From positions 1 to 39,771 of the forward strand of contig NZ_JDFG01000027.1 in assembly GCF_000565075.1 (NCBI RefSeq): a stretch of DNA of 39,771 nucleotides, read 5' to 3'. Positions 1-39,771 of this stretch are shown here, in pieces; the stretch's first letter is position 1, and every line of letters begins with the position of its first letter. A model generated the notes under the pieces. The model saw only the letters and a list, made by a program, of their open reading frames with translations, had not been told where the DNA came from and did no database searches. This DNA is from Atopobium sp. BS2 (lineage in GTDB: Bacteria; Actinomycetota; Coriobacteriia; Coriobacteriales; Atopobiaceae). A program made the translations under genes and the position numbers.

Positions 1-4
1 TGCT

Positions 5-1075
5 AGTGCAACAACAAAAGACAAGGTAGTGACCCATGGGTCTACAATGGCGCTTACGACAACGATCATTGAAAGGATTTCCATGGGTCACTATAGCCAT
101 CTTAGCATTGAAGAGCGCGAAGACATTATGGTCTGGTGGAAAAATCATGAAAGTATAAGCCAGATTGCTCGTAAGCTCGGACGAAACAAATCAAGTATTT
201 CACGAGAGATTAAAAGAAACGGTTGGACAATCATTGGAGTGGCGCATCTGTGCTATAGAGCCTCGACTGCTCAGAGAAAAACCGATGTTCGACGCCAGGC
301 TTGCAAGAAACGCACCCTACTCGATGATCCAAGCCTTCGTGCACGTATTGTCTTTCTTATCTGTAGTCGCCACTTCTCACCTGAGCAGATTGCAGGCAGA
401 CTACACTTAGAACTTTCCTACGCTCCTGTCAGCTGTAGCACTATATATAGAGCCATACACTCGGAAAACTAGACTGTGAACTTCCAGGTGTACAGTCTGT
501 ACGTAGAGACTTAGACACCGAGGTAAACGACGGCATACAAAACACCTCATAGAGCGCAGAGGAAAAATACGGATAACTCATGAACTTGTCGAAAGACCAA
601 AAGAGGTTGCAGATCGCCAACGCATTGGAGACTGGGAAGGTGATACCGTCATCGGTAAGGCCAAAGGGCCACGCCTGGTCACACAAGTTGACCGTATGAG
701 CGGCTACCTTGTTGGTGGCAAAGCTGCATCAGGGTCTAGTGCTGATGTCAATGTAGCTATACAGCAAGCTTTGAGAGGTGAGGTAGTAAAAACCATAACG
801 CTTGATCGTGGATCTGAGTTTGCTCGAGCAGCAGAACTTCAAGAAGCTATTGGAGTAAGTATCTACTTCTGTCTTCCACATCATCCCTGGCAAAGAGGTA
901 CCAATGAAAATACCAACGGTCTCATAAGAGAGTATTTTCCAAAAGGTACAGACCTCTCATCGATTAGTGATAGAGAGATTGAGGCAGTATATAATGAGCT
1001 CAATCTGAGGCCACGTAAGCGACTGGGTTGGAAGTGCCCTTGGGAAGTTTACCATCACCAAACGTTGCACTTGCT
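5..1075 (+). mobile_element. IS30-family insertion sequence remnant
   Basis: The left side carries AGTGCAAC at 5-12 and the right side GTTGCACT at 1064-1071, overlapping the 3' end of the transposase. Extended to 12 bases the arms match at 10 positions (1-12 against the reverse complement of 1064-1075). Inverted repeats that abut or overlap the transposase end are usual for IS30-like elements. The left end may lie outside the window, so the true boundary and any target-site duplication cannot be seen. The element is probably immobile in cis because its transposase is frameshifted. The 226 bases between its right end and the next gene hold no gene I can recognise. Confidence 0.6.
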
Positions 1076-1079
1076 TTGA
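83..1079 (+). pseudogene. IS30-family transposase, disrupted by two frameshifts
   Basis: The N-terminal part, starting at the ATG at 83 (MGHYSHLSIEERE), has the IS30 helix-turn-helix: ISQIARKLGRNKSSISREIK. It runs into a TAG at 470-472. Restoring one base near 464-468 (SGKLD instead of SEN-stop) and another near 512-514 (RDLRHRGK) joins all three segments into one continuous IS30 transposase of normal length. The last frame, open to the TGA at 1077-1079, holds the DDE catalytic core: D in GDWEGDTVIGK, D in LDRGSEF and E in NGLIREYF. The catalytic residues are intact but the DNA-binding domain is separated from them, so no functional protein is expected. A sequencing error is possible, but two separate deletions within about 50 bases favour real decay. 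The upstream ATG at 29 is less likely as a start because IS30 proteins typically begin near the GHYSHL motif. Confidence 0.85.
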
Positions 1080-1305
1080 GAATTCAAGAGCGAAAAGCCC
1101 TTATCGGACAGTTATTTAGAAACTGATTTTCCAAAGAGTGTCACATCTTCTCCGATTCGTATCCCGTATAGAAGGGTCAAGCAAGTGTCGCATGAATTTC
1201 ATTATATACAAGACAGCTTTATTTAGAATCAGTTGAAGGACACACGTAAGATGGAGAAGTTGGAGTTTAAATGCACTTTACTCGAATATTCCTCTCCACA
1301 ATCTC

Positions 1306-2592
1306 TTATGCCCCCAAGGTATCGATCGGAATAACATATATCCCATCCGAGCGCCGTCTACGCGCCATCGTCCCTTTACCGAGCAGCACAGCCATAAAGC
1401 TAGGCTTAGGATTTCTTGCTGCAGGATTAGCAGCCACCTTTCTCGCAACTCTTATGAGATTCGCAGCCGCATCTTCTACTTTAGATTCCCCCATCTTGAT
1501 TTCAATGGCTGCCCATCGACCATCTGTCAATTCAATAATGGCGTCAACCTCAAGCCCATCGGCGTCCGCATAATATCGTAAAGATCCCCCATACGACTTA
1601 GGCAAAGCGGAAACGTAAACGGACAAATCATGAATGCAGAGTGACTCAATCAATAAACCAAAAAGCTGTCCGTCTTTAAGTAAGCGTGAAGAGTCGACAC
1701 CTAATAAACTGGCCACGAGAGACGTATCGCAGAAATATCGTTTTGGTTTCGTGCGCAGCCTTGACTTTGACCTGATTGGCGCATCCCAGCCCGAGAGCTC
1801 CTCAATAAAATAGTTGCGTCTAAACTCTTCAAGGTATGAGGATATGGTCCCATCCACCGGAGCTATATTGTCAAAGGCAGCAATATCATCTCTCATGGTA
1901 CCCAGCGTTGCACTCGTTGCTACATTTCGTGCAAGAGATGCAGCTATGCGGCGGGACAGAAGTGGACTTTTCCCCGCGCGAGGCATGCTTACATCAAAAA
2001 GTGCATTAAGATATTCATCGGTAACGGCCCTTGGATCCGCCAATTTTTTTGTTTGAAGAGCCGGCCACCCACCGCGGCATACAATATTGGCTAAATCGGC
2101 GAGATCAATATGAGATTGCGCCGGCTGGAAGGAATCTTCAAAGAGTCCCAAAAGAGATACTGCTCCCGTAGAATCTCCAGTCTCTGCAAGACTCATAGTA
2201 TGCATACGCAACCGTGCAATGCGTCCTGCTCCACTATGTCTTTTTTCATCCTCGGGAGGGGTGGAGGAGCCTGTCAAAATAAACTGTCCCGGCTTATTTG
2301 CACTATCATCAATCCTATGACGTACAATATTCCATATAGCAGGTATATCTTGCCACTCGTCAATAACATGAGGGGTATCACCAACAAGAGCAAGCTGTGG
2401 ATCATCCATATAGATCTGTTCGGATTCATCCACACGTGTCACACTCTCGCCAAATGACTGTGCCGTCCAGGATTTCCCCGACCAACGAGGACCACAAAGT
2501 TCTATACCACCAAAGGTATCCAGAAGGACCTGCACCTGTGAATCAATAATACGAGGAATGTATGTTTCCGGCTTAAACTTTGAATATCTCAT
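1306..2592 (-). CDS. AAA-family ATPase with C-terminal DUF4143 domain
   Basis: A 428-residue protein of the family of AAA ATPases fused to DUF4143, widespread in host-associated bacteria and often multi-copy; its cellular role is not established. The N-terminal domain shows a Walker A motif GPRWSGKS (residues 34-41), a Walker B-like HVIDEWQ (75-81) and a sensor-like FILTGSS. The C-terminal half contains EVDAII followed by AIEIK, the spaced acid...ExK pattern of PD-(D/E)XK nuclease-fold domains, which is typical of DUF4143. The ATG start follows a clear purine-rich ribosome site (GGAAGGGGG). It is alone on its strand between an IS remnant and the AraC gene, and lies just downstream of a cluster of 11-16 base repeats (2654-2738) that may be its operator. 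Role inference (defence, stress or a toxin-antitoxin-like function) is open; nothing here decides it. Confidence 0.85.
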   Translation of the reverse strand: MRYSKFKPETYIPRIIDSQVQVLLDTFGGIELCGPRWSGKSWTAQSFGESVTRVDESEQIYMDDPQLALVGDTPHVIDEWQDIPAIWNIVRHRIDDSANKPGQFILTGSSTPPEDEKRHSGAGRIARLRMHTMSLAETGDSTGAVSLLGLFEDSFQPAQSHIDLADLANIVCRGGWPALQTKKLADPRAVTDEYLNALFDVSMPRAGKSPLLSRRIAASLARNVATSATLGTMRDDIAAFDNIAPVDGTISSYLEEFRRNYFIEELSGWDAPIRSKSRLRTKPKRYFCDTSLVASLLGVDSSRLLKDGQLFGLLIESLCIHDLSVYVSALPKSYGGSLRYYADADGLEVDAIIELTDGRWAAIEIKMGESKVEDAAANLIRVARKVAANPAARNPKPSFMAVLLGKGTMARRRRSDGIYVIPIDTLGA

Positions 2593-2653
2593 AAGACCCC
2601 CTTCCTCGTAAGAACTATTGTAATGCCTGATGATAGCACAAATTCAACTCTTC

Positions 2654-2738
2654 ATTGATGATTTTCGAGGATTTCTATTTATGATTTTCGAGCTAACTCA
2701 ACTATGTTTTTCGAGCCATTACATTGATGATTTTCGAA
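2654..2738. repeat. Four spaced copies of a TGATTTTCGAG-like motif
   Basis: Copies lie at 2654-2669 (ATTGATGATTTTCGAG), 2678-2692 (TTTATGATTTTCGAG), 2702-2715 (CTATGTTTTTCGAG) and 2723-2738 (ATTGATGATTTTCGAA). Start-to-start spacings are 24, 24 and 21 bases, about two helical turns. The cluster fills the gap between the 3' end of the AraC gene and the 5' end of the DUF4143 ATPase, both on the minus strand, so it sits upstream of the ATPase start by roughly 60-145 bases. I infer a multi-site protein-binding region, possibly for autoregulation of the ATPase. It is too small and the spacers too short for a CRISPR array. Confidence 0.7.
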
Positions 2739-2758
2739 GGATTAACCGCAGTGAAGGT

Positions 2759-3730
2759 TCACTGAACACCATTGCTCTTTCTAAAGTCCACCGGCGAGAA
2801 GCCCTTGTTCCTTCGAAATGCTTCCGTGAACGCACCCGGTTTGCGGTAACCGACCGCCTTACCGACGCTTGCAATCGGAAGATCGGTTTCCTTGAGCAGC
2901 CGAACAGCCTCTTCCATTCGTTCCCGTATGACATACGCAGAAGGTGAAAGCCCCGTCGCGGTTTTGAACAGCCTTTTCAGCTTGGTTTGCCCGATGTACA
3001 GCTCTGAGGCAAGCCGTGCACAGGAGAGGTCTCCACTCAGGTTGTCGGCAATGTAGGCACTGATATGGCAGATAGCGCGTGTATCATCCTGAGACAGAGC
3101 CTTATGTTCTTCGCTTCCATCTTCTCGGGTAGCGTATTCCATAACAAGAGCGACAGCCTCTGCAATCACGCCCTCATAGAACAGCACCGCGGCAATTCCC
3201 TTGCCCTGATACGCACGTGCCTTGCGGAGCAGATCGACAAGTTCGGGAAGATCATGTTTTCCGTCAACTTTGATAAAGGCTTCCCGGACATCTCTGATAT
3301 CCCCAAACCTGCTTTGTAGATAATCCCGATAGTAGTCGGGAGAAATAGTGATAGACGAAGCCCTTGCTACGGCCCCTTTTGAGAATCGCATCTCATATTC
3401 TTCATTCTCACCCCCAAGATATACCATGATGGCCCCCGGAGCGAGCGGTGCACCCTGACGTTGCACCATACCCTTGACATCATCGTAGCATCCCAGGCAG
3501 ATGTGCTCGGTACAGCGGTACCGCATGATCCCGCTTTTTGCAAAGTTCATCCTGAATGCATTCACGGCAAAAAGACTTCCGCGAAAGTACGCCCAGTACT
3601 CACCGGATCCCAGCTCATTTTCAAAGGTGTGTAGGACGCCTTCAGGGCCATAACCACGAACTTCCTTCAAAGGCTTGAGATCCCATCCCTGAAACGCCCC
3701 ACGGTAAAGATCTGTCTCAATACTTTTCAT
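2759..3730 (-). CDS. AraC-family transcriptional regulator of the adjacent transport operon
   Basis: A 323-residue protein with a C-terminal AraC double helix-turn-helix. Helix 1 is in LSCARLASELYIGQTKLKRL. The second part includes LPIASVGKAVGYRKPGAFTE and ends in FRRNKGFSPVDFRK, the family signature. The N-terminal two thirds is a presumed ligand-sensing domain with no recognisable enzyme motif; it carries a Cys-X4-Cys-X2-Cys cluster at residues 73, 78 and 81. It is transcribed divergently from the ECF/ABC operon that begins at 3935, across a 204-base gap, the standard arrangement for a local activator. AraC regulators of this kind accompany siderophore-type transporters such as the YbtA/YbtPQ system (family knowledge). 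The inducer is unknown. The ATG follows a GGAAGG ribosome site at very short distance. Confidence 0.88.
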   Translation of the reverse strand: MKSIETDLYRGAFQGWDLKPLKEVRGYGPEGVLHTFENELGSGEYWAYFRGSLFAVNAFRMNFAKSGIMRYRCTEHICLGCYDDVKGMVQRQGAPLAPGAIMVYLGGENEEYEMRFSKGAVARASSITISPDYYRDYLQSRFGDIRDVREAFIKVDGKHDLPELVDLLRKARAYQGKGIAAVLFYEGVIAEAVALVMEYATREDGSEEHKALSQDDTRAICHISAYIADNLSGDLSCARLASELYIGQTKLKRLFKTATGLSPSAYVIRERMEEAVRLLKETDLPIASVGKAVGYRKPGAFTEAFRRNKGFSPVDFRKSNGVQ

Positions 3731-3888
3731 CTTCCTTCCTTTCCGCTCGTCCGGTTCCCAGGCTTCTTCCTTGATCAGGCCTTCTCATTCCGTATAGGGA
3801 CGCATCTCATCAATGCAGTTGTCAGGAACATGCTGTTTATCCATTATAAAGCAGAGTTTCCTATAGCTAACAATTGATCGGCGAATCG

Positions 3889-3904
3889 ATCGATGTGCAT
3901 CGAT
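3889..3904. promoter_or_regulatory. ATCGAT-N4-ATCGAT dyad in the AraC/ECF intergenic region
   Basis: The sequence ATCGATGTGCATCGAT forms a 6-base dyad around a 4-base centre and is immediately followed by TATAAAG, a possible -10 element of the plus-strand operon starting at 3935. No good -35 box is visible at the right distance, which suits a promoter needing an activator. It is a plausible operator for the AraC regulator, but AraC proteins often bind direct repeats, so another regulator (for example a metal-dependent repressor) cannot be excluded. Confidence 0.4.
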
Positions 3905-3934
3905 ATAAAGAGTCGACAGTAAGGAGGATCATCT

Positions 3935-4558
3935 ATGAAAGCAGAAGTTGAAAGCTCCAAAAATACCAGGTGGGTCATGCGCGACGTCCTTACATTTGTA
4001 ATATTCAATCTCATCATCATGATACTTATCACGGTGGCAAAAGTAGTCGAAGACATGCTGTTGGCACCACAAAATACGTTCTTCGTCGGATCATGGCTGT
4101 TTCCGTTACTGGCAACACCGTTCTATCTCGTCATGGCCGATCGCATCGGCAAACGTGGCGTACTTTCCGGATCGATCCTCATATTTGGTGTCCTCTACAC
4201 CTTCATGGGCGGACCCTACTGTGCACCGGTCGCTATTGTGGGCGCAGTCATAGGCGAGCTGGTTATGTGGGGTAAAGATTCTTATCACGATATCAAACGC
4301 GTCATCGGCGGCTATATCGTCTATTGGGTGACGTTTGGTTTTTATGGAATCATACCGTATGTACTGTTCAGAGAAGCCTACATGAAACAGTTGGAAACCT
4401 ACTACAATGCCGCCGACGTTACCGCGATGATCGCCCAATATACCGAACTCCCCTGGATCCTTCTGATGATGGCTTTGTTTGCAGCGGGAACGATCGTTGG
4501 CGGCCTTATTGGATCAAAATTCTTGAAAAAACACGTCCGTAAAGCGAAAATCGCATGA
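3935..4558 (+). CDS. ECF transporter S component, MptD/Trep_Strep family
   Basis: A 207-residue integral membrane protein with about six hydrophobic segments (for example FVIFNLIIMILITVAKVV near the N terminus and WILLMMALFAAGTIVGGLIG near the C terminus) and a basic tail KKHVRKAK. The overall sequence fits the MptD (Trep_Strep) family of putative substrate-capture components of energy-coupling factor transporters. It would bind the substrate in the membrane and dock onto the EcfT/EcfA module encoded next. It begins at an ATG with a strong AAGGAGG site (3921-3927), and its stop overlaps the following ATG (ATGA), indicating translational coupling. Family substrate is not established; the linked AraC gene and YbtPQ-like transporters suggest a metallophore or related compound. 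The substrate assignment is inference only. Confidence 0.8.
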   Translation: MKAEVESSKNTRWVMRDVLTFVIFNLIIMILITVAKVVEDMLLAPQNTFFVGSWLFPLLATPFYLVMADRIGKRGVLSGSILIFGVLYTFMGGPYCAPVAIVGAVIGELVMWGKDSYHDIKRVIGGYIVYWVTFGFYGIIPYVLFREAYMKQLETYYNAADVTAMIAQYTELPWILLMMALFAAGTIVGGLIGSKFLKKHVRKAKIA

Positions 4559-5262
4559 ACGACATGGAAGAGACGGACATCAAGTGCGGTCTTCTCGGCC
4601 TTGATCCAAGAACACATCTGTTGTCGTTCTTTCTTGTGGGGATCGTATCCATGCTGATAGTGAACCTCCTTGAGACGGTGCTTTTACAGGCATTCGCTAC
4701 AGCTTATCTCGCCGCAAACGGACGGACGAGAAGTGCGACAAGGACCTGTGTGAGCTTCACAGTCATATGCGGCCTGAGCTTTCTTCCCCTCCCAGGGCTG
4801 TACGGAGTTCTTTTTGTAAGCATGCTGCACATGATTCCCCCGTTTACGACCGGCTGCGCGTTCTTCTCGCTTTCTCCTTCGGCGATCATGTGCGCACTCG
4901 ACCGGTGGCATCTCCCGCAAAAATTCCTCGTTGGGATCTGCATGATATTCAGATTTGCCTCGATCCTTCCGTTTGAGATGCGCTCAATACTTCGCGGAAT
5001 CCGCATGCGGGGTATCTTCCCCAGCTTACTGGGTATTGTGAGACACCCCGCACTCGCATACGAATGCTTTTACACGCCGCTTGTCATGCGCTCGCTGAGA
5101 CTCTCAAACGAACTCGCCGCATCGGCCGAACTGCGAGGGATTGGGATAGGTACAGGACGAACGTCGGTATATCACGTGGGATTCACCTTGCGCGACGCAA
5201 TGTGCGCTCTTGTTGTAACTGCAGCCGTCGCCGGCATATATGCGTTGGAGGCGGTTTTGTGA
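4555..5262 (+). CDS. ECF transporter T component (CbiQ/EcfT-type permease)
   Basis: A 235-residue membrane protein with four or more hydrophobic stretches and the cytoplasmic arginine-rich coupling region characteristic of EcfT: FEMRSILRGIRMRGI and later ELAASAELRGIGI. The latter resembles the two Ala-Arg-Gly type coupling motifs that contact the ATPase grooves, here in slightly altered form. It would transmit ATP hydrolysis by the fused EcfA protein to the S component encoded upstream. It overlaps the S gene by four bases (ATGA) and the next gene by four bases (GTGA), so the three products are probably made in fixed ratio. Placement as a dedicated (group I) ECF module follows from linkage of S, T and A genes. 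Confidence 0.85.
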   Translation: MNDMEETDIKCGLLGLDPRTHLLSFFLVGIVSMLIVNLLETVLLQAFATAYLAANGRTRSATRTCVSFTVICGLSFLPLPGLYGVLFVSMLHMIPPFTTGCAFFSLSPSAIMCALDRWHLPQKFLVGICMIFRFASILPFEMRSILRGIRMRGIFPSLLGIVRHPALAYECFYTPLVMRSLRLSNELAASAELRGIGIGTGRTSVYHVGFTLRDAMCALVVTAAVAGIYALEAVL

Positions 5263-6740
5263 GAGGTACGGAAACCGTCGCTTTGAAGAACGTTTCGTTT
5301 TACTACCTCGACGAGTCTGAGCTTTCAGATGAAACATCAGCTGATAGTGAGGTATCAGCCGGCAGATACGAATCTACGGAAAGCTGTGTACAGGATATCT
5401 GCCTCAACATCCCGGCAGGCTCATGCACCGTGCTCTGCGGACGCTCCGGCAGCGGAAAATCAACGGTTCTGCGCCTGATCGACGGCCTCGCAGGAACCTT
5501 CTTTCCCGGCGAGAAGAGCGGAGTGGTCCTTGTACACGGAACGGACGTGTTTGATCTGTCCCCGCGCAATCGCACGAAAAGCATAGGCGTAGTCACACAA
5601 GATCCGAGAAGTCAATTCTTCATGGGGACGGTAGGCGACGAAATTGCATTTTCCCTGGAAAATTTGGGTACTGATCCCTCAGATACGATCAAGTTTGTCC
5701 AAGAGGCGGCAACACTCAGCGGTGTCAGCCGACTTCTTGCCGAGAAGCTCACCGAGCTCTCAAGCGGACAAAAACAGCGCGTCGCTCTTGCGGCTGCAAT
5801 AGCCAACCGTCCGCAGATCCTGATACTTGACGAACCCACTTCAAATTTGGATGCAGAGGGGTCTCAGTCGCTTATCAAGATCCTCGGAGAGCTTAAAAGA
5901 AACGGCGTGGCGCTGATCATCTCCGAGCATAGACTCCATCAATTTTTGCCTGTAGCCGATGAGTTTGTATATCTTCAGGAAGGACGCATAGCCGCTCGGT
6001 GGGATGTCGAGAAGTTCACGTCTCTTTCCGAACACGAAACGGCAAAGTTTGGGCTTCGACACCCCGACATGAAATCCGACTCTGAAATCAAATCCTATCC
6101 CGCAAAGGATGCGGACGGTTGGCACATGACAGATGTGACCTATCTATACCCTTCAACAAAACGCGGAATCAAGGGCATTACCGCTGAATTTCCATTCGGA
6201 TCCGTAACGGTCATATGTGGTGAAAACGGAACAGGCAAAACTACGCTCGCAAAAGTCCTTGTAGGAGCCGCTCGAGAGCAGAGAGGCATCGTCGCCAGAA
6301 ACGGGAAACATCTTTCCCGTAAAGAACGCCGCCTCCTCAGCTACTTTGTCATGCAGGACGTTGACTATCAGCTGTATGCCGGCAGCGTAGCGGACGAAGT
6401 GGTGCTTGGCCGACAGGTGGATGATGCACTCAAGGCACGCGCCTGGGAGGCACTGACAGCTTTTGGTCTGACGGATTTGGCCGACCGACATCCGGCCAGT
6501 CTTTCCGGCGGGCAGAAGCAGCGCGTCATACTTGCAACGGCATACTGCTCAGATGCCGAGCTTATTGTACTTGACGAGCCCACAAGCGGACTTGACGGAC
6601 ACGGGATGCACGAGGTGGTGCATTGGTGCCGCAAACTTGCATCCGAGAAAAAAGCAGTTGTGGTTATAACGCACGACGAACTGTTGGCGCAACTGGCAGG
6701 CGATTACATCGTTGACTTGTCATTGCAGAAAAGAGGTTGA
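5259..6740 (+). CDS. ECF transporter ATPase with two fused ABC domains (EcfA-EcfA')
   Basis: A 493-residue soluble protein carrying two ABC ATPase domains. Domain 1 has Walker A GRSGSGKST (61-69), signature LSSGQ (167-171) and Walker B ILILDE (187-192). Domain 2 has GENGTGKTT (321-329), LSGGQ (415-419) and LIVLDE (435-440). The GTG at 5259 is chosen because it overlaps the EcfT stop and is preceded by GGAGG (5246-5250); the reading frame stays open upstream inside ecfT, but translation from there would duplicate coding space. Domain 1 is unusual in having an acidic insert of about 25 residues (roughly 18-42, rich in Glu, Asp and Ser) right after the aromatic A-loop residues NVSFYY. It powers the EcfT/S pair encoded upstream. 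Fused A-A' ATPases are known for this ECF subclass. Confidence 0.9.
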   Translation: MRGTETVALKNVSFYYLDESELSDETSADSEVSAGRYESTESCVQDICLNIPAGSCTVLCGRSGSGKSTVLRLIDGLAGTFFPGEKSGVVLVHGTDVFDLSPRNRTKSIGVVTQDPRSQFFMGTVGDEIAFSLENLGTDPSDTIKFVQEAATLSGVSRLLAEKLTELSSGQKQRVALAAAIANRPQILILDEPTSNLDAEGSQSLIKILGELKRNGVALIISEHRLHQFLPVADEFVYLQEGRIAARWDVEKFTSLSEHETAKFGLRHPDMKSDSEIKSYPAKDADGWHMTDVTYLYPSTKRGIKGITAEFPFGSVTVICGENGTGKTTLAKVLVGAAREQRGIVARNGKHLSRKERRLLSYFVMQDVDYQLYAGSVADEVVLGRQVDDALKARAWEALTAFGLTDLADRHPASLSGGQKQRVILATAYCSDAELIVLDEPTSGLDGHGMHEVVHWCRKLASEKKAVVVITHDELLAQLAGDYIVDLSLQKRG

Positions 6741-6747
6741 TGTCTCC

Positions 6748-8535
6748 ATGAGTCACATTACGCCAAAAGACCGGACGGCACGTCCCAGTGCATTTTCAAA
6801 GCTTTTCTATTTTATGCGGCCCGACAGGAATCGAATGCTCTTCTCGCTTCTTCTAGCATGCATAGGCGAGGCGGCAGGCATGGTTCCTTATATTGTCGTT
6901 GCCTTACTTGCCGCGGGATTAGCGGAAGGGACGCTCACGCTTGAGTCAGCTGCTCTCCTATCAGCCGCAGCAGCAGCGGCCCAGATTGCAAAGTTCCTGT
7001 TCACCTGGCGCTCTTCCATGATCAGCCACGGGATCGCCTTCAAGGCTCTACGCACCATGCGTGAGCAGATGGCAGAGAAGATGGCTCGTGTGCCCATGGG
7101 GACCATCGTCGACACGCCGACGGGCACGTTCAAGAACCGGTTCGTAGACAACGTGAACCAACTTGAGGACGCCATTGCGCACTTCATGCCCGAGCTTCCA
7201 AGCACGGTATTTGCGCCGCTTTTGGCAATGATCATCGTATTCGCCATCAACTGGCGTATGGGACTTGCCGGGATTGCCACGATCCCCTTATGCCTGCTCT
7301 TCTATCTTGGCATGATGCGGGACTATAAGCCCAAAATGGCCCGCTATATTGCGAGCGAACAGCGGATGAACTCAACGCTGGTAGAGTATGTCAACGGTAT
7401 CCAGGTGATCAAAGCGTTCGGACGCACCGCATCCTCATACGGCTCGTTTTCCGAGGCGGTAGCCGAATATCACGACTCCACGCTTGCATGGTTTCACCAA
7501 AGCTGGATATGGATGGCGGCGATACGGGCTATCGTCCCCTGTACGCTGCTCTTCTCGCTACCGCTCGGCGTTTGGCTGCTTTCGGTCGGACGGATCACAT
7601 TACCTGCCTTCATGGTGTGCATCACCATCCCATTGGGATTCATCGGAGGAATACTCAAGTTCTCCCAGGCGGCAGGCCAAATTTCACGTATGGATACCTG
7701 CCTGAACGTAGTCTGGGACTTTTTAGGAGAGCCTGAGCTCTCACGGCCAAGTGAGCGCGTAATGCTTGACGGCAAGTCATTCACTTTTGAGAACGTCTCT
7801 TTTTCTTATCATGAGGGTACGGAGGTGTTGCACGATATCAACTTTAAGACGGAGCCGGGGCAGATCACGGCTATCGTAGGACCCAGCGGATCGGGCAAAT
7901 CAACGGTAGCTAAGCTTATGGCCGGTTTCTGGGATGTACGTTCCGGATGCATTTCATTCGGCGGTACCGATGTGCGAGACATTCCCTTCGAGCAGCTTAT
8001 GGAGCACGTCTCGTATGTGGCACAGGACACGTTTTTGTTTGATAGGACCATCGCCGACAACATCCGCATGGGCATGCCGGATGCAACCGATGAAGAGGTC
8101 GAGACTGCTGCACGTGCAGCCGGCGCTCATGAGTTCATCAGCCGGCTTCCTCAAGGGTATCGCACTCCTGCCGGTGAGGCAGGTGCAAGGCTTTCCGGCG
8201 GCGAGCGCCAACGCATCACCATTGCCCGCGCCATCTTAAAAGATGCTTCCATCGTCATTCTTGATGAGGCCACTGCCTATGCCGATCCTGAAAACGAAGC
8301 TCTGGTAGAGCGAGCCTTGAGCAAGCTTGTAGCAGGAAAAACACTTGTTACTATCGCCCACCGCCTATCAACGATCACAGGCGCCGACCAGATCCTCGTC
8401 ATGGACGGCGGACGCATCGTTGCGCGCGGACGTCACGGTGAATTGCTGAAAACCTGTCCTTTGTATGCTCGCATGTGGAAAGAACATATGAGCTCTACCG
8501 TCAACGCAGAAGAGGAACCCTCATGTTTGCAATAA
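6748..8535 (+). CDS. ABC transporter, fused membrane and ATPase domains (YbtP/IrtA-like), first half-transporter
   Basis: A 595-residue half-transporter: a six-helix ABC membrane domain (about residues 25-315) followed by an ATPase domain with Walker A GPSGSGKST (378-386), signature LSGGE (482-486), Walker B IVILDE (502-507) and H-loop IAHRLST. The fold class is that of exporters, but the pairing with a second half-transporter, an AraC regulator and an ECF module resembles siderophore importers of the YbtPQ/IrtAB type (family knowledge). The ATG at 6748 is chosen over upstream TTG codons: AAGAGG at 6731-6736 precedes it and it starts just after the EcfA stop. It probably forms a heterodimer with the next product in the cytoplasmic membrane. 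Direction of transport and substrate are not provable from sequence; a peptide or drug exporter remains possible. Confidence 0.85.
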   Translation: MSHITPKDRTARPSAFSKLFYFMRPDRNRMLFSLLLACIGEAAGMVPYIVVALLAAGLAEGTLTLESAALLSAAAAAAQIAKFLFTWRSSMISHGIAFKALRTMREQMAEKMARVPMGTIVDTPTGTFKNRFVDNVNQLEDAIAHFMPELPSTVFAPLLAMIIVFAINWRMGLAGIATIPLCLLFYLGMMRDYKPKMARYIASEQRMNSTLVEYVNGIQVIKAFGRTASSYGSFSEAVAEYHDSTLAWFHQSWIWMAAIRAIVPCTLLFSLPLGVWLLSVGRITLPAFMVCITIPLGFIGGILKFSQAAGQISRMDTCLNVVWDFLGEPELSRPSERVMLDGKSFTFENVSFSYHEGTEVLHDINFKTEPGQITAIVGPSGSGKSTVAKLMAGFWDVRSGCISFGGTDVRDIPFEQLMEHVSYVAQDTFLFDRTIADNIRMGMPDATDEEVETAARAAGAHEFISRLPQGYRTPAGEAGARLSGGERQRITIARAILKDASIVILDEATAYADPENEALVERALSKLVAGKTLVTIAHRLSTITGADQILVMDGGRIVARGRHGELLKTCPLYARMWKEHMSSTVNAEEEPSCLQ

Positions 8536-10271
8536 TGAAACGCATCCTTGACTTGGCCGGAAGCTTCTCACCGGCATCACGCCGCAGCCTCATGGCAGGC
8601 ATGGTCTGTAATGTCATTAAAGCGTTCTTCATGTCCGGAATGCTCATAGCGGTATGGTGGGCCCTTGAGATGCGAAGTCACCTGAGCGCAGGAGTTGCCC
8701 TACAATGTTTAGGGATCCTCGCCATCAGCGTAGCGGGTCAGTTTGCCTTCCAATATCTCGTGGACATACAGATGGACGCCGAGGGGTTCCACATCTTTCG
8801 TGATCTGCGGCTACGGGTGGGCGACCGCTTAAAAGGCGCTCCCATGGGCTACTTCTCAGAGCAGCGTCTCTCGGCGATAACCACCACACTCACTACCACG
8901 GTGCACCAACTCGAAGAGTTCATGACCATCTGTCTCACGGGACTCTCGGGCGGCGTAGCCATGGCAGTGATCATGAGTCTGTTCTTCCTGTTTCAAGCGC
9001 CACCGGTTGCCTTCATTACCTTTGTCGGCATTGCCGTAGGCCTTATTGTTTTGGATTGGCTGAGAAGACGCTCGACCGCCGTCACACGGGAGGTCACTGC
9101 CGCACAGGAGGAAATGACTGACAAGGTGATCGAATACGTCTGCGGCATGGCTGTATTGCGGGCATTCGCGACACCCGATGACGCACTTGCCGCAGCAAAG
9201 GCATCCTTTGAGCGGAAACGCCAGGCAGATTACGATCAAGAGCAGGCGGCACAAGGTATCCTCAAGCTCTATGCGCTCGTGTTCAACCTTGCAAGCTGCG
9301 GAGTTCTTCTCGCCGCATGCGCACTATATCTGACAGGCGCTCTGTCTCTCTCATGGGCGCTCACGCTGCTGGTTGCCGCTTTTATGATCTACGGAGAGCT
9401 TATCAGCGCGAACAACAGTGCGTTTCTCACCAAGAAGATCGAAGGAGAGCTTAACCGCATTGACGAGGTATGTTCAGTGCCAAAGCAAGACCTTACGGAT
9501 GAGACGCTCTCACCCGACGGATTTGCCCTGGCCATGGAAGATGTCTCATTCGGCTACGGAGACGGTCGTCGTGTCATAGACGGAGTAACGCTTTTTATTC
9601 CCGAAGGCTCAACCTGCGCACTCGTCGGCCCGAGCGGCTCGGGTAAAACGACGCTGGTGAATCTGCTTGCGCGCTTTTGGGATGTCGATAAGGGTCACGT
9701 TACCATCGGCGGCATTGATGTCCGCGAGGGAACGGCGGAAAGCCTGCTTGCAAACATATCGATGGTGTTCCAGAGCGTATACCTGTTCAATGACACCGTC
9801 GAGAATAACATTCGCTTTGGTCGCCCCGATGCACCGCGCGAAGAGGTCATCGCCGCAGCAAAACGCGCACGCTGCCATGATTTCATTATGGAACTTCCTG
9901 ACGGCTACGACACGGTGCTTGAGGAAGGTGGGGCAAACCTTTCCGGTGGAGAGCGCCAGAGAGTATCCATTGCACGCGCCATCATGAAGGATGCGCCGAT
10001 CGTCATCCTTGACGAGGCTACGAGCTCGGTCGACCCGGAAAACGAGCACCTGCTTATGCAGGCAGTAACGGAACTGACACGAGGAAAGACCCTTGTTACC
10101 ATTGCACATCGCCTGAACACGGTGCGCGATGCTGACCAGATCCTTGTGATCGACGGCGGGCGCATCGTTCAGCGTGGTACACATAATGAGCTAATGAAGG
10201 AGGCTGGTATCTACCGGCGCTTTATCGAGATGCGCCGGGAAGCTGCTGGATGGCGTATCATACGCTCTTAA
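8523..10271 (+). CDS. ABC transporter, fused membrane and ATPase domains (YbtQ/IrtB-like), second half-transporter
   Basis: A 582-residue partner of the preceding transporter. A six-helix membrane domain (about residues 20-305) is followed by an ATPase domain with Walker A GPSGSGKTT (369-377), signature LSGGE (473-477), Walker B IVILDE (493-498) and H-loop IAHRLNT. The ATG at 8523 lies inside the previous gene (13-base overlap) with GAGG just upstream (8511-8514), so translation is coupled. Both ATPase domains keep canonical catalytic glutamates, so the heterodimer does not show the one-degenerate-site asymmetry seen in many heterodimeric exporters. It is the last gene of the operon; no good intrinsic terminator is seen directly after it. 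Codon choice looks more G+C-rich than in the core genes to the right, in line with acquisition by transfer (by eye, not computed). Confidence 0.85.
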   Translation: MFAIMKRILDLAGSFSPASRRSLMAGMVCNVIKAFFMSGMLIAVWWALEMRSHLSAGVALQCLGILAISVAGQFAFQYLVDIQMDAEGFHIFRDLRLRVGDRLKGAPMGYFSEQRLSAITTTLTTTVHQLEEFMTICLTGLSGGVAMAVIMSLFFLFQAPPVAFITFVGIAVGLIVLDWLRRRSTAVTREVTAAQEEMTDKVIEYVCGMAVLRAFATPDDALAAAKASFERKRQADYDQEQAAQGILKLYALVFNLASCGVLLAACALYLTGALSLSWALTLLVAAFMIYGELISANNSAFLTKKIEGELNRIDEVCSVPKQDLTDETLSPDGFALAMEDVSFGYGDGRRVIDGVTLFIPEGSTCALVGPSGSGKTTLVNLLARFWDVDKGHVTIGGIDVREGTAESLLANISMVFQSVYLFNDTVENNIRFGRPDAPREEVIAAAKRARCHDFIMELPDGYDTVLEEGGANLSGGERQRVSIARAIMKDAPIVILDEATSSVDPENEHLLMQAVTELTRGKTLVTIAHRLNTVRDADQILVIDGGRIVQRGTHNELMKEAGIYRRFIEMRREAAGWRIIRS

Positions 10272-10294
10272 ACTTCATGGCTACAACTCTATTG

Positions 10295-10501
10295 TCACTT
10301 ATAACTTTTCGTCACAGTGGCAATTGCCGCATCCGTCTCTCCAGCAACTGTCTGTAAGAGTGCACGGTCTGCTTTGGCACCTCCACGGCGAGACCATTCG
10401 CACAAGGTTTCAACCCAGTACATTACCATGGCTGACGCCTTAAGGTGCATTGAGAAAGCATCATCATGTGCCGTACGTAGTGAAATTTTGGAAGTTCTTC
10501 T
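10295..10501 (-). pseudogene. Possible 3' remnant of an unidentified gene
   Basis: On the minus strand a 68-residue reading frame ends at the TGA 10297-10295. Its composition looks protein-like: SMHLKASAMVMYWVETL, then CEWSRRGGAKADRALLQ, then TVAGETDAAIATVTKSYK. It has no start codon with a ribosome site, and upstream (10501-10570) the coding-like signal moves to another frame (EKLEKILEKLVCREELPKF). I read this as a truncated and frameshifted gene remnant at the right edge of the transport island. No family is recognised. The rest of the 370-base gap (10272-10641) holds only the terminator at 10580-10613. A plus-strand 100-codon frame across the same bases runs through that terminator and is not credible. 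Confidence 0.35.
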
Positions 10502-10579
10502 CTACATACAAGCTTCTCAAGAATTTTCTCAAGCTTTTCAAGGTTTTTACCCTGCTTTTTTGCGCCAAAGAGATATCAA

Positions 10580-10613
10580 AAAAGAGCTTGGTTGCATGCA
10601 ACCAAGCTCTTTT
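10580..10613 (-). terminator. Perfect 34-base palindrome, intrinsic terminator of the cell-wall hydrolase gene
   Basis: The palindrome is exact over 34 bases with arms AAAAGAGCTTGGTTGC and a TGCATGCA centre. On the minus strand it is followed by further T residues (six in total), 28 bases after the stop of the gene at 10642. On the plus strand only four T residues follow, so it may act weakly in the other direction on read-through from the ABC operon. Confidence 0.85.
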
Positions 10614-10641
10614 ACGTAACAAGTTATGAAGGGCCAATACC

Positions 10642-11883
10642 TTAGCTTAGGACAACGCCGCCAAGCCAGCCCCACCTTGGAGTACTCAAAGCACCAAGCT
10701 GAGAAATCCAAGAACTCAAGCTCTGGCTTCTTACAATACCAGAGAGGCAGTGCCTGACCATGCCGCCACCAATGTAAATGCCAACGTGGCCGTAAATCAG
10801 AGCTGCAGCAGAACCACCAAGGGTTGGAACAGCAATAATCATGCCAGGCTCAATAGCGCTCTGATCAGTAGAGTAGCACCAGGAATAGTACATATCACAA
10901 GCGTTGCCATAGAAGGTGCCAACACCTGCGTTTGAGAAGACATTAGAAACCCAAGCAGCACAGAAGCCAGCACCGGTAGATCCGGTATAGCCTGCAGCAT
11001 TAACAACTGCAGCAGCAGAACCGGAACCAGCAGAAGAGGTTCCTCCTCCGCCACCGCCACCAGAGTAGCTACTACCACCACCGCTGTCGCTTGATGCAGC
11101 AGCACGTTGAGCAGCAACACGCTCTGCCTCCTGCTGAGCGGCAAGAAGTTCAGAATCACGCTGAGCGATAAGCGCTTTAACATTGTCATCAAGATTTGCA
11201 ACAACGTTTGCAGCGTCCGCCTGACGAGCAGAAATATCATTAAGCTGAGACTCCTGAGAAGCACGGAGATTCTCAAGTTCAGCCTTCTTATTCTCTAGCT
11301 CGGTCTTCTCGGACTGAAGAGCAGCCTTATCAGACTCAAGAGCAGCCTTCAGATTCTTAACTTCCTCAATCATCTTCTGATCGGACTCAGAAATCTTATC
11401 GAGGTAGTAAATATTAGAAGTGAGCTCCTCAAAGCTTGCAGAAGAAAGAATCATCTCCAAAGCACCAGCTGGGCCAGCCTTGTAGTTGCTGGACATACGA
11501 GCGCCAAGTTCTTTTCTCTTCTCGGCAATCTGAGTTTCCTTTTCAGAAATCTCTTTCTGCTTAGCATCAATCTGATTCTGCTTATCTGCAATCTGATCAG
11601 AAATAGCGCCAATCTGAGAGTTAGTGTCATTGAGGCTTGCTTGCATGCTAGAGACCTCATTAGAAATCTCATCGAGCAGCTTCTGAGCAGCATCGTAATC
11701 GCTACGAGCAGCATCAATCTGAGCCTGGGTAACACCAAAAGCAGGACGGGTGTTAATCAGAGATGCAGTAACGGCAGCGGCAGCAATGCCCATGCCGGCA
11801 AAAATCTTAAGAGCATCACGACGATTGAAAAGAGCAGCGCTCTGCTCCTCAATGGTTGTGCTTTGCTGTTTCTTTAAACTCAT
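10642..11883 (-). CDS. Tat-exported peptidoglycan hydrolase, coiled coil plus NlpC/P60 or CHAP-like domain
   Basis: A 413-residue secreted protein. The N terminus carries a twin-arginine signal (NRRDALKIFAG, Arg 21-22, then a hydrophobic Ala-rich stretch) with a likely cleavage near residue 50. Residues about 55-255 are a heptad-rich coiled coil (ISDQIADKQNQIDAKQKEIS), then a Gly/Ser linker (about 265-295). A C-terminal cysteine-peptidase-like domain has GFCAAWVSNVF (candidate catalytic Cys) and YGHVGIYIGGG (candidate His). The architecture resembles PcsB/CwlO-type hydrolases that cut peptide cross-links of the wall, with the coiled coil acting as an autoinhibitory or FtsEX-contacting arm in those families. 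The ATG follows AGGAG. It is a single gene with its own terminator. The Tat rather than Sec signal is notable; tatA/B and tatC are in this window. Confidence 0.88.
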   Translation of the reverse strand: MSLKKQQSTTIEEQSAALFNRRDALKIFAGMGIAAAAVTASLINTRPAFGVTQAQIDAARSDYDAAQKLLDEISNEVSSMQASLNDTNSQIGAISDQIADKQNQIDAKQKEISEKETQIAEKRKELGARMSSNYKAGPAGALEMILSSASFEELTSNIYYLDKISESDQKMIEEVKNLKAALESDKAALQSEKTELENKKAELENLRASQESQLNDISARQADAANVVANLDDNVKALIAQRDSELLAAQQEAERVAAQRAAASSDSGGGSSYSGGGGGGGTSSAGSGSAAAVVNAAGYTGSTGAGFCAAWVSNVFSNAGVGTFYGNACDMYYSWCYSTDQSAIEPGMIIAVPTLGGSAAALIYGHVGIYIGGGMVRHCLSGIVRSQSLSSWISQLGALSTPRWGWLGGVVLS

Positions 11884-11978
11884 AAGGGTCTCCTAGAACG
11901 TTTAGTAGTATGGTGTGACCTTTGAGAGACTATTCTACCCGAGATACACGATGATATTCAAAAAGATACGTAATTTAC

Positions 11979-12008
11979 AAACTCCCCAAAACAAATTTCG
12001 GGGAGTTT
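11979..12008 (-). terminator. Hairpin downstream of the NdpA-family gene
   Basis: AAACTCCCC (11979-11987) pairs with GGGGAGTTT (12000-12008), a 9-base stem with a 12-base loop, 31 bases after the stop of the gene at 12040. On the minus strand the stem ends in GTTT and an AT-rich stretch, so the U-run is weak. Confidence 0.6.
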
Positions 12009-12039
12009 TGGCTCTAAATTGTGAGGTCAACGGTAGGAT

Positions 12040-13101
12040 TTAGCGGTTTTCAATATGTGCAACATTTTTTATTGAAATGGTAATCCTGCCATCAGACTCG
12101 TGAGAAAATTCTAAGTAACCTGGACGATCCGTTAGGTTTGAAGGGAATGAAATCTCAATTCCCGTATCAGTGCGGATTTTATGATTCTTTGCAATTCTGT
12201 TAGCAACACCGCGTTTAACAGGAACTTCTTCGGGGAGCTCTCTACTTGCCACCTGAGCTTCGTACTTTTCCTGAATCTCAGGACGCTCCTCAAAGATACG
12301 CTTACCAACCTTGATAGGGTCTACTACCTCTTCTGCCTCTGCTGCTTCTGCAACGGCAGCCTTAGCACGAGACACCTCAACAGCAGGCTCAAGTCCATAC
12401 TCTTCTGCCAAGTCTTGAACAATAACAGTTACCTCGCCAATAACTTCATGACTAGAAGCCTCCGATGAGCACTCAAGGAAGAGTTCTGGGATGATGAACT
12501 TTCCCTCTCCCGCTACAGAGCGATCATGATCATGAAAATCAATAGCACCAGTATCCAGATCAATGACTGCATACGAATCAACTTTTTGCGTAGGAGAAGG
12601 CAGTGTTGCATCTTGGCGCAAAATCTCATTTGCAGAGCCGTTGACGTCATGAATAAAGGCCTGCTTGCGCGGAAGAAGCACAATGGCAAAAAGATGTCTT
12701 CCCTCGCCCTCAAATGCCTCAGCCTGAGCGTCCTCATCGTCTGCAGCAGCACTGGCAAGCGCCTGGCCGGCATCGGTATCAATGTAGTCCGCTACAAGAA
12801 GATCACACTGCTCAACGTCATCTGCACGACGAAGCTCTTCCCAGAACCACTGAGCAATCTGGTGAGAAAACTCTACAAACTCAACGTCTCCGTGGGCATA
12901 CTCCTGAAGACCTCCAGCAAAGTTACTGGTAGGAGCAAACTCTCCATGTCTAGACTCTGGATTTGCCGTAATTTTACGCAGTCTACGCTGTACGTATGAC
13001 TTTGTCTGACGATCCTCTAAATCCAAAGTAGATTGAGAGAAGTATTTAGTTCCCGTCTCAAAATCAAAGACGTGAAGAATTGCCTTAGTAACTCTAAGCA
13101 T
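12040..13101 (-). CDS. NdpA-family nucleoid-associated protein
   Basis: A 353-residue soluble protein matching the 37-kDa nucleoid-associated protein family (NdpA/YejK). It starts with MLRVTKAILHVFDFETG, has the family's central motif region (FAIVLLPRKQAFIHDVNG) and ends with a compact domain containing GIEISFPSNL and ITIKNVAHIE-type strands. Homologues bind DNA in the nucleoid; the exact function is poorly defined. An acidic, alanine-rich linker (AAVAEAAEAEEVVDP) separates the two halves. It lies 42 bases downstream of the PTS EIIA gene on the same strand and is probably cotranscribed with it; no functional link between the two is known to me. The ATG follows GAGG. Confidence 0.8.
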   Translation of the reverse strand: MLRVTKAILHVFDFETGTKYFSQSTLDLEDRQTKSYVQRRLRKITANPESRHGEFAPTSNFAGGLQEYAHGDVEFVEFSHQIAQWFWEELRRADDVEQCDLLVADYIDTDAGQALASAAADDEDAQAEAFEGEGRHLFAIVLLPRKQAFIHDVNGSANEILRQDATLPSPTQKVDSYAVIDLDTGAIDFHDHDRSVAGEGKFIIPELFLECSSEASSHEVIGEVTVIVQDLAEEYGLEPAVEVSRAKAAVAEAAEAEEVVDPIKVGKRIFEERPEIQEKYEAQVASRELPEEVPVKRGVANRIAKNHKIRTDTGIEISFPSNLTDRPGYLEFSHESDGRITISIKNVAHIENR

Positions 13102-13143
13102 GTAAAACCTCGTTTATTGCAGATGTTTTGCTGGCGAGAAACC

Positions 13144-13707
13144 CTAGTGCTTGACGCACATCAGAGGATCGCCAATCTTAACCAGTGGACGACCACCAAT
13201 CAGCGTTCCAGACTCACCAATCAGATCGATGCGCTCATACTGATCTGCATTAACAACAGTAACAACCACAACGTTCTCATATCCTGCTTCTTCAATGGCA
13301 GCAGCATCAAATGAAATCAGTGGAGTACCGGCCTTGACCTCATCGTTAGCGTGAACGTAACGGGTAAAGCCCTTGCCGTTCATCTCGATAGTGCCAACAC
13401 CAATGTGAATCAAAATCTCAATACCAGTGTCTGTGGTAAGGCCAATTGAGTGATTGGTTACGTTAGTTGCGGTAACGCGAGCATTGCAAGGAGCATAGAC
13501 GCAATCAAGGCCAACAGGCAAAATGCCATAGCCCTGGCCAAAGAGACCGCTTGAGATTACCTCATCGTGAACCTCTTGTACGCTTACCAGGACACCAGAA
13601 ACCGGTGCATAGATAGTGTCTTCCCTGGTAGCAAATGTAGCCTTCTGAGGCTGCTCTGTTCCGTTAGAAGGAACAAACACATTTTTAACCTTTGACCAAA
13701 GACCCAT
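13144..13707 (-). CDS. PTS glucose-type EIIA protein, stand-alone
   Basis: A 187-residue protein of the EIIA-Glc (Crr) family that receives phosphate from HPr and passes it to sugar-specific EIIB domains; in many bacteria it also regulates uptake. The active-site histidine is H101 in ILIHIGVGT, and the second conserved histidine is H86 in NHSIGL. The N terminus (MGLWSKVKNVF) resembles the amphipathic membrane-associating helix of Crr. The protein is complete and not fused to IIB or IIC domains; no partner PTS genes are in the window, so it must act with permeases encoded elsewhere. The ATG has a strong AAGGAGG site. First gene of a probable two-gene unit with the NdpA-family gene. Confidence 0.92.
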   Translation of the reverse strand: MGLWSKVKNVFVPSNGTEQPQKATFATREDTIYAPVSGVLVSVQEVHDEVISSGLFGQGYGILPVGLDCVYAPCNARVTATNVTNHSIGLTTDTGIEILIHIGVGTIEMNGKGFTRYVHANDEVKAGTPLISFDAAAIEEAGYENVVVVTVVNADQYERIDLIGESGTLIGGRPLVKIGDPLMCVKH

Positions 13708-13774
13708 GATGCCTCCTTGAGTATGTGCTCTGCACAGATACCATCTGACATAACATTTCCATTTTACCTAAGCG

Positions 13775-13813
13775 AGAAGGACGAATGCCCCACAGAGGAA
13801 CATCCGTCCTTCT
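13775..13813 (-). terminator. Hairpin after the FtsX-like permease gene
   Basis: AGAAGGACG (13775-13783) pairs with CGTCCTTCT (13805-13813), a 9-base stem with a long loop that can extend by a few pairs. It lies 30 bases downstream of the permease stop and upstream of the EIIA gene. No U-run follows on the minus strand, so termination efficiency is uncertain. Confidence 0.45.
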
Positions 13814-13842
13814 TTCACGAATTTACAACACGACGATGCAGA

Positions 13843-15948
13843 CTATTGCATTCTCTTAGCACCTCTAAAGATGATCGAACGTGCAGCAAAATAGGTAACC
13901 AGGAAGTATCCGCCATACAAAGCAGCTACTACTGCAACCACTCCACCAATGCTGCTAGCTACATCAAAGTTGCCAATCGACTTAATGACAGAAACCATAA
14001 TAGACATTGCGCATGTTGCGTGCGCAGCTGCCATAAGCAGTGGGAACAGGAAGTACACACCAATCTGAACAAAGAGTGCGCGACTTGCAAGGCCCTTCTC
14101 GGCACCAAGCTCTGCAAGAACTTGGTAGGCACGAGCATTGTCAGATGCCTCGGAGAGCTGCTGAAGTGCCAGTATAGCGGCGCACGCAATGAAGAGAACC
14201 AGGCCAATGTACAGTGCTAGATACGTCACAATACCAGAGAATCCAGCAGTCGATTGAATGTACTCGGAAGCGGTGACCACAAGCATTAAAGAATAAGGAT
14301 CGGAATCGCTACCAGTTACGGCACCATCGCCAAAGTACTGCTTAATCTGATTCTGGAACTGAGCTTCAGAAGCATCGCCTGGGGTTTGATAGTTGCCCAA
14401 AATGTAAGAGTTGGTCAAAACGGTGCTTGAAGGGAAGCTTTGATCAGCAACAACCACAATTCCAAATGCTGGCATAAGTGCAGGTCCACCTTGTGTTTGG
14501 GCAATATCAAGCGTTCCACCAACAGCATGAAGTTTGTGACCCTCAATGGTGAGTTCAGGATTATTAGCAAGAGAATCCTGCCAGTATTTTGTGAGATTAG
14601 TATCAAGCGTCCAAACCATATAGCCGTCAGTACCAAAGTCAACAGGCTCAAGACCAGATGCAACACGCAGTTTGTTGTACTGAGAAGCTCGCATCAAAGT
14701 TACGTTTTTCTGCGCAGGATCTTCCTGGCCACTATAGCCGGTAAAGTAATCACTAAAGCGCTTGCCTGTTACAGCATCAATAGAGCTATACGTGAAACTT
14801 GGTGTTGTTGGATCATCTTGAGCGTAGTACGTATCAACCTGGAAAGCGTTTTTGATAGTCTTGTCCCACTCTGGATCAAGTTTCTGCACTACAGAAAGGT
14901 AATCATATGAGTCCGCTGGACCAGGGGTATAACTGCGCTCTGAGCCTGGATTGATTGCTACAGAAACATCGTACGTTTTGATTTTAGAAAAGCTAGAGTT
15001 CATAGAGTCAACAAGCGAGAAACCCGTACCAAGTCCACAAACTGCCACAAAGAGCATGGCGCAGACTAAAGAGATGGAAACCCAAGCAGTATTAACGCGG
15101 GCATTAAACTGGCGCAGGATGAACGAATGAAGACCCTTGTAGTAGAAGCCCTTCTGCATCTGCATAAATCTGAGCAAAAAACCAGAGATTGAGAAGAAGA
15201 AGAGTGCTGTGCCCACAGATACCAAAGCAGTAGCCATGGCAAACTCGTCATCTATCTGTTTTAAACCATTGTGCTGAAGCAGGATATAGGAATAAGCAAT
15301 GATTCCAAGAGAGGCCAAGAAGAGCAGTACTGAAACGGTAAGGTTTCTTACCTTGACGGTCTGAGTTACTTTGTCTGCGTTAAGAAGGTCAATAAGCTTA
15401 TAGCGGGACACCGTGGTGACGTTAAAAATCAGCGCAACCACAAACATGACTACAAAGTAAATAACCGTTTGAATCAACGCAGCTTTCGAAAACACAAATT
15501 TAAATGAATCAAGAGTCGTGTTGAACATGTGGGCCGTTGCAAACATCATAAATTGAGAGATAAAAATACCTGCAACAAGTCCAACTACCAGGGCGAGAAA
15601 ACCAACAAACAGTGTCTCAATACTCATAATCTTAGAGACATTTCTCTTGGTCATGCCCAGTATCTGATACATGCCAAATTCTTTTTTCCTACGACGAATC
15701 AGAAATTGATTAGCGTAGACAACAAGAAATCCCATAATTACAGCAAGAAAAACGCTTACTCCAGAGATGGTGTTACTTAAGAGCTGAACAATGCGTCTCT
15801 GGTCTTCAGAAAGATTCAACACCATGGATTGCTGAGTAATTGAATTGAAGGAATAAAACAGTGCAACGCCTACTGCCAATGTCAGAAAGTAAATGCTGAA
15901 ATCGCGCAGTGATTTCTTGACGTTACCAAGCGCGATTTTACTGTACAT
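13843..15948 (-). CDS. Bce-type ABC transporter permease (FtsX-like, large extracellular domain)
   Basis: A 701-residue membrane protein of the BceB family. An N-terminal group of helices includes the family-typical cytoplasmic motif RRRKKEFGMYQILGMTKRNV and is followed by more helices. A large extracellular region of about 200 residues (roughly 305-510) comes next, and three C-terminal helices follow. BceAB transporters sense and detoxify cell-wall-active peptides such as bacitracin by removing them from lipid carriers, and signal to a BceS kinase (family knowledge). The ATG at 15948 (MYSKIALGNVKK) is chosen because GGAGGG lies just upstream and it overlaps the ATPase stop by 11 bases; the frame stays open 25 codons further upstream inside the ATPase gene. 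The partner kinase/regulator genes lie 2.2 kb away across a divergent acetyltransferase gene. Confidence 0.9.
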   Translation of the reverse strand: MYSKIALGNVKKSLRDFSIYFLTLAVGVALFYSFNSITQQSMVLNLSEDQRRIVQLLSNTISGVSVFLAVIMGFLVVYANQFLIRRRKKEFGMYQILGMTKRNVSKIMSIETLFVGFLALVVGLVAGIFISQFMMFATAHMFNTTLDSFKFVFSKAALIQTVIYFVVMFVVALIFNVTTVSRYKLIDLLNADKVTQTVKVRNLTVSVLLFLASLGIIAYSYILLQHNGLKQIDDEFAMATALVSVGTALFFFSISGFLLRFMQMQKGFYYKGLHSFILRQFNARVNTAWVSISLVCAMLFVAVCGLGTGFSLVDSMNSSFSKIKTYDVSVAINPGSERSYTPGPADSYDYLSVVQKLDPEWDKTIKNAFQVDTYYAQDDPTTPSFTYSSIDAVTGKRFSDYFTGYSGQEDPAQKNVTLMRASQYNKLRVASGLEPVDFGTDGYMVWTLDTNLTKYWQDSLANNPELTIEGHKLHAVGGTLDIAQTQGGPALMPAFGIVVVADQSFPSSTVLTNSYILGNYQTPGDASEAQFQNQIKQYFGDGAVTGSDSDPYSLMLVVTASEYIQSTAGFSGIVTYLALYIGLVLFIACAAILALQQLSEASDNARAYQVLAELGAEKGLASRALFVQIGVYFLFPLLMAAAHATCAMSIMVSVIKSIGNFDVASSIGGVVAVVAALYGGYFLVTYFAARSIIFRGAKRMQ

Positions 15949-16768
15949 CAGCACCCTCCCCTCCCAGGAATGAAACAACATCCATGATCTGGTCAAAGAA
16001 CTGCTTACGGGGTTTCTCGCCACGAACTATCTCGTTAAAGATGCGACCATCTTTAATGAAAATAACGCGATGAGCGTAAGAAGCTGCATATGAATCGTGA
16101 GTGACCATAGCAATAGTTGCGCCATTACGATTGAGGTTCTCAAGGCTTTCAAGCAGCGTGCGGGCGTTCTTTGAGTCAAGTGCGCCGGTTGGCTCGTCTG
16201 CAAGGACAAGCGAAGGGTTAGTAACAATTGCTCGAGCAGCAGCAACGCGCTGACGCTGACCACCGGACATCTCGTAAGGGAACTTGTCCAGCACCTCAGT
16301 AATCTGAAGCAGCTTGGCAACGTTTTCTACGCGCTCCAAAACTTCCTGAGCGCGGACGTGACCAATGGTTAGTGAGAGCGCGATATTCTCGCGAGCAGTA
16401 AGGCTATCAAGCAAGTTGGCGTCCTGGAAAATAAAGCCCAAGCGGTCACGTCTAAAGGCAGAAAGCTCTGCACCGCGCAGTCTGGAAAGCTCTTGGTCAT
16501 CAATAAAGATGTGGCCCGCAGATGCCTGGTCAATGGTAGAGATACAGTTCAAAAGCGTGGTTTTACCAGAGCCAGAAGGTCCCATGATGGCAATGAACTC
16601 ACCGCGAGCTACAGAAAGATTAATGCCGTCCAGCGCCTTAGTGATATTTCCACGAGTTCCATAGTACTTCTCAAGGTTTTGACAAACCAAAACAGTGTGA
16701 GGGGTAAGTGCTGAAGATTGTCCAGCCACAACAGTTGGCTGAGTTGGAGTTACTTGAGTAGCTGCCAT
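15938..16768 (-). CDS. Bce-type ABC transporter ATP-binding protein
   Basis: A 276-residue ABC ATPase with Walker A GPSGSGKTT (63-71), signature MSGGQ (167-171), Walker B LVLADE (187-192) and the D-loop GALDSK, typical of the MacB/LolD/BceA class. It has an N-terminal extension of about 25 residues rich in Thr, Pro and Gln before the ABC domain proper (LVCQNLEKYYG). The ATG at 16768 (MAATQ) is preferred over the ATG at 16783 because AAAGGA sits seven bases before it. It pairs with the overlapping permease gene. The 152-base gap upstream contains a direct-repeat box (16846-16862) suited to an OmpR-type regulator, so control by the response regulator at 19200-19871 is likely. Confidence 0.92.
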   Translation of the reverse strand: MAATQVTPTQPTVVAGQSSALTPHTVLVCQNLEKYYGTRGNITKALDGINLSVARGEFIAIMGPSGSGKTTLLNCISTIDQASAGHIFIDDQELSRLRGAELSAFRRDRLGFIFQDANLLDSLTARENIALSLTIGHVRAQEVLERVENVAKLLQITEVLDKFPYEMSGGQRQRVAAARAIVTNPSLVLADEPTGALDSKNARTLLESLENLNRNGATIAMVTHDSYAASYAHRVIFIKDGRIFNEIVRGEKPRKQFFDQIMDVVSFLGGEGADVQ

Positions 16769-16845
16769 GTTGCGTCCTTTCATTGGGAGCGAGTAAATCT
16801 TGAGATATATACTCCGTCACTACCGTTTACGTTGCCATCGATTGA

Positions 16846-16862
16846 CCTTACAGAAACCTTAC
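16846..16862. promoter_or_regulatory. Direct-repeat box, candidate binding site of the Bce-type response regulator
   Basis: CCTTAC occurs at 16846-16851 and 16857-16862, an 11-base period typical of OmpR/PhoB-family tandem sites (GTAAGG-N5-GTAAGG on the minus strand). It lies about 80 bases before the ABC ATPase start on the minus strand, upstream of a TATATA stretch (16805-16810 region) that could be a -10 element. It is also about 60 bases before the plus-strand acetyltransferase start, so it could serve both directions. Confidence 0.5.
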
Positions 16863-16920
16863 GCTTTTCTCACTTTGATGTGTCAAAATATCACTATCAA
16901 GCATACGGGAGGGGCATGCT

Positions 16921-17922
16921 ATGAAGTTGGTAATTAAAAGATTTGGGCAGCTTACCGCTAAAGAGTTGTATCAAATTCTTTCTCTAAGAGCAGAAACGTT
17001 TATTGTTGATCAGCAGATTATGTACAACGATCTTGATAACGTTGATCAAGTTTCTACCCATGTCTTTTATCAAGATACTGACTCGGTAGCTGCATATTTG
17101 CGCATCATTGATTCAGGACAGTCCTATAACTCCCCTCTTATTGGGCGCGTATGCGTCAGTAACAAAGGTGCTGGTATTGGCTCAAAGCTGCTGCACGATA
17201 CCCTTGATTACCTGGCACAAGAAAGTAGTGCTTCCAAGGTGTTAGTTGAGTCGCAACTCAAAGCTCAGCCCTTCTACGAGCACGCTGGATTTACGCAGGT
17301 ATCTTCTAAGGTACTTGATCACTTTGGCGTCCTTCACCATGTGCTCTCCTTTGACCTTGATGCATATCGTCAGACGAGAAACACAATTAGCATTGATGAC
17401 GTGCACGTTTCAATCCGACCGCTTGAAACAGCCGATTTACGTGCACTGCAGAAGCTTAGCGTTGAGACATTTGTAGACACTTTTATTGACTCAAATACAG
17501 CAGATGATTTAGCAAGTTGCGTGGACTCGCTCTACAACACAGAAAAGCTTGCCCGTGAGCTTGCTGCTAAACACTCATATTTCTATTTTATTGAGGTAGA
17601 AGGTCAAGTAGCTGGTTACCTGAAGCTCAATACACGCTATGAGCAAACCGAGGGCCAGCGCGATGACTCACTTGAAATTGAGCGCCTGTATATTCTTCCT
17701 CGATTTAAAGGCCTACACCTTGGATCAAAGCTCATGAAATTTGCCCTTGACCTGGCAAAGGAGAAGGACAAACAACGTGTATGGCTGGGTGTCTGGGAAC
17801 ACAATGAGCCTGCTAAGGCGTTTTATTCACGTTGGGGATTCAAGCGCTTTAGTCAGCATACCTTCCCAGTAGGAAGCGATCCTCAAACAGATGAACTGTG
17901 GGAGCTTCTAATTGAGAACTAA
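16921..17922 (+). CDS. Two-domain GNAT acetyltransferase (ElaA-like plus PaiA-like)
   Basis: A 333-residue protein with two GNAT acetyltransferase units. Residues 1-150 resemble ElaA: LSLRAETFIVDQQIMYNDLD, then GRVCVSNKGAGIGSKLL as the acetyl-CoA loop and FYEHAGF at the end. Residues about 160-333 are a second GNAT of the PaiA/RimI type, with LEIERLYILPRFKGLHLGSKL as strand 4 and CoA-binding loop and AKAFYSRWGFKRF at the end. Both CoA loops look intact. The substrate is unknown; PaiA-type enzymes acetylate polyamines, and others modify antibiotics or proteins. The ATG follows GGGAGGGG. It is the only plus-strand gene inside the Bce-type module, and its 3' end overlaps the convergent small membrane protein gene by 15 bases. 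The arrangement suggests, but does not prove, a role in peptide resistance. Confidence 0.85.
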   Translation: MKLVIKRFGQLTAKELYQILSLRAETFIVDQQIMYNDLDNVDQVSTHVFYQDTDSVAAYLRIIDSGQSYNSPLIGRVCVSNKGAGIGSKLLHDTLDYLAQESSASKVLVESQLKAQPFYEHAGFTQVSSKVLDHFGVLHHVLSFDLDAYRQTRNTISIDDVHVSIRPLETADLRALQKLSVETFVDTFIDSNTADDLASCVDSLYNTEKLARELAAKHSYFYFIEVEGQVAGYLKLNTRYEQTEGQRDDSLEIERLYILPRFKGLHLGSKLMKFALDLAKEKDKQRVWLGVWEHNEPAKAFYSRWGFKRFSQHTFPVGSDPQTDELWELLIEN

Positions 17923-18156
17923 CGCAATTGCTGCTAGAAGGCTCATAGCCAAAAGTACATAGGTACTTACTTTTCTTTCTCTAAATTTAACTATCCTAAA
18001 AATTTGCAAGAGGAAGATGGAGAAAAAAATGCATGCACTTATCTGCTGTGAATAAGGGAATACTTCTGGATAAAAATGAATTGCCGTATTCAGTACGAGC
18101 AAAGCAGCTACGATGTAGTCTGCTTTGCTCGTATTTTCATTATTAATTAGTTTCAT
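17908..18156 (-). CDS. Small membrane protein coupled to the histidine kinase gene
   Basis: An 82-residue protein with three hydrophobic segments (YIVAALLVLNTAIHFY, ACIFFSIFLLQIF, YVLLAMSLLAAIALVL) separated by short basic turns (KFRERK). I do not recognise a family. Its ATG overlaps the kinase stop as ATGA, which strongly supports translation and coupling to the kinase. It may be an accessory of the sensory complex, or simply a small integral protein carried in the same transcript. The 3' end overlaps the convergent acetyltransferase gene by 15 bases, and there is no space for a terminator between them. Confidence 0.72.
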   Translation of the reverse strand: MKLINNENTSKADYIVAALLVLNTAIHFYPEVFPYSQQISACIFFSIFLLQIFRIVKFRERKVSTYVLLAMSLLAAIALVLN

Positions 18157-19193
18157 TTTAAATCCGTAAAAGACTGGTTGAACGTAATGGAAAAGGTTGA
18201 ACCTTTACCAATTGTACTGCTCACAGCCAGCTTAAGGCCCATCTTTTTACAGAGCTCATAGCAGAGATAGAGACCCATACCGGTAGATTTGGCGTACTTG
18301 CGTCCATTTTGGCCGGTAAATCCCTTATCAAAAATACGAGAAAGATCCTCTTCAGGAATACCGATGCCATTATCTTTAATGAAGAGAGTAGTTGAAGTAG
18401 TTCCTTCACGTGGCTCTGAGACAGAGGCAGAAATCCAAACGTTTTTCTCGCCAGGTGCAAGCTCTGGATTTGAATACTTTGCAGCGTTAATTAGGAGCTG
18501 TCGCAAAATAAATTCAAGCCATTTTGGGTCAGCCTTGACCACGTGGGCCAAATCATCAAAATGCGGAGAAACACCAGCGTCAATGAAGACGCGTGCGTTG
18601 TTTTTAAGAGCATCTTTTACGATGGACTGCAAATTGACGTCTCGAATAGAAAAATCTCGATCTACAGATGCGCTGCGTGCATAAAAGAGCGCTTGCTCTA
18701 CCAGAGTTTCAATCTTGGTAAGTTGCGTTTGCACGTCATCCATAGGTAGCGATGGATTATTCTGAGCAACCAAATGAGCTGCAGCGATGGGAGTCTTAAT
18801 CTCATGCACCCACATCTCAATGTACTCGCGATATTCCTTTGATCGCATATGCTCATCGGCAAGCTGATCCATCATAGACTTGGACATGCTTGAAAGTGCG
18901 TCTTTAAAAAGATGTTCTTCCAGCGTTGAAGGCGTATCCAGCATGGTAGGAACCAGATAGCTCTCTTTATCAGTTGCTGCTAAATTCTCAGCAAGCTGCT
19001 GGTAAAACCAACGACGATGAAAATAATCGGCTAATAGTGCCGCTGTTCCCACTACCCATAAAACCAAAATACAGTAGGCAATAGCAAACGCGTTAAGCCC
19101 AACGCCCTTAAGCATAAAGCCAATTAACGTGCTGCTAGCTATAAGCGCAAGAAAAAAGATAGTTCGATTTTTTAGATACTTAAAAAACGTCAT
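18153..19193 (-). CDS. BceS-type sensor histidine kinase, intramembrane-sensing
   Basis: A 346-residue kinase with two transmembrane helices at the N terminus (about 11-29 and 34-55) joined by only a few residues. This is the short-loop layout of intramembrane-sensing kinases that get their signal from a BceAB transporter. The H-box is IEMWVHEIKTPIAA with phosphorylated H130. The ATPase domain shows the N-box LLINAAKYS, G1 DNGIGIPEEDL and G2 STGMGLYL. It starts six bases after the response regulator stop and its own stop overlaps the next small gene, so all three are cotranscribed. The cognate transporter is presumably the ABC pair at 13843-16768. Confidence 0.93.
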   Translation of the reverse strand: MTFFKYLKNRTIFFLALIASSTLIGFMLKGVGLNAFAIAYCILVLWVVGTAALLADYFHRRWFYQQLAENLAATDKESYLVPTMLDTPSTLEEHLFKDALSSMSKSMMDQLADEHMRSKEYREYIEMWVHEIKTPIAAAHLVAQNNPSLPMDDVQTQLTKIETLVEQALFYARSASVDRDFSIRDVNLQSIVKDALKNNARVFIDAGVSPHFDDLAHVVKADPKWLEFILRQLLINAAKYSNPELAPGEKNVWISASVSEPREGTTSTTLFIKDNGIGIPEEDLSRIFDKGFTGQNGRKYAKSTGMGLYLCYELCKKMGLKLAVSSTIGKGSTFSITFNQSFTDLK

Positions 19194-19199
19194 GACAGC

Positions 19200-19871
19200 C
19201 TACTCAATAACGTAGCCAAGTCCGCGGCGTGTCATCACAAAGTCCTCAACGCCAATGCTTGCAAGAGTATTTCTAAGATGACTAATGTTGACCGTCAGCG
19301 TATTGTCATCAACAAACTCATCCGACTGCCACAGCTCCTCTTGGATACGCTGGCGAGAAACAACCGTTCCTGCATTTTGCATCAAAAGTGAAAGTATCCT
19401 GAGCTCGTTTTTGGTCAGCTCTACACTTTTCTGATTTGCAGAGACCTTACAGGAAGAAGAATCAAGCATCACACCTGCATATGAAAGCTTTGTTCCTGTT
19501 GTGACATCGCTATTTGCACGCCTCAAAACCGAGGTTATGTGCATAAGCAAAATCTGGGTGTTATAGGGCTTGGCGATAAAATCGTCCGCTCCTAACGAGA
19601 GCACCATAAGCTCATCAAGGTCTGTGTTTCTGCTGGTAACTACAATGATGGGAACGTTTGAGAGCTGTCGTACTTCTCGACAAATCTGTTGTCCGTCAAT
19701 GCCAGGAAGGTTAAGGTCCAACAAAACCAGGTCTGGATGAGCGGCAATAATCTGTTGAGGTACAGACTCAAAAGACGTGAGAGCCTGGGCCTCAAAGCCG
19801 TTTCTTTGTAGCAGGAGCACCAACTCTTGCTGAATCTGATGGTCATCCTCTACTACCAGGATTTTTGTCAT
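19200..19871 (-). CDS. OmpR/PhoB-family response regulator (BceR-like)
   Basis: A 223-residue regulator: receiver domain with acidic pocket VVEDDH, phospho-acceptor D52 in LVLLDLNLPGIDG and switch lysine in IAKPYN, followed by a winged-helix DNA-binding domain (about 125-223: VELTKNELRILSLLMQNAG, RQRIQEELW, VNISHLRNTLASIG). It is paired with the kinase encoded six bases downstream. The ATG has an AGGAGG site and sits 21 bases after tatD, so it may be read from the metG-rsmA-tatD transcript as well as any local promoter. It probably controls the ABC pair via the box at 16846-16862. Confidence 0.93.
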   Translation of the reverse strand: MTKILVVEDDHQIQQELVLLLQRNGFEAQALTSFESVPQQIIAAHPDLVLLDLNLPGIDGQQICREVRQLSNVPIIVVTSRNTDLDELMVLSLGADDFIAKPYNTQILLMHITSVLRRANSDVTTGTKLSYAGVMLDSSSCKVSANQKSVELTKNELRILSLLMQNAGTVVSRQRIQEELWQSDEFVDDNTLTVNISHLRNTLASIGVEDFVMTRRGLGYVIE

Positions 19872-19892
19872 ATGTGCTCACCTCCTGCTGTG

Positions 19893-20912
19893 CTATGCAA
19901 GTCCTACAAAGCGCTGGGCGTTTTCCCACAGTATGGTATACGTCTTCTCTTTGGGGATATCAAGTCGCTGCCAACGAAGCTCCGCCAAGCGCTCAACCGT
20001 GTGCACCACCATCGCTGGCGTGCACTCCCCTCCACGTAAAGGTTCTGGCGCCATGTAGGGGAAATCAGTCTCTGAGAGCAGTTGTGCCTCTGGACAGGAA
20101 ATCATTGCAGCTCGAATATCATCTGAGCGCTTAAACGTTGCTGCACCACCAAAGGCTACAAAACAACCAAGGTCTGCAAAAGGCTTCATGACCTCAGGAC
20201 CATCGGTGTAACAGTGCAGGTCACAGCCTGCCTTAGGCACACCCATACGGTTTAGTATTTCAAGCGCCAAATCATGAGCATGTGTATCATCAGCACCATC
20301 GCGTAGGTGTAGTTCAACGCGTTGATTGTGCTCGTGAGCAATGGAGAGCTGGCGCTCAAATGCTTGGCGCTGGACCTCTTCTGGAACCTCACAATACGGT
20401 CCAAAATCAAGGCCAATCTCTCCCACACCAACGCAAAGAGGGTGCTCAAGAAGCTCAAACAAGCGCTGTTCAGCTTCTTGGTTATAGTCTGGTGCACTAT
20501 AGGGATGCGCACCAACCACAAAATACGTGTGCTCAAACAAATACTCTGCAGGTAAATCGCAGGGTACGCAGAGATTTGCCTCAGCAAGCTTTGTATAAGC
20601 AGCGCGAGCCTGGCTCAGAGTATCCTCAAACCAAGCGATAAAAGTACTGGTGTCTGCCCACTTACGAGGGAACTCCGTTGCAATGTCTACGGGAACAATA
20701 AGCATGCGAACGCCCGCTGCTGCTGCTCGTGCAAGAGACTCTGCAGCGCTGTGCTCGTGGAGGCTGCCCAAATGACCATGGGTATCGGCAACAGGCGCCA
20801 AAACACGCGGAGCTGGACGAGGTGTGCCATAAATATCGTGGAAGAGTTGGCCATCAGAAAACGAAAGCGATTCCACTTCTTCTGCTGGTAGATGATGCTT
20901 TTTCTTACTCAC
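19893..20912 (-). CDS. TatD-family metal-dependent hydrolase
   Basis: A 339-residue TIM-barrel hydrolase of the TatD DNase family. The metal-binding set is visible: THGHLG near the N terminus, GEIGLDFG (Glu), ELHLRDG (His), DLHCYTDG (His) and SETDFPYM (Asp). Family members have 3'-5' exonuclease or deoxyribonuclease activity and are implicated in DNA repair or RNA turnover. It carries about 40 extra N-terminal residues before the barrel compared with short TatD proteins. Translation starts at a GTG (20912) inside the end of rsmA, with GGAG seven bases upstream. The order metG-rsmA-tatD is a common housekeeping linkage (tatD next to metG and ksgA in many bacteria). Confidence 0.9.
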   Translation of the reverse strand: MSKKKHHLPAEEVESLSFSDGQLFHDIYGTPRPAPRVLAPVADTHGHLGSLHEHSAAESLARAAAAGVRMLIVPVDIATEFPRKWADTSTFIAWFEDTLSQARAAYTKLAEANLCVPCDLPAEYLFEHTYFVVGAHPYSAPDYNQEAEQRLFELLEHPLCVGVGEIGLDFGPYCEVPEEVQRQAFERQLSIAHEHNQRVELHLRDGADDTHAHDLALEILNRMGVPKAGCDLHCYTDGPEVMKPFADLGCFVAFGGAATFKRSDDIRAAMISCPEAQLLSETDFPYMAPEPLRGGECTPAMVVHTVERLAELRWQRLDIPKEKTYTILWENAQRFVGLA

Positions 20913-21849
20913 TCAAAGGCTCCAAAGCAGCTGCAAGACAAATAAAATCTTGGCTGGTCAAAACTTCTGCGCGCACGGTAGGCGCAATTCCTGTGGCGAG
21001 AAACGCCTGGTCTAGCTTGTCTTTATCAAAACCAGAGGCGCTCATTGAATTACGAATGGTCTTTCTACGTTGTGCAAAGGCGGCGTCAATGACGCTCATG
21101 GTATGCAAGAGCTCTTCCTCAGAAAGAAGTTTGAAGGTCAGCGGGTTTCTCGCCTGGGTGCGATCAAGACGGACCACAGCAGAGTTAACGCGTGGTGGAG
21201 GCATAAAGTTGCCAGGACCCACTTCAAATCTGCCAGTAACCTGCGCAAACAAAGACAGCTTTGCAGTGTAAGCGCCATATGCCTTGGTAGAAGGCTTGGC
21301 GGCAATTCTGTCGGCTACCTCAGCTTGCACCATGACTACCGCTCGCTCAAGCGAAGGAAGCTCCTGGAAGAACTTGAGAATCAGCGTAGCTGCCACCTGA
21401 TATGGCAGATTAGACATAAACTTTGTTGGCATCGGAGCGCTCGATGCTGCGCTCTGAGCAACGGCAGGAAGTGCACTGTAGGCCTCAGCAAGCTTCTGCG
21501 GTGTAATTGCCAGAGCGTCTCCCATAACCAGCGCAAACGAGTCTGGATGAGGCTCTTTGCAGGTTACCGCCAAGACTTGCTCAAGCTCAGAGTCTGCCTC
21601 AAGTGAGCACACTGCGAGTGCGTTGTCAAGCAAGGCAACCGTAAGGGTACCCAGGCCGGGCCCAACCTCAACAATCACATCGGTAGGCTGAACCTCTGCA
21701 AGCTGGACGATTTTCTCGATAACGTGATCTTGCACCAAGAAGTTTTGACCCAGCCTATATTTGGTGGCAAGGCCAAAACGTTCCAGCGTTTCTTTAGTGG
21801 CGCGCTGATTAGCAAGCCACGATGTCTGATGCGATGCGTGCTCCGACAC
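20905..21849 (-). CDS. rsmA: 16S rRNA dimethyladenosine transferase RsmA (KsgA)
   Basis: A 314-residue SAM-dependent methyltransferase that dimethylates the two adjacent adenosines near the 3' end of 16S rRNA, a late quality check in 30S assembly. Motifs seen: GQNFLVQD (N-terminal KsgA motif), VEVGPGLGTLT (SAM binding) and NLPYQVA (catalytic NLPY). The start is a GTG at 21849, two bases after the metG stop, with a weak ribosome site, so it is likely translated by coupling to metG. A stretch of about 25 residues around AVAQSAASSAPMPT is inserted just before the NLPY motif, slightly lengthening the protein. Confidence 0.95.
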   Translation of the reverse strand: MSEHASHQTSWLANQRATKETLERFGLATKYRLGQNFLVQDHVIEKIVQLAEVQPTDVIVEVGPGLGTLTVALLDNALAVCSLEADSELEQVLAVTCKEPHPDSFALVMGDALAITPQKLAEAYSALPAVAQSAASSAPMPTKFMSNLPYQVAATLILKFFQELPSLERAVVMVQAEVADRIAAKPSTKAYGAYTAKLSLFAQVTGRFEVGPGNFMPPPRVNSAVVRLDRTQARNPLTFKLLSEEELLHTMSVIDAAFAQRRKTIRNSMSASGFDKDKLDQAFLATGIAPTVRAEVLTSQDFICLAAALEPLSE

Positions 21850-21851
21850 GA

Positions 21852-23462
21852 TTACTTGCTTGCAAGACGTGGGAATAGAGCGTCTCCCTTAGAGACAGCC
21901 AAACCACCCTGAAGCTTGCCCCATACGCACTCGCTACGGGTATCGGTAGAGGTAATCTCTGCCTCATCAAGGCTCATACGATGCAGAACCTCAGCAGACG
22001 TAGTAGGCATGAATGGCATAAAGAGATGTGCGCAAATGCGGATAGACTCAAGCAGCGTATAGATAATCTCTGCAAGCTCTGATGCGCGCTCTGGGTCTTT
22101 TGCCACCGTCCAAGGAGCAGCGTCCTCAATATAGTGGTTAGCTGCGTGGACAAGCTCCATAATGATGTTCTTAGCGCCAACGTAGTCCATCTTCTCCATA
22201 CACGCGGCGTAGCGGTCATAGATGCCCTCAGCCAGCTTACGCAGAGGATGGTCTGCAGCAACAGAAGATCCATCAAAAGTTGGAGTGACACCTTCAAAGT
22301 ACTTATCGCTCATATTAAGGGCGCGAGAAACCAAGTTACCCCAGCTATTTGCCAGGTCAGCGTTATAGACCTGCTCCATGCGCTCGAAGGAAATGCCAGA
22401 GTCCTCACCAGGAGTGACGTCGGTCATGAAGTAGTAGCGGTAGCCCTCAACACCCAGCAGGTCCAAAACGTCCTTAGGTGCAATGGCGTTTCCGCGAGAT
22501 TTACTCATCTTCTCAACAACGCCGGTCTCAGAGTTGCGGACGTTAAGGAAGCCGTGAGCAAAGATGTGCTCAGGAACTGCCTCACCAAGAGCCATAAGCA
22601 TTGCAGGCCAAATGACGCAGTGGAAGCGAATGATGTCCTTGCCGACAACGTGCATCTGAGCTGGCCAGAAACGCTTTCTCATAGCAGCAGCCTCTGGACT
22701 GTCATCACCGTAGCCAACAGCGGTGTAGTAGTTAAGAAGAGCATCAAACCAGACGTAGGTTACGTGAGACTCATCAAAAGGAACTGGAACACCCCAGTCA
22801 AAGCTGGTGCGGGATACAGAAATATCCTGGAGGCCAGACTCAACAAAACTGCGGACCTCGTTTGCACGGAAATCTGGCTCAATGAAATCTGGGTGCTGAG
22901 CATAGAGCTCAAGCAGTTTATCCTGGAATGCAGAGAGCTTGAAGAACCAAGACTCCTCAGAGACACGCTCAAGCTCACGATGGCAATCTGGGCAGAGGTG
23001 TGCGCCCTTGCAACCAGCCTCTTCGTCTGCCTTCTCTACCTGAGTCTCGGTGAAGAAGGTCTCCTCATGGATGCAATACCAACCATCGTAAGATCCCTTG
23101 TAGATGAAGCCTGCCTCACGCATGCGCTCCCACAGATACTGGACAGCTTTTACGTGGCGCTCATCGGTAGTGCGGATGAAGTCGTCATATGAGATATTCA
23201 GCTCTTCATAGAGTCCCTTGAAGAAAGGAACCTGCGAGTCACACCATGCCTGTGGAGACAAACCGTGATCAGCTGCAGCAAGAGCGACCTTCTCGCCATG
23301 CTCGTCCATACCGGTGAGGAAAAATACATCGTAACCAGCAGCGCGTCTAAAGCGAGCCTGGATATCGCAAAGCAGGGTGCAGTACGCAGTTCCTAGGTGT
23401 GGCTTTGCGTTGACGTAATAAATTGGGGTGGTAATAAAGTATGACGGCTTGGCCTCGGGCAT
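21852..23462 (-). CDS. metG: Methionyl-tRNA synthetase
   Basis: A 536-residue class I aminoacyl-tRNA synthetase. The HIGH-equivalent is PHLGTAY (21-27) and the KMSKS loop is exact at 318-322. A zinc knuckle is formed by C130, C151, C157 and C160 (CPDC). The length fits the short form of bacterial MetRS without the C-terminal tRNA-binding (EMAP/Trbp111) domain. It charges both initiator and elongator tRNA-Met. The ATG follows AAGGGAG. Upstream lie only 79 bases to rsmI, too short for a T-box leader, and the gene is probably part of the long minus-strand transcript. A 352-codon plus-strand reading frame antisense to it is a shadow. Confidence 0.96.
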   Translation of the reverse strand: MPEAKPSYFITTPIYYVNAKPHLGTAYCTLLCDIQARFRRAAGYDVFFLTGMDEHGEKVALAAADHGLSPQAWCDSQVPFFKGLYEELNISYDDFIRTTDERHVKAVQYLWERMREAGFIYKGSYDGWYCIHEETFFTETQVEKADEEAGCKGAHLCPDCHRELERVSEESWFFKLSAFQDKLLELYAQHPDFIEPDFRANEVRSFVESGLQDISVSRTSFDWGVPVPFDESHVTYVWFDALLNYYTAVGYGDDSPEAAAMRKRFWPAQMHVVGKDIIRFHCVIWPAMLMALGEAVPEHIFAHGFLNVRNSETGVVEKMSKSRGNAIAPKDVLDLLGVEGYRYYFMTDVTPGEDSGISFERMEQVYNADLANSWGNLVSRALNMSDKYFEGVTPTFDGSSVAADHPLRKLAEGIYDRYAACMEKMDYVGAKNIIMELVHAANHYIEDAAPWTVAKDPERASELAEIIYTLLESIRICAHLFMPFMPTTSAEVLHRMSLDEAEITSTDTRSECVWGKLQGGLAVSKGDALFPRLASK

Positions 23463-23541
23463 AATGACTCCCTTTGTGTAAGTTGCAATAACTTATCCAG
23501 TATAGAGCAAATGCTGGGCGCTCTTTGTGTTGGTATGGTGA

Positions 23542-24417
23542 TTATGCCTCGTGAGCAAGAATTGCCTGGTATGCCTCATCACGCGCAATACCAAACTTCT
23601 GAGCAAGCTCCTTGGCCAAGGCCGATTTTCTCGTACCAGAAGCAAGACCAGCCTCTATTGCATCTTCGAGCGAGAGCTGAGACTCGCCCGCTGCCTGCGA
23701 CGATGCAGAGGCAAGCTCTTCTTCTGTAGGAGCTGCGATAACCAAAACACACTCGCCTTTGAGGTTCTCTTTTGCAGCAAGTGTCTTAACAAGGCAAGGT
23801 GCCACGTCGCGTACCACTTCTTCGTGCAGCTTGGTGAGCTCCCTGACAAGAGCCACCTGCCTAGTTGGAAATACCTCGGCTATAGCCTCGACCGTTGCAG
23901 GCACCCTAAACGGAGACTCATACAGCACAATAGTGCCAGGAATTGCTGCAAGCTGCTGCAAGCGCTGAACAATCTGCCCATGCTTTCTAGGCAAAAAGCC
24001 TTCAAAAAAGAAATGGTCACTTGCCAGGCCCGATGCAACAAGTGCGCAGGTCACCGCAGAAGGGCCCGGAATAACCTCTGTTGCAAGGCCTTCTGAAAGC
24101 GCCGCATCAACCAAATGCTGACCCGGGTCAGAGATGCCTGGCATACCCGCATCTGACACAAACGCAACACGCTGACCAGCGCGAAGCCTCTCAAGTGTTG
24201 GCTCGATTTGCGACTCAATAATATTTTGATCACAGCGCTGCAGTGGCACATGAATGTCAAATGCCGAGAGGAGCTTTGAGGTCACGCGCGTGTCCTCACA
24301 TAAAATGACATCCGCTGCTGCAAGCGTTTCTTTAACGCGCGGTGACGCGTCCGAAAGGTTACCAATAGGCGTGCCCACAATAGACAGTTTACCTGCTAAA
24401 AGAGTAGATCCTGTCAT
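23542..24417 (-). CDS. rsmI: 16S rRNA 2'-O-methyltransferase RsmI
   Basis: A 291-residue tetrapyrrole-methylase-fold enzyme that methylates the ribose of C1402 in 16S rRNA. Diagnostic motifs: LSIVGTPIGNLSDASPR at the N terminus, ILCEDTRVT, FVSDAGMPGISDPG and VALVRELTKLHEE. The C-terminal tail (LEDAIEAGLASGTRKSALAKE) is the usual extension. The ATG shares its first base with the stop of the GH5-like gene upstream (TAATG), showing coupled translation. Confidence 0.95.
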   Translation of the reverse strand: MTGSTLLAGKLSIVGTPIGNLSDASPRVKETLAAADVILCEDTRVTSKLLSAFDIHVPLQRCDQNIIESQIEPTLERLRAGQRVAFVSDAGMPGISDPGQHLVDAALSEGLATEVIPGPSAVTCALVASGLASDHFFFEGFLPRKHGQIVQRLQQLAAIPGTIVLYESPFRVPATVEAIAEVFPTRQVALVRELTKLHEEVVRDVAPCLVKTLAAKENLKGECVLVIAAPTEEELASASSQAAGESQLSLEDAIEAGLASGTRKSALAKELAQKFGIARDEAYQAILAHEA

Positions 24418-25457
24418 TACTCGAGCATTCCCCTCTCAAACGTTGCAAGCGCAACGCGTGCGTCCCATGCAGCCAAAAATGCGGAGGTCTTCCAGGTCTG
24501 GAAGAACCATGCAGGACACGTATTGTACACTTTGAGCTGGCCGGAAGTGTAAATGCGCTCAAGTGCAATTCTTCCCTCTGCCGTCATAGCGCCGTCAATG
24601 CTTGGAAGTGATGCTGACCACTTACCCACCATGACCGGCAGACCGCCTGAAGCAGAAGTCTTCAAATACGCTTCGTTTTTATCAATAAGCTGCTGTACAC
24701 CGCGAGGACCCGAACAATCAATTCCCTCGCAGGGTTTATCAAGGTGAGCGTCGAGCCAAACGTTTTGATAGGCCTGCTGGCTCATAAAACGCCTAAATCC
24801 CTGAGGCCAGCCACCATCTGGAAGAATGACCACAGGCTCTTCTCCTGCCACAGATCTAATGGTCTCATAAGCACGGCGATAATAGTTTCTAAGCGAGTGA
24901 CCAGGAATACCATCTGTGAGCTTAAAGCCCTTGCGCACACGAGGCTTAACCTCATCGGCTACCTCAATGCCATAAAAACCGCTGCGGTGAGCGTAGTGAA
25001 GGGCAAGCTTATGCAGAATAGAAAGCGACTTCTCCCCAGAAATTCTCGTGCGCGGAGCACCGCCTGGCTGGTCATTCAAGCCATCAGGCAAACCTGGATT
25101 TACTGCCAGTACAAAAATAACGTGCAGGCCAAGCTCTTCTGCCCATTCAAGAGCTCTATCAAGCTCGGTAATGCAGCTAACATATGGAGTTCCTGCAGCT
25201 TCTTCATCAAAAACGTACCAAGGCACAGAAATTCTTACCGCATTAAAACCACGAGCGGCAATGCTGACAAAGTCAGAACTCTGAATAAATGAAGAACGAT
25301 GCGCTTTAACAAGAGCGTGGTAGTCCTCAACGCCCAGCGCTTTAATGAGCTGAGCTTCATCAACGCACCCTGTGCGTGCAAACGGCTCAGGAGTTACCCA
25401 CGGTTCAAGCGTAAGCCAACCAGTTAAATTGACACCCCGCAATGCTCCGTGAGCCAT
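24417..25457 (-). CDS. GH5-like glycoside hydrolase homologue lacking the nucleophile
   Basis: A 346-residue protein that follows the TIM-barrel pattern of GH5 exo-beta-1,3-glucanases: RGVNLTGWLTLEPWVTP, FNAVRISVPW, then GIEVADEVKP, LDAH and YNTCPAWFFQTWK. In active members the acid/base lies in an Asn-Glu-Pro motif; here it reads ADEVKP with the Glu (E169) kept. The nucleophile motif Gly-Glu-Trp-Ser reads GKWS, with Lys279 in place of Glu. The protein has no signal peptide. It is therefore probably not a standard glycosidase. The ATG at 25457 (MAHGALRG) is preferred to the TTG 18 bases upstream because GAGGTGG precedes it. It shares one base with rsmI and sits in the housekeeping transcript, so a cytoplasmic binding or regulatory role is possible (inference). 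Confidence 0.78.
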   Translation of the reverse strand: MAHGALRGVNLTGWLTLEPWVTPEPFARTGCVDEAQLIKALGVEDYHALVKAHRSSFIQSSDFVSIAARGFNAVRISVPWYVFDEEAAGTPYVSCITELDRALEWAEELGLHVIFVLAVNPGLPDGLNDQPGGAPRTRISGEKSLSILHKLALHYAHRSGFYGIEVADEVKPRVRKGFKLTDGIPGHSLRNYYRRAYETIRSVAGEEPVVILPDGGWPQGFRRFMSQQAYQNVWLDAHLDKPCEGIDCSGPRGVQQLIDKNEAYLKTSASGGLPVMVGKWSASLPSIDGAMTAEGRIALERIYTSGQLKVYNTCPAWFFQTWKTSAFLAAWDARVALATFERGMLE

Positions 25458-25485
25458 GAAATTCCACCTCGCCAAAAGATAAAAC

Positions 25486-25505
25486 CTCTACATACGTAGA
25501 GTATA
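25486..25505 (-). promoter_or_regulatory. CTCTAC/GTAGAG dyad next to a TATACT -10-like box
   Basis: In the short gap between queD and the GH5-like gene, CTCTAC (25486-25491) and GTAGAG (25496-25501) form a dyad with a 4-base centre. On the minus strand it directly follows TATACT (25505-25500), which could be a -10 element for a local promoter of the GH5-like gene; no clear -35 is seen. Weak evidence. Confidence 0.3.
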
Positions 25506-25550
25506 CCCATCGAGGTTACGTTGCTCGCACGAGCTTTAAAAAACAACAGG

Positions 25551-25979
25551 TTACTTCATATTTTTTGAATATATGGCGCAATTGTTAGGGGTCTCATCAA
25601 CCTCAACGGAAGAGACGGGCAAACCTTCTGACTCAAGTTGCTCAAAGAGATACTTAGCCAAGTTTTCTGCTGTTGTTCTAAACGGCAAAATGGTAAGCGA
25701 GAAACCCTCTTCTTTAAGACAGGTCAGCGTCTTTTCAGAAAGAGAACCCTCCTCAATCAAAAACGTATGATCAAGGGAATCACATAGCGCGCGGACCTTG
25801 CGCTTAAAGACGCCAAAGTCCATAACCATATCTTTTTCTGTACCAGACTCACCAAGCTCTGCAGTTGAAATGCAGGCAGTCACATGCCAGCGATGGCCAT
25901 GCAGGTTCTCACACTTGCCATAGTAGTTGGTAAGAAAATGCGCTGAGTCAAAGGCATATTCAGTCTTAAGCGTATACAT
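25551..25979 (-). CDS. queD: 6-carboxy-tetrahydropterin synthase (QueD)
   Basis: A 142-residue enzyme of the 6-pyruvoyl-tetrahydropterin synthase fold that makes the queuosine/7-deazapurine precursor 6-carboxytetrahydropterin from dihydroneopterin triphosphate. Zinc ligands H14 (FDSAHFL), H27 and H29 (LHGHRWH) and the catalytic C23 in the CxxxHGH pattern typical of QueD are present, as is the C-terminal VEVDETPNNCAIY. No queC, queE or queF is nearby, so the rest of the pathway must be elsewhere or the product is used otherwise. The ATG overlaps the ricT stop (TAATG). No preQ1 riboswitch can fit upstream because the gene is inside the operon. Confidence 0.93.
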   Translation of the reverse strand: MYTLKTEYAFDSAHFLTNYYGKCENLHGHRWHVTACISTAELGESGTEKDMVMDFGVFKRKVRALCDSLDHTFLIEEGSLSEKTLTCLKEEGFSLTILPFRTTAENLAKYLFEQLESEGLPVSSVEVDETPNNCAIYSKNMK

Positions 25980-27544
25980 TACTCGTTGTCCTTTGAGCCG
26001 CGACCGCGATCATCGCGTCCAGCTCTTCTATGTCTACGACGTGCAGCGTTTTGTGGCTGAGCATCTCTAGATGCAGCGTTAGGTGCACCACTAGAACCAG
26101 AAGTATTCTGTGGAGCGCTCTGTGGAGCACTCTGTGCCTTCATACCTGCTCTATCACCTGGACGACGAGTCCTCTTTGCACGGACTGGAGCCTGTGCCTC
26201 ATCAGCTTTCTGTGGCGCCTGAGGAGCATCTGTTCTTCTAAAGCGCTTTCCCTGTAGCTGCTTCTGCGCAGGAGCTGAACTCTGCTCATTTTTCTGAGGA
26301 GCCTGAGTATTTGCAGTGCCCTCTTCCGTTGCATGATGGCGACGGCGCGTGCGACGCAGTGTATCTGTTGCAGCATCAAAGGTGCTGGAACCAGGATTAA
26401 CCTGAGCGTTCTTTGAAGTTCTTACACGACGGGTGCGAGAAGAACTTTGAGCTCCCTGCTCTTCTCGAGCGTTTCTTGCTCCAGAGTTCTTAGCGTTATC
26501 CTGCCTATTTGCAGAGTTCTGATCGGAGCGCTCACGCTTGCGCCTTGGAGCCTCAGTAACAAAGAGGTCTGGATTAATCTCTGGCTCTTCATCAACAATG
26601 AGGCCGTTTGCTCTATCAAGCTCTGCCAGAGCCATCTGAACCTCAACAGATTCAAGACGCTCAAGTGCAGCGCGAGAAACGCTGTCTGGCCTGCAAGAAC
26701 AACCCAGGTCTTCCGACTTCTGCTGTGCTGCAGGAGAGGCGTCCATATCAGCAAGAGGGATGCGAACTACTTTGCCACTCTCTAGGCGAAGGGCAATCTC
26801 TTCTTTTGGCGTGTTGTACTCAACAATTTTTGCCATGCCCAAAGGAGTCTCAATAACGGCGTTACGCTTTGGAGCACGGTTTTTGAAGTCACGATACGCT
26901 TCAAACTCATAGCGCAAGCAGCACATTAAACGACCGCAAGCACCGGAAATCTTGGTAGAGTTCAGAGGCAAATCCTGCTCTTTTGCCATTCGAATAGAAA
27001 CTGGCTCAAAAGAAAGGCCAAACCTTCTACAGCAGAGCTCTTGTCCGCAGTGACCATAACCGCCGATAACCGCTGCTTCTTCTCTGACGCCAATCTGACG
27101 CATATCAATGCGCTCGTGAAGCTCATGAGAAAGCTCGCGCACAAGCTGCCTAAAGTCCACGCGGTCATCAGCCGAGAAGTAACACACGACCTTCTCGCCA
27201 TCAAAAAGGTACTCGACGCCAATAGGCTTCATCTCAAGTTCTTCTTGAACAGCAAACTTCCTAAATACAGGAAGCGCGGCCTCGCCCTTAGCGGCAAGCT
27301 CTTCTGCGCGAGAGAGGTCCTCGTCAGTTGCTACACGAACAACGTCTTTGAGCTCGGCTTTGTTTGTCTTGTACTCAAACTCTTCCTGTGAAATCTCACG
27401 AGGATCAGCAACAGCAAGACCAATCTCTAGACCGCGCTCGGTCTGACAAATGACGTGGTCACCTTCAAGAACGCCGGACTCCTTTGGATCAAACCAAAGG
27501 TCGCGCGCGGCGTATTCAAATTTCACCGGGACAACGGTGGGCAT
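25979..27544 (-). CDS. ricT: PSP1-domain protein RicT (YaaT) with a long basic C-terminal tail
   Basis: A 521-residue protein. The N-terminal ~300 residues are a PSP1/RicT domain with the cysteine clusters CGQELCCRRFG and CGRLMCCLRYE, which in the Bacillus Ric complex (RicA-RicF-RicT) bind iron-sulfur clusters and help RNase Y-dependent RNA processing. From about residue 325 the protein continues as a low-complexity tail of about 190 residues rich in Arg, Ala, Gln, Ser and Pro, with repeated basic runs (RRTRRRHH, KRTRRPGDRAG, RRRHRRAGRDDRGRG). Bacillus RicT lacks such a tail. The order tmk-holB-ricT is widely conserved. The start overlaps the end of holB by 22 bases with an excellent AAGGAGG site. 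The tail may bind RNA (inference). Confidence 0.9.
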   Translation of the reverse strand: MPTVVPVKFEYAARDLWFDPKESGVLEGDHVICQTERGLEIGLAVADPREISQEEFEYKTNKAELKDVVRVATDEDLSRAEELAAKGEAALPVFRKFAVQEELEMKPIGVEYLFDGEKVVCYFSADDRVDFRQLVRELSHELHERIDMRQIGVREEAAVIGGYGHCGQELCCRRFGLSFEPVSIRMAKEQDLPLNSTKISGACGRLMCCLRYEFEAYRDFKNRAPKRNAVIETPLGMAKIVEYNTPKEEIALRLESGKVVRIPLADMDASPAAQQKSEDLGCSCRPDSVSRAALERLESVEVQMALAELDRANGLIVDEEPEINPDLFVTEAPRRKRERSDQNSANRQDNAKNSGARNAREEQGAQSSSRTRRVRTSKNAQVNPGSSTFDAATDTLRRTRRRHHATEEGTANTQAPQKNEQSSAPAQKQLQGKRFRRTDAPQAPQKADEAQAPVRAKRTRRPGDRAGMKAQSAPQSAPQNTSGSSGAPNAASRDAQPQNAARRRHRRAGRDDRGRGSKDNE

Positions 27545-28692
27545 GTAAGTGCCTCCTTGATATGCAGCAGCATAACCTCAAGGGTTAGCTGGGGAGAAAC
27601 AGAGCGGTCCAGGTTGTATTGAGCCTCTTGCACAGCAGCTAAAGCCCCAAGAACACCCTGGGTATGAGTTTGAGATGCAACGCGATCGATAATGCCTGCT
27701 GCATCCGTATTTACTATTTCTTCATCAACTGCCTCGCAACATAAAAGCACGTCGCGAAGAAGCGATTCCAGAATTGCCAACATTTCTATGATACCCGAAC
27801 GTTCGCGTGCTGTGAGTTCTCGCTTATTGGCAGCTTCAACCTGCTTTAACGCAGTGCTGGTAAGAAAGTCCTCGTTTTGGGCAAGCGCCTCCTCTTGGGC
27901 ACGTCTTACGTCACCTAGAGGAATTTTTGCAGCTTCTATCAGCTCTTTTGCGGAAGTAAGTACATCCCACGAGTCGTTTCTAAGTAGGTTGCCAAAAACA
28001 TCAATAAGCTGTCTACGAATGTTTTTGCGCGTAGCAGACTGCAAAAACTCCACAGCTCTACCAGGAGTTCCTGTTGCTGCAAGTGCAATACGAGCTTCTT
28101 GTTCCGTGGCAGAAATCTCTCGCATTATGGCAGCTTTAGCTGCAGCATCAGTAAGCGTTCTAAACGCAACTACCTGACAGCGAGAAACAATAGTGGGAAG
28201 CACCGCAGAAGAAGAGCGCGCAGACAGAATAAAGATGGTGTCTGCAGGTGGCTCTTCAATAGTTTTGAGCAGCGCATTTGCTGAGTTTTCTCTGAGCAAA
28301 TCGGCGCGGTCAATCACGTAAATCTTATGAGCTGAGCGCATGGGCGCCAGACTAACGTCTGCAATAAGCTGACGAATCTGTTCAATAAGATAGCCATTTG
28401 CGGAGGCCGGAGTAAGTACGTGCACGTCAGGGTGGGTACCGCGAGAAATACGAATACAGTCGTCACAGGCAGCGTCGCCGCCTTGAGCACAGAGAACGCA
28501 CTGCGCTAAAGCCTTGGCCGCAAGGCCTTTACCTGAACCAGGGGCACCTACAAACAAATAGGCGTGAGCAAGCTTATGCTCATGCAGTGCACGCGCAAGC
28601 AAGTTCTGGACCTGAGGTTGATCCTGAAGACGCGTTAATGCCTGAGGAAGTGGATAGCTATTCTGCGTAGTATGTGTGCTCTCTTGAGTCAT
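27523..28692 (-). CDS. holB: DNA polymerase III delta' subunit
   Basis: An AAA+ clamp-loader subunit of about 389 residues: Walker A GAPGSGKG, the Cys4 zinc module (CVLC...CDDC), and the sensor/arginine-finger region around LKTIEEPPADT and VSRCQ (SRC motif). It acts with delta and tau/gamma to load the sliding clamp. The ATG at 28692 (MTQEST) is preferred; a TTG and GTG lie 18 and 15 bases upstream overlapping the end of tmk, so the exact start is uncertain by six residues. It follows tmk directly and overlaps ricT. Confidence 0.92.
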   Translation of the reverse strand: MTQESTHTTQNSYPLPQALTRLQDQPQVQNLLARALHEHKLAHAYLFVGAPGSGKGLAAKALAQCVLCAQGGDAACDDCIRISRGTHPDVHVLTPASANGYLIEQIRQLIADVSLAPMRSAHKIYVIDRADLLRENSANALLKTIEEPPADTIFILSARSSSAVLPTIVSRCQVVAFRTLTDAAAKAAIMREISATEQEARIALAATGTPGRAVEFLQSATRKNIRRQLIDVFGNLLRNDSWDVLTSAKELIEAAKIPLGDVRRAQEEALAQNEDFLTSTALKQVEAANKRELTARERSGIIEMLAILESLLRDVLLCCEAVDEEIVNTDAAGIIDRVASQTHTQGVLGALAAVQEAQYNLDRSVSPQLTLEVMLLHIKEALTCPPLSR

Positions 28693-28699
28693 AAACGCA

Positions 28700-29359
28700 T
28701 CACTCACCAAGCTCGCAAATACCAGGAATAAGATCAGCTAACAGCTGACGAGTACGTGCGCGAACCTCAGCAATACTGCCGTCTGCATTAACAGCTTTTA
28801 CACGCTCTGGCTCATCTTGCAGAAGCTGCCTATATCCAGCAAAAACACGCTCCTGGAAGACAACACCTTCTGCTTCTAGCCTATCGGCATCATTTTGCGT
28901 AGCACGCGCATGAGCAACTGTTGGCTCAAGCATAAAGACAAGGGTTCTATCAGGAGAAACCCCACAGCTTCCCAAACGATTTGCTCGGTGTACAAGATCT
29001 GTATCAAGACCGCGACCAGCTGCTTGATACGCATAGGTGGAATCGTAGAAGCGATCACATAAGACAACCTTGCCCGCAGCTAAAGCTGGACGGATAACTT
29101 CTCCCACCAGCTGAGCGCGACTTGCTTCATACAGAAGCAACTCACACTCGTCACACATTGCATCGTTTTCTGGGTTAAGAACAACGCCTCTGATCTGCTC
29201 AGAAATAGCGGTTCCACCGGGCTCACGAACAAAGACCACGTCAAAGCCAAGAGCCTCAAGGTCTTCTCGCAGAAGAGAAGCTTGTGTTGACTTGCCACAG
29301 CCATCAACGCCTTCAAGCGTGATAAACAAACCTTGTGATGTACGTGTGCTTTTGTTCAT
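28700..29359 (-). CDS. tmk: Thymidylate kinase
   Basis: A 219-residue kinase converting dTMP to dTDP. It has the P-loop GVDGCGKST, the DRX motif CDRFYDSTYAYQ with AAGRG, and the substrate-binding VREPGGT. The ATG at 29359 (MNKSTRTSQG) is chosen because GGGAGGG precedes it and the P-loop then falls at the usual distance from the N terminus; the open frame extends 33 codons further but without a ribosome site. It has its own promoter space (29360-29516) after the topA terminator and leads the tmk-holB-ricT-queD series. Confidence 0.95.
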   Translation of the reverse strand: MNKSTRTSQGLFITLEGVDGCGKSTQASLLREDLEALGFDVVFVREPGGTAISEQIRGVVLNPENDAMCDECELLLYEASRAQLVGEVIRPALAAGKVVLCDRFYDSTYAYQAAGRGLDTDLVHRANRLGSCGVSPDRTLVFMLEPTVAHARATQNDADRLEAEGVVFQERVFAGYRQLLQDEPERVKAVNADGSIAEVRARTRQLLADLIPGICELGE

Positions 29360-29516
29360 GCTTCCCTCCCTCTTAACTATCTCACGATACAGGCAGATTG
29401 TGTTTCTCGCCATGAATATTCTAAAGGTTTTGCGCATTTCCACATGAAAAGTGCTCAAAAATGGGTAAAAATACGTATGGAGCGGGCGTTGGAGAGGGAC
29501 GCTCGTTCTTCCGAAA

Positions 29517-29540
29517 ACGGTGCACCTCTCGATGCACCGT
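29517..29540 (-). terminator. Intrinsic terminator of topA
   Basis: ACGGTGCA (29517-29524) pairs with TGCACCGT (29533-29540), an 8-base stem with an 8-base loop, followed on the minus strand by TTTTC, seven bases after the topA stop. It separates the tat-topA unit from tmk. Confidence 0.8.
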
Positions 29541-29547
29541 CATACGT

Positions 29548-32061
29548 TTACTTTTTTGCTGCCTTGGTGGATTTGGTGCTCTTAGTACTCTTACGAGCGC
29601 CTCTACGCGGGGCAGTTTTCTTTTCTTTACCAGGGCAATCGTAGTTTGGACACAGCTTCCAAGGACCCCTCTGGGTAGTAACAACCACCATAGGAGCGCC
29701 GCAATCTGGGCAGACCTCATCGGTCTTCTCAAGCTTTCCACGAGCAGGCAGAGGATAGCTGGTCTCGCACTCCTCATAGTTGGTGCAGCGAATAAAGCGC
29801 TTACCCGTACGCTCTGACTTATGAGCTACCAGATCCCCATGCTTGCCATTGGCCTTACAGGTTGGACACTCACCCACAATAAGATCTGGCTCTGCGTTTG
29901 TAGGACAAGCTGGATTAATGCAAGTCTCATACGCACGCTGTCTAAACGGCTGAACCTTTACGCGAGGAGCACCGCACTCTGGGCAGACACCAGCCTCTCC
30001 CTCAAGCGGCTCAACGCGTCCCTGAGGCAGTGGATAGGTAACATCGCAGTCTGGCCAACCCATGCAGCCAACAAAGCTTCCACGAGTCTTCAGAGAGCTC
30101 TTAGCAACCAAGTCTTTGCCGCACTTAGGGCAAGTTCCCACCTTTGCGTCAGCAGTAACTGCATCAGCAATGGCCTCAGACAGGTCTTCTTTGTGGTCAA
30201 TAAGCGTATCAATCATGCCTGCAAGCAGAGTTCTTGAGTGGGTAACAACGCCATCACGCGTGTCTTTGCCCTCAGCAACGCTTGTCATATCGGACTCAAG
30301 CTCTGCTGTCATATCAGGCGAGGTAATGTGTGGCGCAAACTGCGAGAGCGCATCAACAATTGCCATACCAAGCTGACTTGGCTCAACAGGATCATTCTTG
30401 AGGTATTTACGCTGGTAGAGCGTATCAATAATGGAGGCACGCGTGGACTTTGTACCAAGACCTCGCTTCTCCATCTCTTGAATAAGCTTGCCCTGGCTAT
30501 AGCGAGCAGGCGGCTCTGTCTGCTTAGCGTCAAGCGACAAAGACTGAATAGAGATAATCTCTCCCTCGCCGACATCAGGAATCTGATCGTCTTTCTTAAG
30601 GCCAAAGGGATAAATCTCTCTAAAGCCTGGCTCTGCCAGCACGGTTCCATTTGCAACAAAGGGCTGACCAGCAACGTCAAGCGTAATCTTAGTACCGCTC
30701 ATAGTAGCTGGACCCATAAGGGTTGCGAGGAACCTTCGAGCAATCAAGTTATAAAGCTTCCAAGCTGCAGGCTGCAAAGAATCTGGATTTGCTGCTGCCG
30801 TTGGATAAATTGGTGGGTGGTCAGTAGACTCCTGCTTACCACGAGTAGCGTGAAGCTTTGGCTGACCCAAAAGCTTTTTGCAGGTAGGAGCATACTGAGG
30901 AACTGCAGACAGCGTACGGACACAGTCCTTCAAGTCAAGCGAACTTGGATAAACGGTGTTATCAACGCGAGGGTATGAAATCAAGCCGTCCATGTACAGA
31001 GACTCTGCCAAACGCATAGTTCTAGCTGGCGAGATACCCTCTGCAGCTGCAGCTGCCTGGAGCGACGTGGTGTTAAACGGAGCTGGTGGCTGCTGCTTTC
31101 TGCTACGAGACTCAATCTCGACAACCGTTGCCTGCGTCTGATCTTTAACAACTGCGTAAGCTGCGTCTGCTTCCGCTTGATCCCAGAATCTTGCGGTCTG
31201 GTGAACCATCTTAAAGGTTGCTTCCGCATCATCTTCTGGAGCAGCAACACCAGAAATAACCCAATAATCTTCTGGCTTAAATGCCAGACGCTCGCGCTCG
31301 CGCTCAACAACAAGTGCCAGCGTAGGAGTCTGAACACGACCAGCAGAGCGCGTATTGCCCAGACCACCAAAACGTGCGGTGGTCAGGTAACGGGTCAACA
31401 CCGCACCCCAAATGAGGTCGATATACTGCCTGGACTCACCTGCTGCAGCCAAGTTGTAATCAAGGTCCACCAGGTTATTAAAAGCGGTCTCAATCTCTGT
31501 CTTGGTAAAGGCAGAGTAGCGAGCACGAAATACTGCCAGGTTAGAATTAACCGAGAGGACCTGTGCCAATGCATCAGAGCCAATAAGCTCTCCCTCGCGG
31601 TCAAAGTCCGTACCGATAATGACAGACTCTGCCTTCTTAGCAAGGTTCTTAAGGGCGCGAATAATCTCTTTTTCTGCAGGTTGTTTATCTACAGGAGCCC
31701 AAATCAAATAGGGCAAGCTGGGGATTTTCCAGCCCTTAAGGTCAACGCCATCTGCCATAAAAGGCTTGCGCTTAACCTTATAAGGAGGACGCTCAAGGCC
31801 ATCTGGAACATCTGCAGGAAGGTGTTCCCCTTCCGCAGTTTCTCCATACCAGCCCTCTTCCTTGTCAAACTTGAGAGCCAAAGGAAAATCCGGCTGCAGA
31901 ATATGACCGCGAAGACCAATAGCAACATGGTCTTCTCCGCCACGTCTAAAACGATAAACAGGAGTGTTGTATACCTTGTCTGTCTCAGGCTTACCCGATT
32001 CAGACAGAAGGCGAGCAATCTGCTGCGCTGCGTCGTTTTTCTCGGTAACAACTAGAATCAA
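29548..32061 (-). CDS. topA: DNA topoisomerase I, archaeal-type, with four C-terminal zinc ribbons
   Basis: An 837-residue type IA topoisomerase that relaxes negative supercoils. The Toprim domain is at the N terminus (MILVVTEKNDAAQQIARLL; acidic centre GTDFDREGELIG). The active-site tyrosine is in DGLISYPRVDNTVYP, which matches the archaeal pattern (SYPRTDNTVYP) rather than the bacterial TYMRTDS-type motif. The C terminus has four zinc-ribbon units with CPKCG, CPECG, CPTC and CPDCG starts, followed by a Lys/Ser/Thr-rich tail (RRGARKSTKSTKSTKAAKK). Translation appears to start at TTG (32061), with GGAG about ten bases before it; no in-frame ATG is available upstream. It lies 33 bases after tatC on the same strand and has a terminator behind it. 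It is probably the cell's main topoisomerase I. Confidence 0.93.
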   Translation of the reverse strand: MILVVTEKNDAAQQIARLLSESGKPETDKVYNTPVYRFRRGGEDHVAIGLRGHILQPDFPLALKFDKEEGWYGETAEGEHLPADVPDGLERPPYKVKRKPFMADGVDLKGWKIPSLPYLIWAPVDKQPAEKEIIRALKNLAKKAESVIIGTDFDREGELIGSDALAQVLSVNSNLAVFRARYSAFTKTEIETAFNNLVDLDYNLAAAGESRQYIDLIWGAVLTRYLTTARFGGLGNTRSAGRVQTPTLALVVERERERLAFKPEDYWVISGVAAPEDDAEATFKMVHQTARFWDQAEADAAYAVVKDQTQATVVEIESRSRKQQPPAPFNTTSLQAAAAAEGISPARTMRLAESLYMDGLISYPRVDNTVYPSSLDLKDCVRTLSAVPQYAPTCKKLLGQPKLHATRGKQESTDHPPIYPTAAANPDSLQPAAWKLYNLIARRFLATLMGPATMSGTKITLDVAGQPFVANGTVLAEPGFREIYPFGLKKDDQIPDVGEGEIISIQSLSLDAKQTEPPARYSQGKLIQEMEKRGLGTKSTRASIIDTLYQRKYLKNDPVEPSQLGMAIVDALSQFAPHITSPDMTAELESDMTSVAEGKDTRDGVVTHSRTLLAGMIDTLIDHKEDLSEAIADAVTADAKVGTCPKCGKDLVAKSSLKTRGSFVGCMGWPDCDVTYPLPQGRVEPLEGEAGVCPECGAPRVKVQPFRQRAYETCINPACPTNAEPDLIVGECPTCKANGKHGDLVAHKSERTGKRFIRCTNYEECETSYPLPARGKLEKTDEVCPDCGAPMVVVTTQRGPWKLCPNYDCPGKEKKTAPRRGARKSTKSTKSTKAAKK

Positions 32062-32094
32062 AGAACAACACTCTCCAAAGTAAAAATGAAACTA

Positions 32095-32883
32095 TTAGAT
32101 TTTGTCTAGCTCATGCTGCTCGTAGTCCTCGCGGCTCCACTTAAGAGCGGCTTTGCCATCACGGGCAATAATGACGTAGCGAGCAACGGCCAGAGCAACT
32201 TCGTACAGCAGAATAAGAGCTGCAAACATCAAAATCATGGTGACAGGTGATGCGTCAGGAGTGACTACTGCAGAAAGAATCATCAGGCCAACATAGACAT
32301 AGCGCCACTGCTCACGCATATCCTTGTAAGGAACAAGGTGAAGAATAGCCAGGTAGAAGATAACTAGTGGAAGCTGGAACGCAACGCCAAAGCCAATCTC
32401 AAACATCATAATAATGTTGAGATAATCGCTTGCCTCATTAATAGTTCCTGCAAACTCCTGCGACTGACCAATCATCCAACCAATTGCAGTGTTCAAAATG
32501 ATGAAGTAGCAGAACAGCATACCCAAGAAGAACAAGGTAATCATGGCTGCCACGGTAGGAACAACCCACTTGCGCTCTTTAGCGTTAAGTGCAGGCAAGA
32601 AGAAAGCCATAATCTCCCAGATGATAATAGGTGTGCAGATAATCACCGAGAAGAAAAAAGCTACCTTAAACCTGATACTAAAGCCGCCGAGGACCGAGAT
32701 AACCGTAAGCTTACCATCGGTCAAAAACTCCCTGATAGGGTCAATCAAGATCTCAATCAATGCAGGCGTTGCAAAATAAATAATGATCGCGGTAACAAAA
32801 AGCGATACCACCACAATGGTCACGCGGCGACGGAGTTCTCCCAGGTGATCAAAAAGTGGCATACGAGCTGGAGTAATAGGCAT
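32095..32883 (-). CDS. tatC: Twin-arginine translocase subunit TatC
   Basis: A 262-residue protein with six transmembrane helices and the family motifs FDHLGELRRRV at the N terminus and the FEIGFGVAFQLPLVI region with the conserved Glu in the third/fourth segment. It recognises twin-arginine signals and forms the receptor of the Tat export complex with TatA/B. It starts 18 bases after tatA/B. A client with a Tat signal is encoded at 10642-11883. The C-terminal tail after the last helix is cytoplasmic and charged. Confidence 0.95.
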   Translation of the reverse strand: MPITPARMPLFDHLGELRRRVTIVVVSLFVTAIIIYFATPALIEILIDPIREFLTDGKLTVISVLGGFSIRFKVAFFFSVIICTPIIIWEIMAFFLPALNAKERKWVVPTVAAMITLFFLGMLFCYFIILNTAIGWMIGQSQEFAGTINEASDYLNIIMMFEIGFGVAFQLPLVIFYLAILHLVPYKDMREQWRYVYVGLMILSAVVTPDASPVTMILMFAALILLYEVALAVARYVIIARDGKAALKWSREDYEQHELDKI

Positions 32884-32901
32884 TACACACGAAAGCTGGA
32901 C

Positions 32902-33525
32902 TTATGCGTCCTGGCTTTCTCCCTCCTCTCCAGCAACTTCTTCTTTCTTGTCTTCTGCCATAGAGCGAGAAGAACGTGCAGATCCAAGGTTATAGAGGTC
33001 TTTTGCAGATGGAGCTGCAGCAGGAGTTTCTTCTGCAGCCTTAGGTGCCACGTACTCAGTTACCTCTGTAGAATCATCGGAGAAAGCAACAGAAGACGTA
33101 GCTTGTGGTGCAGCTGCAAGAGCCTCTTCAGCAGAAGCGGCCTCTGGCTGCTCAGCCTCCTGGATCTGCTCAGCTTGCTTATTCTGCTCAGCCGCCTCAG
33201 CAGCAGCTTTCTCAGCTGCCTCGCGCTCCTCCTTGAGGCGAGCACGACGCTCAGCAAAGGTCTCCTGATGGTCAGTATCCTCGCGGTCAGCATCAGATGC
33301 AGCATTTTTGAGCTGCTCGGAGCGCTTGGGCTTCTCGTGAAGTGCATCCGCCGCAGGGTCAAGTAAGTCTGCACGGACGACTTTATTAAAGCCTTCTTGC
33401 GCATTCTGGAACTGTCTAAGAGCACGGCCAAGCGTGCGACCCATACCAGGTAATTTATCAGGACCAAATACTAAAAATGCAAAGAGCAAAATTAGTACGA
33501 GCTCTGTTTCTCCAATGCCAAACAC
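32902..33525 (-). CDS. TatA/TatB-type translocase subunit with a long acidic tail
   Basis: A 207-residue protein. After the GTG start (33525) comes one transmembrane helix (FGIGETELVLILLFAFLVFG), the hinge PDKLP and the amphipathic helix GMGRTLGRALRQFQNAQ, the TatA/TatB hallmark. The tail of about 150 residues is rich in Ala and Glu, with a charged helical stretch (RRARLKEEREAAEKAAAEAA), and looks more TatB-like in length. GTG is chosen because AAAGG lies eight bases before it; the frame is open for 24 more codons through the upstream hairpin. Only one Tat hairpin-type subunit is seen here, so TatA and TatB roles cannot be separated. Confidence 0.88.
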   Translation of the reverse strand: MFGIGETELVLILLFAFLVFGPDKLPGMGRTLGRALRQFQNAQEGFNKVVRADLLDPAADALHEKPKRSEQLKNAASDADREDTDHQETFAERRARLKEEREAAEKAAAEAAEQNKQAEQIQEAEQPEAASAEEALAAAPQATSSVAFSDDSTEVTEYVAPKAAEETPAAAPSAKDLYNLGSARSSRSMAEDKKEEVAGEEGESQDA

Positions 33526-33554
33526 AAGCAATACCTTTCTGGAACAAACATAAA

Positions 33555-33586
33555 CAAGCTCTTTGAACCGTTTCTCAAAGAGCTTG
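33555..33586 (-). terminator. Hairpin between the STAS gene and tatA/B
   Basis: CAAGCTCTTTGA (33555-33566) pairs perfectly with TCAAAGAGCTTG (33575-33586), a 12-base stem with an 8-base loop, 14 bases after the STAS stop. The downstream T-run is interrupted (TTTATGTTTG), so it may be a partial terminator or attenuator that sets the level of tat-topA read-through. Confidence 0.6.
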
Positions 33587-33599
33587 CAAGTTACCAAAC

Positions 33600-33911
33600 C
33601 TACTTGCGAACGTTAAGGTCTTTATCGACCCCAAGAAGCGAAAAGACACGCTCCACGTTTTTCTGAGGATTTGCAACAACAAGCACAGAACCACTCTCTT
33701 GTGCTCGATGTGCGGCACCCACTAAAACGCCAATGCCCGTCGAATCAATATAAGCTACCTCAGCAAAATCAGCTTCAACTTCTTTTGCTCCATCGGCGAG
33801 CGCGGTATCCAAAGCATCGCGAAGCTCAGAGGCGTTTGATACGTCTACCTCGCCCTCAATGCGAATAATGGCCTTTTCATCTGTAATTTCAGAGCTTATC
33901 TCTAGTGCCAT
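33600..33911 (-). CDS. STAS-domain protein, anti-sigma factor antagonist-like
   Basis: A 103-residue single STAS domain similar to SpoIIAA/RsbV: IRIEGEVDVSNASELRDAL at the front and YIDSTGIGVLVGA with the phosphorylatable serine in the DSTG motif. Such proteins bind anti-sigma kinases in the unphosphorylated state and free a sigma factor, or act in other partner-switching circuits. No anti-sigma kinase or sigma factor gene is adjacent, so the partner is unknown. It lies nine bases after the TPR gene with a strong AAGGAGG site, implying one transcript. Confidence 0.9.
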   Translation of the reverse strand: MALEISSEITDEKAIIRIEGEVDVSNASELRDALDTALADGAKEVEADFAEVAYIDSTGIGVLVGAAHRAQESGSVLVVANPQKNVERVFSLLGVDKDLNVRK

Positions 33912-33920
33912 AACTCCTCC

Positions 33921-34697
33921 TTACTTAGTGTTATTTGAAGAGGTAGAGGTGTTTCCGTTTAATGCATCAAGAACTTTCTGTGCATTATCCCTCACACCGG
34001 CGCTATTATCGGAATCTTTCTCAATTGCCTTCTGCAGTGCCTCTTTTGCAAGATCTACTTGATCAGTAACACGATACATCATTCCCAAATTAAGCCAACC
34101 GTTAGCATAGTCTGGAGAGCGATCTGTTACTGCCTTAAGCGCCTCAACGGCACCCGTTTGGTCTCCTGCATAGAACTGCGCAATTGCCCTATCAACACGA
34201 ACCTCATCAGAATCATTTGAAGCAAGATACGTATCGTACTCGGCAATTGCCTTGTTGATCAGCTGTAAAGACTGCTTCTGAACAGAATCATCTTGAGAAG
34301 AACTCTTAAGCGCCATTCCCCAACCTAAATACGTACGAGCCAAATCAAGATGTGCTGGTAGATTATCTGGATTGGACTGAATAGCAGACTCTTTTTCTTC
34401 TGCCTGTTTCTGATAGACCTGGTTAATAGCCTCAGGAGAATTCTGATGAGCCTGATTCTGCTTTTGAGAGTTAGAGAAAATGCTGGCCAGGGAAGGTAAC
34501 ATCATAGAAATAGCAATAAAGAGCGAGAATACGCCAATAGCAATCTTCATGCTTGTAGAAGGACCTGGCTTTTTAGGAGCCTCATCGGGCTTGCGGTCCT
34601 TTGCCTTCTTTTTTGCTGTCTGGTTTGCCATAGCAACCAGCTCTTTTTCTGCCTTCTGTTCTGGTGTAAGTTCTGGCTTTGAAGTATTAGTTGGCAT
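33921..34697 (-). CDS. Membrane-anchored TPR protein
   Basis: A 258-residue protein with a charged cytoplasmic N terminus (TPEQKAEKEL, KKKAKDRKPDEAPKKPG), one transmembrane helix (MKIAIGVFSLFIAISMMLP, about 50-70) and an extracytoplasmic part. That part has at least two tetratricopeptide repeats, e.g. PAHLDLARTYLGWGMAL and YANGWLNLGMMYRVTDQ followed by DLAKEALQKAIEKD. TPR domains mediate protein contacts; the specific partner is unknown. It is probably the first gene of the unit TPR-STAS. Confidence 0.8.
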   Translation of the reverse strand: MPTNTSKPELTPEQKAEKELVAMANQTAKKKAKDRKPDEAPKKPGPSTSMKIAIGVFSLFIAISMMLPSLASIFSNSQKQNQAHQNSPEAINQVYQKQAEEKESAIQSNPDNLPAHLDLARTYLGWGMALKSSSQDDSVQKQSLQLINKAIAEYDTYLASNDSDEVRVDRAIAQFYAGDQTGAVEALKAVTDRSPDYANGWLNLGMMYRVTDQVDLAKEALQKAIEKDSDNSAGVRDNAQKVLDALNGNTSTSSNNTK

Positions 34698-34785
34698 TCA
34701 ACATCCAATCGCTTTTTCTAAACATAACTAATCAAGATACGGCAGAATAGGTCTACTTTCAAAGTAAATACCAAAGTTACACAAG

Positions 34786-36177
34786 CTATCCCCAGACGCT
34801 CTGACCACGATCAACTTTTGCAAGTCGAGCACTTACCTGTTTAACAGCAACAATAAACACATCAAGCGCTGCATCAAGCTCTTCCAACGTTGGGTAGCTT
34901 GGAGCAATTCTGATATTAGTATCAAAAGGATCTTTACCGGCTGGCCATGTAGCTCCTGCAGGTGTCATGGTAACGCCCAGTTCATTGGCGCGAGAAACAA
35001 TTGCGCGTGCAGAGCCAACGGGACCATCAAACGAGACAAAATAGCCGCCCTTAGGATGAGACCAGGTTGCAACGCCTAGATCTCCCAGACCCTCCTGCAA
35101 TTTGCGTTCAACCAATTCAAAACGTGGTCGAAGCAGCTCGGCATGCTTTTGCATATGGGCTTCAATACCTTGAGCATCTTTAAGGAAGCGCACATGTGCC
35201 AGCTGCGAGATTTTCTCGGGAGAAACTCGAGCAACCTTGAAAGCGCTCTGGATTTCTTTACTGTCTGCAGGGCTTGCAGCAACCCAGGCCATGCCCGAGC
35301 TTGGGAAGGTTACCTTTGCCGTTGAAGCAAAAGCGATAACCAGGTTCTTTTGAGCACCATCTGCGGCAACCTCTGAAAGTGCATCAAAGATATTTAAGAG
35401 CTGAGGAGCCTCAGATTCTGGTACAAAAGCGTGAATTGCATAGGCGTTATCCCAGAAGATTCTAAAGTCAGGAGCTGCAGGTTTGAGATTTGCAAACGCA
35501 CGGACAACCTCATCTGAATAGGTGATGCCAGTTGGGTTGGCAAAACGCGGCACACACCAAATTCCCTTAACAGAGCTGTCGTTCTCAACAAGCTCCTTGA
35601 CCACGTCCATATTGGGACCGTCTTCGGTCATAGGTACCGCAACGTTTTCAAGTCCGTAATGCTGTGTAATAGCAAAATGGCGGTCATAGCCGGGAGCAGG
35701 GCACAGGAACTTGAGCGTGGTACCCTGAGCCTTTGCAGCTGCCATCTGCTCTGCCCAAGAAGGCTGACCAGCAAGACCATGGGTAACGGCGTGAGAAATA
35801 ATGTCGTGCATAAGGTTAAGGCTAGAAGAACCATTTACAATGACCTGATCAGCAGGTACGCCTGTGAGCTCTGCAGCGAAGGCTCGCGCAGAAGGAAGAC
35901 CCCAAGGGTCTCCATAGTTGTCTGCAAAAGAGCCGCTGTCAGTCAGATCAGAAGTAGAGTTCAGCTCGTCAAGCATAGGCTTAGACAGTGCCGTCTGTGT
36001 AGGGCTTGGCTTTCCGCGAGCCATATCAAGCTTGAGGTTTTTCTCGCCAAGTGCACGAGCTTCCTGTCCAATAAGCTCAAGGGCCTGGTTAAGCTCAGCA
36101 TCGCTCATCTTCTGATAAGCGTTTTGCTCAGAGGTTGATTTTGGCTGGAACAGCTCGCGAGAAACTAGCTCAAACAT
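34786..36177 (-). CDS. PLP-dependent aminotransferase, aspartate-aminotransferase-like (class I)
   Basis: A 463-residue fold-type I PLP enzyme. Visible are the substrate/cofactor regions LDMARGKPSPTQ, NYGDPWGLPSARAFAAEL, GIWCVPRFANPTGITYSDE (conserved Asn-Pro-Thr-Gly), IFWDNAYAIHAF (Asp) and the Schiff-base lysine in FASTAKVTFPSSG. The length and the N-terminal extension fit the longer aspartate aminotransferase group found in Actinobacteria. Probable reaction: transfer between aspartate and 2-oxoglutarate, but other amino donors are possible. The ATG at 36177 (MFELVSREL) has GGGGAG upstream; the frame is open 76 codons further without support. It is a single gene. The 88 bases to the TPR gene hold no clear terminator. 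Confidence 0.9.
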   Translation of the reverse strand: MFELVSRELFQPKSTSEQNAYQKMSDAELNQALELIGQEARALGEKNLKLDMARGKPSPTQTALSKPMLDELNSTSDLTDSGSFADNYGDPWGLPSARAFAAELTGVPADQVIVNGSSSLNLMHDIISHAVTHGLAGQPSWAEQMAAAKAQGTTLKFLCPAPGYDRHFAITQHYGLENVAVPMTEDGPNMDVVKELVENDSSVKGIWCVPRFANPTGITYSDEVVRAFANLKPAAPDFRIFWDNAYAIHAFVPESEAPQLLNIFDALSEVAADGAQKNLVIAFASTAKVTFPSSGMAWVAASPADSKEIQSAFKVARVSPEKISQLAHVRFLKDAQGIEAHMQKHAELLRPRFELVERKLQEGLGDLGVATWSHPKGGYFVSFDGPVGSARAIVSRANELGVTMTPAGATWPAGKDPFDTNIRIAPSYPTLEELDAALDVFIVAVKQVSARLAKVDRGQSVWG

Positions 36178-36249
36178 GACACTCCCCTTTTTGGTCTTTG
36201 CGTGATACAAAGTATAGGTGATTTGAAAATCGACGCGACAAGGAGAATC

Positions 36250-36519
36250 ATGGCAAATTCTGCACAGCCTGGCATGCGCTCGGAGGCATATGGCGAGCTC
36301 CAGCACCTTGTTGACAACCTTTATAAGCGCAAACCTTCGGGCACGGTCACTAAGGTTGACGTGCTGATTCAAGCCGAAGTAGATGATCTTGAAGAGGATT
36401 TGCAAGAAGTCATTGAGCTAATTCCGTCGGGCACCTATGTCCGCGCTCGTCTCTGCGATCAGATTAACTCAATTGTTACGGCGCACGGTTGGGGCTTTAC
36501 CTACGGCACGGTTGAATAG
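36250..36519 (+). CDS. Conserved small protein of unknown function
   Basis: An 89-residue soluble protein (MANSAQPGMRSEAYGELQ...), divergent from the aminotransferase gene. It contains an acidic central stretch (AEVDDLEEDLQEVIELIP) and ends with SIVTAHGWGFTYGTVE. The ATG at 36250 is chosen for its perfect AAGGAG site; an upstream alternative start at 36202 lacks one. I do not recognise a domain. It appears to be a genuine gene from the ribosome site and codon pattern. Confidence 0.7.
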   Translation: MANSAQPGMRSEAYGELQHLVDNLYKRKPSGTVTKVDVLIQAEVDDLEEDLQEVIELIPSGTYVRARLCDQINSIVTAHGWGFTYGTVE

Positions 36520-36596
36520 CCATAGTTTATTGATTTTATATAAGTGATAAAATTGCATATATACGGGATCTTTTTCTAACAAGTTGGAGGCTCGTT

Positions 36597-36881
36597 ATGT
36601 ATGACTCTTGGAAAGATTTTTTCATTAGCATCTTTAATAGAGGTATATTTTTTGATGCTTCTACTCCAATAGCTTATCTTATTAATAAGATAGTCAATAT
36701 TTGTTTACTTCTTATATGGCTATTCACCATTGTCTCGATGTGTCTCTCTCCTGCAGGGCAAGATGCCTCAATAGGCGGAGTGAACATTCTACATGCCAGT
36801 TTTTTAATAACTTCTGCGTATTATTTTGTGGGGCTCTGCATTTTAATAGTCAAGGATAGAAAGAGTCGTACGTCTCATTAG
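36597..36881 (+). CDS. Small membrane protein of unknown function
   Basis: A 94-residue protein with two hydrophobic segments (INKIVNICLLLIWLFTIVSM and ASFLITSAYYFVGLCILIV) and a basic C terminus (KDRKSRTSH). GGAGG lies a few bases before the ATG. No family recognised. It is more AT-rich than its neighbours. Its stop lies only nine bases from the stop of the convergent nhaA gene, leaving no room for a terminator. It may share a transcript with the 89-residue gene upstream. Confidence 0.65.
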   Translation: MYDSWKDFFISIFNRGIFFDASTPIAYLINKIVNICLLLIWLFTIVSMCLSPAGQDASIGGVNILHASFLITSAYYFVGLCILIVKDRKSRTSH

Positions 36882-36890
36882 GTTTTATTT

Positions 36891-38261
36891 TTACTCGTAG
36901 TCTTCCTTTATATTGCTGTTCTTTTGACGCTTGTGAAACTCTGCGATATGTACAAAAAGTAGGCCCAAGGTTGCAGAAGCAAACGATGCGGCGAGAACAG
37001 CTACTTTAGCTGCAAGAATCTCCCCTGCGTCTGGGAATGCAAGGTTAGAAATAAGAATTGACATGGTAAAGCCTAAGCCACCCATCAGTCCAACGGCTGC
37101 AATCTGAACCCAGTCAACCTTTGCAGGAAGTTTGCAGATTTTAACCTTTACCAACAGGAATGTCACAAGAATAATTCCCAATGGCTTTCCAAGAACGGCG
37201 CCAAAGAATACGCCGTGAGCAATGTTACTGCTAAGAAGCGCACCAAAATCAGCACCTACCAGCGTAATCTGCGCGTTTACAAAGGCAAAAATAGGCAGAA
37301 CAACAAAGTTCACAAAAACAGAAATGTAGTGCTCAACACGCTGAAGTGGTGGAGTTACGTGGTGCATGACCTGCTCGATTGAGTTAGCTCCATGTGTAAA
37401 GTCATGCTGACCTAAAACGTGATGTTCATCGTCGTAGTGATCATCAAGTTCACGGGCACGCCTAGAAAGCCAACTACCCAGCTTGCTCAGACGAACATCA
37501 GAGTGAGATGGCAAGAAGAAGGCAAGGAGAACGCCTGCAAGAGTAGCGTGAATTCCTGAGTGATACATGCAAACCCAGAGCACCAAACCAACAAGCAAAT
37601 ACGGACCAGAAGAGTAAATCTTCAGGCGATTCATTCCCCACAAAATGACAAGTACTCCAAGAGAAGCTGCTAACCAGGCAATATCTGGCGTGTGACCATA
37701 GAAAAGCGCAATGACCACAATTGCCAGGATATCGTCAGCAATTGCAAGTGTCTGAAAAAAGACCTTGGTTTGCGGACTAATTCTGTTGCCCAACAGCGAC
37801 ATGACACCCAGCGCAAAGGCAATATCAGTAGCAATTGGGGTTGCCCAGCCATGAGGAGCAGAACTTGCATTAAGAGCCAGATAAATAAGGGCAGGAACGG
37901 CAACACCACCAACAGCGGCAAGCATAGGAAGCATTGCCTGTCTTGGCTTTCTGAGCTGACCAACAGTTACCTCATACTTGAGCTCAATACCTACAAGCAA
38001 GAAAAAGATGGCCATGAGAAAGTCATTAACAAAGACTTCCAAAGCCATATATGCATGAATGGTACCAAGCGAGAAACTCATCTGGACTTCAAGAATTTCT
38101 CGGACTACCTCATGAGCAGGAGAGTTGGCAACTACAAGCGCAATAAGAGCTGCAAGCACCATGACTGCTGCTGCAATAGTGCTGTTAGAGGTGATTTTCT
38201 TTAAAGAAGAACGCTGGCTAATTCTTCTTACTACAGCGGGCTCTCTATAAATACTAGACAT
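36891..38261 (-). CDS. nhaA: Na+/H+ antiporter NhaA
   Basis: A 456-residue membrane antiporter that exchanges internal Na+ for external H+ and helps pH and salt homeostasis. Family hallmarks are present: FVNDFLMAIFFLLVGIELK, the paired-aspartate helix FQTLAIADDILAIVVI, the ATDIAFALGVM unwound-helix motif and KPLGI near the end. About 12 transmembrane segments can be counted. It is longer than E. coli NhaA because of a charged insert of about 50 residues (RARELDDHYDDEHHVLGQHD region, His/Asp-rich) in a loop in the second half, and a basic tail. Confidence 0.94.
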   Translation of the reverse strand: MSSIYREPAVVRRISQRSSLKKITSNSTIAAAVMVLAALIALVVANSPAHEVVREILEVQMSFSLGTIHAYMALEVFVNDFLMAIFFLLVGIELKYEVTVGQLRKPRQAMLPMLAAVGGVAVPALIYLALNASSAPHGWATPIATDIAFALGVMSLLGNRISPQTKVFFQTLAIADDILAIVVIALFYGHTPDIAWLAASLGVLVILWGMNRLKIYSSGPYLLVGLVLWVCMYHSGIHATLAGVLLAFFLPSHSDVRLSKLGSWLSRRARELDDHYDDEHHVLGQHDFTHGANSIEQVMHHVTPPLQRVEHYISVFVNFVVLPIFAFVNAQITLVGADFGALLSSNIAHGVFFGAVLGKPLGIILVTFLLVKVKICKLPAKVDWVQIAAVGLMGGLGFTMSILISNLAFPDAGEILAAKVAVLAASFASATLGLLFVHIAEFHKRQKNSNIKEDYE

Positions 38262-38364
38262 TATCTGCCGTTCTCTCTTTATCTAAATGACATTGGCCGT
38301 TAACTATGCAAGTTTTTCTCGAGTTATATGCCTAGTGTACCGTCTACCTACCGTTGAGGGCAAC

Positions 38365-38394
38365 TTGTCATATCTCGGGGAAACGGGGTATATC
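38365..38394 (+). promoter_or_regulatory. Candidate promoter of the DegV-family gene
   Basis: TTGTCA at 38365-38370 and TATATC at 38389-38394, 18 bases apart, fit a sigma-70-type promoter about 70 bases before the DegV start. The 204-base region 38262-38465 also must hold the divergent nhaA promoter, for which I see no convincing boxes. Confidence 0.35.
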
Positions 38395-38465
38395 TCTATG
38401 TAAAATGTGGGTAATAGAAAGTCAACGTTTAGTTACTTGTAGCACGTATATATTTGGAGCGGATA

Positions 38466-39323
38466 ATGGACACTAAGCGAATTGCCATCATCACAGACTC
38501 AGGAACTAATGTCCCACCTGATTTTGTTGCTGAACACAATATTCGTATCACCCCACTTCGCATTAACTATTCTGACGGCTCTTCCTACGAGTCCGGCATT
38601 ACCATCACACCAGCAGAGCTTGTTGCTCGCTTTGAAGAAGAAGTTCCTAAAACTTCACTTCCTTCTCCTGAGGGCATTAAAGCTGCGTTTGATGATGCAA
38701 AAGCAGCAGGTTATGAGGGTGCCGTTTACGTTGCTATCTCCTCTGGACTTTCTGCTACCTGCGATACTGCTCGCATGATTGCAGAGTCCATTACAGACTT
38801 CCCTATTTATGTTGTTGATACCAAAAACATTGGCATTGCTTCCGGCCTTATTGTTATTGAAGCTCAACGTCTTATTGAGCAGGGTCTTTCTCTTGAGGAG
38901 ATTGGTGCCAAACTTGATCAGGCTTCTCTGAACACACGTGTATATTTCTCCGTTCCAAGCCTTGAGTATTTACGCAAAGGTGGCCGCATTTCTGAGGCAA
39001 TTTATCGCATTGGTTCCATGTTGAACATTAAACCTGTTCTTACCTGCGATGAAAATGGCAAATACACCATTGCCAAGAAGACTCGTGGTTGGCAGAAGTC
39101 TCTAGCAGGACAGATTGCGCTAGGATCAGCTTTTGCTCAACAATTTGACCACGTTCATGTGGGTATTTGCTGCTCTGCTCCTAATATCATTTACTCCGAA
39201 ATGGAGGCCATGATTAAAGAAGCAATCCCTAATGTCACCGACTTTAGGTATGTCGAGGCAGGCTCGGACCTTGTTGTCCATACTGGACCAGGCCTTGTTG
39301 GCTATGCCGTATTTGGCTACTAA
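38466..39323 (+). CDS. DegV family fatty-acid-binding protein
   Basis: A 285-residue DegV/FakB-type protein. Such proteins bind a single fatty acid and present it to the FakA kinase for phosphorylation and entry into phospholipid synthesis, when a kinase partner is present. Motifs: ITDSGTNVPPDF at the N terminus, SSGLSATCDTARM, VVDTKNIGIASGL, SLEYLRKGGRISEAIYRIGSMLNIKPVL (split: core GGRI and LNIKP) and a HTGPGLVGYAVFGY-type end. The ATG at 38466 (MDTKR) has GGAG upstream; the TTG at 38454 overlaps that ribosome site and is rejected. The gene is monocistronic with its own terminator. No fakA is in the window. Confidence 0.92.
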   Translation: MDTKRIAIITDSGTNVPPDFVAEHNIRITPLRINYSDGSSYESGITITPAELVARFEEEVPKTSLPSPEGIKAAFDDAKAAGYEGAVYVAISSGLSATCDTARMIAESITDFPIYVVDTKNIGIASGLIVIEAQRLIEQGLSLEEIGAKLDQASLNTRVYFSVPSLEYLRKGGRISEAIYRIGSMLNIKPVLTCDENGKYTIAKKTRGWQKSLAGQIALGSAFAQQFDHVHVGICCSAPNIIYSEMEAMIKEAIPNVTDFRYVEAGSDLVVHTGPGLVGYAVFGY

Positions 39324-39348
39324 AAGTTAATCGCCTCATGCAACTTAG

Positions 39349-39378
39349 AACAGCCGTCCACTCAGGCGGCTGTTTTCT
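39349..39378 (+). terminator. Intrinsic terminator of the DegV-family gene
   Basis: AACAGCCG (39349-39356) pairs with CGGCTGTT (39367-39374), an 8-base GC-rich stem with a 10-base loop, followed by TTCTT, 25 bases after the stop codon. Confidence 0.85.
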
Positions 39379-39394
39379 TGTAGAGAATACATAG

Positions 39395-39414
39395 GGCGAG
39401 AAGGGCTTCTCGCC
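39395..39414. repeat. Short perfect dyad GGCGAGAAG/CTTCTCGCC
   Basis: Two perfect 9-base arms separated by GG. As RNA it can form a stem with a small loop; there is no T-run, so it is not an obvious terminator. It lies in the structured gene-free end of the window. Confidence 0.6.
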
Positions 39415-39443
39415 TCTCATAAAACCTATTTGTAAACAATAAA

Positions 39444-39481
39444 TTGCCTCCCATTTCTTGGACACGAGAAATAGGAGGCAG
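39444..39481. repeat. Imperfect 16-base inverted repeat
   Basis: TTGCCTCCCATTTCTT (39444-39459) and GAGAAATAGGAGGCAG (39466-39481) pair at 13 of 16 positions around a 6-base loop. On the minus strand the stem is followed by an AT-rich tract, so it could terminate a minus-strand gene lying beyond the window. It abuts the repeat unit at 39487. Confidence 0.55.
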
Positions 39482-39486
39482 TTCAA

Positions 39487-39617
39487 AACACACCTAAGTC
39501 GGATAATCTGTCAAAAAGACGTATACATGACGCTGAAAATACCTCAAACGTGCAGATTATCGTCATTAGGTGTGTAAAATGCCCGCAATTGAGCAGAATA
39601 TCTGACTTAGGTGTGTT
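39487..39617. repeat. 131-bp unit with 24-base terminal inverted repeats and an internal third copy
   Basis: The terminal arms at 39487-39510 and 39594-39617 match in inverted orientation at 22 of 24 bases; their shared core is GACTTAGGTGTGT. A third, direct copy lies at 39553-39575 (19 of 23 bases like the left arm; shared ends CAGATTATC and TTAGGTGTGT). The direct copies start 41 bases apart. No reading frame is present between them. It could be a miniature transposable element, a multi-copy operator, or a structured RNA. No target-site duplication is obvious at its edges. Confidence 0.65.
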
Positions 39618-39771
39618 CCGTAGATACAGAATTTATCGATAGTTAAATTTCTTATATAAGTCTATTCATGTTTAAGCATATTAGATGAAGTTTATGCATA
39701 GAAATGTATATCAAGCGGTGCAACCACCTAGCTGCCTGGCTATCTTGATTAGGAACATGTCGATTCTTCAA
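39618..39771. other. AT-rich end of window, no gene identified
   Basis: I see no coding region here. The sequence is AT-rich with TATATAAG and TTATGCATAG stretches and could be an upstream promoter region for a gene beyond the window. An ATG at 39757 near AGGA is too close to the edge to judge. Confidence 0.4.

Follow-up and report, generated by a model that had tools for sequence, protein, structure and literature searches.

The closest described system is PDC-S01, a single-gene phage defence candidate of PADLOC. According to the accessible part of the source, about 39,000 loci of PDC-S01 have been counted, which places it among the most frequent candidate prokaryotic defence genes, and anti-phage validation is pending for most PDCs (PMC12988326). 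A search of open-access papers gave almost nothing on DUF4143 itself. In the accessible portion of that literature, no function, ligand or target of PDC-S01 was found, and no DNA element is described for PDC-S01 or DUF4143; subscription literature and preprints were outside this search, and an earlier report of the array described below is thus possible.

The archaeal STAND/MNS ATPases PABY2304 (2qen) and SSO1545 (2fna) combine an ATPase with a helical or winged-helix part, as the protein studied here is predicted to do. Their alignment with it ends before the DUF4143 nuclease-like domain, however, and the identity is 14–15%. In mycobacteria, IniR, for whose AAA+ domain SSO1545 served as the model, binds to the iniBAC promoter and induces it (PMC5760070), and the potato NLR Rx1 binds and deforms DNA (PMC4599002). 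As far as the accessible text of these two sources goes, both are STAND-related ATPases that bind DNA, but with effector domains different from that of the DUF4143 ATPase; this text shows no direct-repeat array like the one described below. Iterons and the DnaA/Orc boxes of replication origins are similar in another respect: they are short direct repeats about two turns apart, and are read by AAA+/winged-helix initiators.

The window analysed here is the whole 39,771-nt stretch of Atopobium sp. BS2. It contains a gene for a DUF4143 ATPase with the following parts.

1306–2592, minus strand: DUF4143 ATPase gene, 428 aa (Pfam AAA_14 and DUF4143)
Residues about 1–200: STAND/AAA+ domain (Walker A GK39-40, Walker B DE78-79)
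Residues about 208–290: predicted winged helix (AlphaFold2 model)
E348, D350, E364 and K366: DUF4143 PD-(D/E)xK nuclease-like domain

Both Pfam matches are over the gathering scores (AAA_14, 2e-10; DUF4143, 2.7e-26), and the protein matches the PDC-S01 model PDLC04790 of PADLOC at residues 10–388 (E 1.2e-52). The AlphaFold2 model (mean pLDDT 91.4, pTM 0.91) places an ATPase core first, then three helices and two strands with a basic loop (210–287), and then the DUF4143 domain. The segment 210–287 is read as a predicted winged helix. The best folds in VIA-align are 2qen (Z 15.2) and 2fna (Z 13.1) at residues 5–298, with NLR/CED-4 proteins ranked after these archaeal STAND ATPases; the list spans mainly residues 3–313. 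Foldseek matches include Orc1/Cdc6 bound to origin DNA (2qby), DnaA and RuvB. With the full model, Foldseek also gives the CARF nucleases Cdn1 and Card1 at low TM-scores. The protein has the P-loop ATPase core and the winged-helix-type domain of STAND/MNS proteins in a 2qen/2fna-like fold, and its sequence contains the D...ExK catalytic signature of PD-(D/E)xK nucleases. Judged from the model, the ATPase is of the STAND type; a winged helix is predicted in it, and its PD-(D/E)xK motif is intact.

Directly upstream of this gene lies an array of four boxes. On the plus strand they are of the ATGATTTTCGA type and start at 2658, 2681, 2704 and 2727; the third copy is ATGTTTTTCGA and the others are ATGATTTTCGA. 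Read on the strand of the gene, the box is CTCGAAAA(TCAT).

2651–2738, minus strand: complete four-box array, pitch 23/23/23 (Tandem Repeats Finder and family statistics)
2727–2738, minus strand: box 1, farthest from the gene, TTCGAAAATCAT (the orthologue L035, 98% identical, has CTCGAAAATCAT)
2704–2715, minus strand: box 2, CTCGAAAAACAT, one mismatch
2681–2692, minus strand: box 3, CTCGAAAATCAT
2658–2669, minus strand: box 4, nearest to the gene, CTCGAAAATCAT; touches a putative promoter at its -35 position; core conserved and spacers diverged in orthologues

The original prediction had placed four copies of a motif before the DUF4143 ATPase. The four copies are real; the spacing of 24/24/21 given for them was a miscount, as the boxes are exactly 23/23/23 bp apart. 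Tandem Repeats Finder reports 2651–2737 with a period of 23 and 3.8 copies as the top-scoring array of the window. The window has three occurrences of TTTTCGA-N16-TTTTCGA, all within the array, against none in 100 shuffles. Of TGATTTTCGA, three of the four copies in the genome are in this array, and CTCGAAAA-N15-CTCGAAAA is confined to it within the Atopobium sp. BS2 genome. The ATG of the AAA_14 and DUF4143 gene, at 2592, follows about 65 nt past the array end.

Other repetitive or mobile sequences are present in the window. An IS30-family-like transposase remnant, recognised by eye, lies downstream of the DUF4143 gene at 29–1079 and is split over two frames (29–472 and 696–1079). The array was considered as an IS30 end or a transposon repeat, and this was rejected: the remnant is 1.5 kb off, and there are arrays in relatives without such a remnant. 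Imperfect 21-bp tandem repeats at 11269–11597 are inside a gene for a secreted coiled-coil/CHAP-like protein (10642–11883, minus strand), and are likely heptad repeats.

Arrays are found upstream of DUF4143 genes in several phyla, as the original prediction had proposed to examine. Upstream DNA was available in public genomes for 24 relatives of 98 to 38% identity (from Coriobacteriia, Firmicutes, a PVC-group bacterium and Agrococcus), and nearly all have their own array directly upstream. The boxes vary among these relatives: CTCGAAAA, CTCTAAAA, CTCTATTTT, TTGACAAATACGG, CTCGCAATCTGTACA and CAAACTGCGCAA. For statistics, the upstream regions of 143 non-redundant DUF4143 genes, gathered from the order and by a search for relatives, were scored for three in-register blocks, with a cut-off of at least 8 of 12 columns. 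At least three near-identical in-register boxes are seen in 49 of the 143 DUF4143 genes, versus 1 of 236 neighbour genes at the same loci (Fisher, 1e-22) and 0 of 429 shuffles. A chance tandem repeat is ruled out by these shuffles and neighbour-gene controls. The period is 23 in 44 of the 49 array-positive genes.

When lags from 12 to 60 were scanned, peaks were seen at 23 (44 genes; controls 1), 46 (31; controls 0) and 32–34 (13, 19 and 5; controls 1, 3 and 2) only. The arrays with pitch 33 form a class separate from those with pitch 23. A held-out set of 118 genes, taken from Clostridia, Actinomycetes and one PVC-group phylum, has the same peaks: 23 (18 genes), 46 (15), 32 (6) and 33 (12). 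The third set consists of 15 genes, which come from Bacteroides, Prosthecochloris, Lentilactobacillus, Collinsella, Actinomyces, Mycobacterium plasmids and viral contigs. Of the periods 13–39, 23 is the best for every one of these 15 genes (for one of them as 22 followed by 23), with 2 of the 15 scoring under the cut-off of 8. Array-bearing DUF4143 genes are thus both plasmid-borne and chromosomal. All three sets were gathered by similarity to one family and are related by descent; they cover members from bacteria and viral contigs, in a family that also has numerous archaeal members. Across these related sets the box sequence changed completely and the pitch did not, which indicates that the pitch is under constraint.

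The pitch follows the protein phylogeny. In a tree of 261 proteins, 91 of whose genes have strong arrays, only 2 changes between pitch 23 and pitch 33 are necessary, compared with at least 18 for shuffled labels. A rare disagreement of pitch and clade is L131, where two divergent DUF4143 genes share one 33-pitch array that lies between them. Arrays preselected for a period of 22–24 have 169 consecutive spacings of exactly 23, and those preselected for 32–34 have 60 of exactly 33. Both classes have a conserved block of about 13 bp, which means that an array of the 33 class differs by about 10 bp of extra spacer. In the tested sample, the best PADLOC model is PDLC04790 for five 23-class proteins, and PDLC04792 and PDLC04786 for the one 33-class protein.

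The box itself can be wholly different between family members. Two paralogues in the genome of the window have unrelated boxes, GCCAACTGCCGTGG with pitch 23 (L063, C29) and TGTAAAAAACGC with pitch 33 (L062, C28). Box similarity falls with protein distance (Mantel, 0/500 permutations), and in a regression on domain distances the motif change tracks the winged helix no better than the nuclease domain. Between the window and its orthologue in another genus (L036, 85% protein identity), 30 of 32 positions match in the 8-bp cores and 28 of 60 in the spacers. In some arrays (L053, L051, L046 and L106), the AAAA core of the box is turned to TTTT (TCGATTTT beside TCGAAAAT). These flips suggest that the core is read as an A/T-rich shape rather than as exact bases. 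A pitch fixed by clade together with a freely drifting box provides a natural experiment on how STAND ATPases are spaced on DNA.

Near-helical phasing, with proteins bound on one face of the DNA, had been suggested for the array. The distances do not agree with this: 23 bp corresponds to 2.19 turns and 33 bp to 3.14 turns, so the sites spiral round the helix. Successive sites are turned by about 70 degrees at the 23-bp pitch and by about 50 degrees at the 33-bp pitch. Spiralling sites of this kind are less suited to flat binding on one face than to underwound DNA or an oligomer of helical shape.

No conserved neighbour gene or operon partner accompanies the DUF4143 genes, the largest neighbour cluster covering 5 of about 150 loci. 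As no neighbour gene family recurs, the ATPase is the likely and simplest reader of the array. A pitch that is specific to the clade and a winged helix in the structural model point to the same likely reader. It is rather probable that the array is a private operator read by the ATPase itself, with autorepression as the probable effect. Another candidate is a host DNA-binding protein, such as the adjacent AraC protein or a global regulator, that controls the ATPase gene through the array. In the window an AraC gene is directly upstream, and the direct repeats to which AraC proteins bind are spaced by about 21 bp. However, an AraC gene is found only at the window, at the orthologue in G001 and at one paralogous locus, while DUF4143 genes of several phyla, plasmid-borne ones among them, have arrays. 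Besides, a box that differs from gene to gene and a pitch that follows the DUF4143 tree, next to no conserved neighbour, argue against any host regulator. The reading as an AraC operator was rejected on the ground of these unconserved neighbours, and control by another host protein is very unlikely.

The same features separate the array from iterons and origin boxes. It lies on the promoter side of an ATPase-nuclease gene that stands alone, its box changes from gene to gene, and its pitch of 23 or 33 is a character of the clade. Solitary chromosomal genes without conserved neighbours argue against an iteron or replication origin.

A putative promoter can be placed next to box 4.

2630–2635, minus strand: putative -10 hexamer TATCAT, kept in the orthologues L035 and L036 and in the gene-less locus L300
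2653–2658, minus strand: -35 position matching TATCAT, adjoining box 4

A consensus promoter scan of the window gave no promoter at the array. In L056–L058, a TTGACA-like -35 element lies inside the last box, and at the Bacteroides loci a -33/-7 promoter is seemingly downstream of the array. Over the family, -10 enrichment downstream of the arrays is weak in the 23 class (24/75 versus 20% in shuffles, p=0.01) and no -10 signal is seen in the 33 class; no sharp constant distance from the array to the -10 was found across the family. That the array is in an operator position, on the promoter side near the start codon, is well supported. Repression rather than activation by the complex on the array is a guess.

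The array could instead act as RNA in the 5' leader, where the protein, as a nuclease or an ATPase, would bind the transcript of its own gene. The boxes are always oriented with the gene and near its start, in line with this, but the array would go untranscribed at the Bacteroides loci, where the promoter is downstream, and in L056–L058, where the -35 is inside the last box. The fold also carries a winged helix of the DNA type, as predicted. Action as RNA is therefore highly improbable.

For the private operator, the following mechanism can be considered. The array with its position, its clade-specific pitch and its divergent boxes, the lack of a partner gene and the domain architecture are observed; we infer that the ATPase binds the array, forms an oligomer there and thereby represses the gene. 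Each protomer would recognise one box of about 13 bp by its winged-helix domain, and neighbouring protomers would touch through the STAND/AAA+ core, which would set the pitch at 23 bp or, in the other half of the family, at 33 bp with one more helical turn. Three or four protomers would assemble on the promoter-proximal DNA. This assembly would most likely repress the own promoter, because the last box is at or against the -35 region. Repression would keep a potentially harmful ATPase-nuclease low, and a trigger or a nucleotide change would disassemble or convert the complex.

The private address suggests that each protein reads and regulates itself. Every member would have a readable DNA address, and a short piece of synthetic DNA from the upstream region of its own gene is enough to test it. 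The genomes G010, G015, G018, G036, G056 and G101 contain 14 to 20 DUF4143 genes in 2–3.6 Mb, which implies many private arrays within one cell.

Arrays can be parted from their genes. Among 296 Coriobacteriia genomes, CTCGAAAA-N15-CTCGAAAA finds 29 arrays in 26 genomes, and the reversed control finds 1. The loci of 26 arrays were read: 14 have a full-length DUF4143 gene, 5 a broken or internally deleted one and 6 none, and one is at a contig end. The box is in gene orientation at all 14 loci with the full-length gene. The motif thus has no random distribution: 19 of the 25 judged arrays adjoin an intact or broken DUF4143 gene, in agreement with the earlier idea of a dedicated recognition array beside such a gene. 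Neither of the findings that would have refuted this idea, absence of the cluster upstream of other DUF4143 genes or random occurrence, was made. The six gene-less arrays, which simple autoregulation does not need, are explained by recent gene loss. Two species of the genus of the window have the same locus minus most or all of the gene, with the array sequence kept. In L300 and L336 (G004) the gene is lost with a junction near the 7-bp repeat CGTAAGA, which in the window is present at both edges. In L337 (G003) most of the gene is gone. In both genomes the array sequence and the flank are still there.

The frequent loss or breakage of the gene beside a kept array suggests that the gene is costly. 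This could be expected if the array were not an operator but a platform of the effector, which templates or sequesters a resistosome-like STAND oligomer and keeps the nuclease off until it is released or activated by infection or DNA stress. The STAND fold is related to resistosomes and CED-4, the pitch is strict over multiple copies, and PADLOC lists the family as a phage defence candidate. The lysine of Walker A and the DE of Walker B are present in nearly all of the 261 family members, and Walker and nuclease residues are kept together in 36/36 of the 33-class and 77/81 of the 23-class proteins; the D350, E364 and K366 signature shows these same counts, with 119/144 in the others. On the other hand, the nuclease activity is a prediction from the motif, and the array is always on the promoter side near the start codon, for which regulation is a simpler account. 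A platform in place of an operator is rather unlikely. It can also be speculated that DUF4143/PDC-S01 forms a DNA-templated STAND oligomer of fixed pitch, with each protomer turned by about 70 or 50 degrees, on the array of its own gene, which would gate the nuclease beyond promoter occlusion and make it an NLR-like sensor with its own promoter as resting or activation scaffold; this is a tentative and somewhat doubtful extension.

Membership among phage defence candidates could also mean that the array is a target sequence derived from invaders or phages, either a decoy or a CRISPR-like memory. Two box sequences were searched as three-box arrays in 2.9 million viral contigs: CTCGAAAA gave one low-complexity match (L341) and CTCTAAAA gave none. 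The boxes within an array are near-identical, unlike spacers. As arrays of these two boxes are nearly absent from the viral contigs, this origin was rejected and is extremely unlikely.

Arrays of pitch 23 or 33 are absent from about half of the sampled DUF4143 genes. In the same region, an inverted repeat is seen in 30 of 66 array-less genes versus 25 of 233 controls, and some array-less genes are also without a clear inverted repeat. Under autorepression by the ATPase, the inverted repeat of the array-less branches would be the expected operator of a dimer. The three operator layouts (23, 33 and inverted) offer a means of sorting the family and of predicting which operator a new member has. 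One gene clade (L021, L084, L088, L093 and L025) has a common TACGTCCTTATTT-like upstream box, in several members as an inverted pair. In L093 this box is also present in further direct copies, resulting in a mixed operator layout.
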